DNA of 64,000 bases, taken from positions 60,361-124,360 of IMG/VR virus record IMGVR_UViG_3300020478_000003; one strand, written 5' to 3'. The DNA is from a virus. Positions 1-64,000 of the stretch are shown here, one piece after another. Below the pieces are notes generated by a model. It ran no database searches, was not told the origin of the DNA, and saw nothing but the letters and a program-made list of their open reading frames with translations. A program made the position numbers and the translations under genes. The number at the start of each line of letters is the position of its first letter. Positions within the stretch are counted from its first letter, which is position 1.

Positions 1-2
1 CT

Positions 3-254
3 GATGATGTTGACAAAACTCCTGCTAAAGAATCATACGATGATGAAGAAGATGAGGACGAAGATCCTGTAGGAGAAGACACGGATAAGAGTGAGCCTGG
101 GACACAAGGTGATGATAAAGAATATGCAAAGAAACGTGATGCTGTTCTAAAGAAGTTTGGTGTAACCAGTTGTGCTATGATTAAAGATGAAGCGGAAAAG
201 AAAGCCTGTTTTAAAGCACTAGATGATGCTCACGTTGCAGATCACGAGGAGTAA
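3..254 (+). CDS. Acidic protein, C-terminal part only (gene 67-like position)
   Basis: Open frame running in from the left edge, so the start is missing; 83 codons then TAA. The visible part opens with a strongly acidic Asp/Glu stretch, then a mixed-charge tail with two cysteines. It lies where T4 has the prohead core genes 67/68, before the protease gene, and T4 gp67 is a small acidic core protein, so a core role is possible. This rests on position and composition only; no domain was recognised. Confidence 0.55.
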   Translation, partial: DDVDKTPAKESYDDEEDEDEDPVGEDTDKSEPGTQGDDKEYAKKRDAVLKKFGVTSCAMIKDEAEKKACFKALDDAHVADHEE

Positions 255-256
255 AA

Positions 257-832
257 ATGAGTCTGATTAAATTCGGAGATTATCTAGACGAACTATTAAA
301 TGCTCCTATTATTGAAACATTAGGAGAAGATGAAGTAATTGTCGAGTGGGCAGAAGAAGATTGGAATAAATTTACTGTTGCCGAAAAACTTGAACTGGAG
401 ACTGAAGCTAATGGTTGGTCAATGTGGCAAATTGGATCTATTGAAGATCCAGGCAAATCGGGGATGTACATTGTTGCAGAAGATGAGCATATCTGGGAAT
501 ATATTCATCAATTAGAAGAAGCAACCTGTGATGCGTGTGGAGAAGATCCGTGTATATGTAATAAAACTGAAGCAGATATAAATGCGGAAGAATGGCTTAA
601 GGAATACAAAGCTAGAACTACTCAACAACGCAGACAAACGCAGAAAAATAAAGATCGGTTAAAATTTCAAAATCGTAGTCAGAAATTAAAAGATAAAATT
701 GAGCGTAAAAAAGGCGGCAATAAAGTCAAACGTATGAAATTAAGAAAAAAGTGGTTGAAAGTTAACCGTGCTAAAATCGCTAATGCTCAAAAAGTATATG
801 GCGGGAAAGTCAAATCGAAATATACAAAATAG
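257..832 (+). CDS. Putative prohead core/internal protein with basic tail
   Basis: 191 residues, two bases after the preceding stop, with GAGGAG upstream. The first 12 residues (MSLIKFGDYLDE) resemble T4 capsid-targeting peptides and contain L-D-E, a possible gp21 cleavage site. The middle is acidic and holds four clustered cysteines (C-x2-C-x4-C-x-C, about residues 90-100), perhaps a zinc knuckle. The last 75 residues are very rich in Lys/Arg. The acidic-then-basic layout and position before gene 21 suggest a scaffold core or packaged DNA-binding protein. No family was recognised. Confidence 0.7.
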   Translation: MSLIKFGDYLDELLNAPIIETLGEDEVIVEWAEEDWNKFTVAEKLELETEANGWSMWQIGSIEDPGKSGMYIVAEDEHIWEYIHQLEEATCDACGEDPCICNKTEADINAEEWLKEYKARTTQQRRQTQKNKDRLKFQNRSQKLKDKIERKKGGNKVKRMKLRKKWLKVNRAKIANAQKVYGGKVKSKYTK

Positions 833-839
833 GAGTTAA

Positions 840-1481
840 ATGAGATTAATATCGGAAATTACCGAAAATGTAGAGTATATTCAAGAAGCTAACGGAAAGG
901 ATCTCTATATAGAGGGTGTTTTCTTGCAGGCGGACGTAAAAAATCGCAATGGCAGAATGTATCCTAGCAAAGTTATGGAGAAAGAAGTCAAGCGATATAC
1001 AAAAGAATATATTGATAAGAAACGAGCGTTTGGTGAACTAGGACATCCTGAGGGACCAACTGTCAATTTAGATAGAGTTTCGCATATGATTACTGAATTG
1101 ACTCAAGATGGAACAAATTGGAGAGGAAAAGCTAAAGTAACTGATACTCCACACGGAAATATCGTTAAAAGCCTTATCAAAGAGGGAGCCCAACTTGGAG
1201 TCTCTTCTCGTGGTATGGGTTCGCTTAAAGCGAATAAAAAAGGATATCAAGAAGTGCAAGATGATTTCTATCTTGCTACAGCCGCGGATATTGTCGCGGA
1301 CCCATCTGCTCCTGATGCTTTCGTAAATGGTGTTATGGAAGGAAAAGAGTGGGTATGGGATAATGGAGCAATCAAAGAAAAAGAGATTGCAAAGTATAAT
1401 AAAATAATCAAAAAGACGCCGAAAAATCGATTAACATCGATTGAAGCAACAATTTTTGAAGATTTTATGAATAAGTTGTAG
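840..1481 (+). CDS. 21: Prohead protease gp21
   Basis: 213 residues, close to T4 gp21 (212). This serine protease matures the prohead by cutting scaffold, capsid and internal proteins after (L/I)-x-E. The likely catalytic His lies in FGELGHPEG (about residue 67) and the Ser in LGVSSRGMG (about residue 122), in the order of the herpesvirus-like assemblin fold. Its own N-terminus contains I-Q-E followed by Ala at residues 14-17, fitting self-processing. GGAG precedes the start. Gene order 21-22-23 is as in T4. Confidence 0.95.
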   Translation: MRLISEITENVEYIQEANGKDLYIEGVFLQADVKNRNGRMYPSKVMEKEVKRYTKEYIDKKRAFGELGHPEGPTVNLDRVSHMITELTQDGTNWRGKAKVTDTPHGNIVKSLIKEGAQLGVSSRGMGSLKANKKGYQEVQDDFYLATAADIVADPSAPDAFVNGVMEGKEWVWDNGAIKEKEIAKYNKIIKKTPKNRLTSIEATIFEDFMNKL

Positions 1482-1521
1482 TAAAATGGAGACATATTGC
1501 TACGGTTAAACTAATTAGTTT

Positions 1522-1529
1522 TATAAATA
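1522..1529 (+). promoter_or_regulatory. T4-type late promoter before gene 22
   Basis: Exact TATAAATA in a 108-nt gap, 61 nt before gene 22. This is the -10 element recognised by gp55-type late sigma factors; a gp55 homologue is encoded at 7933. Confidence 0.85.
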
Positions 1530-1589
1530 TAGTTACATAATCGATTAGAACTAATTTATAGATTAATCAATAGGATTAGGAGAACCCTG

Positions 1590-2717
1590 ATGAAGTTAAA
1601 AACAGAAACTGGCGAAATGTTGGTTTTGGACGAAGAAACCCAAGTCTGGAAAGGCGAGGAAGAAGAGTCCACAACTTCTATTACGGTGTCAGAGGCTGAT
1701 GAACTTTTAGAGAAGGGTGACCTGGAAATGGTTGCTGACTCATCTGAAATTGAAACTGCCGAAGAATCTCTTGAAGAAGCCGGAGAACCCAAAGGTAAAC
1801 CGCTAAAGAAGAAAAAAATAGCGGTAGCTGGTTCAGGCGAAGTCGAAGTCCACGAAGATGATGACGAGGACGAAGATGACGAAGCTGATGGGGACGAGGC
1901 GGACGAAGATGACGATGACGAAGTAGAAGAAACCAAAGCAAAATCTGCCAAAAAAGAAGAAGTGGAATTGGAAGTTGATGTTGATGTTGAAGACGATGTT
2001 AAGGCATTGTTTGATGGTCAAGATTTGACAGAAGATTTTAAGGCACGAACAAAACTCGTTTTTGAGACTGCGGTTAAAGCTAAGGTTAAGGAGAATATTG
2101 CATCTCTTGAAGAAAAGATGCAAGAACAACTTGCCGAACAGACAGCCGCACAACTTGCCGATATTACAGAGAAATTAGATGGTTATCTAGACTATATGAT
2201 TTCCGAGTGGATCGAAGATAATAGCAAGGCTATCGAACACGAGCAGAAAAACGAAATTCTAGAAGGTTTCGTTAGTGGAATGCAGAAGTTGTTTGCTGAC
2301 CATTACATTGAAGTTCCAGATGAACGATACAATGTAGTTGATGAGCAAGCTAAAGAGATTGAAACTCTTAAAGAACAACTGGACGCTGAAATGAATAAAA
2401 ACGTTGAAGCAAAAGGTAAACTTGCTGAAGCATCCGCTGAAAAGATTTTCAGAGAAGTAACAGAAGATTTGACTGAAACACAAAAAGCTAAGATGAAAAG
2501 TCTCGCAGATGGTGTGGAATTTGAAGATGCTGAGACCTTTGCTGAAAAACTCAACACTCTGAAGAAAACTTATTTTCCTTCAGAGGCAGAGAAAGAAGAA
2601 GTTGTTGCAGAAGAGGGTGCTAATGGTACTTCCTCGGAGGTAGTGATGTCTGATGCAATGAAAAAGGTTATGGCTTCACTTTCACAAACACGGGAAACAA
2701 GCATCTTAGGTGCTTAA
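1590..2717 (+). CDS. 22: Prohead core scaffolding protein gp22
   Basis: 375 residues between the protease and capsid genes, the gene 22 slot of T4 (269 aa there). It is highly charged: an Asp/Glu tract around residues 85-135, then long predicted helices rich in Glu, Lys, Ala and Gln (about 150-330), as expected of an internal scaffold degraded by gp21. Several L-x-E tripeptides could serve as cleavage points. The extra acidic N-terminal third is longer than in T4. AGGAG lies just upstream. Identity rests on position and composition. Confidence 0.85.
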   Translation: MKLKTETGEMLVLDEETQVWKGEEEESTTSITVSEADELLEKGDLEMVADSSEIETAEESLEEAGEPKGKPLKKKKIAVAGSGEVEVHEDDDEDEDDEADGDEADEDDDDEVEETKAKSAKKEEVELEVDVDVEDDVKALFDGQDLTEDFKARTKLVFETAVKAKVKENIASLEEKMQEQLAEQTAAQLADITEKLDGYLDYMISEWIEDNSKAIEHEQKNEILEGFVSGMQKLFADHYIEVPDERYNVVDEQAKEIETLKEQLDAEMNKNVEAKGKLAEASAEKIFREVTEDLTETQKAKMKSLADGVEFEDAETFAEKLNTLKKTYFPSEAEKEEVVAEEGANGTSSEVVMSDAMKKVMASLSQTRETSILGA

Positions 2718-2750
2718 CATCATTTATCAAACTACTAGGAGAAACTGAAA

Positions 2751-3953
2751 ATGTTTTTATCAGAAGAAATTAAAGATAAGTGGCAGCCAGTTATGGAGCA
2801 CGAAGATCTCCCAAAGATCGATGATGCTACCAAACGTGCGATAACACTTCGTCTTTTAGAAAATCAAGAAAAGGCTTTGCAAGAAGCCAACGTTACAGGT
2901 GCTAACGTAGACAATTGGGATCCAATTCTCATTTCGTTGGTACGTAGAACTATGCCTCAGTTAATGGCGTATGATACTATTGGAGTCCAGCCTATGTCCG
3001 GACCTACTGGTCTCATTTTCGCTATGAAATCACACTATACTGGCGAAGCCAGCACAGGTGCTGAAGCATTAACAACTGCCGCTGGTCAACCCGATGTCGA
3101 TTTCTCAGGGAATGACGGTGCAACTCCAGCCACTACTACTTACACTACGTCCGACGGCGAAGCGTTAGGTGGATTTGTTTCAGGTGGAGGAGACTTCAAA
3201 GAAATGTCTTTCTCAATCGAGAAGTCGAGCGTTACAGCCGCTACTCGTGCGTTGAAAGCTAAGTATTCTTTGGAACTTGCTCAAGACCTTAAGGCTATCC
3301 ATGGATTGGATGCTGAGTCAGAATTAAGCAACATTTTGTCTGCTGAAATTCTTGCTGAGATCAATCGTGAAGTTATCGAGAAAATTCTTTCTCAAGCGAC
3401 TGCAGGAGCAGCCGCTGGAACAACTACTGCCGGAACATTTGACGTTGCAGATTCCACTGATAACAGAGGAGCACGTTGGGGTGGTGAGCGTTACAAGTCA
3501 CTATTGATTCAAATCAACCGTGAAGCTAACTTAATTGCTAAGAATACCGGCCGTGGTGCTGGTAACTGGTTGCTTGTAAGTCCAGATGTTGCATCTGCAC
3601 TTGATATGGTTGCCGGATTAGCAGTTCCTAATATGGATGTTGGATCAGGAAATCCAATAGACCAGTCGAAAAGCGTTTTCGCTGGTACTCTCGGTGGAAA
3701 ATACAAAGTTTTCATTGACCAATTTGCTTCCAGCGATAGTGTAACTGTCGGATATAAGGGATCAAATATGTACGATGCAGGGCTTTTCTACTGTCCATAC
3801 GTACCGCTTCAATTGATGAAATCAATTGGTGAGGAAGACTTTCAGCCACGTTTGGGATTCAAGACTCGTTACGGTCTTACTCATAACCCATTCGCTTCTG
3901 GAAGTGATGCGGCTAATCCGTACTTCCGAAAGTTTACTGTTGCAAATCTGTAA
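2751..3953 (+). CDS. 23: Major capsid protein gp23
   Basis: 400 residues; T4 gp23 is 521, and smaller forms occur in marine T4-like phages. It forms the capsid hexamers. Family landmarks are NWDPILISLVRRTMP (about residues 54-68), which begins the mature HK97-type fold, and the LGFKTRYG segment near the C-terminus. L-Q-E at 43-45 followed by Ala is the probable gp21 site, giving a 45-residue propeptide. AGGAG precedes the ATG and a strong terminator follows. Confidence 0.96.
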   Translation: MFLSEEIKDKWQPVMEHEDLPKIDDATKRAITLRLLENQEKALQEANVTGANVDNWDPILISLVRRTMPQLMAYDTIGVQPMSGPTGLIFAMKSHYTGEASTGAEALTTAAGQPDVDFSGNDGATPATTTYTTSDGEALGGFVSGGGDFKEMSFSIEKSSVTAATRALKAKYSLELAQDLKAIHGLDAESELSNILSAEILAEINREVIEKILSQATAGAAAGTTTAGTFDVADSTDNRGARWGGERYKSLLIQINREANLIAKNTGRGAGNWLLVSPDVASALDMVAGLAVPNMDVGSGNPIDQSKSVFAGTLGGKYKVFIDQFASSDSVTVGYKGSNMYDAGLFYCPYVPLQLMKSIGEEDFQPRLGFKTRYGLTHNPFASGSDAANPYFRKFTVANL

Positions 3954-4013
3954 TAGTAAATAGTTGTAAACAACAACCGTTTACCCATTCCTGTATGGTG
4001 GGTAACTTATTCT

Positions 4014-4048
4014 AAGCCCCGTTATCTTAATAAGATGCGGGGCTTTTT
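4014..4048 (+). terminator. Rho-independent terminator after gene 23
   Basis: AAGCCCCG pairs with CGGGGCTT (8 bp); ATCTT/AAGAT extends the stem inside, and TTTTT ends at 4048. A weaker hairpin (TTACCC 3981-3986 with GGGTAA 4000-4005) lies just upstream. It ends the capsid transcript before the separately promoted tube gene. Confidence 0.92.
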
Positions 4049-4065
4049 ATATTGTAGTGAAGTGA

Positions 4066-4073
4066 TATAAATA
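4066..4073 (+). promoter_or_regulatory. T4-type late promoter, nearly leaderless
   Basis: Exact TATAAATA ending only 5 nt before the ATG at 4079. With the usual T4 late start spacing the transcript would begin at or next to the start codon, leaving no room for a ribosome binding site. Confidence 0.8.
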
Positions 4074-4078
4074 ATAGT

Positions 4079-4588
4079 ATGGCACAACAAGAACGACTAT
4101 CCCCAGGGAAAATTAATTTAGCCAAGTCAACGAACTATAGGCTAAACATACATATGTTACCAAACGTACAGTTTTGGTTAACTACGTGTAATCTTCCTAC
4201 CTTTTCCGTAAATGAGGTTCCGATTCCTGATCCTGTTCACGGATATAGATATAAACCAACGAATACTTCAACAATAGCTCCAATGACAGTCACATTCCTT
4301 GTGGATGAAGACTATCGAAATTATATGGAAATTTTAGATTTAATGTACAAGGCGGCTGGACCAGATATGTCTAAAAGATATAAAGAAGGAGATGTCACGG
4401 CTTCAGACGGAAGTATACACGTTCTGTCTAATAACAAAAATATTTCTGATGTAGTATTCACATTTCACAATCTTTTTCCTACTATTCTAGGAGAACTCCA
4501 GATGACCAACGAATCAGCAGAACCGTTGCTCACGGATTTAACAATGCAATATGATTATATGACATATCAGAGCGGAACTCCTCTCTAA
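4079..4588 (+). CDS. 19: Tail tube protein, gp19-like
   Basis: 169 residues (T4 gp19 is 163). It resembles the tube/tube-initiator family (gp19, gp54) of T4-like phages, in particular the central block VTFLVDEDYRNYMEILDLMY (about residues 73-92) followed by a short loop and beta-rich C-terminal half. The protein would stack as hexamers into the inner tail tube. It stands alone between a terminator and the uvsY promoter under its own late promoter. Assignment to gp19 rather than gp54 is inferred from length and position after gp23. Confidence 0.75.
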   Translation: MAQQERLSPGKINLAKSTNYRLNIHMLPNVQFWLTTCNLPTFSVNEVPIPDPVHGYRYKPTNTSTIAPMTVTFLVDEDYRNYMEILDLMYKAAGPDMSKRYKEGDVTASDGSIHVLSNNKNISDVVFTFHNLFPTILGELQMTNESAEPLLTDLTMQYDYMTYQSGTPL

Positions 4589-4595
4589 AAAAGAC

Positions 4596-4624
4596 TTGAC
4601 ATTTGAATTGAAGTAGTTTATAAT
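4596..4624 (+). promoter_or_regulatory. Sigma70-type promoter for uvsY
   Basis: TTGACA (4596-4601), 17 nt, TATAAT (4619-4624), preceded by AAAAAAGAC. The ATG of uvsY lies 8 nt after the -10 box, so the mRNA is probably leaderless or nearly so. Confidence 0.92.
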
Positions 4625-4632
4625 GGTTCACT

Positions 4633-5040
4633 ATGAAAATTGAAGAACTAGAAAAATTAGTAGAAAAAGACCTCTATATTGACGAAACAATCCTCGCCAA
4701 AGAGTCTCTTTTAACTCCTACCAAGCACAATAAGTATCTAAAGATGCTATTGAGGGAACGATTGAAGTTAAAGCAACTTCAAAATGAACTCAATAAAGTA
4801 TCTCTAGGTAGGACTTGTTATTATAATGGTTCAGATCCTGATCCTTATGAATATGTCCTCAAAGATCGAGAGGTCAAAGACTATGTTAAGGTAGATCCAG
4901 TTGTGATGGAAGCAGAAGCAAAGGTGGCTTTGCAAGACGAAACAGTTAAATATCTTGAAGAAGTCTGTAAAATGTTTGACAAACGTGGATTTGCTATAAA
5001 GAATGCAATCGACTTTATGAAATTTACCGAAGGCGGATGA
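4633..5040 (+). CDS. uvsY: UvsY recombination mediator
   Basis: 135 residues (T4 UvsY 137). UvsY loads UvsX recombinase onto gp32-coated single-stranded DNA. The N-terminus (MKIEELEKLVEKDLYID) aligns with T4 UvsY, and the C-terminal RGFAIKNAIDFMKF block matches the T4 RGFAIKHIQDMRAF region. The start is fixed by this alignment although there is no room for a Shine-Dalgarno sequence after the promoter. It overlaps the next gene by 4 nt, and uvsW follows two genes later as part of a recombination operon. Confidence 0.95.
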   Translation: MKIEELEKLVEKDLYIDETILAKESLLTPTKHNKYLKMLLRERLKLKQLQNELNKVSLGRTCYYNGSDPDPYEYVLKDREVKDYVKVDPVVMEAEAKVALQDETVKYLEEVCKMFDKRGFAIKNAIDFMKFTEGG

Positions 5041-5426
5041 GAGAATACTTAAAGAATTATTATGATGCTCCTTGGTCTGATAATAATATAGTCCACGAAA
5101 CCGAAGATATAGTAGTATACAAAGATGGATTTCCTGTCACAGAAGGTCATCTTTTATTTGTACCTAAAAAAGTTGAGCAAAGAAAAGACATTACACGTTG
5201 TTTTGAAATGGCTTATGAATGGGGTGTAAAAGGTATAATGGATTATAAATGGACAGCATTTAACTTGGGTATTAATAATGGAGAAGATGCTGGACAGACA
5301 GTAATGTGGACACACGTACATTTGATTCCACGAAGGAAAGGTGATCTAGGATCTTTTGAAAATGGTACTCCTTATGATCCCGCTGGCGGAATTAGAAATA
5401 TAATTCCAGGAAAGGGAAAATATTGA
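5037..5426 (+). CDS. HIT-family nucleotide hydrolase/transferase
   Basis: 129 residues. The fold of HIT proteins is visible: an N-terminal VVYKDGFPVTEGHLLFVPKK strand pair, then NNGEDAGQTVMWTHVHLIPR (about residues 81-100) carrying the active-site motif. Canonical HIT is H-x-H-x-H; here the first His is Trp and the second (nucleophile) and third remain (THVHLIPR). Such enzymes hydrolyse or transfer nucleotidyl groups of substrates like AMP-lysine or dinucleoside polyphosphates; the substrate here is unknown. It starts with ATGA overlapping uvsY and is translationally coupled to uvsW. Confidence 0.85.
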   Translation: MREYLKNYYDAPWSDNNIVHETEDIVVYKDGFPVTEGHLLFVPKKVEQRKDITRCFEMAYEWGVKGIMDYKWTAFNLGINNGEDAGQTVMWTHVHLIPRRKGDLGSFENGTPYDPAGGIRNIIPGKGKY

Positions 5427-6901
5427 AAGATATCATTGTACATAAAAAGGATGATGTATATTTGAATATTGAATGTGAGGCTGGAATAGCCCACGATTTA
5501 TCAGATTTCTTCACCTTTAGAGTCCCGGGCTATAGATTTATGCCAGCATATCGAAATCGAGCGTGGGATGGAAAAATAAGACTGTTTAATGCGTTTGGTG
5601 GTGAATTATATGTAGGATTATTGCCATACGTGGTCGAATTCGCGGAGAGAAGATCATTAATACTTGAATATCCCACCTTGGTGCCTACTATCACGGATGA
5701 GGAAAATGTCAAGTTTTTTCGTGATTTAGACCCATATGTGGATGGTAAGAGCATAACTCCCTATGATTATCAGATGGATACCGTATTTTATGGTATCAAT
5801 CATAAAAGGGCTTTAATGCTCTCGCCCACCAGTTCGGGTAAGTCATTAATGATCTATGCTTTAGTGGTTTGGTTACTGAAAACTATCGATAGAAAAATAT
5901 TAATAATCGTGCCGACCACTTCGCTGGTTGAACAGTTATATAAGGACTTTGAAGATTATACTACGGGATCATCTTGTGGCTATAACGCTGACCAGACTCA
6001 CAGGATATACGCTGGAAAAGATAAAGATACGGATTGTCCTATTGTAATTACTACGTGGCAATCTATATACAAACTGAAAAAGGATTGGTTTAAACAATTC
6101 GGTGCTGTAATCGGAGACGAAGCACATAATTTTAAAGCCAAATCACTTACTTCCATTCTGACCAAAATGACAGATTGTGAGTATAAATTTGGGTTTACGG
6201 GTACTCTAGACGGTACCCAAACACACAAGTTGGTCCTTGAAGGACTCTTTGGTCCTGTACATAATGTTACGACAAGTAAAGAGTTGATGGATGCTGATTT
6301 GATTGCTCAATTGCATATTGAAGCAATCACTTTGGGATATACAGACGAAGAAAAGAAACTTGTGAAAGGGATGTTATATGCGGATGAAATCGACTGGCTA
6401 GTAAAGTGTCAGAAAAGAAACGAATTTATCTGTACTCTAGCATTAACCAGGGATTCAAATACCCTAATTCTCTATCAATTTGTACAAAAGCACGGTGAAA
6501 AACTGTTTAAATATTTGAAAGAGAAAAGTCCAGACAGACCGGTGTTCTTTGTATCAGGTGAAATCAAGACGGAAGTCAGAGAGGAGATACGTGCAATTAC
6601 GGAAAAATCTGAAAATGCTATCATCGTGGCTAGTTACGGCACTTTTTCGACTGGTATTAATATTAGAAATCTTCATAATATTATTTTTAGCCACCCTGTC
6701 AAGTCTCGCATTAGAAACTTGCAGAGTGTTGGGCGAGGTCTACGAAAATGCGACAACAAAAGCAAAGCAACTCTTTTCGACATAAGCGATGATTTGAGTT
6801 GGAAAAAGCATAAAAATTATTCTCTCCGCCATTTTTTGGAGCGAGTGAAAATATACAATAGTGAAAAATTTGATTACAAACTAAGGAAAATACGATTATG
6901 A
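5423..6901 (+). CDS. uvsW: UvsW DNA/RNA-DNA helicase
   Basis: 492 residues, SF2 helicase like T4 UvsW (about 500). The T4 enzyme unwinds R-loops and branched DNA, switching origin-dependent to recombination-dependent replication. Visible are the N-terminal DFFTFRVPGYRFMP block, Walker A PTSSGKS (135-141), DEAH box (232-235) and C-terminal helicase motifs ASYGTFSTGINIRNLHNII and SVGRGLRK. The start is TTG inside the preceding stop (TTGA), with GGGAAAA upstream, agreeing with the T4 N-terminus. Confidence 0.95.
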   Translation: MKDIIVHKKDDVYLNIECEAGIAHDLSDFFTFRVPGYRFMPAYRNRAWDGKIRLFNAFGGELYVGLLPYVVEFAERRSLILEYPTLVPTITDEENVKFFRDLDPYVDGKSITPYDYQMDTVFYGINHKRALMLSPTSSGKSLMIYALVVWLLKTIDRKILIIVPTTSLVEQLYKDFEDYTTGSSCGYNADQTHRIYAGKDKDTDCPIVITTWQSIYKLKKDWFKQFGAVIGDEAHNFKAKSLTSILTKMTDCEYKFGFTGTLDGTQTHKLVLEGLFGPVHNVTTSKELMDADLIAQLHIEAITLGYTDEEKKLVKGMLYADEIDWLVKCQKRNEFICTLALTRDSNTLILYQFVQKHGEKLFKYLKEKSPDRPVFFVSGEIKTEVREEIRAITEKSENAIIVASYGTFSTGINIRNLHNIIFSHPVKSRIRNLQSVGRGLRKCDNKSKATLFDISDDLSWKKHKNYSLRHFLERVKIYNSEKFDYKLRKIRL

Positions 6902-7215
6902 GCCAAGAATATCCATATAAAGGATCTGTTCATCTTAAACATACGGGACACGAATTGATCTGCGATGTTATCAAGGAAACTTCTGCGGGAGTATTACACA
7001 TCAAAAATCCCTGCACTCTCCAGACAGTAGTTACAGGAGATGGATCTAGTCAGATGGCTATGGTTCCATATCTGGTAACAGCCAAAGTGGATGAAGTAGG
7101 TATAAAATTGACGGATGTCCTTTTTGTTACTGAATGTAGAACGGATGTAGCTGAACAACATACCCAAATGTTCAGTTCTGTCATTCTTCCAAAAGCTGGA
7201 GGATTTGAAATTTAA
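6898..7215 (+). CDS. Conserved small beta-rich protein of unknown function
   Basis: 105 residues overlapping the uvsW stop by 4 nt. The first half (GHELICDVIKETSAGVLHIK) has the alternating pattern of a small beta-barrel and faintly recalls Sm/LSm-like domains, but the match is too weak to name. No signal peptide or membrane segment. Tight coupling to uvsW suggests a role in recombination or RNA handling, which is inference only. Confidence 0.75.
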   Translation: MSQEYPYKGSVHLKHTGHELICDVIKETSAGVLHIKNPCTLQTVVTGDGSSQMAMVPYLVTAKVDEVGIKLTDVLFVTECRTDVAEQHTQMFSSVILPKAGGFEI

Positions 7216-7237
7216 CTTAATTAATGAAAGGAATACC

Positions 7238-7393
7238 ATGGATGCGTGTATGACATTAGCAAATGAATTAATATCTATATCCTCCACCCATATGATCATC
7301 GGAGGAATTATCTTTTCGGGAATGTCATTTTGTTTAGGAGTTATTTTTGAAAAATCCTTTCAGGAAGAACTTGACAATAAAGCAAAAGTTTAG
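7238..7393 (+). CDS. Small single-pass membrane protein
   Basis: 51 residues from the ATG at 7238, chosen because GAAAGGA lies 6 nt upstream; an earlier in-frame start at 7205 overlaps the previous gene and has no such site. A hydrophobic segment (about residues 20-38, IIGGIIFSGMSFCLGVIF) is followed by a charged tail. The end of the gene carries the promoter of the downstream RNA. Function unknown. Confidence 0.6.
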   Translation: MDACMTLANELISISSTHMIIGGIIFSGMSFCLGVIFEKSFQEELDNKAKV

Positions 7394-7399
7394 TATAAT
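7371..7399 (+). promoter_or_regulatory. Consensus sigma70-type promoter for a non-coding RNA
   Basis: TTGACA (7371-7376), 17 nt, TATAAT (7394-7399), preceded by AAC. It overlaps the end of the small membrane protein gene. The next 530 nt contain no credible gene, so it most likely drives the structured RNA that begins near 7406. Confidence 0.85.
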
Positions 7400-7405
7400 A
7401 TAAAA

Positions 7406-7685
7406 ATTTGCATCAATGTTCGCCGTGGGACGAGACACGGATTCCACCTAGATCAGAACCTAGGTAAGTAGCCTTTGGTGAAGTGAGCAGACTATAATAC
7501 TCGACAAACGGAGTTGAGGTCTGTGTATTGATGTGCCGATGCAAGCACTAAATATACGTAAAAATCGGGTCGGGACTCACCACATAATGGTATTGTCCAC
7601 TAGAGACTTGTGAATCGACACAAGCGAGGCTATCAGGAACCGTAACCTGGCTCTATAAGCTAGGATGTATCTTTTTACCGACTGT
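7406..7685 (+). ncRNA. Structured non-coding RNA A, unknown family
   Basis: Begins about 7 nt after a perfect promoter and has no open frame of note. The 5' domain is closed by CATCAAT (7411-7417) with ATTGATG (7527-7533) and holds three hairpins: CCGTG/CACGG with loop GGACGAGA (7423-7440), ACCTAG/CTAGGT (7446-7465), and CAGAC/GTCTG stacked on CTCGAC/GTTGAG with a 7-nt bulge (7488-7523). The 3' part has a long-range pair GTCGG (7569-7573)/CCGAC (7678-7682) enclosing CTTGTG/CACAAG (7607-7624) and CAGG/CCTG (7634-7649). Motifs recur in the RNA at 23045. No family was recognised; pairings were drawn by eye. Confidence 0.7.
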
Positions 7686-7717
7686 ATAAATTCTCTTTAA
7701 ATAAAGACTTTAAAAAA

Positions 7718-7834
7718 TGAAATTGCGAAAGGGCGAAGCCCTTGAGCATCCTGTTTCGAGCAAAGCGAGAAACAGGACTTAGATGTAACTTTTGACTCTC
7801 GGACCTACGGTCCTCGAGAGGCTTCGCCATTTCA
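7718..7834 (+). other. Four-way junction of three nested hairpins
   Basis: TGAAATTGCGAA (7718-7729) pairs with TTCGCCATTTCA (7823-7834) with one mismatch, enclosing AGGGC-GAA-GCCCT (7730-7742), TCCTGTTTC/GAAACAGGA (7749-7777) and CTCTCGGACC/GGTCC-TC-GAGAG (7796-7820). It may be the 3' domain of RNA A, a processing or termination structure, or a DNA site. No T-run follows, so it is not a classical terminator. The two hairpins at either end are clearly more GC-rich than the surroundings. Confidence 0.65.
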
Positions 7835-7861
7835 GGTTATATAGATATTTACATAAAAGAC

Positions 7862-7890
7862 TTGACTTATTGAATTTAAAAGAGTATAAT
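7862..7890 (+). promoter_or_regulatory. Sigma70-type promoter for gene 55 operon
   Basis: TTGACT (7862-7867), 17 nt, TATAAT (7885-7890), preceded by AAAAGAC as in most promoters of this genome. It lies 42 nt before the late sigma factor gene and would transcribe 55-47-46. Confidence 0.88.
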
Positions 7891-7932
7891 TAGAAGATAT
7901 ATTGTACTTAATATAATTTTGAAAAATATACT

Positions 7933-8553
7933 ATGGCTAAGAATGATCAAAAAGAACCAGTTGATTTAGATAACCCAACTCACTACATCAATAATAAGGA
8001 TTTTTTACAGGCTCTTATAGATTATCAAAAAGAGATCAAAGAAGCCAAGAAAGCTGGTAAATCAAAACCTTATGTTAGTGATTACATTGCTATGTGTTTC
8101 CTACAGATAGCACAAAGACTTTCCTATAGACCAAACTTTATAAACTACACGTATAAAGATGATATGATATCAGACGGTCTAGAAAATTGTCTGGCTTATA
8201 TGCACAATTTCAATCCTTCGAAGAGCAAAAATCCTTTTGCTTATTTTACACAAATAATATACTACGCATTTTTACGAAGAATCCAGAAGGAGAAGAAACA
8301 ACAATATATTAAGTATAAAGTATATTCCGAACATCAACAGGAGATTGAAGATGAACACGAAAAACTTTCTCCCGATTTCATCAATGAAAAGGGATCTGCC
8401 GATTTTCATATTCATATAAAAGAGTTTATAGACGAAATGGAACGAAAAGAGAAAGAGAAGAAACAGAAACGAGAACAGAAGAAAGCCGAGAGGGAAAGAA
8501 AAATACAAATAGAATCTACTCCTGAAAACAATCTTGAATTCTGGATGCAATGA
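7933..8553 (+). CDS. 55: Late sigma factor gp55
   Basis: 206 residues (T4 gp55 185). It directs host RNA polymerase to TATAAATA late promoters, working in T4 with gp33 and the sliding clamp gp45. The core RPNFINYTYKDDMISDGLEN, then NFNPSKSKNPFAYFTQIIYYAFLRRI (about residues 75-120), corresponds to sigma region 2 and is strikingly close to T4. The C-terminal half is a highly charged Lys/Glu helix. No gp33 homologue was recognised in the window. It overlaps gene 47 by 4 nt. Confidence 0.95.
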   Translation: MAKNDQKEPVDLDNPTHYINNKDFLQALIDYQKEIKEAKKAGKSKPYVSDYIAMCFLQIAQRLSYRPNFINYTYKDDMISDGLENCLAYMHNFNPSKSKNPFAYFTQIIYYAFLRRIQKEKKQQYIKYKVYSEHQQEIEDEHEKLSPDFINEKGSADFHIHIKEFIDEMERKEKEKKQKREQKKAERERKIQIESTPENNLEFWMQ

Positions 8554-9602
8554 AAGTAGCAGTTATTACAGATACACATTTCGGTGCAAGATCAGATAGT
8601 CAAGCATTCTCTGATTATTTCTATAGGTTTTGGACGAATACTTTTTTCCCGTATTTGAAAGAACACGACATAAAAACGATTATCCATTCGGGAGATTTGA
8701 TGGATAGACGAAAATATGTCAATTATGATACCCTAGATCGGATGAGAAAAGAGTTTATTGGACCGATGATTGAAGACAAAATTGTGATGCACACAATTGT
8801 CGGAAATCACGATACGTATTTTAAGAATCACGCTCGGCTGAATTCAGTCGAACAGTTATTTGATATAGACGGAATTCCTGATAATGACACATTTCATACA
8901 CCAGTTATCGGTTATTCTGAACCCACAGAACTAACATTACCAGACGGATATAAAGTAGATTTGATACCTTGGATTGCTTCAGAAAATGAAGAGCAAATTC
9001 TTGATTTCATCAAAAAATCTAAGAATCAAATATGTTTTGGACATTTTGATCTATCGGGATTTGAAATGATGAAAGGGGTAAAATCTATGTATCATTCAAG
9101 AAGTCCAGAATTCCTTAATAAATATGATACTGTATACTCTGGACATTTCCACACAAAATCAGACAATGGACACATTTATTATCTCGGTAATACGTATGAG
9201 ATTACTTGGGCTGATTATAACGACCAAAGAGGGTTTCATATTTTCGATACTGAAACTCTAGAATGTGATTTTATACCAAATCCGTATAAAATGCACAGTA
9301 AGATTATCTATGAGGATAAGCCAATCGATGTCGAGCCATATGCTGACCAGATTGTCAAGATCATCGTGGATAAGAAAGAAGATATTGAACTATTCACTAA
9401 TACTGTGGACGCATTGGAAAAACGGTGTGAAATGATCAATATCATTGAAGACCACGGTCTATTATCTTCTGGTCAAATTGAATTTGAATCAGAAGATACC
9501 ATCACCACGTTGGAAAAATACGTGGATAATTTGAGTATAGATAATACTAAACAAGTGAAAAAGATACTCCACGAAGTGTATGTGGAAGCATTATCAATAT
9601 AG
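8550..9602 (+). CDS. 47: Recombination endonuclease subunit gp47 (Mre11/SbcD-like)
   Basis: 350 residues (T4 gp47 339). It is the nuclease subunit of the gp46/gp47 complex that resects DNA ends for recombination-dependent replication and degrades host DNA. Metallophosphoesterase motifs are in place: ITDTHFG (residues 5-11), HSGDLMDRR (about 46-54), VGNHDTY (about 87-93), then FGHFD and SGHFHTK. It starts with ATGA overlapping gene 55. Confidence 0.95.
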   Translation: MKVAVITDTHFGARSDSQAFSDYFYRFWTNTFFPYLKEHDIKTIIHSGDLMDRRKYVNYDTLDRMRKEFIGPMIEDKIVMHTIVGNHDTYFKNHARLNSVEQLFDIDGIPDNDTFHTPVIGYSEPTELTLPDGYKVDLIPWIASENEEQILDFIKKSKNQICFGHFDLSGFEMMKGVKSMYHSRSPEFLNKYDTVYSGHFHTKSDNGHIYYLGNTYEITWADYNDQRGFHIFDTETLECDFIPNPYKMHSKIIYEDKPIDVEPYADQIVKIIVDKKEDIELFTNTVDALEKRCEMINIIEDHGLLSSGQIEFESEDTITTLEKYVDNLSIDNTKQVKKILHEVYVEALSI

Positions 9603-9610
9603 GAGATATT

Positions 9611-9781
9611 ATGACTAAAGAAAAACTCAATTTACCTAAAACCACTCCAATGGAGAATCCCAATCCATTCGCCGAAGAAGAAGTAACTATTGAAGTCGAA
9701 TTGGAAGATTCTCCTCTCACATCCGCTGTTAGAACTATATTAGAAAAGACTAAGGAAAAGTCTGACTACAGATCCTTCTAA
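9611..9781 (+). CDS. Small acidic protein between genes 47 and 46
   Basis: 56 residues, with AGGAGAT placed correctly before the ATG and 5 nt before gene 46. It is rich in Glu, Lys and Pro with no cysteines or membrane segment. T4 also has tiny genes between 47 and 46, but no sequence match was recognised. The spacing and ribosome binding site support expression. Confidence 0.65.
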   Translation: MTKEKLNLPKTTPMENPNPFAEEEVTIEVELEDSPLTSAVRTILEKTKEKSDYRSF

Positions 9782-9786
9782 AAATA

Positions 9787-11448
9787 ATGATAAAATTTAA
9801 AACTGTTCGTTATAAGAACTTTCTGTCCACTGGTAATAAAGTGTCGGAAGTTCGTATAGATGACACACGTACATCTTTAATTATTGGTCAAAATGGTGCT
9901 GGTAAATCTACATTTATGGATGCCATATCCTTTGGGCTGTTCGGTAAACCTTTCCGCAAAGTCAAACTAGACCAACTAGTCAATTCTATCAATAAGAAGA
10001 ATTGTATGGTTGAACTAGAATTTGAGAATGGCGGAAAGGAATATCTGATTAAACGTGGTCTTCGCCCAGCAAAATTTGAAATATATGTTGATGGAGAAAT
10101 GAATGACCAAATGGCTTCTGCACGAGACAGTCAGGATTTCTTGGAACGATATGTTCTGCGAATGAATGAAAAAGCATTTCGACAGATAGTTGTTTTGGGA
10201 TCAGGATCGTTTATTCCATTTATGAGACTTGGAGCAGGAGATCGGAGGGCTATTATTGAGGATCTTCTTGATATCCAAATTTTCTCTCTTATGAATGATA
10301 TTGTTAAGCAACGAATATCGGATAATAGTACCAGATTAACTGGAGTAGAACATCAAATAGAACTATTGGATCAGAGTATCAGACTCCAAGAGGAACATCT
10401 TAAAGAGATTCAAGATAATAATGCAGAAGCCGTAAAAGAGAAGAAAGCGGAGCTGAAAAAAGCTAAGAAACAAATCGAAGGAATTAAAAACGAAATTGAG
10501 GAACTTCAAGATCAGGTACAAGATTATACTCCTCATAAGAAAAAGCACCGAAAACTTGAAGAATATAAAGCTAAAATTACATCAAAGCAAACTCATATAG
10601 TGGGTCAGATACAACTGGTCAATGAAAATTCTGAATGTCCTGAATGTACACAGGAAATAACGGAAGAACATAAGACCAAGGTGACCGAAAAGTTAGGAGG
10701 AAAAGCAGATGAATTGAAAGTGGCTATTTCCGATATTGATACAGAGATAACAGACCTTGCGGACCGAATAGATAAGATAGAGGATATCTTGACCAGAATA
10801 TCGGAAAAGAATAACTCTATAATGGGTATTAATGAATACATAACACAAATAGAAACCGGTCTTGTTGAATCAGCTAAAAAGCCCAAAAATGATCAAGCAG
10901 AACTAACAAAAAGTAAAGAGGATTTGGATAAAGCCAGATCCAATAAATATGACATACAGGATCAAAAACATCATTTGAATACGGTGCAAGAACTCCTAAA
11001 GGATAGTGGAATAAAAACGCTTATTATAAGAAATTATCTTCCACTTATCAATCAGCTAATCAACAAGTATCTTTCGGCATTAAATTTTTACATCAATTTT
11101 CAGCTAGATGAGGCGTTCATTGAAACGATTAAGAGCCGAGGTCGAGATGCTTTTCAATACGGATCATTTTCAGAAGGAGAGAAACTCCGAATTGATTTAG
11201 CCCTATTATTTACGTGGAGAGAAGTGGCGAAATTGAAATCTTCAGTAGCTACAAATCTTTTAGTCCTGGACGAAATATTTGACAGTAGTTTAGATTCCAC
11301 TGGTGTTGAGGATTTCTTGGGAATTCTGAATTCTCTTGGAGATGATACTCACGCTTTTGTGATATCCCACAAAGGAGATCAGATATTAGACAAATTCGGT
11401 AGAGTAATTTCGATTGAAAAAGAAGGAAATTTTTCTAGGATCAGTTGA
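9787..11448 (+). CDS. 46: Recombination endonuclease subunit gp46 (Rad50/SbcC-like)
   Basis: 553 residues (T4 gp46 560). ATPase partner of gp47. Walker A GQNGAGKS (34-41), central coiled coil (about 190-400) broken by a zinc hook CPEC (284-287), ABC signature SFSEGE (460-465), and Walker B with D495-E496 in LLVLDEIFDSS. Everything needed for a Rad50-type dimer is present. There is no obvious Shine-Dalgarno before the ATG, so coupling to the preceding small gene is likely. Confidence 0.95.
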   Translation: MIKFKTVRYKNFLSTGNKVSEVRIDDTRTSLIIGQNGAGKSTFMDAISFGLFGKPFRKVKLDQLVNSINKKNCMVELEFENGGKEYLIKRGLRPAKFEIYVDGEMNDQMASARDSQDFLERYVLRMNEKAFRQIVVLGSGSFIPFMRLGAGDRRAIIEDLLDIQIFSLMNDIVKQRISDNSTRLTGVEHQIELLDQSIRLQEEHLKEIQDNNAEAVKEKKAELKKAKKQIEGIKNEIEELQDQVQDYTPHKKKHRKLEEYKAKITSKQTHIVGQIQLVNENSECPECTQEITEEHKTKVTEKLGGKADELKVAISDIDTEITDLADRIDKIEDILTRISEKNNSIMGINEYITQIETGLVESAKKPKNDQAELTKSKEDLDKARSNKYDIQDQKHHLNTVQELLKDSGIKTLIIRNYLPLINQLINKYLSALNFYINFQLDEAFIETIKSRGRDAFQYGSFSEGEKLRIDLALLFTWREVAKLKSSVATNLLVLDEIFDSSLDSTGVEDFLGILNSLGDDTHAFVISHKGDQILDKFGRVISIEKEGNFSRIS

Positions 11449-11576
11449 TGAAAAATTGGTTCGAGGAGATAATCATATTTTGTTTCACTTACGGATGGTT
11501 TTTCGGTTTAATCCCCATTATTTTAGGAATAATCGGAGCAATATTTTATAGTTATAACCCAAACACAGGATATTGA
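11448..11576 (+). CDS. Small membrane protein after gene 46
   Basis: 42 residues whose ATG shares one base with the gene 46 stop (TGATG). Two thirds of it is hydrophobic (residues 8-34) with several Trp, Phe and Gly, followed by a short polar tail ending NPNTGY. No family was recognised; a single-pass inner-membrane protein is the simplest reading. Confidence 0.5.
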   Translation: MKNWFEEIIIFCFTYGWFFGLIPIILGIIGAIFYSYNPNTGY

Positions 11577-11619
11577 TTATGGGGGCCCGGTGTGTCGTAC
11601 CGGCGGCACGCCCTCATAA
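11577..11619 (+). other. Long GC-rich hairpin between operons
   Basis: TTATGGGGGC pairs with GCCCTCATAA (10 bp with one G-U) and encloses CCGGT/ACCGG (11587-11603) with a 6-nt bulge CGGCAC. It is far more GC-rich than the flanks and begins right after the stop of the preceding gene. No T-tract follows, so it is more likely an mRNA 3'-end or stability structure than an intrinsic terminator. Confidence 0.65.
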
Positions 11620-11643
11620 AAATGAAAAAAGATCAAAAAAGAC

Positions 11644-11672
11644 TTGACAATTTGTTCCCACCTCTGTAAAAT
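11644..11672 (+). promoter_or_regulatory. Sigma70-type promoter for the VWA/metallopeptidase gene
   Basis: TTGACA (11644-11649), 17 nt, TAAAAT (11667-11672), preceded by AAAAAAGAC. The leader (ATGG, then TATGAAA, then ATGAGAGATT) is almost the same as that before the AAA+ gene at 14445, suggesting joint control. Confidence 0.88.
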
Positions 11673-11708
11673 GGTATATGAAAATGAGAGATTAACAGAA
11701 AGGGGAAA

Positions 11709-14045
11709 ATGGGAAAACATAATCGAGTCGTTAATATCGAATCCAAGAATGTCTTAGCCAAGCTGATGGCTACCGAGAACATTCACGTAGAACACAAAAA
11801 AGTCTCAACCGCATCTTTTGATGTCAAGAATCGTAGACTTATTCTACCCATCTGGAAAGATATGGACCACACGATGTATGAGGGTCTGATTGGTCACGAA
11901 GTTGGTCACGCCTTATACACCCCTTACGAAGAATGGGCAGAATTCGCAAAGAAAAATTCCCATCTCAAAGCCTACGCTAATATCCTCGAAGATGCTCGTA
12001 TCGAGCGTAAAATGAAAATCAAATATCCAGGGATGAAAAAGACATTTTTTGAAATGTATGATGCCCTTGCAAGACAAGATTTTTTCGGTACCCACGGTCG
12101 TGATCTTGGAGAATACGGATTTGCTGACCGACTTAATTTGAGTTTTAAAATCGGTGCTTTAGCGGAAGTTCCTTTCTCGGAAGAAGAGGAGGAGTTCCGT
12201 GGTCGTGTATTGAAAGCCGAGACATTTGAAGATATCCTTGAATTATCAAGAGAACTCGGAAAGATGGCGAAAGAAGAAGCCGAAACAAATATGGAAGATA
12301 TGGAGATGAGTGATTCCGGCGATGAAACCGAGTCTAATGAAGATGAAGACGTGGAGCCAAGTGGCTCAGCTCCATTCCCTATGCCTACCCCTCCTGAATC
12401 AGAAGAAAACGAAGAAGAGGAAGATTCTGGTGCAAGAGCCGATTCTGATGAAGAAAAAGAAGAGGGAAATAATGAAGGAAATTGCAAAAGTGATGAATCG
12501 GACGGAGAAGGGGAAAAGAAAGAAAGTGAAACCGGAGACGAAGGGGATGAAAAGTCTGATGAACCTAATCACTCGGCAAGTGGAAATTGTGATGCTGAAA
12601 TGACGGATCCTGAAGAAAATGATGATCTCCCAGAAGCAGAAACACAAAAAGCCTGGGAAGAGGCGATGGAAGAAATGAATGATGCGGAAGCAAAAGAGCC
12701 AATCTACTTGGATCTCCCAAAAATTAATCCTTACAAATCAGTTGTTCCTTGGAAAGATATTTTTGAACAGTTAAACGAACATTGGAGCAAAAATGAAAAT
12801 TTCTCCACATATCGATTCCATTGGGAAGAAGCTGGTGCAGATAAGTGGAAAAAGGAAGAGGAAAATGCTTTCAGAACTTGGAAAAAGGACACCACTCAAA
12901 TTGTCAACTATATGGTCAAAGAATTTGAAATGAAGCAAGCGGCTACTGAATATCGCCGAACTTCAATTAGCAAAACCGGTGTTCTGGATATGAATAAACT
13001 GCATAAATACAGAACAGATGAAGATATTTTCAGGCGTGTTGCTTCGGTCAAAGATGGACGAAATCACGCTTTATTGATGTTTATTGATTGGTCAGGGTCG
13101 ATGCACGGCAAGATGGAAGCCACAGTAAAGCAGACCCTAACACTTGTTATGTTTGCTAGAAAAGTTGGAATTCCTTTCAGAGTTTATTCTTTCAGTAACT
13201 CCGGTGGAATTCTTGATAAAATCGGAAAGGACACTTACTACAGCCGAGCGGAAAACTCCGCTGTAGATCATTTAGTTCCTGGAAAACTTGGAATGCACGA
13301 ATATTTTAGTGAGAAAATGTCCTCTAGGGAATTCAATATTCAACTTAAAAATATGGCGTTTCTTGGAAAATCAGTAGATTACTCTGGATTATCTCATCCT
13401 GCAGGACACGGAACTTGTTCGACTCCTTTAAATGAGTCAATTTTAGCCGCCACAGAAATGGTGGGAGACTTCAAAAAAGAGACCGGAGCCGAAAAAGTTA
13501 ATGCGATTTTTCTGACTGATGGCGGAGCCGATTACTGCTCTGACTATTGGGATTCTGAGAAACAGGAGAAAAAAGATGTTTACAGTTACCGTCAGTACGG
13601 TTCAGACCACAGAAAGTACCTGGTAATCCGTGATAATGTTACCAAAAGACTTGTTCATACTGACGGAACCCGTGCAAAATTGACTGGAAGTCTCCTGAGA
13701 AATCTTGCGAACCGACATAACATTAATGTGATTGGATTTCATATCACCGATAGTTCAAAGATTAATCGCCAGATTCAATATGAAGCAAGTTATTCAGAAC
13801 ACGCCGAACTCCGATCTTTTGCGAAAAAGCACGGATATGTCCCAATGAAAGAAAGTGGATATGCTACATATTTTCTCGTAAATGACAAGCAATTAGATAA
13901 AGAAGCAAATTTCAATACAGACGGAGTTTCTAATGATGCGGGAGTTGTAGCAAAAGGAAAACTACGTACCCAGTTTCGCAAATTTACTTCAGCCCGTAAA
14001 GTTAACAAAATGATGCTGAACGAATTTGTTGCCCTGGTAGCTTAA
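11709..14045 (+). CDS. CobT-like protein: HExxH metallopeptidase plus VWA domain
   Basis: 778 residues in three parts. The N-terminal domain has a zinc-peptidase motif H63-E64-V-G-H67 and a conserved helix NILEDARIER (91-100) that could supply the third ligand. Residues about 195-320 are a low-complexity acidic linker. The C-terminal half is a VWA domain with a MIDAS motif D460-W-S-G-S464 and a later T-D-G (D604). Phage homologues are often labelled CobT after the cobaltochelatase subunit, but that subunit is not known for HExxH and no cobN-like gene is present. With the AAA+ protein at 14445 it forms a MoxR/VWA-type pair; the substrate is unknown. AAAGGGG precedes the ATG. Confidence 0.8.
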   Translation: MGKHNRVVNIESKNVLAKLMATENIHVEHKKVSTASFDVKNRRLILPIWKDMDHTMYEGLIGHEVGHALYTPYEEWAEFAKKNSHLKAYANILEDARIERKMKIKYPGMKKTFFEMYDALARQDFFGTHGRDLGEYGFADRLNLSFKIGALAEVPFSEEEEEFRGRVLKAETFEDILELSRELGKMAKEEAETNMEDMEMSDSGDETESNEDEDVEPSGSAPFPMPTPPESEENEEEEDSGARADSDEEKEEGNNEGNCKSDESDGEGEKKESETGDEGDEKSDEPNHSASGNCDAEMTDPEENDDLPEAETQKAWEEAMEEMNDAEAKEPIYLDLPKINPYKSVVPWKDIFEQLNEHWSKNENFSTYRFHWEEAGADKWKKEEENAFRTWKKDTTQIVNYMVKEFEMKQAATEYRRTSISKTGVLDMNKLHKYRTDEDIFRRVASVKDGRNHALLMFIDWSGSMHGKMEATVKQTLTLVMFARKVGIPFRVYSFSNSGGILDKIGKDTYYSRAENSAVDHLVPGKLGMHEYFSEKMSSREFNIQLKNMAFLGKSVDYSGLSHPAGHGTCSTPLNESILAATEMVGDFKKETGAEKVNAIFLTDGGADYCSDYWDSEKQEKKDVYSYRQYGSDHRKYLVIRDNVTKRLVHTDGTRAKLTGSLLRNLANRHNINVIGFHITDSSKINRQIQYEASYSEHAELRSFAKKHGYVPMKESGYATYFLVNDKQLDKEANFNTDGVSNDAGVVAKGKLRTQFRKFTSARKVNKMMLNEFVALVA

Positions 14046-14054
14046 AGGAGAAAA

Positions 14055-14336
14055 ATGATACCCAACACAAAATTTATCAAAAACGAACCCGTTCGTACAT
14101 TGGATGATGATGAGGGAGTCGTTAGTGAAGTTTTTATATCATATCCTACTATATCCGGATTAGCAGATTGGACCGCTCCTCAAGTCCACTATTTAGTTAC
14201 CGTGGATAGAAATCGGGCCGATCTGTATATGGAAGGTGAATTGTCAGATATTCGCCAGCAAATGCTTGATCTGGATTTGGATCCAATTGATGATAATGAT
14301 GCCGATTATTGGTACTCTGAAGTTTATGAAAAATAA
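14055..14336 (+). CDS. Small acidic protein in the VWA/AAA+ locus
   Basis: 93 residues with AAAGGAG before the ATG, 9 nt after the CobT-like gene and before the promoter of the CobS-like gene. It is acidic, ends in an Asp-rich stretch and Tyr/Trp-containing tail, and has no cysteines or membrane segment. Its place between the two partner genes suggests an accessory or adaptor role, which is inference. Confidence 0.65.
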   Translation: MIPNTKFIKNEPVRTLDDDEGVVSEVFISYPTISGLADWTAPQVHYLVTVDRNRADLYMEGELSDIRQQMLDLDLDPIDDNDADYWYSEVYEK

Positions 14337-14349
14337 TGTAAAAAAAGAC

Positions 14350-14412
14350 TTGACATATACCATTGGATTCTGTATAATGGTTTATGAAAGATGAGAGATT
14401 GAAGGAATCTCT
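14350..14412 (+). promoter_or_regulatory. Sigma70-type promoter and hairpin leader of the AAA+ gene
   Basis: TTGACA (14350-14355), 17 nt, TATAAT (14373-14378), preceded by AAAAAAGAC. The transcribed leader repeats the TATGAAA and ATGAGAGATT words of the 11644 promoter, then forms a hairpin AGAGATT (14394-14400) with AATCTCT (14406-14412). Confidence 0.88.
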
Positions 14413-14444
14413 TTGCTGAATGTCACCTATATGATGGAGTTGAT

Positions 14445-15686
14445 ATGACAAATAAACGAGTTGATGTGAATGAGTTTGGTGCTTGTGCTAAAAAAATGTT
14501 TGGCACTCTTGATGTCACCAAAGCAAATATGGAAGCGATTTCCGCTACTTACAATATTTGCATCCCATCCAAAGTTAAATACGCCGAAGTCGTGTCGAGT
14601 GACCCGATTGTTCGCCGTATCCCAGTTACCGAAGAAGTTGAAGCACCGGAAAGGATTTCAGCTACTACAGCCATTGAGCCGTTGACTGATACCGAACTTG
14701 CTGAACACCAAAAAGCAGTATCGGTTACTTCAATTGTTGCTGAAGCCGAAAGAACTTCAGCCGCTTCACTTGATACTTCCATTTCATTTATTCCTAGAGT
14801 AGACAAATCTTTTGTTGCCTGGGGAAACTGTGGAGATATTAAACGTATTTTAAAAAGCCGACTTTTCTTCCCAGTCTATTTGACCGGGATGTCCGGAAAC
14901 GGAAAAACTTTTGGGATTGAGCAGACTTGTGCCAGTCTTAGTCGGGAAATGATCCGAGTTAACTTTACCGCCGAAACGGATGAAGATGATCTGTTCGGTG
15001 GTTTTCGTCTTGTAAATGGCGAAACAGTTTTTCAATACGGGCCGGTTGTCGAAGCGATGAAACGCGGAGCAGTTTTGCTTTTAGACGAAATCGACCTTGG
15101 ATCTCACAAAATTATGGCGCTTCAGTCTGTCCTTGAGGGAAAGGGATACTTCATTAAAAAGCGTGCCGAGTGGGTTGAGCCCGCTGACGGATTTACAATC
15201 ATCGCAACCGCCAACACCAAGGGTAAGGGAAGTGATGACGGACGTTTTATCGGAACCAATGTTCTGAATGAAGCCTTCCTCGACCGATTCTCAATTACAA
15301 TGTATCAGCCCTATCCTTCGGAAGCCGTAGAGAGAAAAATTCTCTTCAAAGCCGCCGCTGGATTCGGAATTGAATCTGAAGCCGTTGAAAAATTTATTCC
15401 CAATCTTACAATGTGGGGAGACATTATCAGGAAAACTTTTGAAGAGGGCGGAGTGGACGAAATCGTTTCAACCCGTCGTCTTGTTGATATCCTGAAATCC
15501 TTTTCGATTTTCGGTGATCGCGGAAAATCAATCAGAATGGCGATTGAACGTTTCGATGATGAAACCCGAGAATCCTTTATGTCTCTTTATGAGAAAATTG
15601 ATGCCGGTGTCGGACTCGAAAATGTTGAGGGAGGATCCGAAATCGGAACAGATGGCGGAACTGAAGATGACTCCGCAAACGAATAA
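14445..15686 (+). CDS. cobS: CobS-like AAA+ ATPase (MoxR type)
   Basis: 413 residues. AAA+ core from about residue 130: Walker A GMSGNGKTF with K154, Walker B LLLDEID with D214-E215, then the ATANTKGKG sensor-1 region and the LNEAFLDRFS arginine-finger segment. The N-terminal 100 residues are variable, and the C-terminus is acidic. Similar ATPases in marine phages are called CobS (cobalt chelatase), but they are equally close to MoxR chaperones that act with VWA proteins, and such a protein is encoded just upstream. Remodelling or activating a target with it is the best-supported role. Confidence 0.85.
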   Translation: MTNKRVDVNEFGACAKKMFGTLDVTKANMEAISATYNICIPSKVKYAEVVSSDPIVRRIPVTEEVEAPERISATTAIEPLTDTELAEHQKAVSVTSIVAEAERTSAASLDTSISFIPRVDKSFVAWGNCGDIKRILKSRLFFPVYLTGMSGNGKTFGIEQTCASLSREMIRVNFTAETDEDDLFGGFRLVNGETVFQYGPVVEAMKRGAVLLLDEIDLGSHKIMALQSVLEGKGYFIKKRAEWVEPADGFTIIATANTKGKGSDDGRFIGTNVLNEAFLDRFSITMYQPYPSEAVERKILFKAAAGFGIESEAVEKFIPNLTMWGDIIRKTFEEGGVDEIVSTRRLVDILKSFSIFGDRGKSIRMAIERFDDETRESFMSLYEKIDAGVGLENVEGGSEIGTDGGTEDDSANE

Positions 15687-15692
15687 CTCCGT

Positions 15693-15754
15693 GGGGTAGT
15701 TTGAACCCCTCATTCAGCACCCCGGTCGTTTCCTTCCTCCTTTCGCGGCCGGGG
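15693..15754 (+). terminator. Two tandem hairpins after the AAA+ gene
   Basis: GGGGT (15693-15697) pairs with ACCCC (15705-15709), then CCCCGGTCG (15720-15728) pairs with CGGCCGGGG (15746-15754) with one G-U. The second stem is strong, but no run of T follows, so it may stabilise or attenuate the mRNA rather than act as a classic terminator. Confidence 0.55.
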
Positions 15755-15786
15755 ATTCTACTTAACAGAAGGGAGACACTAGAAAA

Positions 15787-15939
15787 ATGGAATACATTAT
15801 AGAAATGATGGATGAAGACGGAGAATCAGAAATGTACGGATTTCCAGATACCGAAAATATGTACAAGTTTTTAGATATGCTCTCGGAAGACGGAATTTGT
15901 ATTGAAGATGTTATAATACCACAGGAGGGATACGTATGA
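15787..15939 (+). CDS. Small acidic protein
   Basis: 50 residues; GGGAGA lies 10 nt upstream of the ATG and the stop overlaps the next start (ATGA). Very rich in Glu, Asp and Met. Unknown function; context is a run of small genes leading into the sliding clamp. Confidence 0.6.
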   Translation: MEYIIEMMDEDGESEMYGFPDTENMYKFLDMLSEDGICIEDVIIPQEGYV

Positions 15940-16319
15940 TGGAAACTTATGCTGAACGACTTGAAAGAGAAAAACGACCTCGGCCTACTATCACGGCTAG
16001 CCCAGAGGACGTGGATGAACACCATCCAATAATGGAACCACAAAAAACTCCCTGGCGTTATGGAGAGGGAGAAGTTTTAAAAGACCTGGAGAATCATATT
16101 AAGGCAACTTATACGAGCCATTATACCACGGCCGATTCTTCAAATGATTTACAGACAATAGATGTATTTGCATATAGAGGAACTCTTGGCTCCACCGCAA
16201 TTGATAATGCAATCAAATACTTAATGCGATATGGAAAGAAAGAGGGAAAGAATGAACGGGATCTTATGAAAGCAATGCACTATTTAATTTTAGCAACCGC
16301 ATATGAAAGGGGAAAATAA
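15936..16319 (+). CDS. DUF3310-like (SaV-type) protein
   Basis: 127 residues with GGAGGG before the start. The C-terminal half, TAIDNAIKYLMRYGKKEGKN then DLMKAMHYL (about residues 84-115), matches the pattern of DUF3310, a small helical family frequent in phages and sometimes labelled nucleotide kinase-like without biochemical support. The N-terminal part is unlike that family. Overlaps its neighbours by 4 and 1 nt. Confidence 0.65.
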   Translation: MMETYAERLEREKRPRPTITASPEDVDEHHPIMEPQKTPWRYGEGEVLKDLENHIKATYTSHYTTADSSNDLQTIDVFAYRGTLGSTAIDNAIKYLMRYGKKEGKNERDLMKAMHYLILATAYERGK

Positions 16320-16666
16320 TGGAAATAATCGGTGCAATATTAGGACTGTTTTTTGTAGTAGTGACTCCTCCAGCCCAAGCTGAGAGTAGTCCTTACGTAT
16401 ATGTTAAAGAATATCGAACCTACCTGGAATGCAAAGCGGAGATGAATCCGATATCAGACATTTGTATTGCGGAACCAGAACGATATCTTGGAACCAGAAA
16501 ATACACAAAAATAGGGATATCCCAAACCAGTGTGGAATACACCAATACTTGTACCCGTGTTGAGGGATGTGAAGTAGATACAAATGCAGATTCAATGGAA
16601 GATTATTGTCCTACTTGTGATTCTATTAAGTGGTACGAAAAACTTGACATTGACCCCAAGTCCTAG
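16319..16666 (+). CDS. Secreted small cysteine-containing protein
   Basis: 115 residues. A signal peptide is clear: hydrophobic core IIGAILGLFFVVV and an A-Q-A cleavage site around residue 21. The mature part has seven cysteines, likely disulfide-bonded in the periplasm. Start TAATG overlaps the previous stop. Its 3' end carries the gene 45 promoter. Role unknown; superinfection or envelope functions are possible but unproven. Confidence 0.7.
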   Translation: MEIIGAILGLFFVVVTPPAQAESSPYVYVKEYRTYLECKAEMNPISDICIAEPERYLGTRKYTKIGISQTSVEYTNTCTRVEGCEVDTNADSMEDYCPTCDSIKWYEKLDIDPKS

Positions 16667-16672
16667 TATAAT
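16644..16672 (+). promoter_or_regulatory. Sigma70-type promoter for gene 45
   Basis: TTGACA (16644-16649), 17 nt, TATAAT (16667-16672), inside the end of the preceding gene. It leaves a leader of about 25 nt containing AAGGAG before the clamp start codon. Confidence 0.9.
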
Positions 16673-16702
16673 AGGCGTAATTAAATAAAAAAGGAGTATA
16701 TT

Positions 16703-17389
16703 ATGAAATTGAGTGAGAACACCCTGGAGGTCTTGAAAAATTTTGCCTCCATTAATCAATCGATTCTCTTTACAGAGGGAAACAGTATAGATACTGTATC
16801 TGTACAGAAAAACGTACTGGGATCAGCAAAAGTTGCCGAGACTTTCAAATCTTCCAACGGAGAAGATTTTGCAATTTATGATCTTAATGAATTCCTTTCC
16901 ACAATATCATTATTCGATGATCCAGATGTGGAGTTTGGTGAGCAATATGCCACTATCCAAGATAAAAATTCAGTAACTCATTATTGGTATGCAGATAAAG
17001 AAATTATCGTATATCCAACTTCTAAAATTTCGATGCCGTCAAGTGAAGTTGAATTCAAATTGACAGCCGAAACTTATGATAAACTTCAACGTGCAACTGG
17101 TACATTAGCAGTTCCCGATTTGGTTATCCGAAGAGAAGAGGACAAAGTTGTTGCTGAAGTTCTTGACAAACGGAACGACACTTCAAATACATTCAGAGTG
17201 GAAGTGGGTTCTTATATCGGTGGAGAATCTAGTACCGACTTCAAATTCTATTTTTTGACTGAACGGTTGAAGATGCTACCGGGTGATTATGATGTTGAAA
17301 TTTCATCCAAGAAGATTTCAAAGTTGACTTCTTCGGATGGTAAATTAACTTATTGGATAGCTTTAGAACAGGATTCGACTTATGAATAA
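16703..17389 (+). CDS. 45: Sliding clamp gp45
   Basis: 228 residues, the same length as T4 gp45. The trimeric ring tethers gp43 polymerase to DNA and in T4 also activates late transcription with gp55 and gp33. Recognised from length, clamp-like beta pattern (for example VEFGEQYATIQD then HYWYADKEIIVYPTSK) and the operon order 45-44-62-regA. AAGGAG precedes the ATG. Residues about 30-38 (DTVSVQKNV) are encoded by a 29-nt sequence that recurs exactly before gene 41. Confidence 0.93.
   Translation: MKLSENTLEVLKNFASINQSILFTEGNSIDTVSVQKNVLGSAKVAETFKSSNGEDFAIYDLNEFLSTISLFDDPDVEFGEQYATIQDKNSVTHYWYADKEIIVYPTSKISMPSSEVEFKLTAETYDKLQRATGTLAVPDLVIRREEDKVVAEVLDKRNDTSNTFRVEVGSYIGGESSTDFKFYFLTERLKMLPGDYDVEISSKKISKLTSSDGKLTYWIALEQDSTYE
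16788..16816 (+). repeat. 29-nt exact repeat, copy 1 (inside gene 45)
   Basis: Identical to 32605-32633. It contains the inverted repeat AGATAC-T-GTATCT (16789-16801) overlapping the palindrome CTGTACAG (16800-16807) and ends in AGAAAAACGTA. Both copies are read in the same frame. Confidence 0.95.
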
Positions 17390-18332
17390 AGATTTTCTCT
17401 GGGTAGAAAAATATCGCCCTAAGAAAATTGACGAATGTATCCTTCCAGATACTTTGAAAGATACATTTCAGGAGTTTGTGTCAAATGGCGATATGCCGAA
17501 TCTATTGTTAAGTGGTTCTGCAGGAACTGGTAAGACTACTGTAGCAAAAGCCCTTTGTGAACAATTGGGTTATACCACTTTAGTAATCAATGGATCGCTT
17601 GATAGAAATATAGACACGTTACGGAACGATATAGCTACTTTTGCTTCTACTGTTTCCTTTGATGGTGGGAAGAAGTGTATCATCCTGGACGAAGCAGATT
17701 ATTTAAACCCACAATCGTTCCAGCCTGCTCTTCGTGGATTCATAGAACACTTTTCCAAGAATGTACGATTCATTTTAACGTGTAATTTCAAAGATAAGAT
17801 CATTGAACCGATTCATTCTCGGACTACATATATAGATTTTAGAATAGAAAAAAGAGACCTTCCATCCTTGATGGGAGAGTTTATGGATCGGACCATAAAT
17901 ATTCTTGAAACAGAAGATATTAAAATTGAAAGCAAGCCGGCTTTAGCTGAATTGATTAAACGGCACTTTCCAGATATGCGAAGAACCCTAAATGAACTCC
18001 AGCGATATTCAGCTGGTGGAGTCATCGATAAAGGCGTTCTAGCAAGGGTAGGTGAAGCTAATATCGGTAGTTTGATGTCGATGTTAAAGGACAAAAACTT
18101 TACTGGTATGCGACAATGGGTAGTCGACCACATAGATACAGATCCCATTGCTATTTATCGCCAGATTTACGACCAGATGCACCGGTTTTTACAACCGCAG
18201 AGCATCCCACAGGTAGTTCTTATGATTGCGGACTACCAATATAAACAGGCTTTCGTGCAGGATGCAGAAATTAACTTAGTCGCCTTTTTAACTGAGGTGA
18301 TGGCAGAAGCGGAGTGGAAAAATGACGGATGA
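17382..18332 (+). CDS. 44: Clamp loader large subunit gp44
   Basis: 316 residues (T4 gp44 319). AAA+ ATPase that, with gp62, opens and loads the gp45 clamp. WVEKYRPKKIDECILP N-terminal box, Walker A SGSAGTGKTT with K51, Walker B IILDEADYL (about residue 104), and the SRTTYIDFR arginine-finger region. Overlaps gene 45 by 8 nt and the next gene by 11 nt. Confidence 0.95.
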   Translation: MNKDFLWVEKYRPKKIDECILPDTLKDTFQEFVSNGDMPNLLLSGSAGTGKTTVAKALCEQLGYTTLVINGSLDRNIDTLRNDIATFASTVSFDGGKKCIILDEADYLNPQSFQPALRGFIEHFSKNVRFILTCNFKDKIIEPIHSRTTYIDFRIEKRDLPSLMGEFMDRTINILETEDIKIESKPALAELIKRHFPDMRRTLNELQRYSAGGVIDKGVLARVGEANIGSLMSMLKDKNFTGMRQWVVDHIDTDPIAIYRQIYDQMHRFLQPQSIPQVVLMIADYQYKQAFVQDAEINLVAFLTEVMAEAEWKNDG

Positions 18333-18642
18333 TGTTTTTAATAAAATAGTTTATGATCATAAAATTGATCAGTGGATGATTGATAGGGGAATTAGTGCTA
18401 ATGGAACTGCAATGGGCCAGGCGATTAAAACTCTAGAAGAAACCACCGAACTTTTAGATGCAATAAATCATAATGATGAGAAACTAATAACCGATGCTAT
18501 TGGAGATATATACGTTACTTTGCGAGGAGTATGTCAGGTTTTGGATATCAAATTTGATAAATGTGTAGAAGCCGCATATAACGAAATTAAGGATCGCAAA
18601 GGACATTTATCAGCCGGTGGCGTGTTTATAAAAGAGGAATAA
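18322..18642 (+). CDS. MazG-like nucleotide pyrophosphohydrolase
   Basis: 106 residues. Helical MazG-type motif: E-E-T-T-E in KTLEETTELLDAI (about residues 33-45) and DAIGDIYVTL (about 57-66), giving the ExxE...xxxD metal-binding set. MazG enzymes hydrolyse NTPs, dNTPs or alarmones to monophosphates; in phages they are proposed to adjust nucleotide or ppGpp pools. It sits inside the 44-62 replication operon, where T4 has no such gene. Confidence 0.85.
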   Translation: MTDDVFNKIVYDHKIDQWMIDRGISANGTAMGQAIKTLEETTELLDAINHNDEKLITDAIGDIYVTLRGVCQVLDIKFDKCVEAAYNEIKDRKGHLSAGGVFIKEE

Positions 18643-18643
18643 T

Positions 18644-19024
18644 ATGGCAAATCATTTTCCGGTAGTAACCGAAAAGAAAGCAAGAAAAATCATTGATAAA
18701 GGTGGCAATGTTGTGTTTATACACACCAGAGATAAATGTCCTGTGTGCGATTCTTTCTTACCAAACGTATTGAAACCCGTCTTTGCTGAAGAAAGATTTA
18801 AGGATATTACAGTTTATGAAATTTCGGAAACTATGACATTTCCAGTAGGTCAACATCCTGTAACATATTTCTTTAAAGATGGTCGATGTATTCAGCATCC
18901 AGCTGGTCAGACCACCAGAGAAGTTGTGGAGAATTTATTGGATACGTTTTATCTTGGTAAACCACAAGCACCTCCACCAGTAACTACAGTTAACACTAAT
19001 ATCGAGCCCCCTAAACTTGGCTGA
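18644..19024 (+). CDS. Thioredoxin-like protein with CPVC motif
   Basis: 126 residues. Thioredoxin fold: VVFIHTRDKCPVCDSFLPNV (about residues 24-43) has a C-x-x-C redox pair, and the cis-proline loop is seen in FPVGQHPVTYFF. No signal peptide, so cytoplasmic. Possible partner of ribonucleotide reductase or another redox enzyme. Located between genes 44 and 62; the proline-rich C-terminus overlaps the gp62 start. Confidence 0.85.
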   Translation: MANHFPVVTEKKARKIIDKGGNVVFIHTRDKCPVCDSFLPNVLKPVFAEERFKDITVYEISETMTFPVGQHPVTYFFKDGRCIQHPAGQTTREVVENLLDTFYLGKPQAPPPVTTVNTNIEPPKLG

Positions 19025-19436
19025 TTTATTTAAAGAAATTTTACCAGATATCAACTACGGACATAAAAATTTGATCCGTACGGGAGATATGGATGAATCA
19101 GAGTATGGAAAGAACTGTTTCATCATTAACCGTGCTTTAAGTATGAATGTTGACACGGTTTTGTACGTAAATGAGATGAATGTAAGATACCAGCTAGACC
19201 CTGTACTTCAGTATGACTATTTTATAAATAGTTTACGACAAAAGAAAAGGTGGTCTAAATGGGCTAAAGCAACTGGTCCATCACCTGCTCTTGAACTTGT
19301 TAAAAGCTATTATAATTATAATGAACAAAGGGCTAGAGAAGTTTTAGACCTTCTCACCGAATCAGAAATTGAGGAAATACGCCTCAGATTATCGAAAGGC
19401 GGTGCTGATGACACAACCAAAAGGAAAACAGAATGA
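19017..19436 (+). CDS. 62: Clamp loader small subunit gp62
   Basis: 139 residues (T4 gp62 187, so shorter). The landmark FINSLRQKKRWSKWAKA (about residues 72-88) parallels the T4 PRGKRYGKWAK region. Start codon TTG, chosen because MADLFKEI matches the expected N-terminus and it overlaps the previous gene by 8 nt. Operon order 45-44-(2 inserted genes)-62-regA supports the call. Confidence 0.85.
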   Translation: MADLFKEILPDINYGHKNLIRTGDMDESEYGKNCFIINRALSMNVDTVLYVNEMNVRYQLDPVLQYDYFINSLRQKKRWSKWAKATGPSPALELVKSYYNYNEQRAREVLDLLTESEIEEIRLRLSKGGADDTTKRKTE

Positions 19437-19845
19437 AGAAGATTATGTAGTAGACTGGGCTCCATCGGATATGGTGGAAATCACGTTCAAGGAAGACGAT
19501 GACTTTTTGAAAATCAAAGAAACACTTACCAGAATGGGAGTGGCATCAAACCGAGAAAAAATCTTATATCAATCTACTCATATATTACACAAACAAGGAC
19601 ATTATTATATAGTCCATTTTAAAGAATTATTTGCCTTAGATGGAAAACCTACTAATCTAACTAAAGTAGATGTTGAAAGAAGAAATGCGATTGTAAACCT
19701 ACTCCAAGAATGGAATTTATTGACAGTCGTAAAACCAGACCAATTGGTTCCAATGGGAAATGTTGGTCAATTTAAGATAATATCGTTTAAAGACAAAGTT
19801 GACTGGCAACTTGTGCCTAAATATAATATAGGAGTCAAATATTAA
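19408..19845 (+). CDS. regA: RegA translational repressor
   Basis: 145 residues from the ATG at 19408; T4 RegA is 122 and aligns from MVEITFKEDDDFLKIKETL, so an internal start at 19471 is also possible. RegA binds ribosome binding sites of early mRNAs, including clamp and loader genes, and represses translation. Near-identical blocks include KETLTRMG, HYYIVHFKELF and WQLVPKYNIG. It overlaps gene 62. Confidence 0.93.
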   Translation: MTQPKGKQNEEDYVVDWAPSDMVEITFKEDDDFLKIKETLTRMGVASNREKILYQSTHILHKQGHYYIVHFKELFALDGKPTNLTKVDVERRNAIVNLLQEWNLLTVVKPDQLVPMGNVGQFKIISFKDKVDWQLVPKYNIGVKY

Positions 19846-19868
19846 ACGATAAACACAAGGATTATATA

Positions 19869-21224
19869 ATGAACCAATTCGCCAGAAAATTCTCACTTCC
19901 CCATAATGACATTCTAAAAACGGTGATGGACGGACCTGATGATTTTGTCAGGTATGATGTAAATCACCAAGCAGATAATGAGAACTTTTTCTATAACATT
20001 ATCAAGAATGCTCATCCTTCCTACAGAGAAGAAATAGCTGATATCTATTTTGCAAAATCTTTTCATTACGAATTTGGTGGTACCCATAGGCGTTATGGAG
20101 ATGTAATGGGTAAGGAAGCTACCGACAAACAAATCGATAATCTTTTCAAAATACAGGAAGAGTACGATATTCCCATCTCTATGACAATTAATCAGGAGAC
20201 TCATCCTGTAGAAATTTTGACCAACGATGCCGTTAGAAACTCATTTATCAAATATCTTGGAGAATTCTACGAGCGTGGTCTTAGAATGTGTACAATCGGA
20301 AATATTCATTTGATGGGAAGCGGACATTTACAGAAGAATTTTCCAGAAATGAAATGGAAAAATACTGTAAATCATATAATCGTGAATACTCAACAAATGG
20401 TTGACCAACACGCTTTGGGTTATGATTTAATACAGATTGACAGGTCTATCAATAGAAATTTATCCGAATTGAGGAGAATGTCCAAATGTGCGAAAAATAG
20501 AGGAATCACTACTTACCTCTTAGCATCGGAAGGATGTATGCCTTTTTGTCCTTTCAAACAAGAACACGATATTGTCCAACCGTGGATTGGAAGCACAATG
20601 GGGAAAGATTATTTCTTAACTCTAGCAGATATTTCTTGTAATAAATGGAGATTTTCTAGTAGAATGAATCAGCTACCTCGTATTGGAACTTCTTGTGTAT
20701 GGGACACTAACGAGCGGTTCGATATGTATAACGAACTGGTAGATGTTTTCAAGTTTAGCGGAAGACTTAAATCGCCGTTCGCTGGTTCAAGACCAGAATC
20801 ATATGCTTGTTGGTCATATATCGCACCATCTGATAAGAGGGGAGTCCCAGAGGACATTTTTGTTGCTAGATCATTCAAGGATGTTTATGATCTGGGTACT
20901 GGATTCTTGAGTAATTGGAATGGTCTTGGATATGTTACGACTCCGACCGAAGAAGACAAAGAAAGATATTTTATACACTATGAAAAAACTGTACCACGAG
21001 TAAAGGAATACTTTAAAAACATTGTTCATCCTTACAAAACCGAAGCTGGGGTTAAAATGTGCAAGGCTCTTCCGAATTGTAAGAACCAATGCTATGATTG
21101 TCATTTATGTGAAGATGCTTATGGATTTGAACATTTTGATTCATTAGCACAAATTAATAGAACACCAAACTCTGGATATGTCGAAGTAAAGGGTGGTAGT
21201 AATCAGATGACAGAAATTATATAA
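19869..21224 (+). CDS. TIM-barrel, cysteine-containing protein (U32-like)
   Basis: 451 residues after a CACAAGGA site. No phage family was recognised. Segment order (IPISMTINQE, YDLIQIDRSINRNLSELRRM, ITTYLLASEGCMPFCPF) recalls U32/UbiU-type TIM barrels, which bind Fe-S clusters and hydroxylate RNA or ubiquinone precursors. Cysteines occur in CMPFCPF (about residues 220-226), at SCNKW, and in a C-terminal cluster of six Cys within about 30 residues (396-425). An iron-sulfur enzyme of RNA or cofactor modification is a reasonable guess; IscU is encoded two genes on. Confidence 0.5.
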   Translation: MNQFARKFSLPHNDILKTVMDGPDDFVRYDVNHQADNENFFYNIIKNAHPSYREEIADIYFAKSFHYEFGGTHRRYGDVMGKEATDKQIDNLFKIQEEYDIPISMTINQETHPVEILTNDAVRNSFIKYLGEFYERGLRMCTIGNIHLMGSGHLQKNFPEMKWKNTVNHIIVNTQQMVDQHALGYDLIQIDRSINRNLSELRRMSKCAKNRGITTYLLASEGCMPFCPFKQEHDIVQPWIGSTMGKDYFLTLADISCNKWRFSSRMNQLPRIGTSCVWDTNERFDMYNELVDVFKFSGRLKSPFAGSRPESYACWSYIAPSDKRGVPEDIFVARSFKDVYDLGTGFLSNWNGLGYVTTPTEEDKERYFIHYEKTVPRVKEYFKNIVHPYKTEAGVKMCKALPNCKNQCYDCHLCEDAYGFEHFDSLAQINRTPNSGYVEVKGGSNQMTEII

Positions 21225-21227
21225 ATA
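21220..21227 (+). promoter_or_regulatory. T4-type late promoter
   Basis: Exact TATAAATA at the end of the preceding gene, 30 nt before the ATG at 21258. It marks the following coiled-coil protein as a late, probably structural, product. Confidence 0.82.
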
Positions 21228-21257
21228 GTATACAAACGTAATATTGGAGAACAACAA

Positions 21258-21995
21258 ATGTCTGAAATAGAAACGGAAGACGGTACGATAGAAGAAGCCG
21301 ATTTTGATTGGGGGTTCTCTTTTTCTGATACTGATGAAGCCGATGCAAATGAAGCGGTTGTAACTAAAACGACACAAGCAATATCGTCCGATTTAGGACC
21401 AATCACTCAAAAACTAGATGCAATAATAGCCCTAATCCCTGCTGAAGGAGTAACAAATACCGAATCCGTAGATGTTGATCTGAGTAGTCTTGAAAATAAA
21501 TTGGATCAAATTATTGCACTTGAAAAGGTAGATGCACTTACCGCTGGTGATATGCCTGATATGACTCCGATTCAAAATAAATTGGATGTGATTGAAGCAA
21601 ATCAAGCTAAAATTTTAGCGAAAGATACCACAGTCAATGCTCCAGAAGTGAATGTAGATTTGAGTAGCATTGAAGATAAACTCGATACAATGGAACAGGC
21701 AGTCAATGAAGTCCGTGAGTTAGATTTTGATGGTGACGGACAAGTAGATTTTGGTGATATCAATAATAATTTAGCCGATCTATTAGCTAGACAGGAAGCC
21801 TCTGAAGCTGAACTGGAAGCAAAAAAGACCGAATTTGAAGAGTATAAAACTAAGAAACTTAAGGCATTGGAAAAATTGATTATTCCACTGCTGAGGAATC
21901 TAAAGAGTAACCCGGATAAAGCATACATACATTGGCCTGGTAGAGCACCAGTATTAGATGCACAGATATCAAAAATACTTGCTTTAACTAGATAA
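21258..21995 (+). CDS. Late coiled-coil protein with EF-hand-like loop
   Basis: 245 residues. The heptad-like unit NKLDxI recurs at about 52, 81, 108 and 141. Residues 156-167 (DFDGDGQVDFGD) fit a calcium-binding EF-hand/dockerin loop with Asp at 1, 3, 5, 9 and 12. A charged helix and a conserved-looking tail (NPDKAYIHWPGRAPVLDAQI) follow. The late promoter suggests a virion or assembly protein; T4 has no recognised counterpart. TTGGAGAAC precedes the start. Confidence 0.7.
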   Translation: MSEIETEDGTIEEADFDWGFSFSDTDEADANEAVVTKTTQAISSDLGPITQKLDAIIALIPAEGVTNTESVDVDLSSLENKLDQIIALEKVDALTAGDMPDMTPIQNKLDVIEANQAKILAKDTTVNAPEVNVDLSSIEDKLDTMEQAVNEVRELDFDGDGQVDFGDINNNLADLLARQEASEAELEAKKTEFEEYKTKKLKALEKLIIPLLRNLKSNPDKAYIHWPGRAPVLDAQISKILALTR

Positions 21996-22378
21996 TGGCT
22001 TACTCCGAAAAAGTATTAGATCACTATGAAAGACCACATAATGTTGGTTCTTTGGACCCTGGGGATAGTAGTGTTGGGACTGGTCTTGTGGGTGCTCCAG
22101 AATGTGGTGATGTTATGAAACTACAGATTAAAGTAGACGAAAATGAAAAGATTGTTGATGCCAAATTTAAAACTTTTGGGTGCGGATCTGCAATTGCGGC
22201 TTCTTCTCTGGCAACTGAGTGGATTAAGGATAAGTCTTTGGACGAAGCAAGTACGGTTCAGAATACTCACATCGTGGAAGAACTTTCACTACCACCTGTC
22301 AAAATTCATTGCTCTGTATTGGCGGAAGACGCTATTAAAGGAGCGATTGCAGATTATAGGAACAAAAACAAACATTGA
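21995..22378 (+). CDS. iscU: IscU iron-sulfur cluster scaffold protein
   Basis: 127 residues, essentially the length of E. coli IscU (128). The three ligand cysteines fall at the same numbers as in E. coli: C37 (GAPECGDVM, with D39), C63 (FGCGSAIA) and C106 (LPPVKIHCSVLAED). The LPPVK motif recognised by the HscA chaperone is intact. It should accept sulfur from host IscS and build Fe-S clusters. No iscS, hscA or fdx is nearby, so host partners would be needed. Its start overlaps the previous stop by one base. Confidence 0.95.
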   Translation: MAYSEKVLDHYERPHNVGSLDPGDSSVGTGLVGAPECGDVMKLQIKVDENEKIVDAKFKTFGCGSAIAASSLATEWIKDKSLDEASTVQNTHIVEELSLPPVKIHCSVLAEDAIKGAIADYRNKNKH

Positions 22379-23040
22379 AGAAAAACATTGAAGATTATGT
22401 TTTTCACAAAAAGAATTTTTTAGATGATGATTTTTGTGAAAAAGCTATAAGTGATTTGAATACGTGCAAGTGGAAGAAACACGGATGGTATATACCGACT
22501 ACATCTTTACCAGTATTTGAAAATATACCTCCGGCTGGAGTAGAAAAAGAATCAGAAGTTATAGATATTGAAAAGATGCACCCTGCCACTTATGCAGGCG
22601 ACCTTATTCAATCAGGAGATCCAGAAATGACTCTCCAGAATAAAGTTGAAGATTTAAACGATGTAATAATAAAAAAATTACGAGGTGCTTTAGAGGAATA
22701 TGTTCGGGGCTTAGATTTTTATTGGTTTAGTGGATGGGAAGGATATACTGGAATAAAATTTATACGATACTTCCCAGGTCAAGAAATGAAAGTTCATTGC
22801 GACCATATTCATTCTATGTTTGATGGTGTACGAAAAGGAGTTCCGATCCTTTCTATTATAGGTCATTTAAATGATGATTATGAAGGTGGTGAAACCTATA
22901 TGTTTGATGACAAAGACGGAGATTTATTGGAAACAGAAAAAGGAGATTTGTATGTATTTCCTTCTTGTTTTCTGTTTCCTCATTATGTTACCCCGGTGAC
23001 AAAAGGAACTAGATATTCTTATGTTAGCTGGGTTTGGTAA
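22375..23040 (+). CDS. 2OG-Fe(II) oxygenase, prolyl 4-hydroxylase-like
   Basis: 221 residues; TTG start inside the IscU stop (TTGA). Double-stranded beta-helix features: FIRYFPGQEMKVHCDHIH carries the H-x-D iron ligands, GHLNDDYEGGETYMF is the typical core strand, and FPHYVTPVTKGTRYSYVSW has the distal His and the 2-oxoglutarate-binding Arg. The family hydroxylates proline, other residues or nucleobases; the substrate is unknown. One of five such genes in the window. Confidence 0.85.
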   Translation: MKKNIEDYVFHKKNFLDDDFCEKAISDLNTCKWKKHGWYIPTTSLPVFENIPPAGVEKESEVIDIEKMHPATYAGDLIQSGDPEMTLQNKVEDLNDVIIKKLRGALEEYVRGLDFYWFSGWEGYTGIKFIRYFPGQEMKVHCDHIHSMFDGVRKGVPILSIIGHLNDDYEGGETYMFDDKDGDLLETEKGDLYVFPSCFLFPHYVTPVTKGTRYSYVSWVW

Positions 23041-23044
23041 GATC

Positions 23045-23258
23045 AGCTGGGCAAACGACACTAAAGCCAGAATCGAAGGGACGGACTTCGATGCCTGTCG
23101 TGAATAAAGTGCTCCACCTAGATGAAGTTAAGAGATTCTCCTCCAAAAGTCCCGACGGTACGTGCCACAGGGTGAAGGAGTAGAAACTAATTGCTACACA
23201 AACACCGAGAGCGGTGATGCAAAAGTTTCTTTCGAGATAGTCTAGGCTCTACCCAGCT
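23045..23258 (+). ncRNA. Structured non-coding RNA B, related in motifs to RNA A
   Basis: Fills the gap after the oxygenase gene. Outer helix AGCTGGG (23045-23051)/CCCAGCT (23252-23258). Inside: CGACA (23056-23060)/TGTCG (23096-23100) around ATCGAAG/CTTCGAT with loop GGACGGA (23072-23092); and AGAAAC (23182-23187)/GTTTCT (23225-23230) around TTGC/GCAA and CACCG/CGGTG. The loop GGACG, the word TCCACCTAGAT, GCC-N3-GG(G/T)TGAAG and an ACAAAC element occur in the same order in RNA A. No promoter was found directly upstream, so it may be cut from the operon mRNA or act in cis. Family unknown. Confidence 0.68.
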
Positions 23259-23288
23259 TTATATTATGACTCAAGACAAATAAAGAAA

Positions 23289-23435
23289 ATGGCTCGATCA
23301 GCTTTTAAACAGGCAAATGCAAAGACCTGGCAATCAGTACCCAAAAGAACTTCAATAGGATGTTCTAGTAATTCCCGACCTAAAAATAAGCATAAGAGAA
23401 AGGGTTGGAAGAAATATAGAGGACAAGGAAAATGA
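23289..23435 (+). CDS. Small basic protein
   Basis: 48 residues, strongly basic with a Lys/Arg-rich second half. No family recognised; composition fits nucleic-acid binding. Overlaps the next ORF by ATGA. The upstream AAAGAAA is a weak ribosome binding site. Confidence 0.5.
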   Translation: MARSAFKQANAKTWQSVPKRTSIGCSSNSRPKNKHKRKGWKKYRGQGK

Positions 23436-23536
23436 ATCCTTGGAAATGGTATAAGGAGTGGCTGAGTTTTACTGACTACGCCACAATAGCTTTCATCGCA
23501 ACCCTAATAGGAATATATTGGTTATATTTTGATTAG
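23432..23536 (+). CDS. Very small membrane protein
   Basis: 34 residues: a Trp-rich amphipathic start followed by one hydrophobic helix (about 17-33). ATGA overlap with the previous gene is the main support. Confidence 0.4.
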   Translation: MNPWKWYKEWLSFTDYATIAFIATLIGIYWLYFD

Positions 23537-23547
23537 AGGAGGACCAA

Positions 23548-23718
23548 ATGAAAATGGTATGGTTAATATATCTACAATTTTTGTTTGTTGTCGGACAATT
23601 CAACGGAAAGAAAAACTGGATTGACCGAGAGATACTAAGGTGCTATACGAAATTGGATGAATTGAAGATCAATTACGTTAAGATACACAGGTTCGATGAT
23701 TTCCAAGAACGAAATTAG
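23548..23718 (+). CDS. Small protein with hydrophobic N-terminus
   Basis: 56 residues with AGAGGAGG ideally placed before the ATG. The first 17 residues are hydrophobic (signal-like or anchor), then a charged region. Unknown function; the strong ribosome binding site supports it as a real gene. Confidence 0.6.
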   Translation: MKMVWLIYLQFLFVVGQFNGKKNWIDREILRCYTKLDELKINYVKIHRFDDFQERN

Positions 23719-23863
23719 AATCGTTGATATGGAGCACTATAAAAAATGGGGCTGGGCTAGTTGTTTTGAATGTGATGAAACATTTAAAGACTTAACAGAA
23801 CTAGACGAGCATCAGGAGAAACACGTTATAGAGGAAAAATGTTTGAGTATGAAGGAAGAGTAA
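23696..23863 (+). CDS. Small C2H2 zinc-finger protein
   Basis: 55 residues from the ATG at 23696 (another in-frame ATG lies at 23729). It holds a textbook C2H2 finger, CFECDETFKDLTELDEHQEK followed by His: C-x2-C, F and L at the hydrophobic core positions, H-x3-H. Such isolated fingers are uncommon in phages. The tail overlaps the following nuclease gene by 25 nt in another frame. Nucleic-acid or protein binding is likely; target unknown. Confidence 0.6.
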   Translation: MISKNEIRIVDMEHYKKWGWASCFECDETFKDLTELDEHQEKHVIEEKCLSMKEE

Positions 23864-24309
23864 AAAGAATTGTTGACGGAGATACCATAGATTCTTACAT
23901 AGATTTGGGATTCAATGTTCACGTTGATAAACGAATCAGATTTATGGGTATCGATACTCCCGAATCTCGTACCAGAGACTTAGACGAAAAAAGATACGGA
24001 CTTGGAGCTAAATATCGATTAACAGAATTGTTGAAAAGTAATGATAATAAATTTATCCTTAAATCATCTGGTACAGGTAAGTTTGGACGAGTACTCGGAG
24101 AAATATTCATCCCTCCAGTGGATGATGATCAAATCGAATTAACTCTTATTAATGGAACAAGATACATAAACGTTAATCAAAAGATGATTGAAGAGGGACA
24201 CGCCGTAGCATATTTCGGTGGGTCTAAACAAGAAGTAAAAGATGCTCTTCTGGAAGCACGGCTGATATCTAGTGAATACGTAGAAAAGAACATAGAACCA
24301 CTTGGCTAA
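23839..24309 (+). CDS. Thermonuclease-like (SNase) nuclease
   Basis: 156 residues, the SNase domain alone. Motifs VKRIVDGDTIDSYIDLGF, IRFMGIDTPESR and GKFGRVLGEIF hold the catalytic Asp, Arg/Glu and Arg of staphylococcal nuclease. No signal peptide, so it acts inside the cell, perhaps in degrading host nucleic acid or in repair. GAGGAAAA precedes the ATG. Confidence 0.9.
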   Translation: MFEYEGRVKRIVDGDTIDSYIDLGFNVHVDKRIRFMGIDTPESRTRDLDEKRYGLGAKYRLTELLKSNDNKFILKSSGTGKFGRVLGEIFIPPVDDDQIELTLINGTRYINVNQKMIEEGHAVAYFGGSKQEVKDALLEARLISSEYVEKNIEPLG

Positions 24310-24381
24310 TTAGGCTAATGTATGTACAACTAATTAAGCTAATGTATATACACTAAGTATATACTAAGTATATACTAATTA
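24306..24381 (+). repeat. AT-rich tandem direct repeats
   Basis: Two 23-nt units (24306-24328 and 24330-24352) beginning CTAATTA and ending TACA, differing at two bases, then CTAAGTATATA twice (24353-24374) and a final CTAATTA. They fill the gap between the SNase and dexA genes and could be a protein-binding array, promoter region or replication element. Confidence 0.9.
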
Positions 24382-24397
24382 AATTGAGGTTTATATT

Positions 24398-25006
24398 ATG
24401 AAAGATGGTGTAGTACTGGATCTTGAGACCTTAGGTAGTGTTAATAATTCAGTAATTTTATCAGTTGGTATGGTCGCAGTGGACTCTACCAAAGATTATA
24501 CGTTTGATGAACTGATTAAAGACGGTTATTACGCTAAACTGGATGTCAAGAGTCAAGTTGATGCTGGAAGAAAAATTCATAAAGATACTCTCCAGTGGTG
24601 GAGCGAACAAGGAGAAGCCGCTCAACATATATTAAAACCCTCCCCCAAAGATATGCACTGGTCTAAGTTACGAGAGGATATGATCTCGTGGCTCACCGAT
24701 CAAGGCGTAGATACCCATAAAGTAAAAGTCTATTCACGAGGATCCCACTTCGATTTCGGTCTTTTACACGATCTCTTTCGCATTACAGAAGGTGTAGGTC
24801 AAGATGATCTACCTTGGCGTTACTGGAATATCCACGATTCAAAAACAGTAGTGTTTACATTACTTGGACGGGATGTCTGGGATATGGGAGTAGAGCCTGA
24901 AGGCTTTATTCATCACGATTGTCTCCACGATGCCGCGAGAGAATATTTAACAATACAGTCCGCTCTTTATATGTTTCAAGACACATTATCGGGAGATCCA
25001 TTTTGA
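24398..25006 (+). CDS. dexA: DexA-like 3'-5' exonuclease
   Basis: 202 residues (T4 DexA 227). DEDD-family exonuclease: LDLETLGS (ExoI, about residues 7-14), then DTLQWWSEQGEAA, SRGSHFDFGLLHDL (ExoII, about 109-122) and HHDCLHDAAREY (ExoIII). The T4 enzyme removes 3' nucleotides from DNA and is dispensable. Start preceded by TGAGG. It overlaps the halogenase start by 4 nt. Confidence 0.9.
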   Translation: MKDGVVLDLETLGSVNNSVILSVGMVAVDSTKDYTFDELIKDGYYAKLDVKSQVDAGRKIHKDTLQWWSEQGEAAQHILKPSPKDMHWSKLREDMISWLTDQGVDTHKVKVYSRGSHFDFGLLHDLFRITEGVGQDDLPWRYWNIHDSKTVVFTLLGRDVWDMGVEPEGFIHHDCLHDAAREYLTIQSALYMFQDTLSGDPF

Positions 25007-26616
25007 AAAATATTGTCGTAGTAGGTGGAGGATCAGCAGGATGGATGACCGCTACTACTTTATTACATCAATTTCCAGATAAAAAAATTACGCTTGTAGA
25101 ATCACCTAATGTTCCTAATATAGGAGTAGGAGAAAGTACGGTCGATGGTAGTCAGAGCGGATTTTCTGGTATTGTTGATTGGCTAAGATTGGTGGAAATT
25201 GAAGATAATGATTGGATGCCCCATTGTGATGCTATTCATAAACTAAGTATCGGATATAAGGATTGGTATAGAAAAGACTCTGGGATATTTCATTTCCCAT
25301 TTGGTCCAGAATATCTTCAGCATAATAATTATGGATTTAAACTGAACGATTGGCACCTCAAAAAAATATTTTATCCTGAAACTCCATTAAGTGATTATGC
25401 AGAGACTTTTTATCCAGGAATGGCTTTAATAAATCAGAACAAAGCAATTCATTATGATCCACCATTTTGGAAAAAAGCTGATATTGAGGTTCAGCAATAC
25501 TCAGGATGGTCTTATCAATTTGATGCTACTAAATTTGGATTCTATTTAAGAGACCGATACTGCAAAGCTAGATATGCTGAAAATTTTACTCATATTCAAG
25601 CAGAGGTATTAGGAATACCTCAAAATGATGAAGGTATTAAATATCTCATATTGGACAATGGACAAAAACTTGAAGCAGATTTGTTTGTAGACTGTACTGG
25701 ATTCAAATCGTTATTATTGACTAAAACCTTTGAGGTAGAATTTGAATCCGTAGAAGATTTCATTCCCAACAATTATGCTTGGGCTACAAAAATTCCTTAC
25801 AAAGATCCAGAGAAACAAATTGTGAATTATACAATGTGTTCAGCTATTGAGAATGGTTGGATATGGGAAATCCCGTTGTGGTCTAGAATGGGTGCTGGGT
25901 ATGTATTCTCAGATAAATTCGTTTCTACAGAACACGCTTTATGTGAGTTTAAAGCAGAACTACAGAAAAAGGGATATGAAGATGCGGAAGAATTAGATTA
26001 TCACCTGATTCCAATGCGATGTGGTATTCAAAAAAGATTGTGGGTTAAGAATGCTGTTGCTATTGGACTATCGGCAGGATTTGTTGAACCACTACAATCT
26101 ACTGGATTACAGACTATATATCAATTTCTCTTTAATTTGGTTCGTGCATTATCTAGAGGTCGAATAGGTGAATGGGACAGAAGAGAATTTAACACTAAAT
26201 GCCACGATCATTTTTATGCTTTTGGAGGAACCGTTGCTCTTTTATACTCATTAAGTCATAGAGATGATACGGAATATTGGAGAGATATTCAGACCGGGCT
26301 CCATTATCCAGAAAATTTATTTACGGAAGGTCACACACCTGGTTTTCCTAGAATGTTTACTCGTTACTATGACGAAAGAAATAAACAACTGGAGTTTAAT
26401 TTGGGAAGTGCAGTACACGCATTGTCTGCCGGTATGAATTGGAATCCAATATATAAATTGAATCCAGCTTTGTCGGGTGAAGATATAGAAAAGACAAAAG
26501 AGTGGGTGGAAATTTTTATACAACAAACCGACGAAAGAAAAAGGAAGTGGAATGATGAGATAAAAGAATTTCCAAGTCCATATCAATACTCAAAAGACAA
26601 TATTTACAATGGATAA
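25003..26616 (+). CDS. Flavin-dependent tryptophan halogenase-like protein
   Basis: 537 residues from the TTG at 25003 (TTGA overlap); the open frame extends 28 codons further but lacks homologous character. FAD motif GGGSAGW (8-14), catalytic lysine K80 in HKLSIGYKDW at the place of PrnA K79, the W-x-W-x-I-P signature (286-291), and EPLQSTG. With these intact it could chlorinate or brominate an indole or other aromatic. No flavin reductase is nearby. Substrate unknown; flanking oxygenases suggest a modification pathway. Confidence 0.9.
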   Translation: MKNIVVVGGGSAGWMTATTLLHQFPDKKITLVESPNVPNIGVGESTVDGSQSGFSGIVDWLRLVEIEDNDWMPHCDAIHKLSIGYKDWYRKDSGIFHFPFGPEYLQHNNYGFKLNDWHLKKIFYPETPLSDYAETFYPGMALINQNKAIHYDPPFWKKADIEVQQYSGWSYQFDATKFGFYLRDRYCKARYAENFTHIQAEVLGIPQNDEGIKYLILDNGQKLEADLFVDCTGFKSLLLTKTFEVEFESVEDFIPNNYAWATKIPYKDPEKQIVNYTMCSAIENGWIWEIPLWSRMGAGYVFSDKFVSTEHALCEFKAELQKKGYEDAEELDYHLIPMRCGIQKRLWVKNAVAIGLSAGFVEPLQSTGLQTIYQFLFNLVRALSRGRIGEWDRREFNTKCHDHFYAFGGTVALLYSLSHRDDTEYWRDIQTGLHYPENLFTEGHTPGFPRMFTRYYDERNKQLEFNLGSAVHALSAGMNWNPIYKLNPALSGEDIEKTKEWVEIFIQQTDERKRKWNDEIKEFPSPYQYSKDNIYNG

Positions 26617-27202
26617 ATTAATCGATTTTATCAAAATATATGACAAGGCTCTTCCAGATGAAATGTGCGATAGCATTATAAAAGCCTTTGATAAGGACGA
26701 AGAACATCATATAAAATCAACAACAGGAGAAGATGTTTCCGATTCTTATCGAAATGCGATTGAACTGAACACCACAAAACGAGCGGAGAAATCTACTCGG
26801 TGGAAAGTCATAATGGAAATTCTGACTAAACTAGCCGCATCTCAATTTGAACGATATAAACACGACCTAATAGTGAATGGATATCCTCAAGAATTATTCT
26901 TCAAACCAATTACACTTGAACAATTCAGGATGCACCGATATGATCCTAATAAACACTATTACAATGAGCATATTGATTCGATTAATGTTCCTTCATCCAG
27001 AAGGATGCTTGTGATGTTATATTATCTCAATACAGTAGATAAAGGTGGCGAAACTGTTTTCCGCACACTTGATAAACGAGTATATCCCATAAAGGGAAGA
27101 CTTCTTGTTGCTCCTACTTGGTTCGGTTATCCGCACAGTGGAGAAACTCCTTTCACCGAAACGAAATATATGATTAAAACTTACATTCATTATCCAGAAT
27201 GA
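26609..27202 (+). CDS. 2OG-Fe(II) oxygenase
   Basis: 197 residues, 8-nt overlap with the halogenase. EQFRMHRYDPNKHYYNEHID contains the H-x-D ligands, MLYYLNTVDKGGETVF is the typical core, and FGYPHSGETPFTETKYMIKT holds the second His and a Lys where the cosubstrate-binding residue is expected. Prolyl 4-hydroxylase-like fold; substrate unknown. Confidence 0.85.
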   Translation: MDKLIDFIKIYDKALPDEMCDSIIKAFDKDEEHHIKSTTGEDVSDSYRNAIELNTTKRAEKSTRWKVIMEILTKLAASQFERYKHDLIVNGYPQELFFKPITLEQFRMHRYDPNKHYYNEHIDSINVPSSRRMLVMLYYLNTVDKGGETVFRTLDKRVYPIKGRLLVAPTWFGYPHSGETPFTETKYMIKTYIHYPE

Positions 27203-27792
27203 AATACTTAGATTTATTTGCTTGTCCTGTACAAATAACAGAGCAGAAATTAGACATAGATTCTTTGATTGATTTTTCTTATGAAATGAAAGACAAAGAT
27301 CCAGAGGGAGTACATCAAACAAATATTGGAGGATGGCAAAGTAAAGATATTATTAATGAAAAACATCCAGAATTTGTGAAACTCAAAAACAAAATTGAAG
27401 AAGCCGCCAATGCTTATCATACCAATATAGATTTGAAAAAGAATGAAGAACAGATTATTGTAAATATGTGGATTAACATAAACGGAAAAGGACATCTAAA
27501 TGATTATCATTGCCACCATTATTCAGTTTTATCTGGAGCATTTTATTTAAGACCAGGTAGTGCACCGATAGTCTTTCAGCATCCCTATCGTTATATTAAT
27601 TCATTCTACTGGGAGACAAATATGATCTCAAAATGGAATCCAGTAAATTCAAGTGTTTTTACAATATTACCAGAAGCAAATAATCTTATTATATTTCCAG
27701 CGTGGATAGAACATAAGGTTCTTATGAATATGGAAGACACAGAGAGAATTTCGTTTTCTTTTAATACACACCTAAAATTAAAAGGAGAATAA
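27199..27792 (+). CDS. 2OG-Fe(II) oxygenase, TIGR02466-like
   Basis: 197 residues. HLNDYHCHHYSVLSGAFYLR and FPAWIEHKVLMN then ERISFSFN match the pattern of a phage/marine bacterial 2OG-Fe(II) group (TIGR02466 type) from memory. Iron ligands are probably the His in YHCHH and EHKV. ATGA overlap with the previous oxygenase implies coupled expression. Confidence 0.8.
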   Translation: MKYLDLFACPVQITEQKLDIDSLIDFSYEMKDKDPEGVHQTNIGGWQSKDIINEKHPEFVKLKNKIEEAANAYHTNIDLKKNEEQIIVNMWININGKGHLNDYHCHHYSVLSGAFYLRPGSAPIVFQHPYRYINSFYWETNMISKWNPVNSSVFTILPEANNLIIFPAWIEHKVLMNMEDTERISFSFNTHLKLKGE

Positions 27793-27793
27793 T

Positions 27794-28240
27794 ATGCCGT
27801 ATCTAGCAATAAGTGAATACAAAATGTTTGGTTATGAATGTGACCATTGTGGTAAAGAGTGGACAATGAGTCTTCCAGGCAGAGATTCAAGAAGATTAGA
27901 AAATGATGGATATTTTTGTCCATATTGTGGTACGAAACACACACCTAAAGCTGAACCAGGAGCTCCGACCGACAAAGTAGTAATCCCACCAATCGCAGGA
28001 TTTGCGACTGATTTAGAAACTGGATATGTTGATCCAGAAGATGATCGGAATGCTTTTGCTGTGGCTAAACCCTCATTTACGATTAAGTCTGGAGAAAAAA
28101 CAGCCGAACAACTCAAAAAGGAAGATCAAATAACCTCCCATAATTGTCCTGATGGAGGATGGTGGAACCCAATCACAAAGAAATGTCAGGGTGAGGGGGT
28201 TGGTCATAATTTAGAACTTGACATTGAAGAGCAGTCCTAG
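27794..28240 (+). CDS. Zinc-ribbon protein
   Basis: 148 residues. N-terminal zinc ribbon CDHC (about residues 16-19) with FCPYCG (about 41-46); the rest is Pro/Asp-rich and apparently disordered, with a final NCPDGGWW...KKC. AAAGGAG precedes the ATG. The 3' end holds the gene 43 promoter. Function unknown. Confidence 0.7.
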   Translation: MPYLAISEYKMFGYECDHCGKEWTMSLPGRDSRRLENDGYFCPYCGTKHTPKAEPGAPTDKVVIPPIAGFATDLETGYVDPEDDRNAFAVAKPSFTIKSGEKTAEQLKKEDQITSHNCPDGGWWNPITKKCQGEGVGHNLELDIEEQS

Positions 28241-28246
28241 TATAAT
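28218..28246 (+). promoter_or_regulatory. Sigma70-type promoter for DNA polymerase gene 43
   Basis: TTGACA (28218-28223), 17 nt, TATAAT (28241-28246). The ATG of gene 43 is 9 nt downstream, giving a leaderless or nearly leaderless mRNA. Confidence 0.92.
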
Positions 28247-28255
28247 GATTACATT

Positions 28256-30745
28256 ATGAGATTTTATACTTATGTTGGTACACTTGGAAATAAGGTTCTT
28301 GTTCGTGGAGTCAATACTGAAACAGGTAACGACTTCATAAGAAGAGAAGACTTTCATCCCACCATTTTTGTTGAGGGTAAGAAGGGTGACACTCCCTATC
28401 GTACCTTGGATGATAAAAAAGTCTATAGGATGTCCCCTGGGAACATCAAAGAAACTAGAGATTTCATCAAGCAATATGAGAATGTAGATGGTTTTGGTAT
28501 TCACGGGAACGATAATTTCGCCCTGCAATATACCTGTGATGAATGGAAAGGAGATGTTGATTATGATATCTCTAAGATTCGCATCTGGAATCTCGATATT
28601 GAAGTTGATTCTGAAAAGGGGTTTCCTCAACCCGATAAAGCTACTTCAGCTATTAATGCAATAACCATATATGATTCAATAGAAAATGTTTATTTTACCT
28701 GGGGTCTTGGTTCTTGGGAAAATAATAGAGAAGATATTCGTTGTGAGTATTTTCAAATGGATACTGAAGAGGAATTGCTTTTGCATTTCCTCGACTTATA
28801 TCAAAAATCACCACCACATATTTTGACAGGATGGAATATTGAACATTTCGATATTCCGTACTTGATCAATCGATTAACTAGACTTTTCGGTAATAAAGAA
28901 GTTAAACGACTTTCTCCGTTTAGCTGGATTAAAGAACGTAAAATTAAACAATTGTATGGTAAAGATTCCATAGTATACGATATATATGGAGTTGCTACTA
29001 TGGATTATCTGCGACTCTATAAGAAATTTGCAGTCGGAGGAATAGCAGAATCCTATCGATTAGATCATATAGCCTTTATTGAATTGGGTGAACGTAAGAT
29101 TTCATATAAAGAAGCTGGTTCCCTATTCAAACTTGCCAGAACAGATCATCAAAAATTTATAGATTATAACATCAAAGATGTGGAACTGGTTCAAAGAATC
29201 GATGATAAACTAAAGATCATTGATTTGGGTATTACAATGGCTTATGATGCTAAAGTCAATTTTGTTGATGTATTCGGTACTGTTAATATCTGGGATGCGA
29301 TTATTTACGACCATTTGAGAAAGAAGAATATTGTATGTCCCACTAAAACTTCCCACTCGAAAGAACGAACTTTTACTGGTGCTTATGTTAAAGAACCAAT
29401 AGCTGGATTTCACGATTGGGTAGTTTCGTTTGATTTGAATTCTCTATATCCACATTTGATTATGCAATACAATATCAGTCCTGAGACAATTGTTGGTCAT
29501 AAGTCCGATATAGATGTGGAGAATCTTTTGACTCAAGAAGCAGATTTATCGGATGTTCACGAAAAGGGTTATGCGGTTGCTCCCAATGGAACAATGTATC
29601 GAAAAGATAAGAGAGGGTTTCTTCCAACTCTAATGGAAGAGATTTATTCTGACCGAGTACTCTATAAGAAAAAGATGCTAGATGCCCAACAAAGAAAAGA
29701 AGAGGGAGATGATGTCGGTAACGAAATTAGTAAAAATCTGAACATTCAGATGGCTAAGAAAATTCAATTAAATTCTGCTTATGGTGCTATTGGTAATCAA
29801 TGGTTTAGATATTATGACTTACGTAATGCTGAAGCCGTGACTACCGGTGGACAGTTAGCAATTCGCTGGATTGAGAAAGCCTTGAATGATTTTCTGAACA
29901 AGTATTTAGAGACTGATAATTACGATTATGTGGTAGCTATTGATACTGATTCGGTCTATCTCCGTCTTGGAAAGTTTGTCAATAAATTCATCAAATCTGA
30001 TAATAAGAATAAAATAATAGACACTCTTGACAAAGCAATCAAAGAAGCATTTGAACCTATGATTGCCAAGTCTTATGCAGACCTAGCAGATTACGTAAAT
30101 GCTTATGAACAGAAGATGTTTATGGGTCGTGAAGTTATTGCTGATAAGGGTGTTTGGACGGCTAAGAAACGTTATGCTCTTAATGTACACGATTCCGAAG
30201 GAGTTCGTTATAAAAAACCAAAGATGAAAGTTATGGGTATGGAGATTGTTAAATCTTCTACTCCTTCTAATGTTCGTGGTAAGCTGAAAGAAGCAGTAAA
30301 TATTATGTTAACTGGCTCAGAACGTGAATTACAAGAGTTGGTGCATAAATATAAGAAAGAATTCCGTACTTTAGATATTCCCGATATTGCATTTCCGAGG
30401 GGATTGAGTGATTATACGAAGTATGAACACGCCGATAAGTCTGTGCCGATCCACGCACGAGCGGCTAAAGTATATAATGCTTTACTGAAAAAACACGATA
30501 TTAAGAATGCAGAGAAGATTGGAGATGGTTCTAAGTTAAAATTCATTTATTTGAAAACGCCGAATCCTTTTAACTCAAATGCGATTGCATTTCTAGATGG
30601 GCTCCCACCAGAGTTTGAAGTAGAACGATGGGTCGATTATGATACGCAGTTTGAAAAAGCGTTTATTTCTCCTCTTGAAGGAGTTCTCCAGCCAGTCGGT
30701 TGGGATTGGGAAGAGAAAAGTTCGCTTGAATCATTTTTTGGATAA
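28256..30745 (+). CDS. 43: DNA polymerase gp43 (family B)
   Basis: 829 residues (T4 gp43 898), replicative polymerase with proofreading exonuclease. ExoI WNLDIEVDS near residue 102; motif A D393-LNSLYPHLIM; motif B KKIQLNSAYGAIGNQ (about 502-516); motif C D563-T-D565-S. The C-terminus ends SLESFFG, a clamp-binding-type tail. No intein or split is seen. No Shine-Dalgarno, because the promoter lies almost at the ATG. Confidence 0.97.
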   Translation: MRFYTYVGTLGNKVLVRGVNTETGNDFIRREDFHPTIFVEGKKGDTPYRTLDDKKVYRMSPGNIKETRDFIKQYENVDGFGIHGNDNFALQYTCDEWKGDVDYDISKIRIWNLDIEVDSEKGFPQPDKATSAINAITIYDSIENVYFTWGLGSWENNREDIRCEYFQMDTEEELLLHFLDLYQKSPPHILTGWNIEHFDIPYLINRLTRLFGNKEVKRLSPFSWIKERKIKQLYGKDSIVYDIYGVATMDYLRLYKKFAVGGIAESYRLDHIAFIELGERKISYKEAGSLFKLARTDHQKFIDYNIKDVELVQRIDDKLKIIDLGITMAYDAKVNFVDVFGTVNIWDAIIYDHLRKKNIVCPTKTSHSKERTFTGAYVKEPIAGFHDWVVSFDLNSLYPHLIMQYNISPETIVGHKSDIDVENLLTQEADLSDVHEKGYAVAPNGTMYRKDKRGFLPTLMEEIYSDRVLYKKKMLDAQQRKEEGDDVGNEISKNLNIQMAKKIQLNSAYGAIGNQWFRYYDLRNAEAVTTGGQLAIRWIEKALNDFLNKYLETDNYDYVVAIDTDSVYLRLGKFVNKFIKSDNKNKIIDTLDKAIKEAFEPMIAKSYADLADYVNAYEQKMFMGREVIADKGVWTAKKRYALNVHDSEGVRYKKPKMKVMGMEIVKSSTPSNVRGKLKEAVNIMLTGSERELQELVHKYKKEFRTLDIPDIAFPRGLSDYTKYEHADKSVPIHARAAKVYNALLKKHDIKNAEKIGDGSKLKFIYLKTPNPFNSNAIAFLDGLPPEFEVERWVDYDTQFEKAFISPLEGVLQPVGWDWEEKSSLESFFG

Positions 30746-30750
30746 AAAAT

Positions 30751-31197
30751 ATGGCTAAAATAGATTTAGATGGAGTAGCTAGTGCTTCGGCTGCCAAAAG
30801 TTGGGAAGGTTTTACCAAAAATTTTCAGGAAAATATTGCTAATCTCAGAAACAGAGCAAAGTTTGGTCAGATAGAATCCGATCAAGAATTCTCTTTAGAT
30901 GAAGATGGATATATTATCGGAAGTATTTGGTCAGAAGCAATTGCGGCTCAATTAATGGATTTAAATGGATTTCAGGCTACAACCGCCCGCATAGACACTT
31001 TAGTTGAAGCACGAGAAATTTATGGAGAAGCATCCGTTCCTACTGACCACACCTTAGTTGCTACAGTTATGGGAGTAGAAACAAAGCAATTTTTGAAAAT
31101 GTTCCCGAAATATCCTATCATTTATTTCACCAGATGGGGTAACCTACGAAAGCCTTTCGATTTACAGAAACTAAGAGATAATCCAGTCACGGCATAA
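30751..31197 (+). CDS. Conserved hypothetical between gene 43 and uvsX
   Basis: 148 residues, 5 nt after the polymerase stop, without a strong ribosome binding site, so probably coupled. Mixed alpha/beta character, one possible helix-rich N-terminus and an EFSLDEDGYIIG strand pair. No motif recognised. Position suggests a role in replication. Confidence 0.7.
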   Translation: MAKIDLDGVASASAAKSWEGFTKNFQENIANLRNRAKFGQIESDQEFSLDEDGYIIGSIWSEAIAAQLMDLNGFQATTARIDTLVEAREIYGEASVPTDHTLVATVMGVETKQFLKMFPKYPIIYFTRWGNLRKPFDLQKLRDNPVTA

Positions 31198-31202
31198 AAG
31201 AC

Positions 31203-31231
31203 TTGACATTACACCTTAGTTAAAGTATAAT
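31203..31231 (+). promoter_or_regulatory. Sigma70-type promoter for uvsX
   Basis: TTGACA (31203-31208), 17 nt, TATAAT (31226-31231), preceded by AAAAGAC, with a 33-nt gap to the uvsX start that includes TGGAG. Confidence 0.92.
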
Positions 31232-31264
31232 AGTGACAATTTAAATTATAGTATGGAGAATTAA

Positions 31265-32371
31265 ATGAGTGATAATATTGTTGCACAAAAGCGTTTGATG
31301 GAACGCCTGCATAAAGCAGGTACCATTAAATCGACACAATTAACAAAGTCCTCTCTATTCAAAGAGAAAGACGAAATCCCCACAGCCGTACCAATGGTCA
31401 ATGTTGCATTAAGCGGCAGACTTGATGGTGGTTTAACAAGTGGTCTGACAGTCCTTGCCGGCCCATCAAAACATTTCAAAACAGCATTTGGTTTATTGAT
31501 GATGAAGGCTTATATGGATAAATATCCAGAAGCCATTTGTCTGTTCTATGATTCTGAATTCGGAACTCCAGAACATTACTTCACTTCGTTGAATATTGAA
31601 ACAGACAGAGTTATACACATTCCAATTAAGAATGTGGAAGAATTGAAATTTGATCTTGTCAAGCAGTTGGAAGAGATTGAGCCCGAGGACAAAGTATATG
31701 TTTTAGTTGATTCTATTGGAAATCTAGCCTCTAAAAAAGAGGTTGATGATGCTAGGGATGAAAAATCTGTTGCAGATATGACACGGGCTAAACAATTAAA
31801 ATCTCTGTTTAGAATGGTAACTCCGTATTTAGCAATGAAAGATGTTCCATTAGTTGCAGTCAATCACACATATCAAACTCAGGAAATGTTCTCGAAAGCG
31901 GTTGTATCCGGTGGTACTGGAGTCTATTATTCCGCAGATAATATTTGGATTATCGGTCGACAACAAGACAAGAAGGGAACAGAAATTCAAGGATATCATT
32001 TTATTATCAATGTTGAAAAATCTCGATTTGTCAAAGAGAAATCTAAAGTACCTATTTCCGTAACGTGGGAAGGAGGTATTAAAAAGTGGTCTGGATTATT
32101 AGATGTAGCACTTGAGGGTGGATTTGTTGTTAAACCAACAATGGGATGGTATTCAAAAGTTAATATGGAGACAATGGAACCCGAAGCAGAGAAGGTTCGT
32201 GCGTCCGATACAGATACTAAAGATTTTTGGTGTGGACTTATAGATCATCCGAAATTTACGAAGTATGTCGAAGATACTTATGCTATGGGAGGAGAAGGAT
32301 TACTTCAAGCAGAAGATCCAGAACCAATGCCGGTTGAGGCTCTAATTCAAAAGAAAGTGGAAGATGAGTAA
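31265..32371 (+). CDS. uvsX: UvsX RecA-like recombinase
   Basis: 368 residues (T4 UvsX 391). Strand-exchange ATPase. Walker A GPSKHFKT with K72; Walker B VYVLVDSIGN (about residues 146-155); VAVNHTYQTQEMFSKAVVSGG corresponds to DNA-binding loop L1/L2. Acidic C-terminal tail as in RecA. Overlaps the next gene by 8 nt and shares a transcription block with gene 41. Confidence 0.95.
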   Translation: MSDNIVAQKRLMERLHKAGTIKSTQLTKSSLFKEKDEIPTAVPMVNVALSGRLDGGLTSGLTVLAGPSKHFKTAFGLLMMKAYMDKYPEAICLFYDSEFGTPEHYFTSLNIETDRVIHIPIKNVEELKFDLVKQLEEIEPEDKVYVLVDSIGNLASKKEVDDARDEKSVADMTRAKQLKSLFRMVTPYLAMKDVPLVAVNHTYQTQEMFSKAVVSGGTGVYYSADNIWIIGRQQDKKGTEIQGYHFIINVEKSRFVKEKSKVPISVTWEGGIKKWSGLLDVALEGGFVVKPTMGWYSKVNMETMEPEAEKVRASDTDTKDFWCGLIDHPKFTKYVEDTYAMGGEGLLQAEDPEPMPVEALIQKKVEDE

Positions 32372-32642
32372 ACAAACGGTATCCGATGTCTTTTATATAA
32401 GAACTTCGGACAAAACAACTTTTGCAATATATGATTTGACTTTAAATGATGATTGTGATATAATGTCCTTTGGATATAATTTTATAGAACCAAAGGATAT
32501 TCCTAAAGAACAATATGAGGAAGAAGTATCGAACATAGTAGAAAAAACCGTGACTGAAGCTATTAGAGAAGAAATTGACAAAGCAGAAGGATCATTAAAA
32601 AGTTTAGATACTGTATCTGTACAGAAAAACGTAGAATGGTAA
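32364..32642 (+). CDS. Small acidic protein before gene 41
   Basis: 92 residues, overlapping uvsX and the helicase gene. The C-terminal residues DTVSVQKNV are encoded by the second copy of the 29-nt repeat and match residues in gp45. Otherwise unrecognised; the helical, Glu-rich second half could be an adaptor. Confidence 0.7.
   Translation: MSKQTVSDVFYIRTSDKTTFAIYDLTLNDDCDIMSFGYNFIEPKDIPKEQYEEEVSNIVEKTVTEAIREEIDKAEGSLKSLDTVSVQKNVEW
32605..32633 (+). repeat. 29-nt exact repeat, copy 2 (just before gene 41)
   Basis: Identical to 16788-16816, ending 2 nt before the gp41 ATG. Inverted repeat AGATAC-T-GTATCT at 32606-32618 and palindrome CTGTACAG at 32617-32624. Confidence 0.95.
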
Positions 32643-34039
32643 ATATTGAAGAAACGATAATATCAAATCTTTTATATAATGAAGAGTACGCCAGAAAAGT
32701 TATTGTATTTTTAAAGGATGAGTATTTTATGGATGCTACTGATAAAGCGGCATTCTCAGAAATACAAAAATTTTGGACAAAATATAATAACGTTCCGACA
32801 AAAGAGGCGCTCCTAATTGCAATAGATGAAAGAGGAGATTTAAGTTCCACAATATATGAAGAAGTACAAGCATTAATCAAGGGACTTGGAAAAACAGAAA
32901 GCAATTATGATTGGCTCCTGGACGAAACTGAAAAGTTTTGTAAAGACAAAGCCGTCTATAATGCTATTATGGAGTCAATAGAGATTATTGATGGAAAACA
33001 TAAGAAGAAAAAGAACGATGGTATTCCCGACTTATTGTCCGATGCTCTAGCCGTATCATTTGATACACATATAGGACACGATTTTCTAGAGGATTCTGAT
33101 GAAAGATTTGAATTCTATCATACACGGGAAGAGAAGATTCCATTTGACATTGAATATTTGAATAAAATTACACAGGGAGGAGTTACCCGTAAATCATTGA
33201 GTGTTCTTATGGCTGGAACTGGTGTCGGTAAGACAATTGGTATGTGTCATATGGCGGCATCGAATCTGACTATTGGAAAGAATGTTTTATACGTTACGAT
33301 GGAGATGGCTGAGGAGAGAATTGCGGAAAGAATCGATGCAAATCTACTCGATATCGAATTGAATCGATTGAAAGATTTGACCAAAGTGATGTATGATCGG
33401 AAGATGGAGCAACTCAAAAAGAAAGTCAAAGGAAAGATAATTATTAAAGAATTTCCTACTTCACAAGCACATACAGGTCATTTCAGACACTTGTTAAATG
33501 AATTGGCGTTAAAGAAAGATTTCAGACCAGATATTATTTACATTGATTATCTTAATATTTGTGCTTCCCAGAGATTAGCTGGTTCCAATTCTGTTAATTC
33601 ATACACATATGTCAAAGCAATAGCAGAAGAACTCAGAGGTCTGGCAGTCGAATTTAACGTGCCCATTTGGTCTGCTACTCAGACCACACGTTCAGGTTTC
33701 GGTAGTTCAGATGTAGGACTAGAAGATACATCCGAATCATTTGGATTACCTGCAACTGCCGATCTATTTCTTGCTATTATTCAGACTGAAGAATTGGAAG
33801 ATTTGAATCAAATAATGATAAAACAGTTGAAAAATAGACACGGAGATATCGCTATTAATAGACGGTTTGTTGTTGGAATTGATAAAGCTAAAATGAAATG
33901 GTACGATGCCGAGCAATCTGCTCAAGAGGACATTATCGGAACTACTTCTGTTACCTCTGGTCCTCGCTCATATTCCTCTGAGGAATCACAATTTTCTGGA
34001 GCTAATAAGAAACAAGCCTTTAAGGACTTCAAAATGTAG
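32636..34039 (+). CDS. 41: Replicative DNA helicase gp41
   Basis: 467 residues (T4 gp41 475), DnaB-like hexameric helicase that moves 5'-3' on the lagging strand and works with primase gp61. Walker A MAGTGVGKT with K199; DIIYIDYLNI Walker B-like strand (about residue 300); VPIWSATQTTRSGF. N-terminal helical domain about 1-150. ATG overlaps the previous stop by 7 nt. Confidence 0.96.
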   Translation: MVNIEETIISNLLYNEEYARKVIVFLKDEYFMDATDKAAFSEIQKFWTKYNNVPTKEALLIAIDERGDLSSTIYEEVQALIKGLGKTESNYDWLLDETEKFCKDKAVYNAIMESIEIIDGKHKKKKNDGIPDLLSDALAVSFDTHIGHDFLEDSDERFEFYHTREEKIPFDIEYLNKITQGGVTRKSLSVLMAGTGVGKTIGMCHMAASNLTIGKNVLYVTMEMAEERIAERIDANLLDIELNRLKDLTKVMYDRKMEQLKKKVKGKIIIKEFPTSQAHTGHFRHLLNELALKKDFRPDIIYIDYLNICASQRLAGSNSVNSYTYVKAIAEELRGLAVEFNVPIWSATQTTRSGFGSSDVGLEDTSESFGLPATADLFLAIIQTEELEDLNQIMIKQLKNRHGDIAINRRFVVGIDKAKMKWYDAEQSAQEDIIGTTSVTSGPRSYSSEESQFSGANKKQAFKDFKM

Positions 34040-34050
34040 TATACGATTCT

Positions 34051-34058
34051 TATAAATA
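34051..34058 (+). promoter_or_regulatory. T4-type late promoter for the cargo-protein block
   Basis: Exact TATAAATA 35 nt before the ATG at 34094. It opens the run of overlapping late genes with capsid-targeting-like N-termini. Confidence 0.85.
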
Positions 34059-34093
34059 TGTAGGTAAAGGTTTCATATTTTAGAAAGAATATT

Positions 34094-35407
34094 ATGCTGA
34101 AATTTAGGTCGTTTATCCCAGAAGGGAAAGCAAGTCCAGAACAAAAAGAAGTTAAAGATTATATCAGTACGTTATTGACTCCACTTGGTATAAAGGTGAC
34201 TGGTGGAGCAAAAGCTGGAACGACTTGGCATATTAGAGCCGCAGTTGGGACAGACCCCAAAGCCTTTTTCGATCAATTTTCTGAAGTTACAATAAAAGAT
34301 AGCGCCGAAAGCGTATCTGGTACGTATGATACGTATGAAATCACCGTTAAAGGTGTAGGTACCGCATTGTTTGTTAATCAAACACGATCGGCTGGTGCTG
34401 GTGCAGAAGCCTCCCTTACTACTAAGCAATTAACTCCAGATGCTTTTATGCTTGGAGGACAAGAGGTTACTCCCGCTGAAATTAAAGCCCAAGTATTAAC
34501 TTCTATTAAAACGATGGCGAAGTTGGGTGATAACACAAAAGCATTTTTAATAGACCTTTTAGACAAAGCAAACGAAAGAGGAAACAGTATTGACATATCA
34601 GATATTCTCCCTAATCCTGCAATGTCAAAAAGAGATTTAGCGACTATATCAAAAGATTATGGAGAAATTCTTGCTGGAATATGGGCTTGTAGAAACATAG
34701 GATTCAGAAAAGTATATTTTCCCTCAGCAATAAATGAACCTCTTGCAGATTTCTTTGGAATTAAAGGTAGATTAAGATATCCTATTTCAGTAAAATCTGG
34801 TGGGGGAAGTTCTACTACAGTTAAAAATTTGACAGATGTTCTGGAACAGCATATGCAAGATCCAGAATATATAAAGGGATTTTCTACAACCGAAAAAGCA
34901 TTATTAGATGTATTATTCGTTCTTAAAGATTCTTCCGTAATGGAAGGTATTGTTGAAGCAAATAAGATATTGGTAACGCCAGGAATTAAAGCCCTTTCAA
35001 AAGCAATGGGAGTAAGATCAGCTTCCCTAAATCTCAATACTATTAGCAATTGGTTAGACTCATTTAAAGCTAATTCCCAAATCAAAAATGCTCTGGATGG
35101 TTTTTATGATGCTATGGGTAAATATGTTGATAAAAATAGCTGGAAGAGATTAAAAGGAAAGGGTATCATTGGATTTGTAATTGGTCCAATGGGACATCAT
35201 CTTACAGAAGTGTTGACAAAAGAATATAATACCGAATTGACTACTATGGTTCGTCAAATCACATTGGTTCAATTGAATATTGATGTTAAGAAAACCGCAT
35301 TGGTTGCTAAAAGAGAGAAATTCAAAAATCTGAAATTCAAATTCAGTTGGGGAGGTGGAGCTCCTAATCCGAATAGAAATAAGATAGGATTCAAAGTAGG
35401 AAAATGA
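34094..35407 (+). CDS. Late virion-cargo candidate, unknown function
   Basis: 437 residues. The N-terminus MLKFRSFIPEGKA has the form of a capsid-targeting peptide with I-P-E followed by Gly as a likely gp21 site. The next 120 residues have a repeated alpha/beta look; the segment PISVKSGGGSSTT (from residue 230) resembles the K-containing core of some nuclease-like phage domains, but catalytic residues cannot be assigned. The C-terminus is basic. Overlaps the next gene by 4 nt. Confidence 0.7.
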   Translation: MLKFRSFIPEGKASPEQKEVKDYISTLLTPLGIKVTGGAKAGTTWHIRAAVGTDPKAFFDQFSEVTIKDSAESVSGTYDTYEITVKGVGTALFVNQTRSAGAGAEASLTTKQLTPDAFMLGGQEVTPAEIKAQVLTSIKTMAKLGDNTKAFLIDLLDKANERGNSIDISDILPNPAMSKRDLATISKDYGEILAGIWACRNIGFRKVYFPSAINEPLADFFGIKGRLRYPISVKSGGGSSTTVKNLTDVLEQHMQDPEYIKGFSTTEKALLDVLFVLKDSSVMEGIVEANKILVTPGIKALSKAMGVRSASLNLNTISNWLDSFKANSQIKNALDGFYDAMGKYVDKNSWKRLKGKGIIGFVIGPMGHHLTEVLTKEYNTELTTMVRQITLVQLNIDVKKTALVAKREKFKNLKFKFSWGGGAPNPNRNKIGFKVGK

Positions 35408-35616
35408 AAAAATTTTCAAAGTATCTAGAAGAAGCATCTAAGTATATTGTTTCCAAAAATCCACACGACAAGAAGTGGTATGTTATGGGTCACGTTGGGA
35501 ACAACAAATGGATGCCAGTTTCTAATGGATTTAAAAACAAAACTCAAGCACAGAAGTGGGCGAAGAGCCAAGATAATGTGGACGCCGCCGCCCGTGGAGA
35601 AGTAGGTGCTGTATGA
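35404..35616 (+). CDS. Small protein with capsid-targeting peptide
   Basis: 70 residues. MKKFSKYLEEASKY is very close to the T4 internal-protein leader (MKTYQEFIAEA) and has L-E-E followed by Ala, a canonical gp21 site. The remaining 59 residues are basic, with KKWYVMGHVGNNKWMPVSNG then AQKWAKSQ. Likely packaged into the head and processed. ATGA overlaps on both sides. Confidence 0.75.
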   Translation: MKKFSKYLEEASKYIVSKNPHDKKWYVMGHVGNNKWMPVSNGFKNKTQAQKWAKSQDNVDAAARGEVGAV

Positions 35617-36878
35617 AAAAATTTAGCACATACTTGAAAGAGCCTACCAATGTAGGTCGTTATCTCATAGAGGTAAAACTCAAGCATTTAGAGCATTTGG
35701 AAGATGCTTTGTTTAATGCTGGTTACGAAGGTGGAGTTGAGGCTCTACGTATGCTAGAAGAGATAATAGAAGCATTACAAGGAAATGCTACGAAGGGTAT
35801 TAATATTCAGAGCAAAGTTGATGGTGCTCCATCAATCATTGCCGGAACTAATCCAGAAAATGGAAAATTCTTTGTAGCTACAAAAGCCTTATTCAACAAG
35901 ACTCCAAAGATCAATTATACAGATGAGGATGTTGATGCTAATCACGGTCACGCCGCAGCCTTAGCCTCGAAGATGAAACTTGCTCTAAAGTATTTTCCTA
36001 AGCTGAAAATACCAGGAATATGGCAGGGTGATTTTATGTTTGATGCTTCTGATTTGAGAAAAGAGACTATTGATGGAGAAAAGATGGTATCGTTTACTCC
36101 GAATACCATCACCTATGCGGTCCCATTAGATCAGCCTCTAGCTAAAAAAATTCTAAAAGCGAAAGTCGGTGTTATCTGGCACACTTCATATAATGGAAAT
36201 ACTATTGCGGATCTATCCGCAGTATTCAAAGTAAATGTTCCGAGTCTAGCTAAAACGAGTGATGTGTGGGCCGGAGACACAGATTTTAACGATGTATCAG
36301 GTACCGCCACATTTACTCAAGCAGAACATAAAGCGGTTTTGAAACGAATTGTGGACGCACGAGCATTTCTAAATCGATTGTCCAAGAAAGGAATGAAAAT
36401 TCTTTTTGGAGATACCGATATAGCATATAACTTAAACATCTACATTAATGACTTGACCAGACAAGGTAATAAATTCTCAGGAAATAAACAAAAGGCTCTT
36501 GCTGGATATATCGATTTCACAAGAGCAAGATATAAGAAGATGGCGGATAAATTGAAATCTGCTAAAGCTAAAGAGAAGAAAATGGCTGAAGCGGAAGCGA
36601 TAGTCAAAACACTCAATTCGGACAGAAAAATTGGTGGTACTCTTGCGTGGGCGATGGAGTGGCACGATGTTGTTTCTGATATCAAATTGATGTTAATTAA
36701 GAAGATGGAACAAGTTAACAGCATTCCAGCGTTTATGAAAACAGCAAGTGGATATGAAGTGACTGGTCCTGAGGGATTTGTTGCTGTAGATCATATGAGC
36801 AATAGTGCAATCAAGTTAGTAAATAGATTGGAATTCAGTAGAAATAATTTTAACGCTATTAAGAGTTGGGGAAAATGA
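35613..36878 (+). CDS. Ligase-like nucleotidyltransferase with capsid-targeting peptide
   Basis: 421 residues. MKKFSTYLKEP repeats the leader of its neighbour, with L-K-E as a possible gp21 site. INIQSKVDGAPSIIAG carries a K68-V-D-G motif like motif I of DNA/RNA ligases and capping enzymes, IWQGDFMFD resembles motif III, and PEGFVAVDHM then AIKLVNR resembles motifs IV/V. This points to a covalent nucleotidyltransferase fold, but the match is from motif reading only. A long basic helix (about 300-350) follows. A true DNA ligase is separately encoded at 57893. Confidence 0.65.
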   Translation: MKKFSTYLKEPTNVGRYLIEVKLKHLEHLEDALFNAGYEGGVEALRMLEEIIEALQGNATKGINIQSKVDGAPSIIAGTNPENGKFFVATKALFNKTPKINYTDEDVDANHGHAAALASKMKLALKYFPKLKIPGIWQGDFMFDASDLRKETIDGEKMVSFTPNTITYAVPLDQPLAKKILKAKVGVIWHTSYNGNTIADLSAVFKVNVPSLAKTSDVWAGDTDFNDVSGTATFTQAEHKAVLKRIVDARAFLNRLSKKGMKILFGDTDIAYNLNIYINDLTRQGNKFSGNKQKALAGYIDFTRARYKKMADKLKSAKAKEKKMAEAEAIVKTLNSDRKIGGTLAWAMEWHDVVSDIKLMLIKKMEQVNSIPAFMKTASGYEVTGPEGFVAVDHMSNSAIKLVNRLEFSRNNFNAIKSWGK

Positions 36879-37081
36879 TTAATCATAAAATAGCTGGTTT
36901 AGCATTCGGAATATTAGGAGTCATATTTTTGGTTCTAGAGAATTCACATATGGGACATTCAGACGGAATGGCTATGAGTCATTCTACAAGTTTTTTAGGT
37001 ATGAGTGAAATGAGTTGGATGTGGTTTTCAATGGCAGTAGTACATTACTTAATTAAAGATTGTTCTTGCAAAGGAAAATAA
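36875..37081 (+). CDS. Small Met/His-rich membrane protein
   Basis: 68 residues from the ATG at 36875 (ATGA overlap). One N-terminal helix (about 7-24), then a loop rich in Met, His and Ser (HMGHSDGMAMSH), then a second hydrophobic stretch and a CSC tail. The loop recalls copper-binding sequences. It sits among late cargo genes without a capsid-targeting peptide. Function unknown. Confidence 0.6.
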   Translation: MINHKIAGLAFGILGVIFLVLENSHMGHSDGMAMSHSTSFLGMSEMSWMWFSMAVVHYLIKDCSCKGK

Positions 37082-38103
37082 TGTTAACTTACGAAGAATA
37101 TCTAGAGGAAGCTAAGAACAAACCCGTAGTATTTACGTTCGGACGATTCAATCCCGTGACCAATGGACACGAAATAGCAGTTAATGATATTATCAAAAAA
37201 GCAAAGGGTGGAACCCCAATGATATTTACTAGTCAGTCCCACGACAAGGACAGAAATCCTCTGACCTATAATGACAAGACAAAATATTTGAAGAAATTTT
37301 GGGGTAAAATGGTAGTGAAAGATACCTCAATCAAAACTGCTTTTGATGCTCTTAGGTGGTTATCCGACAAAGGATATAAAGACGTAACATTGGTGGTAGG
37401 TTCTGACAGAGTAGCTAAATTCAGACAATATATCACTCCATATGTCAAACATAAAGATAAGAGCAAGTCTTACGAATTTGACAAATTTGAGGTTATACAA
37501 GCTGGTGCGGCTCGTGGTAAAGGAAATGCTATGAGTGCTACGCTTATGAGGAAAGCCGCCAAAGATGGAGATTTTGAATTCTTCAGTAAGGGTGTTCCAT
37601 CAATGTGTTCCAAAAGAGATGCAAGAGCAATGTATGATGATGTTCGAGATGGTATGGGTATTCGAGAGGAATATCTTGAATTTGGAACAAAGAAAACAAC
37701 GAAAAAGTATAAAGAATGGACTCCCGGACAATCGTTTGTCGAGGAGATTACAAGTGTAGACTTAAAACAAGTAGAAGCATTTGCCGACAAGATTTTCGCC
37801 AAAGTCGGAATAGATGTGGAATTTACTAGACATTTTTTAGAGAGAGTTAACGACAAGCGAAACGGAAAACAAATTAATGTCGCAGAATTGATCAGATTAT
37901 TCAAGGAGACATACAAGAAACACGGAAAGAATATACCTAAACTTGGTACGGATGCTCAAGCGGTGTTAAACGACACTCAAACAGACCTCAATCTTCCGTT
38001 TGTATTAAAATGGGATCGAAAACTAGAAGTATTTGATCTTGTTTCCAAGACCATAATGCGTAAGAAAGATTTCAAAACCTCTAACCCCAAGTTAAAAGTA
38101 TAA
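37081..38103 (+). CDS. NMNAT/cytidylyltransferase-like protein with targeting peptide and C-terminal extra domain
   Basis: 340 residues from the ATG at 37081 (AAGGAAA upstream; the frame extends 7 codons further). MLTYEEYLEEAKNK is a capsid-targeting-like leader with L-E-E followed by Ala. Then FTFGRFNPVTNGHE (19-31) is the (H/T)xGH-type nucleotidyltransferase motif and AMSATLMRKA provides the SxTxxR motif. The last 110 residues form a separate domain (FTRHFLERVND and LPFVLKWD) that faintly recalls RelE/BECR-type RNases. Cargo enzyme acting on nucleotides or NAD is the best guess. Confidence 0.7.
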   Translation: MLTYEEYLEEAKNKPVVFTFGRFNPVTNGHEIAVNDIIKKAKGGTPMIFTSQSHDKDRNPLTYNDKTKYLKKFWGKMVVKDTSIKTAFDALRWLSDKGYKDVTLVVGSDRVAKFRQYITPYVKHKDKSKSYEFDKFEVIQAGAARGKGNAMSATLMRKAAKDGDFEFFSKGVPSMCSKRDARAMYDDVRDGMGIREEYLEFGTKKTTKKYKEWTPGQSFVEEITSVDLKQVEAFADKIFAKVGIDVEFTRHFLERVNDKRNGKQINVAELIRLFKETYKKHGKNIPKLGTDAQAVLNDTQTDLNLPFVLKWDRKLEVFDLVSKTIMRKKDFKTSNPKLKV

Positions 38104-38106
38104 ATA
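38099..38106 (+). promoter_or_regulatory. T4-type late promoter
   Basis: Exact TATAAATA overlapping the preceding stop codon, 15 nt before the lipoprotein ATG. Confidence 0.8.
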
Positions 38107-38121
38107 GTAAGTAAAGGTACA

Positions 38122-38337
38122 ATGCACAAAATGCTGTTATTTGTTATGATGACGGCGATATGGATGGTTGCTAGTTGCACACCTAGGATGGATAGTAATG
38201 GATGTTATGGATACTGGTATGACCCAGGCTTAAAACGAGGAACACTATTAAAAAATCAAAATTATGTCAGTCCATATAGACAATGTGTTGATGATGATAA
38301 AATTTGGTTAGATAAAGGACGAAAGCCCTACGGTTGA
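38122..38337 (+). CDS. Small late lipoprotein
   Basis: 71 residues. Signal peptide with a lipobox VASC (Cys19), then a Cys- and Tyr-containing mature part. It would be anchored in the inner or outer membrane and could be an envelope or lysis factor; late promoter immediately upstream. GTAAAGGT is a weak ribosome binding site. Confidence 0.65.
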   Translation: MHKMLLFVMMTAIWMVASCTPRMDSNGCYGYWYDPGLKRGTLLKNQNYVSPYRQCVDDDKIWLDKGRKPYG

Positions 38338-38338
38338 T

Positions 38339-38434
38339 ATGTTTACAGGATGGGAAAAACTTTTTTGGATAGGGATAGCAATACTAGGTATATGTCTAGC
38401 GTATACTTGGAGACTAGAAGCAGTAATGTTATGA
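38339..38434 (+). CDS. Very small membrane protein
   Basis: 31 residues, mostly one hydrophobic helix (IGIAILGICLAYTW). It starts right after the lipoprotein gene and ends in ATGA with the kinase-like gene, a coupling that supports both start choices. Confidence 0.45.
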   Translation: MFTGWEKLFWIGIAILGICLAYTWRLEAVML

Positions 38435-39378
38435 AATTTAAGAACTATGCCCAATTAGATGAGAAGTTAATCTTAATATCTAACGGTAAAAAATACGGAC
38501 AGGTTGTTTTTCTAGTGGGTGGTGCTGGATCTGGTAAAGGATTCGCATTAGCTAATTTTCTAGAAAAAGAGAAGTTCAAGGTACGTGATGTTGATGAATG
38601 GAAGAGATTATTGCTAAAAATATCTATGCTGACCCGTGATCCAGAAGGCTGGGCTCAAATGCAGACCCACGCTTCCTTTATTGATCCAGAGAAATATAAA
38701 CCCCTAAAGAATCTCGATTTGAGAAAGCCTGAGGATGTGTTTAAATTTCATAAGATTGTCGATGATATGGGAATCAAATCAAAGACTTTGGATGCTTTAT
38801 TAGACAATGCTACTGGAAAAGATAAAGGAACGCTACCCAATATACTCTTTGATATGACGGGTAAAAGTCTCGATGGATTTGTTGAATATATGCCGAAACT
38901 TCTGAATACGGGGTATAATCCTGCGAATATTCACATTGTATGGGTTTTGACCAATTATTCGATAGCATTATCCAACAACTTAGATCCAAAGAGAGGTCGA
39001 GTTGTACCAGAAGACATACTGCTTAAAACTCATAAGGGGACTTCCGAGACAATGTTTGACTATATACAGAGTAAGGGGAAGAAACTTGCAATTAATGGTC
39101 AGATACACGTAATACTAAATAATAGAGAGAATACCATATTTTATGGTAGTACAATGAAAAAAGAGCGGATATCTGCTATTACTGGTAAGAAAAATGATGG
39201 TGTCATAAAGGATTTCAAATATTTGACCCTAAAAGAACGGGGTAAACCTATGATGCCAGCTAAAAAAATTCAGAATCAATTGTATAAGTGGATTGTAGAT
39301 AACATTCCTACAGGAGATTTACTGAAGAGCCTCATAGACAGAGGTGTTAAACAAAGCAAACGTAAACCTAAAAGGTGA
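38431..39378 (+). CDS. P-loop kinase-like protein with capsid-targeting-like leader
   Basis: 315 residues from the ATG at 38431; the open frame extends 27 codons upstream but that part overlaps another ORF. MKFKNYAQLDEKL resembles the targeting peptides nearby, with L-D-E. Walker A GGAGSGKG with K36 follows VVFLV, then RDVDEWKR, as in zeta-toxin or polynucleotide-kinase-like P-loop enzymes. ILFDMTGKS and IHIVWVLTNY fit later strands. C-terminus basic. Substrate unknown. Confidence 0.7.
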   Translation: MKFKNYAQLDEKLILISNGKKYGQVVFLVGGAGSGKGFALANFLEKEKFKVRDVDEWKRLLLKISMLTRDPEGWAQMQTHASFIDPEKYKPLKNLDLRKPEDVFKFHKIVDDMGIKSKTLDALLDNATGKDKGTLPNILFDMTGKSLDGFVEYMPKLLNTGYNPANIHIVWVLTNYSIALSNNLDPKRGRVVPEDILLKTHKGTSETMFDYIQSKGKKLAINGQIHVILNNRENTIFYGSTMKKERISAITGKKNDGVIKDFKYLTLKERGKPMMPAKKIQNQLYKWIVDNIPTGDLLKSLIDRGVKQSKRKPKR

Positions 39379-39380
39379 TT

Positions 39381-39698
39381 ATGACTAAAAAAGAATTAGT
39401 AAAGCGATTGGAAGAAGGCCCGGTTAGAGTAATTATTGATGGAAAACTCCGTCAGTTGACTCGCAAAGCCGCTAATTCCGAACAGAAGGCTAAATACAAA
39501 TCGTTAGATGAAGGATCTAACATTGGTGTCTGGGATATGGGTGTCGCAGGTATTACAACAATTACAGCCAAATCAGTTGAAACTATGATTGGATACGGCT
39601 TAAATACTGAGCCATCTGGTGGAACTGTTGAACCTGTAACTGATGGAGATATAGGAGATCCTCAGTCTGGTGAAAATGCAGGTGTAAAAAGTGAATAA
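39381..39698 (+). CDS. Small late protein
   Basis: 105 residues from the ATG at 39381 (AAAGGTG upstream; a GTG two codons earlier is possible). Basic first 45 residues, Gly/Thr-rich acidic C-terminus. No motif recognised. Overlaps the large gene that follows by 8 nt. Confidence 0.6.
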   Translation: MTKKELVKRLEEGPVRVIIDGKLRQLTRKAANSEQKAKYKSLDEGSNIGVWDMGVAGITTITAKSVETMIGYGLNTEPSGGTVEPVTDGDIGDPQSGENAGVKSE

Positions 39699-42690
39699 AA
39701 CACAAAAAGAAATTCTCGCCTCTTCAGAAGAAGATATAATGACTCCAGAGGAATGGGAATTTGCTACAGACAAATTCAAAGATATTAGGAAGGAACCTAA
39801 AATGAAAACCGCTACACGATTCAAACAATATCGAAATGAAATTCACGAAGGGGTATCTGGACCTACCCGAATGGAAATACAAAAATTTTTCGATAAACAA
39901 AAAGGAACTCAGAGAGCCAGATTAAACAAAACAGCGGAGCGTTTTAATATTCGTGATGTTATTGTTAATGCTAAAGGTACAGTAGTGGGCTATAAAATAT
40001 CAGAAGACGAGGTAGACGAAAAACACGGTGGTCCCCATTATGCAGGTTCCAGACACAAGAAAATTGAGAGAGACAAATATAGAAAGAGAAAAACTTGGTC
40101 AGCAATGCAAGATGATAATGACCCAGAACTTGAAGAAGGTACTGTACTTCAAATAACAGATGTTGACAAATGGACTACAGAAATTTACAAAGGATTAAAG
40201 GCTGGATGGAAATCAGTCGCAAAATCTACTCTAGGTGGTGATGAAAATGTAGCCATAATGATAAAGGTTACAGTAGAACCAGAGAAGGACTGGCCGAATA
40301 AGATATTACATAATGCAAGTTTTGGTATGATCCGTATTGCTACGGATGGTACAATGGAAATGTTTGCTTCTGGACATAAGATAAAAAATATGCGAAAGAC
40401 TAAGGTCAAGTCCGCCAAAGATGTAGTAAGTAAAATTAACAAGTGGCTTAGCACAATTGATGTTCAGGAAGTATATTCTGAAGGTAAATCAGCATACGAC
40501 AAAGAAATCGCCGCATTTCTCGCAAAAGGTGGAACAATCAAAAAACTCAAAGTTTCCAAAAAAGATGTCGAGAAAGTAGCTAAACAGTTTCGGAAGAAAT
40601 ATAAGACTATGCAACAAAAAGAAATTGAGTTAGATATAAAAGACAAATTGGAAAGGGAAAAGAATAAAGAGAAAGACGAAGATTTAGAAGCCGAAGCTAA
40701 ATTAAAGAAGAAGAAACAGAAAGGCGACCGAGAATTTGCATTCGGAATATCAAGAAAAGGTGGATCTGGAGCTGGTAGAGGATATGGTAAAAGAGGTGGA
40801 GGTCCTATTGTGATGGGAGAAGAAGTCACCGAAAAAGATTACGATGCTCTAAAGAAGGGCGATATCATTACAATAGACTTCAAATCCTCTATGTCTTCTG
40901 GTAAAGCTACTTTTAAAGTAACAGCAAAAAATGTGGTTAATAAGGGTAAAGTAGGAAAGGTCACATTAAAAGATGTTAAAAGACCTGGAGGTGTCAAATT
41001 TTACTTGTACAAGAGAGGTAACAAAGTATCTCTTGCTCAAGGAGATATGGCGGCATCCGTTGTGAAATACACAGTAGAACATCTTGAACTTACAGAAGCA
41101 AAAATATTAAAGCCCGGTACAAAAGTAAGAGTTCCACATCCTGCAAAAGGTAAGGGAATGGTAACAGGGAAAATTGTTAGATATGATAAAGGAGGCGGTG
41201 GATACAGCCCATTTTATGTTGTAGATATCGGTGAATATAAGTCTGAGAAAATTCCTGCTCACAAAATTCAAACAGAAGAAATACAAGGAAATTCGGTTAC
41301 TATGAGAGAAGGATATGAAAAGGCTGTGCTACTCAGTCTAGAAGACGAAGGAATTGACGGTTATTTTGATAATGGAAAAGTAGTTGTTTCTAAAAGGGAT
41401 GTAAAGAGAGCCAAAGCTGTCCTCGATGATGATCCTGATATTCGCAGAACTCCAAAAATTGTTGGAGAAGCCGTAACAATCTTTGAAGTGCTTAAATCTA
41501 AAGACAAGTCCGTAATAGATTCTTTCTATGACCAGAAACCCAAAGAAGGAAGATTGATGTCTACTGATGGTAAGACCCTAGAGAAAATGGGTATGGGTGG
41601 ACAAGAAATAGCAAGATGGGTGAACGGTAAGATTAAGATTACCGCAGTAAGTGATGTTAAATCAACCGAAACTATTCTCAAATATATGAGAGCCTCTATT
41701 CCTAAGAATAATTTTGAAGAATTTGTAAACGAAAGAGATTATCGAAAAGAATACGATAACTACCAAGGTAAACCTGAACAAATCGCTAGAAGGTCCTCAC
41801 GTAATCAAGCAAGGAGAATTATGGGAGACAAAGCTGAAGAAGGTAAGGATGTAGGTCATAAGGATAATAATCCTATGAATAATGATCCTAAGAATCTACG
41901 AAACGAAGATCCATCCAAGAATCGAAGAGAACCTCGATTGAGGAAAAAGATGGAATCATTTGTGGGATTTGCTACAGAATCAGTAAGAAATGATATACAT
42001 AATGGTTCAATTATGGCTGGAATTGAATTAGAAAAATATGCAAAGAAGAGTGGCGGAATCGATAAAGCTGATATGCTGGCTACAGCCGCTATTCTGAAGA
42101 AGGGAAAATTACCTCCCGTAAGTAAAATTCCAGATGATACAGATCCAAGAGACAAGGTTTATTCGATAATTGGAAAACATCTTAACAAGAAATATCTCAA
42201 AAAATATAAGGGTGATTCTCCTTCATTCGATTCATATTTGAAAGAACAATGGGAGCTTGATGAACGCAAATTAACTCCTACTGAAATCAAGCGCCGAGAA
42301 GAGATTGCTCAGGAACTAGATGATGATAAGTTTAAAAAGCGTTATGGAGATGATTGGAAAAGCGTTAAGATGGGTGTCGCCACGAATATGGCTAAAAAGG
42401 AGTCATTCGATGTGTGGTTTGAAGCACGGTATAAATACAAAATAGACCACAAGACTTACACCTCTGCTGTGGAAGAAGCCCTCCTGGTAGCAGATAAAGC
42501 AGGTTATGAAGTTGATATGGATGATTATTTTAATCAGATAGCAACTGGACCTCGCAAACCGAGCGAAGGTAAGACGAATACCTTTAAGATCGGCTTGGAA
42601 AAAGGAGGGAAAGAGCAGAAAAAGAGACTTCAAATCCAAATTTACGGTAAAGGTAAACACGGATATGAATTGAATTGTTACATCCAATAA
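39691..42690 (+). CDS. Large multi-module late protein with HNH-like motif
   Basis: 999 residues, a string of small modules. A targeting-like segment MKTATRFKQYRNEIHEG (about 38-54) has I-H-E followed by Gly. Lys/Glu-rich helices run to about 350, then a Gly-rich basic stretch. LELTEA (L-T-E/Ala) opens an SH3-like piece (about 470-530). Residues about 690-755 hold GKDVGHKDNNPMNND, PKNLRN and KNRREP, an HNH-nuclease pattern. Repeated leader-like words (NFEEFVNE, MESFVGFATE, KESFDVWFE) suggest several packaged units joined in one chain. No T4 counterpart recognised. Confidence 0.65.
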   Translation: MNKTQKEILASSEEDIMTPEEWEFATDKFKDIRKEPKMKTATRFKQYRNEIHEGVSGPTRMEIQKFFDKQKGTQRARLNKTAERFNIRDVIVNAKGTVVGYKISEDEVDEKHGGPHYAGSRHKKIERDKYRKRKTWSAMQDDNDPELEEGTVLQITDVDKWTTEIYKGLKAGWKSVAKSTLGGDENVAIMIKVTVEPEKDWPNKILHNASFGMIRIATDGTMEMFASGHKIKNMRKTKVKSAKDVVSKINKWLSTIDVQEVYSEGKSAYDKEIAAFLAKGGTIKKLKVSKKDVEKVAKQFRKKYKTMQQKEIELDIKDKLEREKNKEKDEDLEAEAKLKKKKQKGDREFAFGISRKGGSGAGRGYGKRGGGPIVMGEEVTEKDYDALKKGDIITIDFKSSMSSGKATFKVTAKNVVNKGKVGKVTLKDVKRPGGVKFYLYKRGNKVSLAQGDMAASVVKYTVEHLELTEAKILKPGTKVRVPHPAKGKGMVTGKIVRYDKGGGGYSPFYVVDIGEYKSEKIPAHKIQTEEIQGNSVTMREGYEKAVLLSLEDEGIDGYFDNGKVVVSKRDVKRAKAVLDDDPDIRRTPKIVGEAVTIFEVLKSKDKSVIDSFYDQKPKEGRLMSTDGKTLEKMGMGGQEIARWVNGKIKITAVSDVKSTETILKYMRASIPKNNFEEFVNERDYRKEYDNYQGKPEQIARRSSRNQARRIMGDKAEEGKDVGHKDNNPMNNDPKNLRNEDPSKNRREPRLRKKMESFVGFATESVRNDIHNGSIMAGIELEKYAKKSGGIDKADMLATAAILKKGKLPPVSKIPDDTDPRDKVYSIIGKHLNKKYLKKYKGDSPSFDSYLKEQWELDERKLTPTEIKRREEIAQELDDDKFKKRYGDDWKSVKMGVATNMAKKESFDVWFEARYKYKIDHKTYTSAVEEALLVADKAGYEVDMDDYFNQIATGPRKPSEGKTNTFKIGLEKGGKEQKKRLQIQIYGKGKHGYELNCYIQ

Positions 42691-42700
42691 GGAGAATACT

Positions 42701-42880
42701 ATGGCTGAGAAAATTGGGACCACAGTCGAAATACCAAAACCAGATGAAAAACTGTTAAAGAAGGTAGTCGCAGAAAATACGGCTATTTTGAAGAAAACTA
42801 CATATAGAAAAGAAGCTCCGACATACGCTAATCATACAGCGGTATCATCGGATGAAAGGGTTAGAGAACTAGCTAAATGA
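42701..42880 (+). CDS. Small late protein
   Basis: 59 residues with AAGGAGAA before the ATG and ATGA overlap with the next gene. Lys/Glu-rich; no motif recognised. The ideal ribosome binding site supports the call. Confidence 0.65.
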   Translation: MAEKIGTTVEIPKPDEKLLKKVVAENTAILKKTTYRKEAPTYANHTAVSSDERVRELAK

Positions 42881-43218
42881 GAGATAGTATGAAAGATTTG
42901 ATTGGAATGAATAAAAAAGCCCTTGAAGCATATGGGCGAACAGTAGGTATCGAATTAGACCGTCGAGAGTCTAAAGACAACTTAATCACACAATTAGAGG
43001 ACCATATTATGGGTAAAAAATCTAAAAAAGGAAAATCAGGACTGAAACACGCTTTTGATGCGGCTAAGGATGCAGTATCAACCGCTACAGAAACAGTTAG
43101 TGAAGCGAAAGTTCTTCTACGAGATGCAAGTACTGGAGTTTTTTACGAAGGTAAAAAGCCTGCAGGCGCTAAAGGAAAAGCCGGTACTAAAGGTGGAGTA
43201 CCTTTCTGGGAAGTGTAA
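42877..43218 (+). CDS. Basic late protein with SAP-like segment
   Basis: 113 residues. Residues 10-45 (MNKKALEAYGRTVGIELDRR onward) have the helix-extended-helix pattern of a SAP DNA-binding motif. The rest is Lys/Ala/Gly-rich. Likely a DNA-associated virion or assembly protein; inferred from composition. Confidence 0.6.
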   Translation: MRDSMKDLIGMNKKALEAYGRTVGIELDRRESKDNLITQLEDHIMGKKSKKGKSGLKHAFDAAKDAVSTATETVSEAKVLLRDASTGVFYEGKKPAGAKGKAGTKGGVPFWEV

Positions 43219-43401
43219 ATGTTTATAAAGGTAGTTGACACAATTGTTACTCAAGAAATTGAGCCTGAAGAAGTAAAAACACCGCTTAAAGAATATAATG
43301 ATAAAGCAACCGATAGAGTCGTACTTTCCAAAGTTGACCAACCAAAACATAATGTTTTATATGGCGACTCATTACAACGACCGACAGGGGAGCGTAAGTG
43401 A
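43219..43401 (+). CDS. Small hypothetical protein
   Basis: 60 residues starting directly after the previous stop, with GGAAGTG nearby. Acidic and polar, with no recognised motif. Its end overlaps the following gene by 41 nt. Confidence 0.5.
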   Translation: MFIKVVDTIVTQEIEPEEVKTPLKEYNDKATDRVVLSKVDQPKHNVLYGDSLQRPTGERK

Positions 43402-43690
43402 AGAATTCTATGAGGACATTAATAGAATTAAGTACATTAAGCGCCTGATATCCAAATACGTAGATACAGGAAAACTCAAGAGTCGGCTGTTAATGAATCA
43501 CTTGTTGGTTCTAATTAATGTTTTTGGATCATTTGCTTGTACACGTATATTGATGTATAAAATAGATCCGAAAAATCACGAGATTATTGCGACTTTTCTT
43601 GATGAGTTAAAAGCATTAACTCCAGAATTAAAATCTTTATTTACGATAGACAAAAAAGTGAGATCCATCATAAGGGAAGAATTGAAATGA
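43361..43690 (+). CDS. Conserved T4-like virion-module protein
   Basis: 109 residues from the ATG at 43361 (MATHYNDRQGSVSEEFYEDI); the frame opens 21 codons earlier but similar marine phage proteins start here, as far as I recall. Mostly helical, with a hydrophobic stretch MNHLLVLINVFGSFACTRIL in the middle. Often found beside the next gene in marine T4-like genomes. Function unknown. Confidence 0.7.
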   Translation: MATHYNDRQGSVSEEFYEDINRIKYIKRLISKYVDTGKLKSRLLMNHLLVLINVFGSFACTRILMYKIDPKNHEIIATFLDELKALTPELKSLFTIDKKVRSIIREELK

Positions 43691-44445
43691 ACCCAAAATT
43701 TAGAAAAACATATCCCGGTAAGGGTTGGGTATACGGTACCGACGATCAGCCGCCAAACCCTAAGAAGAAGGATATTATATGGATATCACAGGTACATCGT
43801 TGGGATTCTGAAGTAAGAAGTCCCAATACTAGATTTATCATAATGAAAAAGAAAGGTAAATTTAGTATGTATGCTATAGACGATAAAGAGGGACACATAT
43901 TATTCCATTTCGGGGACAAGAAAGATTATGAATCTGCAAGAGAGTTTGCGTCCATTAGAAAATGGAGACAATCTACCAGTATGAAAGAAGAGGTCATACT
44001 AAACGAAGTTAGTGCCAAGACGGTTAAAGGTGCGGGCTCCGCCGCGTTGGACTTGTATTTTGTATACAAGTTCGCTAAGTTTATTGCTATGGAATGGACC
44101 GACTGGCCGGCTTATAAATTAGGAATTATCGATGATGAAGGTAAGATCATTGATAAACAACGCAATACGGCAGAAAAGAAATTTGCTTATACATTATTTC
44201 ATCGCCTTCTTAGAAATTTGAAAAGATTAATAGAGAAGGTACCTGGAATGAAAAGCAAACTTAGCAAAGCCGTTGCCGCATATTTTCTATTTAAAGAGCA
44301 TTGTGTACAAAACGGTGCAGATGGAGATATGTTAGACGAAGAATTTCGTAAATATATAAATGAAAATATGCCGCTTTATGAATCAATGCAAATTGATGTA
44401 TTGATGAAACAGCATATATTATTGGAGAAGGTGAAATATGAGTAA
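43687..44445 (+). CDS. Conserved virion-module protein of marine T4-like phages
   Basis: 252 residues, ATGA overlap. N-terminal beta-rich domain (about 1-95), then L-N-E/Val near 105-108 as a possible processing site, then a helical domain: LDLYFVYKFAKFIA, WPAYKLGIIDDEGKI, FHRLLRNLKRLIEKVPG. The helical part recalls a conserved hypothetical group in marine myoviruses. Probably structural; exact role unknown. Confidence 0.7.
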   Translation: MNPKFRKTYPGKGWVYGTDDQPPNPKKKDIIWISQVHRWDSEVRSPNTRFIIMKKKGKFSMYAIDDKEGHILFHFGDKKDYESAREFASIRKWRQSTSMKEEVILNEVSAKTVKGAGSAALDLYFVYKFAKFIAMEWTDWPAYKLGIIDDEGKIIDKQRNTAEKKFAYTLFHRLLRNLKRLIEKVPGMKSKLSKAVAAYFLFKEHCVQNGADGDMLDEEFRKYINENMPLYESMQIDVLMKQHILLEKVKYE

Positions 44446-44725
44446 TGTAGTAGGTGATGGATCAGGACCAGTAAACGTTCAGAAAGATGTTCCTTTATTT
44501 ACCAAACCTTGTGGTAAAGCGTTTGGGTGTGATTATTGGACAGCTCCAGATACAGCAACATATGATAATGTTCGACTTGGGAGACAAAAATATCAACGTT
44601 GGAATTCATTTGTTGGTAAGACTGACTGGGCTAAGGGAGTGACAGCATTTGCGAAAAAATTCCCCAAAGGTGGTATGCTGATGAAACATCCAACCGATCC
44701 AGTATTTCAAGTGATACGAAGATAA
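44438..44725 (+). CDS. Small late hypothetical protein
   Basis: 95 residues with GGAGAAGG upstream and an 8-nt overlap. Aromatic- and Gly-rich, two Cys (KPCGKAFGC). No motif recognised. Confidence 0.65.
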   Translation: MSNVVGDGSGPVNVQKDVPLFTKPCGKAFGCDYWTAPDTATYDNVRLGRQKYQRWNSFVGKTDWAKGVTAFAKKFPKGGMLMKHPTDPVFQVIRR

Positions 44726-44729
44726 TTAT

Positions 44730-44972
44730 ATGGCTCAAGAGAAGCAAGTAAAATTGTTGTTTTGCAACAATTCTATTGTGCCTGTCTTTTGTCCATTTAG
44801 AGATTCGATCCCCAAAGTATGTTGTTGTACGTGTCCATTAAAATGGGAGTGCCACGCAAAACAAAAGGAAATGGCAGAAGATACTGGCGACTATAGCAAT
44901 GTCTTACCTTGCGTTCAGTTAACGGAAGAAGACGAAAGAGATTATTGTAATGATTGTGACCATTTGACTTGA
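44730..44972 (+). CDS. Cysteine-rich small protein
   Basis: 80 residues with 11 Cys, in clusters FCPF, VCCCTCPLKWEC and YCNDCD. Likely binds zinc or a metal cluster. Its end contains the -35 box of the primase promoter. Function unknown. Confidence 0.65.
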   Translation: MAQEKQVKLLFCNNSIVPVFCPFRDSIPKVCCCTCPLKWECHAKQKEMAEDTGDYSNVLPCVQLTEEDERDYCNDCDHLT

Positions 44973-44997
44973 CATACATCATCAATTGGTGTATAAT
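44969..44997 (+). promoter_or_regulatory. Sigma70-type promoter for primase gene 61
   Basis: TTGACA (44969-44974), 17 nt, TATAAT (44992-44997). The primase ATG follows 9 nt after the -10 box, so the mRNA should be nearly leaderless. Confidence 0.92.
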
Positions 44998-45006
44998 ACG
45001 TAGATT

Positions 45007-46029
45007 ATGGACTATATTGACTCAAAATACATCGGAATTCTAGGTGTTCGATTAGAACAATTCAAAAAGAAGGGTAAAGCCCTCTGGAACTTCAGGTGTC
45101 CTTTCTGTGGCGATTCAGCCAAAGACAAATTAAAATCTCGTGGCTACATCTTTGAAAATAAAGGAGATGTACTGTATAAATGTCATAACTGTGGAATAGC
45201 TACTGGATTGACCCAATTAATCAATCACATAGCACCGACCCTAAAACGAGAGTATATTCTAGAGAAATATAGACACAGCCCATCTTCTAGGAAATCGATA
45301 AAAAAGACTGAAGACTTCTTTAAGACGAATAAGGCTCCAGCAATCAAAGTCGATCCCCTCAAACATCTCACTTGTCTGGATTTATGTGATATCAATCATC
45401 CAGCACGAGCATATATAAGACAAAGACAAATCCCATCTCATCAAATTTCGAGACTGTTTTATACAGAGACTTTTAAAGAATGGACTAATACGATTGTCAA
45501 AAATAAATTCAAAGACATTAAAAAAGACGAAGGGAGAATTGTTATTCCGTTCTTTGATAAAGATGATAATTTGATTGCATTTCAGGGCCGGTCACTTGAT
45601 GAAAATAACCCTTTACGTTATATAACCATAAAGGTTACAGAAGACGAATGTAAGATATTTGGATTAGACAAAATAGACGAATCTAAACCTGTATTTGTTG
45701 TAGAAGGACCCATAGATTCATTGTTTCTTGATAATGCAATTGCAATGGCTGGGAGCGACCTGTCTAATTCTTGTAATCTAAATAGTGATACAAAATTTGT
45801 TATTGTAATGGATAACGAAAATCGAAATAGAGAGATAGTCAAAAAAATTGAAGGGTTTATAAAAAGAGGATATTCGGTATGTATTTGGGATGAGAAAATC
45901 CAACAGAAAGATATAAACGATATGGTTCTTTCTGGTATGAGTCCAGAAGATGTACAGGCTTCTATTGTAGCAAATACATTTGAAGGATTACAAGCGACTT
46001 TAGCTTTAAATAATTGGAAGCGTGTATGA
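45007..46029 (+). CDS. 61: DNA primase gp61
   Basis: 340 residues (T4 gp61 342). Makes RNA primers for the lagging strand with helicase gp41. N-terminal zinc ribbon FRCPFCGD (about 28-35) with YKCHNCG (about 57-63); RIVIPFFDKDDNLIAFQGRS; TOPRIM with FVVEGPIDSLFLDNAIAMAG (about 230-249) and VIVMDNENRNRE. Aligns with T4 throughout. Confidence 0.95.
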   Translation: MDYIDSKYIGILGVRLEQFKKKGKALWNFRCPFCGDSAKDKLKSRGYIFENKGDVLYKCHNCGIATGLTQLINHIAPTLKREYILEKYRHSPSSRKSIKKTEDFFKTNKAPAIKVDPLKHLTCLDLCDINHPARAYIRQRQIPSHQISRLFYTETFKEWTNTIVKNKFKDIKKDEGRIVIPFFDKDDNLIAFQGRSLDENNPLRYITIKVTEDECKIFGLDKIDESKPVFVVEGPIDSLFLDNAIAMAGSDLSNSCNLNSDTKFVIVMDNENRNREIVKKIEGFIKRGYSVCIWDEKIQQKDINDMVLSGMSPEDVQASIVANTFEGLQATLALNNWKRV

Positions 46030-46733
46030 TTGATATAACATTTTTTACAGAAATAGAAGAACTTGAAATTGCGAATCCTCCAATACCATCAAGAGATTTT
46101 TGGCCGGAGTGGTTCAAAAAACAGAAAAATGATAAGGAAACGGATGACAAGTTAACTGTAAAAAGCTGTCCTGGAATACTTGATGTTCTTTGTTACGGAT
46201 ATATTATTCCATTGTGGTCAGATTATATGGTGGTACGGCTTCCTATATCTGAAAAATGTCCACAAGGTATTGGATGGAGAACGCCACCTAACAATCTAGG
46301 TCATTTTTGTGCAGACACACATCCACAAAGTCAAATAGACAGTTATCCTTTTCCTAAAGACACGTTTAAAGGCTCGTTCAAATTGATAAATCCGTGGTCT
46401 ATCAGAACGCCTCCTGGGTATAGTTGTTATTTTACAGCACCCCATTACAACAAACATCCGAACTTGACAATCCTAAGTGGGATTGTAGATACAGACATTT
46501 ACCACGAGGGGCATATCAATACTTGGTTTACTGCTCCGATGAATGAAGAAATACTTCTTCCCTATGGAATGCCTGTAGTACAAGTAATTCCTTTCAAACG
46601 GGAGGAATTTAAAATGAGAACCGAAGTGGGAGACCATCGTACTACCAGTAGTAAGGTGACCCAATTCATTCATCGTTCTATGTTTGCTAAACAGCATTAT
46701 AGAAATAAGCTACTTATAAACCGATATAAATAA
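46026..46733 (+). CDS. DUF6065-like protein
   Basis: 235 residues from the ATG at 46026 (ATGA overlap with primase; the frame opens 4 codons earlier). FKLINPWSIRTPPGYSCYFT and LTILSGIVDTDIYH resemble the DUF6065 pattern known from marine phages and bacteria, recalled from memory. Predicted beta-rich cytoplasmic protein. Function unknown. Confidence 0.6.
   Translation: MIDITFFTEIEELEIANPPIPSRDFWPEWFKKQKNDKETDDKLTVKSCPGILDVLCYGYIIPLWSDYMVVRLPISEKCPQGIGWRTPPNNLGHFCADTHPQSQIDSYPFPKDTFKGSFKLINPWSIRTPPGYSCYFTAPHYNKHPNLTILSGIVDTDIYHEGHINTWFTAPMNEEILLPYGMPVVQVIPFKREEFKMRTEVGDHRTTSSKVTQFIHRSMFAKQHYRNKLLINRYK
46725..46732 (+). promoter_or_regulatory. T4-type late promoter
   Basis: Exact TATAAATA at the end of the preceding gene, 11 nt before the ATG at 46744; AAAGGAAAG lies between them. 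Confidence 0.8.
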
Positions 46734-46743
46734 AGGAAAGAAG

Positions 46744-46956
46744 ATGCCGATTTTTGATTTTGAATGTGAGAAATGTGGAGAGATCAAAACAGAAATAGTG
46801 AAGTATTCTAAAGATATGCACAAGAAACTGGATAAATGTGAATGTGGAGCTAAGAAATATAAACGACTTATGACGGTTAGTTGGGGTTATACTCAAGATT
46901 TAACAACATACGACCGAAAGGAAATAAGAGAAGCAGAAAAATTGATATCTAAATAA
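46744..46956 (+). CDS. FmdB-like zinc-ribbon protein
   Basis: 70 residues. MPIFDFECEKCGEIKTEIV, with CECGAKKYKRLM, is the FmdB-type zinc ribbon (C-x2-C...C-x-C). Such small proteins are common and usually called regulatory, without proof. Late promoter directly upstream. Confidence 0.75.
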   Translation: MPIFDFECEKCGEIKTEIVKYSKDMHKKLDKCECGAKKYKRLMTVSWGYTQDLTTYDRKEIREAEKLISK

Positions 46957-46967
46957 TTGGAGGTAAT

Positions 46968-47327
46968 ATGGAAGCCCATACGGCAGAAGATATAATATGG
47001 ATGTTATGTGCAGTTGCAATGGTTGGAGGTGCATTATTCATCGGAAGAAGATTTAGAGATTCCCTGGGAATGAAAATATTACGAATACTAGTGTATCCGT
47101 TAATTATGATAGGAAAAATTCTTGATGGAAATTGGTGGGCAGATAAGATAGGAGACAAGTCTGGTGCATATGAGAAAGCACGAAATAGTCCAGTAGCAAG
47201 ATGGTCAAGAGAACTAGCTGGTTGGAAATGGTGGGTATATCAAATAGGAGTAGGAGGAATCGGCTTAGTAGCGATAGAACTTGTTTTGAACTTAATGGGA
47301 TTAAGTCTATTACCGTGGAGATGGTAG
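46968..47327 (+). CDS. Late membrane protein
   Basis: 119 residues, TTGGAGG before the ATG. Two or three membrane segments: about 8-25, 38-50 and 90-115 (VGGIGLVAIELVLNLMGLSL). Central part charged. Unknown function; holin or envelope roles are possible but no family was recognised. Confidence 0.6.
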   Translation: MEAHTAEDIIWMLCAVAMVGGALFIGRRFRDSLGMKILRILVYPLIMIGKILDGNWWADKIGDKSGAYEKARNSPVARWSRELAGWKWWVYQIGVGGIGLVAIELVLNLMGLSLLPWRW

Positions 47328-47747
47328 ATGAATAAGCAGGAAACTGAATGGGATAGAGTTATGCGGGCTTACCATAAAGGTAATGCAATGCGACTCAAAG
47401 AACTCAAAGCCAAAAGAGAACGGCACCGGGAAGTATATGAATCAAAGGGAGAAAAATCTACCTGTGAAGAAATTCAAGCTATATTTAAAGCCGGTGGATT
47501 TATTATTGATGTAAGAAATCCTGTTGACTATATATCAGGTGGTAAAATACATAATGCAGTTAATGTTCCAATACACGAAATAATAAATTGGTGCAATGCG
47601 AATGAAGAAATAAATTATGATACAGAAATTCTTCTGTATTCAAATACCGGAAATATGGCTGGATCAGCTAAACAAATGTTAGAAGCACATCTATATACCA
47701 ATGTGACTAATATCGGTACACACAAATGGTATACACTTTGTAGCTAA
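47328..47747 (+). CDS. Rhodanese-like protein lacking the active-site cysteine
   Basis: 139 residues. After a basic helix (1-42) comes a single rhodanese domain: FIIDVRNPVDYISGGKIHNA (58-77), VNVPIHEI, then ILLYSNTGNMAG (101-112) as the active-site loop. Sulfurtransferases need Cys at the position of S105, so catalysis by persulfide is unlikely; phosphatase-like or binding functions are alternatives. Starts directly after the previous stop. Confidence 0.8.
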   Translation: MNKQETEWDRVMRAYHKGNAMRLKELKAKRERHREVYESKGEKSTCEEIQAIFKAGGFIIDVRNPVDYISGGKIHNAVNVPIHEIINWCNANEEINYDTEILLYSNTGNMAGSAKQMLEAHLYTNVTNIGTHKWYTLCS

Positions 47748-47764
47748 ACTTTTCAATATGTCGT

Positions 47765-47772
47765 TATAAATA
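47765..47772 (+). promoter_or_regulatory. T4-type late promoter
   Basis: Exact TATAAATA, 25 nt before the small gene at 47798, whose ATAGGAGT site follows. It would also transcribe the RuvC-like nuclease. Confidence 0.82.
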
Positions 47773-47797
47773 CGACTTGAAAGATAGGAGTATTTTA

Positions 47798-47941
47798 ATG
47801 ATAATAGTAAATATGGACTGCGATGACTGTCAAGGAACCTGTACAGTCGAACACGATCTTGAGGAAACATTATATGAAGTAGAATATTGTCCTTTCTGTG
47901 GTGCGGAAGATATTCAAATAGAAATAACTGAGGAAGAGTGA
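47798..47941 (+). CDS. Small zinc-ribbon protein
   Basis: 47 residues with TAGGAG before the ATG. Cys at CDDCQGTC and CPFC give a zinc-ribbon pattern. The last codons overlap the next start (GTGA). Unknown role; expressed with the nuclease. Confidence 0.6.
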   Translation: MIIVNMDCDDCQGTCTVEHDLEETLYEVEYCPFCGAEDIQIEITEEE

Positions 47942-48513
47942 TAATTGGAATCGACTATTCAATGACTTCACCCGCAGTTTGTGTGGGAACGATTCCTTTT
48001 AGATATGATACCTGTAAGTTTATGTTCATCACGAAAAACAAGAAACTTGATGGACCTCACTCCCCAAACATCGTCGGACACTCTTTATACGAGTATACAG
48101 ACAATCTAGAAAGATTTACAAAACTTGCTAATATGACCGTAGACTGGATAATCTCTCAGTCTTCAACCATATGGCAACTAACTGGAGTTACCCCAAATTC
48201 TATTGGTATAGAAGGATATGCTTTCGGTGCTAAAGGACAAGTATTTAATATAGGTGAAAACACCGGAATACTAAAATATAAATTAGCCGAAAGGGTATCT
48301 GATGATATTAATGTTCATTCCCCTACCACAATCAAAAAATTCGCAACTGGAAAAGGAAACGCTAATAAAGAATTGATGTACAAAGCGTTTGTTGATGAAA
48401 CTGGAGACGACCTTGCTCAATTGTTTGAATTCGATCCTTACACGGGACAATCCCCTGTCTCTGATATTATAGATTCTTATTATATAGCCAAATACCAGCA
48501 TTCAAACTCATAA
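47938..48513 (+). CDS. RuvC-like (RNase H-fold) Holliday junction nuclease
   Basis: 191 residues from a GTG start within the preceding stop. RuvC-type acidic residues: D5 in GIDYSMTSP, E in SIGIEGYAFGAKG (about residue 91), and D...D in SPVSDIIDSYYIAKY near the C-terminus. A late resolvase that trims branched DNA before packaging would replace the unrelated T4 endonuclease VII (gp49), which was not seen in the window. Confidence 0.8.
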   Translation: MIIGIDYSMTSPAVCVGTIPFRYDTCKFMFITKNKKLDGPHSPNIVGHSLYEYTDNLERFTKLANMTVDWIISQSSTIWQLTGVTPNSIGIEGYAFGAKGQVFNIGENTGILKYKLAERVSDDINVHSPTTIKKFATGKGNANKELMYKAFVDETGDDLAQLFEFDPYTGQSPVSDIIDSYYIAKYQHSNS

Positions 48514-48516
48514 ATA
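48509..48516 (+). promoter_or_regulatory. Variant late promoter for the adhesin gene
   Basis: CATAAATA, one base off the T4 late consensus, ending 8 nt before the ATG at 48525. The transcript would be nearly leaderless. Weaker than the exact sites. Confidence 0.55.
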
Positions 48517-48524
48517 TCTATATT

Positions 48525-51500
48525 ATGAGTGAAGAACCCCAACAAGTTATTCAAGAAGACATATTTAAATATGATCCGATTACCGAATGGAATAATCTAG
48601 TAATCGAATTCGGAATGCCGTCTACGGATGGTAACCTGCGACTTACTGAAATCTGTTTGGCTGCCGAATCTTGTCTAGAAGCCTCCAATAACGCTACAAA
48701 ATTATCTTTTACAGATATCGCCTTTGAACCAGCAAGATCCTCTCCTGTTCAAAAAATCATAAGAACTCTTTTTGGAGAAGAAACCGGTATAGAGATAGAA
48801 ACTTACGCGGCTGTAGAAGCTGGAGTTGCGTATTTTATGAGTCCTCCCGTTTCAGTTGATATTGCTATATTAGAAAAACATTGGGCAGTAGAAGTTATCA
48901 ATCAAAAAATGGATATTAGTTTTAAGCCTTGGTTTGATGATATCTGGACAGATCCTTATGAAGAAAAACTCGTAAGAAATGCTACCTGGCATCGAAGATG
49001 GACAATGAATCCACTTGCAGTCGGAAATGTTGTGAGGGGTAATAGACCTATTACCGGTAATTGGGATACTGATGGAGAACCATATTGGGAAATAACTTGG
49101 GAAGCAATCGATGTGGGTAAGTGTAGTTATGGTGGAGCCATCGATCAGTTATCTTGTGAATCAACACAGATTCCAGGAGGTGGATTTTGCAGACAAGCAA
49201 ACATTGATCAACCACGTGTTACTAGTGGACAATACATAGCCACCTGTACAGATCCTCAATACACGACAAGAACGACCTGTATGAATGCCACCATATCATT
49301 TTGTTCTGATCCACAATGGGTAACTCAATTAGATTGCGAAAGTCAAATACCAGCAGAAACTTGGTCAACGGTCAATGCGGGAAATACTTGGGAAGTACAT
49401 CATCAAGTGTATAATGATGTAGAGGAACTTCTCCCGATAACTGAAAGTCTTTGCGAAGGAACATATGGTGGTGGAACTTGGTATTCTTCTCAGAATTGGA
49501 GTGGTGGTGATTTGATTCCTGGAAAATGCTATTACACTCATCCATCTTACAGTTATCAATGGTATGTCCACTCCCAGATTGAAACAAGAGAAGAATGTAT
49601 GGTCACGCTCTCCGCTTATTCAAACTGGGATCCATACTATAGAATGTGGATAGAACAAACTAATACGTGGACACAAGAATATGCAAAATGGAGACCATCT
49701 CAGTCTACTATGAATTATCATAAACATTATAATATATTAACCCACGATAATCATAGAAAATGGCCGGGAAAACACGTAACAAATATACACAATATGATGG
49801 GTACCACGCATCGAATGTATTATAGTGATGTTGGTGGTAGTTGGGGTAATGGTCCTGAAGTTGGTCGATCTTCTATTGCGACTTGGGTTACTAACACATT
49901 TGACTGGCCGGACAATGATCATACCTTTGATTATTGTTACGATTCAGGATGGAATCCAATTTCTGAATGGTCTCCTCCTGATTATAATGATCAAGGAGTA
50001 GCCTGTCTAGCCGCAGGAACTTGTAGTAATGCTTCATATAATAACGATGAATCCACTTGCTTATCTTTTTATGTCTGTTCTGCAGGAGGTTTTACTAATG
50101 AATCTGATTGTATAAATCATCACGTATGTTCTGATTCTCAATGGACCAATGAGAGTTCTTGTCTCAATGAAGGTACTTGTTGGATAACTATAAATTTTAA
50201 TGGATGGCATTTTACTGTTCAAGCCCATAATTACACTAATAATCCAGGTGGATGTGCCGCAATTGGAGGTGGATTCCTCCCTGCCGGAAATACCTGGAAT
50301 AATGCAGGATATTCTTGGGTTCACGAATTTACTTGGAACAGCCATAATTATCAATGGTCGACTCAAGTTCCATATATTGAAGTTGATGTTCCACCAAATC
50401 CTGAATATTACTGGAATCTTTCATTTCCAGCACACACATTTGTAAATACTAACGATAGTATGGTTGGAGCTGAATTTGGATATAATACTGTATCTTCAGG
50501 ACAACAACCGAATTTTTCTAAGATTCGATGGAAACCACCCCAATATAACTCCAATGAGTGGGATAAAACTTATTTTAGACCTGATAAATTTAGAATTTAT
50601 CGTGCTCCTTATTTTTCTCCACTTAATTTGCAGTTAACAGATTCCGATTACGAAGCAGATATGTGGAAACTTGCAGGAGAAGTTATATGTACTGATGATT
50701 CAGCTTACCATTATTTTTATGATTCTCGGGAAGATATGATGAAAGAAAATTTAGCCGCTTTCCAAGGAGCATATTATGCTATTACCGCAGTATGGGAAGA
50801 TTGGAATTTTAAAAGAGGATGGAAACTTGACCGATTAGATGGTATTTACGGATATCATTGGGATCCTCGATATTATCAAACTTGGTCATCTTATATTAGC
50901 TTAACTCATCCGCAAGGTTCACAATATGGAACCTATCACGTTGATGGAACTTGCTCCAGTTATAATACTACATATCTAGATCAAGCATCTTGTGAAGCCG
51001 CTGGTACTTGTTCTGATAATCAGTACACAGACGAAGCAACTTGTGTAATCTATGGAACCTGTTCTAATAATTGGAATACAGGTGCAGGATGGCCGTGGCA
51101 GAATCAAACAGATTGTGAAAATGGAGGCTTCTGTAGCGGAAACTCTAATTATCACAATAATAAAGCAGGATGTCTTGCTTGGGGAACTTGCTCAAATTCT
51201 GGCTATAACAATAATGAAACCCTATGTCTACAATGGGGATATTGTTCCGATTCTCAATATAATAATCAAGGACCAGAAATGTGTTTGGCTCCGGGGTGGT
51301 GTAGTGACGGAGTTTCTCCAGATAAAACTACTTGTGAAAATTTAGGATTCGTATGGAATTCCAATAATAGTTGGAGTTCAACGTATAACTGGTATCCGAC
51401 CTACACTTGGCTTCAAGAAACTTGGACTATGAATACCTGGAATAATTCTGGTTATTGGTGGATCCCTGGAACCTGGAGTGGTAATTATAACAATGTTAGT

Positions 51501-52034
51501 TTAGATGTGGTTGAGAATACGTTGAATACTAATGGTGCATCCTGGTCAGGATACGAAAATGCTATTAAAGTTGGTAACATTGGACAATATAGAACTTATA
51601 GAGCATCAGGATATTTCAAAGCACCTGTAACTGGAACATACACATTTGAAATCAAATCTGATGATGCTTCTTTTATGTGGATGGGTAACAGTGGTGAGGA
51701 TCTTTTGATGCTAACCATCACGAGAGATGAGATGAACTATCTATGTGGCGCTCCTGCCCAGCACGGTGATAGAATTAATCTCGGACAAATCTATCTTACA
51801 GAAGGTGATGTATATCCTATGCTTGCTTATATGGAAAATACCGGAGGACCAGGCACTTTTGATATTAGAATGAAGATTCCAAGTGGTAATTGGAATAGCA
51901 ATGCAGGGGATGAATGGAGATATGTAGCCCCTTATGTGATGCCTGGAGATGCAGATCCGCTTGTCGAGGGAGATGGACAAACAGTAGAGGGGAAATGGGC
52001 GGCAACCTCTGTTTATGCTTATTATACTGACTGA
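48525..52034 (+). CDS. Large Cys-rich PA14-domain adhesin/tail-fibre-type protein
   Basis: 1169 residues, unusually rich in Trp, Tyr, Asn and Cys. N-terminal about 220 residues look like a virion-attachment domain. From about 205 to 270, 480-555 and 800-950 runs a short repeat with the pattern C-S-(D/N)-x-x-Y/W-x-(N/D)-E-x-x-C-x-x-x-G-x-C, probably disulfide-stabilised. Residues about 1010-1145 form a PA14 domain (YFKAPVTGTYTFEIKSDDAS), a fold that often binds sugars. Late promoter and composition suggest a receptor-binding or surface-decorating virion protein. Confidence 0.75.
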   Translation: MSEEPQQVIQEDIFKYDPITEWNNLVIEFGMPSTDGNLRLTEICLAAESCLEASNNATKLSFTDIAFEPARSSPVQKIIRTLFGEETGIEIETYAAVEAGVAYFMSPPVSVDIAILEKHWAVEVINQKMDISFKPWFDDIWTDPYEEKLVRNATWHRRWTMNPLAVGNVVRGNRPITGNWDTDGEPYWEITWEAIDVGKCSYGGAIDQLSCESTQIPGGGFCRQANIDQPRVTSGQYIATCTDPQYTTRTTCMNATISFCSDPQWVTQLDCESQIPAETWSTVNAGNTWEVHHQVYNDVEELLPITESLCEGTYGGGTWYSSQNWSGGDLIPGKCYYTHPSYSYQWYVHSQIETREECMVTLSAYSNWDPYYRMWIEQTNTWTQEYAKWRPSQSTMNYHKHYNILTHDNHRKWPGKHVTNIHNMMGTTHRMYYSDVGGSWGNGPEVGRSSIATWVTNTFDWPDNDHTFDYCYDSGWNPISEWSPPDYNDQGVACLAAGTCSNASYNNDESTCLSFYVCSAGGFTNESDCINHHVCSDSQWTNESSCLNEGTCWITINFNGWHFTVQAHNYTNNPGGCAAIGGGFLPAGNTWNNAGYSWVHEFTWNSHNYQWSTQVPYIEVDVPPNPEYYWNLSFPAHTFVNTNDSMVGAEFGYNTVSSGQQPNFSKIRWKPPQYNSNEWDKTYFRPDKFRIYRAPYFSPLNLQLTDSDYEADMWKLAGEVICTDDSAYHYFYDSREDMMKENLAAFQGAYYAITAVWEDWNFKRGWKLDRLDGIYGYHWDPRYYQTWSSYISLTHPQGSQYGTYHVDGTCSSYNTTYLDQASCEAAGTCSDNQYTDEATCVIYGTCSNNWNTGAGWPWQNQTDCENGGFCSGNSNYHNNKAGCLAWGTCSNSGYNNNETLCLQWGYCSDSQYNNQGPEMCLAPGWCSDGVSPDKTTCENLGFVWNSNNSWSSTYNWYPTYTWLQETWTMNTWNNSGYWWIPGTWSGNYNNVSLDVVENTLNTNGASWSGYENAIKVGNIGQYRTYRASGYFKAPVTGTYTFEIKSDDASFMWMGNSGEDLLMLTITRDEMNYLCGAPAQHGDRINLGQIYLTEGDVYPMLAYMENTGGPGTFDIRMKIPSGNWNSNAGDEWRYVAPYVMPGDADPLVEGDGQTVEGKWAATSVYAYYTD

Positions 52035-52045
52035 TGATAAATGTC

Positions 52046-52074
52046 TTGACAAATCTATTTTATGTCTGTATAAT
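52046..52074 (+). promoter_or_regulatory. Sigma70-type promoter
   Basis: TTGACA (52046-52051), 17 nt, TATAAT (52069-52074), preceded by GTC. The first good start codon is at 52165, leaving an 80-nt leader with no obvious structure. Confidence 0.9.
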
Positions 52075-52164
52075 ACTTACATTACCAACATCAAAAACTA
52101 TGTTGATTGGACTTTTTTACGCATATATCTATATGCACCTACTTTTAAATTACTGGTATTAATT

Positions 52165-52374
52165 ATGGAAAAAACGAAAAAAATGGGAGATGGAGTATGC
52201 TGTCCCGTAGGAGAAGAATGCCCACCAGAACCTCCTAAACCCGAAGATATAACTGGATCTGTAAAACAATATGTTAATCCTTATGCGATTCCCTATGTTC
52301 AGAGTGACCATTTAAAGAATCTCATTAAGAAAAAAGAAGCACTTGACAAGAAACAGAGACCGCCAAAAATATAA
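52165..52374 (+). CDS. Small protein with Cys/Pro-rich N-terminus
   Basis: 69 residues from the ATG at 52165, chosen because the longer frame starts upstream of the promoter. CCPVGEECPPEPPKPED near the start and a basic C-terminus. No motif recognised; ribosome binding site weak. Overlaps the next start by one base. Confidence 0.5.
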   Translation: MEKTKKMGDGVCCPVGEECPPEPPKPEDITGSVKQYVNPYAIPYVQSDHLKNLIKKKEALDKKQRPPKI

Positions 52375-52922
52375 TGTATAAAGTGATTGATAAGTTTTTA
52401 GATGATGATTGTTTTCACAAAATAGCATCTCTTACAGAACAAGTACCTTGGTATTTCCAGAAAACTGTTGCTACACAGAACGATATTGGAGATAATATAT
52501 TTTTGATGTCTCATATGTTCTACGCCAAAAACTCTCCTGTTAGTCCTTTCTATGAAAAACTAATTCCGTTAGTAGAGAAATTAGGAACAGACAGTTTAAT
52601 ACGAATAAAAGCCAATCTTTATCCAAATACAGAAAGATTGCACGAACACGCAATGCACCAAGATTTTGAATATCCAAATACGGCAGCCCTATTATATTTG
52701 AATACTTGTGATGGATATACTAAATTAAAGGATGGTACAAAAATTTCAAGCATCGCAAATCGATTACTAATTTTTGATTCAAGCGAAGATCATTGTTCAA
52801 CCACTACAACGGATGTTCCTGCGAGATTTAATATCAATATAAATTACATTATGCCTCCGAAACATCCTACTCAAAAATACAGGAGACTCCAGCATCCTGA
52901 ATTAAGAGAATTTAGAACTTGA
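52374..52922 (+). CDS. 2OG-Fe(II) oxygenase-like protein
   Basis: 182 residues. HEHAMHQDFEYPNTAALLYL gives H-x-D-type ligands, TCDGYTKLKDGTKISSIANR is typical of a phage oxygenase group, and EDHCSTTTTDVPARFNINI carries the second His and the Arg. It is paralogous to the gene at 59266 (matching DGYT, S-x-ANR and R-x-x-x-N blocks). Substrate unknown. Confidence 0.8.
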   Translation: MYKVIDKFLDDDCFHKIASLTEQVPWYFQKTVATQNDIGDNIFLMSHMFYAKNSPVSPFYEKLIPLVEKLGTDSLIRIKANLYPNTERLHEHAMHQDFEYPNTAALLYLNTCDGYTKLKDGTKISSIANRLLIFDSSEDHCSTTTTDVPARFNININYIMPPKHPTQKYRRLQHPELREFRT

Positions 52923-52947
52923 CAATGACCAGCAATTAACGTATAAT
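52919..52947 (+). promoter_or_regulatory. Sigma70-type promoter before the topoisomerase block
   Basis: TTGACA (52919-52924), 17 nt, TATAAT (52942-52947), starting in the last codons of the preceding gene. AAGGAG precedes the downstream ATG at 52991. Confidence 0.92.
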
Positions 52948-52990
52948 GTCTATATGAAGTGAAAAATCAATCAATTCTTTAAGGAGAAAT

Positions 52991-53467
52991 ATGGCAGAGA
53001 CATATAAGATTTTGATCACGGAGGACAATGCAGAGAAGGAGCTAACCCGTGAGGATATAGTTGAAATGCTCTACAATGATGTAGCAACCGTTACATTTAC
53101 CAAAAAAGATGGGACTGAAAGAGTGATGGAATGTACATTACTCCAGAAAGTTTTAGATGAACGAGCACCAACAATAGCTAAAAAGGATGATCCAGAAGAA
53201 GTAAAAGAACAATATACAAAAGATTTCAAAGAGTGGTTTAAGCCGATTGCGAATCCTGATGAAATAGAAATCGTACCGGTTGTAGATAATGTACCACAGC
53301 CAAGCAAAAGAGAACCGAATCCACATACTATTGCAGTATATGATATACCAGCAGACGGCTGGAGATCATTTAGACTAGACTCTATCAAGAGTATAGGGTT
53401 TCCTACCAGTATTTACACCGACGACGGAATAGTTTATCCAACGGAGTTTGGTAATCCACAATTATAA
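52991..53467 (+). CDS. Conserved hypothetical with SH3-like segment
   Basis: 158 residues. VTFTKKDGTERVMECTLL (about 34-51) resembles the short beta domain of DUF2693-like phage proteins, and the C-terminal DIPADGWRSFRLDSIKSIGF looks like the strand-helix end of WYL-type domains. Acidic linker between. Ribosome binding site AAGGAG. Role unknown; it opens the topoisomerase transcript. Confidence 0.65.
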   Translation: MAETYKILITEDNAEKELTREDIVEMLYNDVATVTFTKKDGTERVMECTLLQKVLDERAPTIAKKDDPEEVKEQYTKDFKEWFKPIANPDEIEIVPVVDNVPQPSKREPNPHTIAVYDIPADGWRSFRLDSIKSIGFPTSIYTDDGIVYPTEFGNPQL

Positions 53468-53479
53468 TAAGGATCGTCT

Positions 53480-55303
53480 ATGACAATGAGAAAGAACGAT
53501 ATTAAAGTTCTTTCCGAGGTCGAACACGTCCTTCTCCGCCCAGGAATGTATGTCGGGGACACCACTTTGGGGTCCCACGACAAATGGGTGATGAAGGATG
53601 GTTCAATCGTGAAGGAAAAAGTGAAAATTGTACCAGCTTTTCTCAAGCTATTTGATGAAATTGTGTCAAATAGTATTGATGAGGGATTCAGGACAGATTT
53701 CAAATTTGCAAACGAGATTAAAATTTACGTAGAAGATAATGGGAAAATAACGGTCATTGATAATGGTCGTGGTATTCCCGTTGTAGATATTCCAGATTTG
53801 GGTAAAACTCAAGCCGAATTAGCATTCACTAATTTACGTGCTGGAGCTAATTTTGAAGATGATGGTCACGTTTCAATCGGAACACACGGACTCGGTTCTA
53901 CTTTAGTCAATATTTTATCAAAGAAATTCATAGCCCATACCGATGACGGAAAGAAGCATTTCCGACTACATTGCGGACACAATCTGTCCGAAATTGATAC
54001 AGAGATAACAAAGACCAAAGGTGTTGTTGGGACTAATGTTTCATTTTTCCCAGACTTTGAGAAACTCGGTATGAAAGCAATTGATAATGACCACAAAAAC
54101 CTGATTGAGAAGCGGGTTTATGATTTAGCAGTATGTTTTCCAAAGATACGATTTAAATTTAATGGTCGGGTCGTTCAAGCAAGCACATTCAAGCAATATC
54201 TTAAAAAAATTGGTGACCACTTTGTTGAACTAGAAACAAGTAAGTTTAAAGTGGCTGTTCTTCCAGCCGAAACATACGAACACATATCGTTTATTAACGG
54301 TATTGATACCTTCGGTGGTGGAGTACATAATGATATAGTTTCCAATGATATTAGCTGGACTCTGAAAGAAGCAATCAAAAAGAAGCATCGGATCGCAGTA
54401 AGGGCTTCGGATATAAAAAATCATCTATGTTTCGTTACTATTACGAATTCTGTGGGTGATCCAAAATTTGATTCTCAGACAAAAGAACGCCTGACTAACA
54501 ATGCAAATGATATCAAACCCATATTCGACGGTATTCTTGATGAAAAATTTATCAATAGAATTCTGAGGAATGATGAGTTAATCCAACCCATTATTGAAAC
54601 TCTTCTGCTTAAAAAGCAATTGGCTGATGCAAGAGCATTGAAAAAAGCCAATAAGGGAATGAAGAAAAAGAAAGTTGCTTCCCACATATCAGCATCTTCC
54701 AAATATCCTGAAGATAAGATACTGTTTATAACAGAGGGTCAATCCGCAATTTCCAATCTAATTAATGTAAGAGATACAGAAACCCAAGGTGGATTTCCAT
54801 TGCGAGGGAAAGTACGTAATGTAAGAGAATTGAAACCCACCGAGATTATGAAAAACAAAGAATTATCTGAACTGATGTCCATCATAGGACTAGAACTCGG
54901 TGAACCAGCAGAAGATTTGAATTATGGGACCATTGGAATTCTAGCGGATGCTGATTTCGATGGATTCTCTATAGCCGCCCTTTTAATCAATTTCTTCTCT
55001 AACTGGAAAGAACTGTTTGAGGATGGGCGAATATTGTTGATTAAATCTCCAATTGTCATTGCTAAGAAGGGTAAGGAAGTCAAAAGATTCTATGATCTGG
55101 AAGACTATGCAAAGGAATCGCTTGACAATAGCTGGTCAATTGAGTATAATAAGGGGTTAGGAAGTTTATCAGTAGAAGAGTACGATTTAATGATTAATGA
55201 TCCAATGACGGAAGTTATTAATTATGACGGTGAAGGAGATATTTCACTGGAAACTGCATTCGGAAAGAATCCTCTTCCGAGAAAACAATGGTTAATGCAA
55301 TGA
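53480..55303 (+). CDS. 39: DNA topoisomerase II large subunit (gp39, with gp60 part)
   Basis: 607 residues, GyrB-like ATPase plus TOPRIM in one chain, where T4 splits the equivalent over genes 39 and 60. GHKL motifs: EIVSNSIDEG (about 56-65), VIDNGRGIP (about 93-101), GTHGLGSTLVNILS (about 135-148); TOPRIM EGQSAISN (about 419) and ADADFDGFSIAALL (about 491-504). ATP-dependent type II topoisomerase for replication initiation and decatenation. Overlaps gene 52. Confidence 0.95.
   Translation: MTMRKNDIKVLSEVEHVLLRPGMYVGDTTLGSHDKWVMKDGSIVKEKVKIVPAFLKLFDEIVSNSIDEGFRTDFKFANEIKIYVEDNGKITVIDNGRGIPVVDIPDLGKTQAELAFTNLRAGANFEDDGHVSIGTHGLGSTLVNILSKKFIAHTDDGKKHFRLHCGHNLSEIDTEITKTKGVVGTNVSFFPDFEKLGMKAIDNDHKNLIEKRVYDLAVCFPKIRFKFNGRVVQASTFKQYLKKIGDHFVELETSKFKVAVLPAETYEHISFINGIDTFGGGVHNDIVSNDISWTLKEAIKKKHRIAVRASDIKNHLCFVTITNSVGDPKFDSQTKERLTNNANDIKPIFDGILDEKFINRILRNDELIQPIIETLLLKKQLADARALKKANKGMKKKKVASHISASSKYPEDKILFITEGQSAISNLINVRDTETQGGFPLRGKVRNVRELKPTEIMKNKELSELMSIIGLELGEPAEDLNYGTIGILADADFDGFSIAALLINFFSNWKELFEDGRILLIKSPIVIAKKGKEVKRFYDLEDYAKESLDNSWSIEYNKGLGSLSVEEYDLMINDPMTEVINYDGEGDISLETAFGKNPLPRKQWLMQ
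55122..55150 (+). promoter_or_regulatory. Promoter-like sequence inside gene 39
   Basis: TTGACA (55122-55127), exactly 17 nt, TATAAT (55145-55150), 138 nt before gene 52. It matches all intergenic promoters in the window and may give extra gp52 mRNA. Confidence 0.65.
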
Positions 55304-56589
55304 ACATAACTGAACTAATAAACGGACAATATAAAGATTACTCAAAATACGTCCTGTATTCACGGGCTATTCCTCATATGATTGATGGTCTCAAACCATC
55401 TCAGCGGAAGATACTTTATACGGCACTAAAAACTGCTAAAAATAGCCGTATCAAAACCGCCTCATTGAGTGGGAATACCATCTCACAAGCGAATTATCAT
55501 CACGGTGATGCTTCCTTAAATGAAGCAATTACAAAGATGGTTCAAGTACACTCAAATAATATTCCATTACTTGAGGGTGAAGGGAGTTTCGGATCGAGAT
55601 TAGTACCTGATGCCGCCGCACCACGATACACGTATGTCAAAATGAGCAAAAATTTTGATGCTTATTTTGCTGATACAATGGTAGCCGATAAAAGCATTGA
55701 TCCCGAAGATCCAGAACCAGCATTCTATTTACCCATTATTCCGTGGGTTCTAGTAAATGGAGTCAAAGGAATTGCAGTCGGATTTGCTACAGAGATACAA
55801 CCACGATGTCCAAAAGAAATTGCAAGATTATGTCAAGCATATCTTAATGGTAAAAATATAGACAATGAACTCCTACTTCCGGAATATCCTGAATTCTCTG
55901 GAGTTGTATGTGAGGAAAATGGTGAAGTGTGGTGTGAAGGAGCATTCAATCTAACAGGACACACCAAACTGGAGATAACTGAAGTTCCTATTGGATATAC
56001 CAGAGAAACATATGTCCAAGTCCTTGATAAATTAGAGGACACTGGTAAGATTGTCTCCTATACAGACAAATGTGATAAGTCGGGATTCAAGTTTGAAGTA
56101 ACATTAAAGCGTGGTAAGCATTTGAAACATCACCAGATTGTCTCCCTATTTAAATTACGAAGAAAGATTAACGAGAATATAACCGTTATTACTCACGAAG
56201 GGAAACTGAAAGTCTACGATTCTCCTATAGGTATCATTAAGGACTTTTGTGATTATAGGATTCTCAAGTATAATGAACGATATAAGTATTTAATATCAGA
56301 AGGATCCGAAAATCTTAGGGTCATTCAGGATAAGATTAAATTCATTCAAATGATTATTGATGGGAGATTAGACTTCAAAAACAAAAACCGTCAAGCAATC
56401 AAAAAAGACTTGACAATTCACTTTGAGGAGCGTATAATAGACACACTTATAAAAATGCCTATTTACTCTCTTTGTCAAGATGAAAAAGATAAACTGGTCA
56501 AAGAGGGAGAGGATCTGCATAAACAGATTCAAGACTGGAAAGTAATCGATACGACTAAAGAATTTATTAAAGAACTGAAGAGCCTATAA
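55288..56589 (+). CDS. 52: DNA topoisomerase II medium subunit gp52
   Basis: 433 residues (T4 gp52 442), the GyrA-like breakage-reunion subunit. The DNA-linking Tyr lies in AAPRYTYVKMSKNF (about residue 114). YHHGDASLNEAI, EGEGSFGSRL and AFYLPIIPWVLVNGVKGIAVGFAT agree with T4. Start at 55288; the ATG at 55300 overlapping the gene 39 stop is an alternative. Confidence 0.95.
   Translation: MVNAMNITELINGQYKDYSKYVLYSRAIPHMIDGLKPSQRKILYTALKTAKNSRIKTASLSGNTISQANYHHGDASLNEAITKMVQVHSNNIPLLEGEGSFGSRLVPDAAAPRYTYVKMSKNFDAYFADTMVADKSIDPEDPEPAFYLPIIPWVLVNGVKGIAVGFATEIQPRCPKEIARLCQAYLNGKNIDNELLLPEYPEFSGVVCEENGEVWCEGAFNLTGHTKLEITEVPIGYTRETYVQVLDKLEDTGKIVSYTDKCDKSGFKFEVTLKRGKHLKHHQIVSLFKLRRKINENITVITHEGKLKVYDSPIGIIKDFCDYRILKYNERYKYLISEGSENLRVIQDKIKFIQMIIDGRLDFKNKNRQAIKKDLTIHFEERIIDTLIKMPIYSLCQDEKDKLVKEGEDLHKQIQDWKVIDTTKEFIKELKSL
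56410..56438 (+). promoter_or_regulatory. Promoter-like sequence inside gene 52
   Basis: AAAAAAGAC then TTGACA (56410-56415), 17 nt, TATAAT (56433-56438). It has the full context of the intergenic promoters and could transcribe the small genes, rnh and ligase downstream. Confidence 0.7.
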
Positions 56590-56735
56590 TGGATTTTGTA
56601 GATGAAATACCAGAAGAAGCCGAAAGACCAGAACTTGTTCAAGCTATTAAGGAGCTGATTGTGGAAATTCGAGAACTTAAAGAGGCGATAAGGGAAATAA
56701 ATGCTCCGCCATCGGAAAGCGGTGCGATATTGTGA
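56589..56735 (+). CDS. Small coiled-coil protein
   Basis: 48 residues, Glu/Ile/Leu-rich with heptads (IKELIVEIRELKEAIREI), so probably oligomeric. Its start shares a base with the gene 52 stop and its own end overlaps the next start (GTGA). Confidence 0.6.
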   Translation: MDFVDEIPEEAERPELVQAIKELIVEIRELKEAIREINAPPSESGAIL

Positions 56736-57043
56736 AATGGATTCTACTAGTTTATATACTAACACCCAACCCAGGATTTGAAGCATTTGACGGACTTACT
56801 GGAGAATTCTCACAAAGACGAATGGAATTTGTGATGGAATATGAACATTGTGCTAAAATGCAACTTCACATTAATTATATTCATAATTTCGTAGGAATTA
56901 CTCCATATCCATTTGTGAAATCGTTATACACAACTCATATAACGAATGGCGAAAAGGTATTAGGACGGTGTATATATGCTGATCCAGAAAATGTTCCCAA
57001 ATGGGCAGAAGACTTTTTGGGAGTTCCACCAACCGAGAATTAA
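56732..57043 (+). CDS. Small protein with hydrophobic N-terminus
   Basis: 103 residues from a GTG overlapping the previous stop. The first 11 residues are hydrophobic but short for a signal peptide. Two Cys. No motif recognised. Confidence 0.55.
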   Translation: MKWILLVYILTPNPGFEAFDGLTGEFSQRRMEFVMEYEHCAKMQLHINYIHNFVGITPYPFVKSLYTTHITNGEKVLGRCIYADPENVPKWAEDFLGVPPTEN

Positions 57044-57045
57044 TT

Positions 57046-57891
57046 ATGATATTGATTGATTTCAATCAGGTAATGATTGGAAATTTGATGATGAATGCAA
57101 AAACTCAGGCTGATGTATCTGAGGACCTACTACGACATATGATTTTGAATACGCTTCGGATGTATAGGAAGCAATTCAATAAACAGTACGGAGAGATAAT
57201 CATATGTAATGACAGCCGACACTACTGGAGAAAGGATGTATTTCCTCTGTATAAAGCAGGCCGGAGTGAAGGTCGAGAAAAATCCCCATTTGACTGGGAA
57301 ATCATCTTTAAAATCTTTGACCAGCTACGGGAAGATTTGAAAGAGCATTTTCCCTATAAATTCATAGAAGTGTTAGGTGCTGAAGCGGATGATGTTATAG
57401 GAGTAATATGTAAATATCATCACGCCGAAGAAAAAATCCTAATTCTTTCCTCCGATAAAGACTTTATTCAACTACACAAATACAAAGGAGTCCAGCAATA
57501 TTCTCCTATGCAAAAGAAGTTTGTTCGACATCCTTCTCCACAAGCATATCTCAAAGAGCATATTATACGAGGAGATAGGGGTGACGGTATACCAAATTTC
57601 CTTTCTGCGGATGATTGTCTTGTAGAAGGAATTCGACAAACCCCAATTGCGAAGAAAAAACTTGATGTCTGGTTGACTAAGAAACCAGAGGAGGTTTGTG
57701 TAAATGATGAAATGTCTGAACGTTGGAGAAGAAATGAACAACTCGTGAATCTAGATAAAATTCCCGAAACCCTCGTTAGTGATATAGAAAACGCTTATAA
57801 TAGAGTACCTCCAGGTAGTCGAAATAAACTATATAATTATTTTGTTATGAATAGGTTGTCTAAATTAACCGATGTGATTACGGATTTCTGA
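57046..57891 (+). CDS. rnh: RNase H / 5'-3' exonuclease (FEN-1-like)
   Basis: 281 residues from the ATG at 57046 (T4 RNase H 305); the frame opens 15 codons earlier. Removes RNA primers from Okazaki fragments. LIDFNQVMIGN (3-13), VYGE-type CNDSRHYWRKDVFPLYKAGR (about 54-73), VLGAEADDVIGVI (about 107-119), LSSDKDFIQLH (about 132-142) and RGDRGDGIPNFLS give the metal-binding Asp set. It precedes ligase, a functional pair. Confidence 0.93.
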   Translation: MILIDFNQVMIGNLMMNAKTQADVSEDLLRHMILNTLRMYRKQFNKQYGEIIICNDSRHYWRKDVFPLYKAGRSEGREKSPFDWEIIFKIFDQLREDLKEHFPYKFIEVLGAEADDVIGVICKYHHAEEKILILSSDKDFIQLHKYKGVQQYSPMQKKFVRHPSPQAYLKEHIIRGDRGDGIPNFLSADDCLVEGIRQTPIAKKKLDVWLTKKPEEVCVNDEMSERWRRNEQLVNLDKIPETLVSDIENAYNRVPPGSRNKLYNYFVMNRLSKLTDVITDF

Positions 57892-57892
57892 T

Positions 57893-59269
57893 ATGAATGA
57901 CCAAGAAAATGTACGTAAAATTATGGATGATTGGGTTCCAGATATTCTAACGGAACTTGAAAGCGACAATTCACGTTTATTCAAGGAGGAAATCCTCCGA
58001 AAGAACCTGGATAACGAGACTCTAAAGCGTGTCCTGAAAGCCGCTCTTGATCCCTATACTCAATATTATCAGAGAAAAATTCCTAAATATAGTCGAAAAG
58101 AAGATCAACCCATTAAGAGTTTGAACTGGGCATTATCAGGACTAAAGCAATTGACCAGTAGGGAATATACTGGAAACGCCGCCATTGATCACCTTCAAAA
58201 GATTCTCAGCTTAGTGACTGAAGAAAATGCTGAAGTTATTAAACGAGTGGTAACGAAGGATTTGAAGTGCGGAGTATCTATTGCTACAGTAAACAAGATA
58301 TTTGGTAAAGATTTTATCAAGACATATCCTTGTATGCTTGCATCCGCATTCAATCAAAAGGCTTTTGAAGCTATTAAATATCCTGCTCTGGTACAGACAA
58401 AAATGGATGGTATGAGAGCAAATATTATCATTGATTCAGAAGGTGTGGTAGATGTACGGTCCAGAAATGGTAAACAAATCGCATTATCTGGTCATTTCGA
58501 TGAATTTGTAAAAAATGTATTCTACAAATCACCTACCCTAGCAAATTTAGATACATTTCACGGTGCAGTACTGGATGGTGAATTGCTTGTATTAGATGAG
58601 AATGACCTCTATATCCTTGACAGAAAAACGGGTAATGGGATTCTAAATAAAGCAGTAAAAGAAACTATAACTCCAGAAGAGACTAAACGGGTTAGATTCG
58701 TATGTTGGGATATGATTCCTTTAGAAGACTTCAAGGAAGGATTATGTAAAATACCTTATTTTGACCGACTAGATGTACTCCGAGAAAGAATGGATGGGGT
58801 ATATAATGCTCAGGAAAATCACCTCATTAGTATCTTGCAGACCGAAACAGTCGGAGATTATGCTGGGTGTGAAGAGATTTTCAATGAAGCATTGGAAGCA
58901 GGTGAAGAAGGAGTTATCGTAAAGAATGGAGATTCCCCTTGGGAAGATAAGCGTTCTAAATATCAAGTGAAGATGAAAGCCGAACTCGAGGCTGATTTAC
59001 TTGTAGAAGGAGTCGTAGAGGGTACAGGAAAATACGCTGGACAAGTAGGATCTCTTGTATGTACGACAAAAGACGGAAATCTTAGAGTTAATGTTGGATC
59101 AGGCCTGAGTGATGAACAACGAAAGAAGGATCCAGACGAATATATAGGAAAGATAGTTTCCGTTAAATATAATGAAAAGATCAAGGATAAAAATAGCGAT
59201 TATTGGTCGTTATTTTTACCTATATTCCAGGAATTGAGATTAGATAAGACTGTAGCGGATAACTTATGA
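57893..59269 (+). CDS. 30: ATP-dependent DNA ligase gp30
   Basis: 458 residues (T4 gp30 487). Motif I K170-M-D-G-M-R (in VQTKMDGMRAN), RSRNGKQ (motif Ia), VLDGELLVLD (motif III), EEGVIVKN (motif IV), and YQVKMKAE (motif V) are all present. Joins Okazaki fragments after RNase H. One base separates it from rnh. Confidence 0.95.
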   Translation: MNDQENVRKIMDDWVPDILTELESDNSRLFKEEILRKNLDNETLKRVLKAALDPYTQYYQRKIPKYSRKEDQPIKSLNWALSGLKQLTSREYTGNAAIDHLQKILSLVTEENAEVIKRVVTKDLKCGVSIATVNKIFGKDFIKTYPCMLASAFNQKAFEAIKYPALVQTKMDGMRANIIIDSEGVVDVRSRNGKQIALSGHFDEFVKNVFYKSPTLANLDTFHGAVLDGELLVLDENDLYILDRKTGNGILNKAVKETITPEETKRVRFVCWDMIPLEDFKEGLCKIPYFDRLDVLRERMDGVYNAQENHLISILQTETVGDYAGCEEIFNEALEAGEEGVIVKNGDSPWEDKRSKYQVKMKAELEADLLVEGVVEGTGKYAGQVGSLVCTTKDGNLRVNVGSGLSDEQRKKDPDEYIGKIVSVKYNEKIKDKNSDYWSLFLPIFQELRLDKTVADNL

Positions 59270-59778
59270 AATGGCTTTCTACTCAAGAGAATTTTCTAGA
59301 ACCAGATCATTTCCAACATCTGCAAACGATAATGTTTGGGGAAGAACTTCCTTGGTACTATATGGAGAATATAGATTCCCTGGATGATGTAGATAAGTTT
59401 CAATTCGTTCATTGTTTTTATGACCACGAACGTGGAATAACATCTAAATATTATGATTTATTCAGTTTCATTTTCGATAAGGTAAACGCTAAAAAACTCT
59501 ATAGAATAAAAGCAAATTTAATCACAAGAACACCTAGAAAAGAGATAGGTATATTTCATACTGATATTCCATCTAATCTTAAAAGTCCACAAGATGAGTA
59601 TACCACTTCAATTTTGTATATGAATACAAATGATGGATATACTGAATTTGAAAATGGACATAGGGTAGAGAGTGTAGCAAATAGATTCATTACCTTTCCA
59701 GAAGTAACGAATCACCGTGGTACCTCCTGTACAGATAAAAAGACTAGAACTGTAATTAATTTTAATTATTTAACCTGA
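59266..59778 (+). CDS. 2OG-Fe(II) oxygenase-like protein
   Basis: 170 residues, ATGA overlap with ligase. GIFHTDIPSNLKSPQDEYTT has the H-x-D pair, then ILYMNTNDGYTEFENG and VESVANRFITFPEVTNHRGT, then TRTVINFNYL with the Arg. Paralogue of the gene at 52374. Substrate unknown. Confidence 0.8.
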   Translation: MKWLSTQENFLEPDHFQHLQTIMFGEELPWYYMENIDSLDDVDKFQFVHCFYDHERGITSKYYDLFSFIFDKVNAKKLYRIKANLITRTPRKEIGIFHTDIPSNLKSPQDEYTTSILYMNTNDGYTEFENGHRVESVANRFITFPEVTNHRGTSCTDKKTRTVINFNYLT

Positions 59779-59787
59779 GGACAGACA

Positions 59788-60057
59788 ATGCCTGTATTAG
59801 TAGACAACGTACCGAGTTTCCCTGGGAAAAACGTGTATAGTGTTAAACATAAGCCCACCAAAAAAGTGGTAGCAGTTGGTTTTGACAATAAAATGGATGC
59901 TAAAGATAAGCGAAACGACTTGTCTAAAGACATTTGGGAAAAATGGAACAAGAAGGATAAGCAGACCAGAGGTCCTAAACCCTTTCCCTATATCGTAATT
60001 AAAGGGGAAGATCATCCACGATACAATATCTATAATAGCGATGGGGAAGAAACTTAA
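59788..60057 (+). CDS. Small basic hypothetical protein
   Basis: 89 residues, TGAGGACA before the ATG. Lys-rich with a GFDNKMDAKDKRNDLSKDIW helix. No motif recognised. Overlaps the next gene by 17 nt. Confidence 0.6.
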   Translation: MPVLVDNVPSFPGKNVYSVKHKPTKKVVAVGFDNKMDAKDKRNDLSKDIWEKWNKKDKQTRGPKPFPYIVIKGEDHPRYNIYNSDGEET

Positions 60058-60349
60058 AACAGGAAGAAATCCCTGGACAGGGAAGAAATATATTATCAGA
60101 GAAGGCGAAGAAGAGTGTCCTGATTGTAAAGAGGAATCAGGTGCTTGGGATACCGTTAAATCAGTAGGAGGTTATTTGAAAAGCGAATCAAAAATTCTTT
60201 CAGACAAAAGACTAGCAATTTGCGAAAAATGTCCTCACTCTAAAGACTTGTATAACCGCGGATGGATCAACTATTGTAATATCTGTGGTTGTATGCTCAA
60301 AGTTAAAACCCGATTAAAATCTAGTAAATGTCCAGACGGAAGGTGGTAA
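60041..60349 (+). CDS. Zinc-ribbon phage protein (DUF6171-like pattern)
   Basis: 102 residues. CPDC near residue 25, then ICEKCPHSKDL and YCNICGCMLKVKTRLKSSKC at the C-terminus, a treble-clef-like zinc site seen in many phage proteins. GATGGGGAAG includes its start. Function unknown. Confidence 0.7.
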   Translation: MGKKLKTGRNPWTGKKYIIREGEEECPDCKEESGAWDTVKSVGGYLKSESKILSDKRLAICEKCPHSKDLYNRGWINYCNICGCMLKVKTRLKSSKCPDGRW

Positions 60350-61357
60350 ATGGATTATGAATCTGCAGGCGTAAGTCTCCAAGAGCAAAATCTATTCCAT
60401 TTTAAACTGTACAATAAGATGAATTGGCTTGGTGGTCACGTCGGATCATTCGATGTGGGTGCTGATTTTGTTGTATGCAGTACAGACGGAATAGGTTCAA
60501 AGATTAAGTTATATGATGAAAATAAAGACAAGAAAGGGGTATCCATTAAAAACCTCGGTAAAGACCTTGTCTCAAACGTATTCAATGACATTGTTACCTG
60601 TGGTGCAAAACCTCTGTTTATGAATGATTATCTAATGGTACCTAAAATGGATGATCTATATCTAGAACTGATAGACGGGATCAATGAAGGATTGAAGGAA
60701 ATACAATGTCCTGTCCCTCTCCTAGGAGGTGAAACTGCTTTACAACCCGATGCAAATCCTTTCGATATAGCTGGTTTCGGAATAGGTGCTTGTCCCAAAA
60801 CAAAATACATAGACGGAAGTGCTATCAAGGAAGGGGATATGATGTTAGGTTTAGCATCTAATGGATTCCATTGCAACGGATACACGCTTATTAGAAAAGT
60901 CTTTAATGAGTATACCTGGGATATTACTAAGGGAGATGACGGAAAACAGCAACTATTAGTGGATCTCCTGAGACCCACAAAGTCGTATGTAAACACAATC
61001 CTTGATATTACTGACAAATTTACAGGTCTGATTCACGGTATTTCACATATAGCTGGTTTCGGAAGAGACAATGTCCTTCGTCTCCTTGGAGAAAATCTAA
61101 ATCTAAGACCAACCTGGACTAATGATTGGATCAAACCACCTGAATTTGATCGGATTCAAGAGATGGGTAGAATATCAGATCAAGAAATGAGAAAGGTTTT
61201 TAATGACGGTATCGGTATGGTACTGATTGTGGATCCCAATGGGATCAACGATATTATATCTGAACTTCAGCATTTAGGTGAGGAAGTTTTTGTTTGTGGA
61301 AAAATTGAACAACGATTCGTACAGGTGAAAAATGAAGAAACAGGAAGATACAACTAA
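60350..61357 (+). CDS. purM: Phosphoribosylformylglycinamidine cyclo-ligase PurM (AIR synthetase)
   Basis: 335 residues, near the bacterial length (345). Converts FGAM to AIR using ATP in purine synthesis. CSTDGIGSKIKLY (about 42-54), LVSNVFNDIVTCGAKPLFMNDYL (about 66-88), GGETALQP (about 123-130), GLASNGFHCNGYTLIRKV and LIHGISHIAGFGRDNV match the family. An auxiliary metabolic gene frequent in marine myoviruses; likely raises purine supply. No other pur gene in the window. Confidence 0.93.
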   Translation: MDYESAGVSLQEQNLFHFKLYNKMNWLGGHVGSFDVGADFVVCSTDGIGSKIKLYDENKDKKGVSIKNLGKDLVSNVFNDIVTCGAKPLFMNDYLMVPKMDDLYLELIDGINEGLKEIQCPVPLLGGETALQPDANPFDIAGFGIGACPKTKYIDGSAIKEGDMMLGLASNGFHCNGYTLIRKVFNEYTWDITKGDDGKQQLLVDLLRPTKSYVNTILDITDKFTGLIHGISHIAGFGRDNVLRLLGENLNLRPTWTNDWIKPPEFDRIQEMGRISDQEMRKVFNDGIGMVLIVDPNGINDIISELQHLGEEVFVCGKIEQRFVQVKNEETGRYN

Positions 61358-61496
61358 ATACCAGAAAGAAGAGAAAAAGGTTCCTCAACACGTTATAGAC
61401 GAAGCGGTAGCCGATGCTTCCAGAGAACGTGCTAAAGAACTAAAACAAATGGAGATGTTTGATTCTGAAGATTGGAATTGGAGCGGATTCAGGTAA
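61332..61496 (+). CDS. Small charged protein
   Basis: 54 residues overlapping the end of purM by 26 nt, with CAGGTG before the ATG. Lys/Glu-rich helix and a Trp-rich end (DWNWSGF). Function unknown. Confidence 0.5.
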   Translation: MKKQEDTTKYQKEEKKVPQHVIDEAVADASRERAKELKQMEMFDSEDWNWSGFR

Positions 61497-61512
61497 TGAG
61501 AATGAGGTAAAA

Positions 61513-61842
61513 ATGAGAATTTTTCTAGCACTATTAATAGGATTGTGGGCTTTGCCGGTACTAGCCCACGATAACGAAACACAAAAATTTAATGGGAATT
61601 ATCCCACACTTCAGGTCAGAGAACTGTGGCAAGTATGCAGTATGACATTCCAGGGTAAACATCCAGGACTCCCTCAGCAACTACGCTGGTTAGTATGCGA
61701 CTGTTATACGGACATTATACGAAGAGATTATACCCCGGAACAAGCGGCTAGACAAGGTGAAGGCTTAGATGAGAAGGAATTAACAGTAACTTTGATCCAA
61801 GAATGTAACGGATTACTCCCTGCACCCGACGACCACATATGA
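61513..61842 (+). CDS. Secreted protein, paralogue of the minus-strand lipoprotein
   Basis: 109 residues from the ATG at 61513 (GAGG upstream). Signal peptide MRIFLALLIGLWALPVLA. The mature part shares with the protein at 62839-63258 the pattern L-Q-x-R-x-x-W-x-x-C-S, then (V/I)-C-D-C-Y-x-D-x-x-R and a late E/A-C-N. Periplasmic, probably disulfide-linked. No named family recognised. Confidence 0.7.
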   Translation: MRIFLALLIGLWALPVLAHDNETQKFNGNYPTLQVRELWQVCSMTFQGKHPGLPQQLRWLVCDCYTDIIRRDYTPEQAARQGEGLDEKELTVTLIQECNGLLPAPDDHI

Positions 61843-62045
61843 TAAAGAAAATTTTGCAAATCATAGAGAACCTGCTAAAGCCAGTTCCTACTGATAAAAA
61901 AGCTGAAGATAGCTGGAACGAATCGGACATATATGATGATGCCGACGAAGATCCTTTCGATTCTAAGGGACATATGAATCGACTGAAAAAACTCCATCAG
62001 GATGCAAGAAAATCAACTAAACGTAACCCTAACCATCCTAATTAA
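61839..62045 (+). CDS. Small acidic-then-basic protein
   Basis: 68 residues, ATGA overlap. Amphipathic N-terminal helix, acidic middle (DIYDDADEDPFD), basic C-terminus. No motif recognised. Confidence 0.6.
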   Translation: MIKKILQIIENLLKPVPTDKKAEDSWNESDIYDDADEDPFDSKGHMNRLKKLHQDARKSTKRNPNHPN

Positions 62046-62048
62046 TGA

Positions 62049-62246
62049 ATGAAACCTTGGTTTAATACAGCCCTTATTCTAGCACTTACCCTTATCTGGA
62101 TAGTGATAGGATATCAGCTACACACAAGATTGAGTAATTTGGAGATGATACAAAAAGTACAGAGACACCAAGAAATTAATACACTAATGCGACAGGAACC
62201 AACTATAGGGAATCCTGAAAATATTTACCGAAGAAAGGGTTTTTAA
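62049..62246 (+). CDS. Small single-pass membrane protein
   Basis: 65 residues. One N-terminal membrane helix (about 6-24, TALILALTLIWIVIGYQLHT) then a coiled-coil-like tail. Function unknown. Confidence 0.6.
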   Translation: MKPWFNTALILALTLIWIVIGYQLHTRLSNLEMIQKVQRHQEINTLMRQEPTIGNPENIYRRKGF

Positions 62247-62250
62247 AACA

Positions 62251-62457
62251 ATGTATGGAGGACTTGGAATGAAAGCAGGGGATTTAGATTATTATGCTCA
62301 TCCTGATAAACAACAAAAGGAGAAAAAAGTGGAACCCAAATATGTATTATTAGTTGATAATGGAACTTACGCTGAAGATTCCCTCTTGAAATTAATGTGG
62401 ACTGTACTCACCCACCGTCTTCACCACTTTGTTCGTGGTGAAGGATGGACTGATTAA
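62251..62457 (+). CDS. Small hypothetical protein
   Basis: 68 residues, last + strand gene before the minus-strand pair. KYVLLVDNGTYAEDSLLKLM suggests an alpha/beta piece. The frame also has an ATG at 62269 near a GGACTTGGA site, so the start is uncertain. Confidence 0.5.
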   Translation: MYGGLGMKAGDLDYYAHPDKQQKEKKVEPKYVLLVDNGTYAEDSLLKLMWTVLTHRLHHFVRGEGWTD

Positions 62458-62474
62458 ACTACTAATCTGTGCGA

Positions 62475-62520
62475 GGGCAATGCGCCCGGGAGAGGGTGGG
62501 GACTAATGCTGAGAACCCTC
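62475..62520. other. GC-rich hairpins between convergent genes
   Basis: GGGC/GCCC (62475-62487) and GAGGGT/ACCCTC (62492-62520) can form on either strand at the meeting point of the + and - transcripts. No T-run, so termination is only a guess. Confidence 0.35.
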
Positions 62521-62826
62521 GATCCGATGATGTCCAAACCAATATTGAACAGCATCCTTCTGACTAATAACCAACATACCTGTTATTGCTGATACTAGAT
62601 CCCTTGAACTGTCAGGGACCACCTGGTAGAATAGCAAGAATAACATTAATATTAATAAACAAAACTGGGATAGGGTTACTACGACCCTAGCGGCGAAATG
62701 CAATCTCCGTTGCAAATCCTGCTCCGTAATCTCCATCTTTTCACCTTCAAATAGTGCATCAAGAATCTTTTCTTTAGCAGTTTCCTCGTGGTGGTCCTTA
62801 TGACCATAATATTTACTATTACTCAT
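62503..62826 (-). CDS. Holin-like membrane protein (putative)
   Basis: 107 residues on the minus strand. Charged N-terminus, one strong membrane helix (about 46-70, VVVTLSQFCLLILMLFLLFYQVV), a second weaker hydrophobic segment and a C-terminal KDAVQYWFG motif like the end of some small phage holin-type proteins. It follows a secreted lipoprotein under a late promoter, a plausible lysis unit; no endolysin is present here. Holin identity is tentative. Confidence 0.5.
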   Translation of the reverse strand: MSNSKYYGHKDHHEETAKEKILDALFEGEKMEITEQDLQRRLHFAARVVVTLSQFCLLILMLFLLFYQVVPDSSRDLVSAITGMLVISQKDAVQYWFGHHRIEGSQH

Positions 62827-62838
62827 ACAACGACATAC

Positions 62839-63258
62839 TTATAAGAGTTTCGGGATTGTCTTCTGATTGTAGGTAGAATTCTGCTTTAGAGCCTCTCCTC
62901 TACCCAATTTTTCCATTATTTTAGCGTTACAAGCGGTCATTAACTGATGTCCCATTGCTTCAGCCTGAGGTTTAGTCAAAGTTCCCAACTCGGATTGTTT
63001 ATACTTGGATCGCATCTCATCCACATAACAATCGCATATAGCGGCTACCATATTAGGTGGTATCTGTGGAGCTTTAAAAGCGTGAGTTTGAGAGCAAATT
63101 GCCCATATGGACCTGAGTTGGAGAACATCATAGTCTCCTGCATATTTAGGTGGTTTTGGAACGACTGGCTCTGGTTTCTTGACAAATTCGTAGTTACATC
63201 CTATGAGAGTCAACCCAGACAGGACCACGAACATTAATTTCAACATATGTTTCATCAT
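62839..63258 (-). CDS. Lipoprotein paralogous to the secreted protein at 61513
   Basis: 139 residues on the minus strand, GAGGAGG before the ATG. Signal peptide with lipobox LIGC (Cys21), Pro/Lys-rich linker, then the C-S...I-C-D-C-Y-V-D core shared with 61513-61842. Membrane-anchored in the envelope. Possibly a spanin-like or exclusion factor; unproven. Confidence 0.65.
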   Translation of the reverse strand: MMKHMLKLMFVVLSGLTLIGCNYEFVKKPEPVVPKPPKYAGDYDVLQLRSIWAICSQTHAFKAPQIPPNMVAAICDCYVDEMRSKYKQSELGTLTKPQAEAMGHQLMTACNAKIMEKLGRGEALKQNSTYNQKTIPKLL

Positions 63259-63308
63259 ATGACCTCCTCGACTTAAAATAATGCGAAATAAAACTCTATT
63301 CCGTTATA

Positions 63309-63316
63309 TATTTATA
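63309..63316 (-). promoter_or_regulatory. T4-type late promoter on the minus strand
   Basis: The minus strand reads TATAAATA here, 51 nt upstream of the lipoprotein start, making the two minus-strand genes late. It lies back to back with the + strand promoter at 63325. Confidence 0.75.
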
Positions 63317-63324
63317 TAAAAGAC

Positions 63325-63353
63325 TTGACATTGACCATCGGAGGACGTATAAT
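63325..63353 (+). promoter_or_regulatory. Sigma70-type promoter for the last gene
   Basis: TTGACA (63325-63330), 17 nt, TATAAT (63348-63353), preceded by AAAAGAC. A 40-nt leader with GAAAGGG leads to the ATG at 63399. Confidence 0.92.
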
Positions 63354-63398
63354 AGAATCTGAACATAAATGAGATAAATACTCTTGAAAGGGCTTTCT

Positions 63399-63995
63399 AT
63401 GACCAATTTGACAATCAAAGGCGATTTGGACCCGACAATAGACATAGAGAAATTTAAGGACATTGTCGCAAACTACAAGGGAGAGAATTCTTTCATCCTG
63501 GACGTACTATCCAAGGTGAAGAAATACCATACAGCATCCGCTAAACAAATAGCCGCGGTCGTGAAATCCTATGACAGGGATGTAGAATACGCTAAGAAAA
63601 ACGAAGAACGCCTCGCCAGGATGGTGCCCATCCAAGATGGTAAGGGAGAGGTCATTGGTGAAGTAGTTTCCATCAAATCCTATCCTAATGAATACGACTT
63701 CGGGAGATCATACATTTATAAGATGCTCGTAGAAGACTTTAAGGGATATCGTGTATTCGGGACAATTCCTTCCTTTTTCCTCGATGAGGACATAAAGGTC
63801 GGTGATTTTGTCAAGTTTAATGCGAAGCTAAGACAGAAGGAACTAGGGTTTGGATTCTATTCATATCCATCTAAGGGTGTGTTTGTGGATGGGGAAAATG
63901 CTAAAATCGCCAAGGAAGCTAATAAACCAGTAGAAAAGACAGTGGATACCAAAGCTGAAGTAACTAGGGAGCTAATGGACTTCTTATCCGCTTGA
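63399..63995 (+). CDS. Hypothetical protein with OB-like C-terminal domain
   Basis: 198 residues from the ATG at 63399 (GAAAGGG placed correctly; the frame opens 5 codons earlier with TTG). Helical first 85 residues, then GEVVSIKSYPNEYDFGRSYI, MLVEDFKGYRVFGTIPS and VGDFVKFNAKL, an alternating beta pattern like OB-type domains. Lys/Glu-rich tail ending MDFLSA. Its own strong early promoter suggests a replication or takeover role. Not gp32-like in length or zinc motif. Confidence 0.65.
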   Translation: MTNLTIKGDLDPTIDIEKFKDIVANYKGENSFILDVLSKVKKYHTASAKQIAAVVKSYDRDVEYAKKNEERLARMVPIQDGKGEVIGEVVSIKSYPNEYDFGRSYIYKMLVEDFKGYRVFGTIPSFFLDEDIKVGDFVKFNAKLRQKELGFGFYSYPSKGVFVDGENAKIAKEANKPVEKTVDTKAEVTRELMDFLSA

Positions 63996-64000
63996 TTGAA

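Follow-up and report, generated by a model that had tools for sequence, protein, structure and literature searches.

The purine riboswitch (RF00167) is a three-way junction that is closed by a P1 helix, has conserved junction segments and brings its two arms together through kissing loops, and GOLLD, HEARO and the phi29 pRNA are phage-encoded structured noncoding RNAs. Candidate structured RNAs in viruses were reportedly collected in a large computational survey by Fremin and colleagues in 2023, in which the family described below may be present, unnamed. The structured manA and wcaG RNAs come from marine metagenomes and T4-like cyanophages and have been proposed as cis-regulators of defined gene sets (PMC2864571). 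Phage T4 itself has two stable RNAs in its tRNA region, RNAC and RNAD (species 1 and 2), the role of which was still unknown according to a 2010 review (PMC3014915).

Here we describe a stretch of about 215 nt on the + strand of a marine T4-like phage (RNA B; Table 1), intergenic in a window of 64,000 nt, which is the whole stretch of DNA analysed. We found that it is a structured RNA and, with near certainty, a member of a new noncoding RNA family of marine T4-like phages. Like T4 RNAC and RNAD, the family RNAs are genes of T4-like phages, of stable-RNA size (100-220 nt), that come as two different RNAs (PMC3014915), and they stand beside tRNAs on the same strand at 10 family loci, although not in the window. 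Unlike the T4 RNAs, with which they share no sequence or structure homology, they lack the tRNA-like T-arm of RNAC, and the family models have no match at the T4 rnaC/rnaD locus. The purine riboswitch is similar in architecture only: the Rfam match is absent, the family arms are far longer, no single class of gene lies downstream and the RNA often stands before tRNAs. These likenesses, in position to the T4 RNAs and in architecture to the purine riboswitch, are not a family relation. Family RNAs gave no cmscan match to manA or wcaG; they also differ from GOLLD, HEARO and the phi29 pRNA in size or architecture, with no Rfam 15 match and no IscB-like or other partner gene adjoining.

Homologues and covariance models

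The phage is T4-like by family matches of its DNA polymerase, DnaB-type helicase, topoisomerase and ligase, with marine T4-like phages and cyanophages as its nearest annotated relatives (polymerase identity of about 50%). A Tryptophan halogenase (PHROG 2928) stands at window positions 24919-26616, in a phage replication region.

RNA B contains no ORF of at least 60 aa, and its folding energy alone is unremarkable (z -1.34), so that it is established by its homologues and not by folding energy. The sequence-only reading had proposed an undescribed RNA class here, and for this stretch the proposal stands, on grounds other than those first given: Rfam has no match, and we found 46 distinct homologues in IMG/VR (39 of type 1, RNA B included, and 7 of type 2) with compensatory changes in nearly every helix.

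Three syntenic copies were reached via relatives of the upstream 2OG-Fe(II) oxygenase, and many further copies, in other neighbourhoods, came from scanning IMG/VR for conserved stretches; a first scan (GGACG followed by TCCACCTAGAT) returned mostly chance matches among the matches listed. A scan with the 3′ motif only hit 36 contigs, 31 of which had already been collected, so the type-1 set is near saturation in the IMG/VR collection; the scan added the members L261, L262, L264 and L265, and a further candidate, L263, was rejected as not belonging to the family. The type-2 RNA was first met downstream of a type-1 RNA in L142, then in more contigs. The two L142 copies stand in tandem at 4732-5128, 37 nt apart, and a consensus sigma-70 promoter precedes the first. 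Both subtypes, with one copy each, are present in two contigs, and a single copy per phage record is otherwise usual (one per record in 14 of 14 records). The family RNAs are about 150-220 nt long and come in long and short forms of two homologous subtypes, RNA B being a long form of type 1.

Three covariance models were built, for type 1 (R1), for type 2 only (R2) and for both combined (R3). RNA B scores 140 bits with R1 (E 5e-30), 44 bits with R2 (E 2e-10) and 171 bits with R3. Furthermore, R1 found all type-2 RNAs, at 31-60 bits (33 bits for L142), and the independently built models of the two subtypes detect each other's members reciprocally at E of about 1e-10 to 1e-11.

Known relatives were sought at several levels. 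With cmscan, none of the 4227 families of Rfam 15 matched the window at the gathering threshold; with E up to 5, Rfam gave nothing related for RNA B or for the type-1 and type-2 RNAs of L142, and in 13 member loci only tRNAs matched. RNase P, tmRNA, a group I intron and the cyclic-di-GMP and FMN riboswitches show short-word likeness to the RNA and were rejected, as motif order and helices misfit and cmscan was empty. A blastn search with five family members, which reaches to about 65-70% identity, gave no match in 50,697 phage records, and when the family models were run over the complete records of T4, HTVC008M, two cyanophages and one single-cell-derived marine virus, no score rose above chance level. 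Among 84,980 bacterial and archaeal genomes neither of two exact-pattern scans gave a match, the patterns being so narrow that divergent cellular relatives could escape them. The family is thus uncatalogued in Rfam 15 and stands as a separate RNA family of T4-like marine phages, many members of which are adjacent to tRNAs.

A three-way junction with docked arms

We show that the family fold is a three-way junction closed by P1, with a P2 arm and a P3-P4-P5 arm (Table 1). In the alignment of 34 type-1 sequences (A1), 96.9% of the pairing is standard and 21 of the 36 pairs are changed on both sides, a result equalled in 0 of 500 shuffles; sliding the partners left 26-48% paired. In the alignment of all 46 sequences of both types (A3), 95.8% of cells pair and both sides have changed in 32 of the 36 pairs, again with 0 of 500 shuffles equal, A3 being fitted to the structure and A1 the cleaner covariation test. 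Because G-U cells on paired columns far exceed A-C cells (151 vs 8), we assign the RNA to the + strand.

Table 1. Window coordinates of RNA B, its structural parts and the adjoining genes
Feature	Position	Strand	Basis or detail
Upstream gene, 2OG-Fe(II) oxygenase	22375..23040	+	Pfam PF13640, E 7e-12; stop 4 nt before RNA B
Structured noncoding RNA, type 1 long form	23045..23258	+	R1, R2 and R3 scores and homologues
P1, 5′ strand (partner 23252-23258)	23045..23051	+	7/7 pairs changed on both sides in A3
J1/2, conserved unpaired YAAAYGA	23052..23058	+	Near invariant in both subtypes
P2 arm	23059..23111	+	Covariation of the P2 and P2b stems
Stems P2; P2a; P2b hairpin	23059-23061/23109-23111; 23066-23070/23095-23101; 23073-23078/23086-23091	+	
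P2b loop GGACGGA	23079..23085	+	A23081-C23082-G23083 kiss C23161-G23162-U23163
J2/3, CUCUA-like conserved unpaired segment	23112..23116	+	In both subtypes
P3, 5′ strand CCTAGAT, within TCCACCTAGAT of the sequence-only reading (partner 23240-23246)	23117..23123	+	7/7 pairs double-changed
Conserved unpaired GAAGTTAA; together with 23123, the UGAArUU-AAG element	23124..23131	+	Invariant or nearly so in type 1
P4/P5 arm	23138..23178	+	P4 at 23138-23140/23234-23236 and 23143-23144/23177-23178
Stems P4c; P5	23151-23153/23170-23172; 23157-23159/23164-23166	+	P5 loop ACGU at 23160-23163
P6, optional long-form arm holding ACAAAC	23182..23230	+	23182-23188/23224-23230, inner TTGC/GCAA and CACCG/CGGTG
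J3/1, conserved unpaired CTCTA	23247..23251	+	Type 1 CYCUN, type 2 CUCUR
Small basic ORF, 48 aa, downstream	23289..23435	+	30 nt after RNA B

Several parts named by the sequence-only reading are indeed present in RNA B, namely the 7-bp closing helix AGCTGGG/CCCAGCT, which is P1 and in the family frequently extends past 7 bp and is then followed by a T-run, the hairpin with a loop that begins GGACG (GGACGGA), TCCACCTAGAT at 23113-23123, GCCACAGGGTGAAG at 23164-23177, and the AGAAACT/AGTTTCT helix with ACAAAC. Their place in the family varies. CCTAGAT is one strand of a covarying helix and also reads CTTAGAT, CTTAAAT or GCTAGTT in homologues and CTCTGGT in type 2, while the AGAAAC/GTTTCT helix and ACAAAC sit in an arm, P6, that short forms lack. 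The P4 helix is continuous in the short forms, and P6 is inserted in its 3′ side in the long ones; P6 has a z of -2.3 in the window and slight covariation support. The long forms L192, L261 and L262 carry a very different P6 arm (beginning GGAAAAGCTTATGACTCCGG), which suggests that this optional arm is exchangeable. Elsewhere in the fold, CACU/AGUG of P2 is replaced by CUCU/AGAG, and the type-2 counterpart of GAAGTTAA is UGAAAUUUAAG. Among the type-2 RNAs L235, L236, L237 and L242, some carry further elements outside P1: an additional outer helix, GTGGG...CCCAC, and a small hairpin on the 5′ side, TTCTGTGACCAGAA.

In an unbiased scan for covarying columns, the pair formed by the P2 loop and the P5 loop ranked first, and nothing else outside the listed helices stood out. 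Three base pairs join the P2 loop (GGACGGA) to the P5 loop (ACGU). In A3 (columns 43-45 with 129-131) 98.6% of cells are paired and all 3 pairs are double-changed, with 15 double-change cells vs 2.7 in shuffles, and the pairing mostly collapses when the partners are slid. Type-1 RNAs have ACG/CGU, except that L264 and L265 have GCG/CGC, L264 being closely related to L182, which has ACG/CGU; type-2 RNAs have GUA/UAC, GUA/UGC (with a wobble) or GCA/UGC, and the P5 loop GCUAC of L142b pairs too. We show that this kissing pair docks the two arms, and RNA B has it, together with the P1-P5 three-way junction, the conserved YAAAYGAC and UGAArUU-AAG and the P5 hairpin of the family. As the fold is resolved by covariation down to the kissing pair, probing, pull-down and deletion experiments can be designed directly.

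Genomic neighbourhoods and allele replacement

At nearly all loci the RNA points the same way as the genes that directly adjoin it, and the neighbours vary: an oxygenase, NifU or SNase gene, what we take, from reading the sequences rather than from a family search, to be a glycosyltransferase and a sliding clamp, or a tRNA, with the 48-aa ORF and a HIT-like ORF also found downstream. The 48-aa ORF is conserved behind the RNA in L122, L123 and L187 and lies near type 2 in L235, L237 and L242. At 10 loci (L141, L146, L147, L149, L154, L176, L201, L239, L242 and L265) a co-directional tRNA for Asn, Asp, Tyr or Gly starts 2-15 nt downstream of the RNA; in the window itself ARAGORN found no tRNA or tmRNA. 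In five related loci (L141, L142, L158, L174 and L175) the RNA is preceded, at about 35 nt, by the consensus sigma-70 promoter TTGACA-N17-TATAAT. In L165, L177, L181, L182, L185 and L215 the upstream ORF overlaps the RNA gene by 17 nt and takes its stop from J1/2 (AAA TGA).

Next to near-identical flanks, the RNA itself can differ sharply. When the window is compared with L121/L123, identity is 98-100% in the flanks and about 80% (blastn) or 87% (globally aligned bases) in the RNA, and the divergent stretch is sharply bordered, running from the oxygenase stop codon to near the end of P1. Flanks of 93% contrast with an RNA of 86% in L187/L213, and a downstream identity of 96% with an RNA of 81% in L174/L203; L190/L211 show the reverse (upstream 82%, RNA 95%). 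Because the identities of flanks and RNA are discordant, RNA alleles must be exchanged, or diverge, independently of their neighbours. The helices of differing alleles are kept by compensatory change. That alleles are replaced so sharply in phages otherwise nearly identical is a hint that the RNA itself is under selection.

Possible roles of the family RNA

We favour, with moderate confidence, a free-standing RNA that acts in trans during infection and is comparable in position to T4 RNAC and RNAD. A free RNA is preferred over a leader because the flanking genes differ between loci, tRNAs adjoin in 10 of them and some copies have promoters of their own. The RNA would arise either within the transcripts of phage operons or tRNAs or from a sigma-70 promoter of its own, and cleavage around the closing P1 helix would free it; since no promoter is evident just upstream of RNA B in the window, RNA B would need to be processed from the oxygenase transcript. 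Once freed, the stable, tertiary-folded RNA would act in trans rather than switch the gene that follows; most likely it would bind a protein, a ribosomal component or another factor that the phage needs to take over host gene expression. The unrelated T4 RNAC and RNAD are made in that setting too. No protein gene travels consistently with the RNA among the loci compared, so no partner is suggested. Assigning the role to translation or the tRNA setting is more tentative, and we put it at somewhat below even chances; the link is circumstantial because about three quarters of the loci have no adjacent tRNA.

Much of the same evidence could be read differently. The three conserved junction segments, the kissing loops and the highly conserved unpaired positions would also suit a cis-acting riboswitch or leader, in which ligand binding to the Y-shaped junction with its loop-loop kiss controls the gene that follows, and the spacing of 27-38 nt to the next start codon, seen at several loci, is equally expected of a cis-regulator. 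This reading is nevertheless unlikely, because downstream genes are unrelated between loci and a tRNA comes next in 10 of them, the member loci show neither a consistent downstream gene class nor a consistent expression platform, and Rfam gives no match to the purine or any other riboswitch. That the RNA is catalytic, self-cleaving or otherwise, and trims polycistronic or tRNA transcripts of the phage, seems improbable: the compact kissing-loop fold, the strongly conserved unpaired bases and the directly adjacent tRNAs would fit, but Rfam ribozyme matches are zero, no invariant nucleotide lies beyond the P1 boundary to mark a cleavage site, and host RNases already cut tRNA ends.

The unrelated neighbourhoods and the discordant identities of flanks and RNA in the four comparisons given above (window vs L121/L123, L187/L213, L174/L203 and L190/L211) could in turn be those of a mobile or exchangeable cassette, a structured element or a recombination site that hops or is exchanged between phage loci and itself does little. 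We give this little weight, as the RNA is not accompanied by a transposase, an endonuclease or terminal repeats and swapped alleles retain their pairing through compensatory change, which places the RNA structure under selection. Building on the trans-acting RNA that we favour, one may imagine a new kissing-loop-folded class made alongside the phage tRNAs of T4-like marine viruses, in which binding to a variable host factor, in an arms race, drives the exchange of alleles between phages that are nearly identical elsewhere; this is a possible but rather doubtful extension. If true, no earlier RNA of this kind would have been defined so well that one could ask what the stable RNAs in T4-like tRNA regions are for.

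RNA A, a second conserved element

The sequence-only reading had joined RNA B in one undescribed class with a second RNA in the window (RNA A, 7407-7549), from ordered short motifs that recur in both. Of this pairing, the membership of RNA B in a new family stood and that of RNA A did not. The best scores of RNA A were 1.8 bits with the type-1, 3.4 bits with the type-2 and 2.4 bits with the combined model (7350-7950, filters off), so that all three are at chance, vs 140, 44 and 171 bits for RNA B, and RNA A is rejected as a family member. Furthermore, it is without the family core of YAAAYGAC, UGAArUU-AAG and the P5 hairpin with its kissing loop.

The shared motifs fared little better. TCCACCTAGAT does recur at 7443-7453, 15.67 kb from its place in RNA B, but with at most one mismatch it occurs 3 times vs 1.1 expected and so is not rarer than chance. 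The pattern GCC-N3-GG(G/T)TGAAG, said to be common to both, is one base too short in RNA A (GCC-TTT-GGTGAAG), and with one mismatch allowed RNA B is its sole match. Among 1000 dinucleotide shuffles of A, 52 reached the local alignment score of A against B, as did 15 of 423 pieces of 150 nt taken arbitrarily from the window; shuffled controls, then, reach the same similarity. Most of the shared motifs fall at positions that vary within the family and not at its conserved ones, and CCTAG pairs locally in RNA A but with a strand about 120 nt away in RNA B. With the family models rejecting RNA A as well, we give the one-class reading almost no credence.

Instead, RNA A is a separate conserved element (7400-7700 of the window) with a likely outer helix, TTGCATC/GATGCAA. 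It has near relatives of its own in L033, L040, L042 and L064, in two of which ACAAAC reads ACATAC. Some covariation is seen by eye, TTGCAT/ATGCAA becoming TTGTAC/GTACAA in L033 and ACTC/GAGT becoming ATTC/GAAT, a compensatory change in a hairpin, in L040; the conserved sequence runs on past 7550. The gene that follows (7933-8553) has a weak match to sigma-70 region 2 (E 0.004) and possibly encodes a gp55-like late sigma factor. The non-coding DNA in front of it measures about 540 nt and has inverted repeats rich in G+C at 7720-7830.
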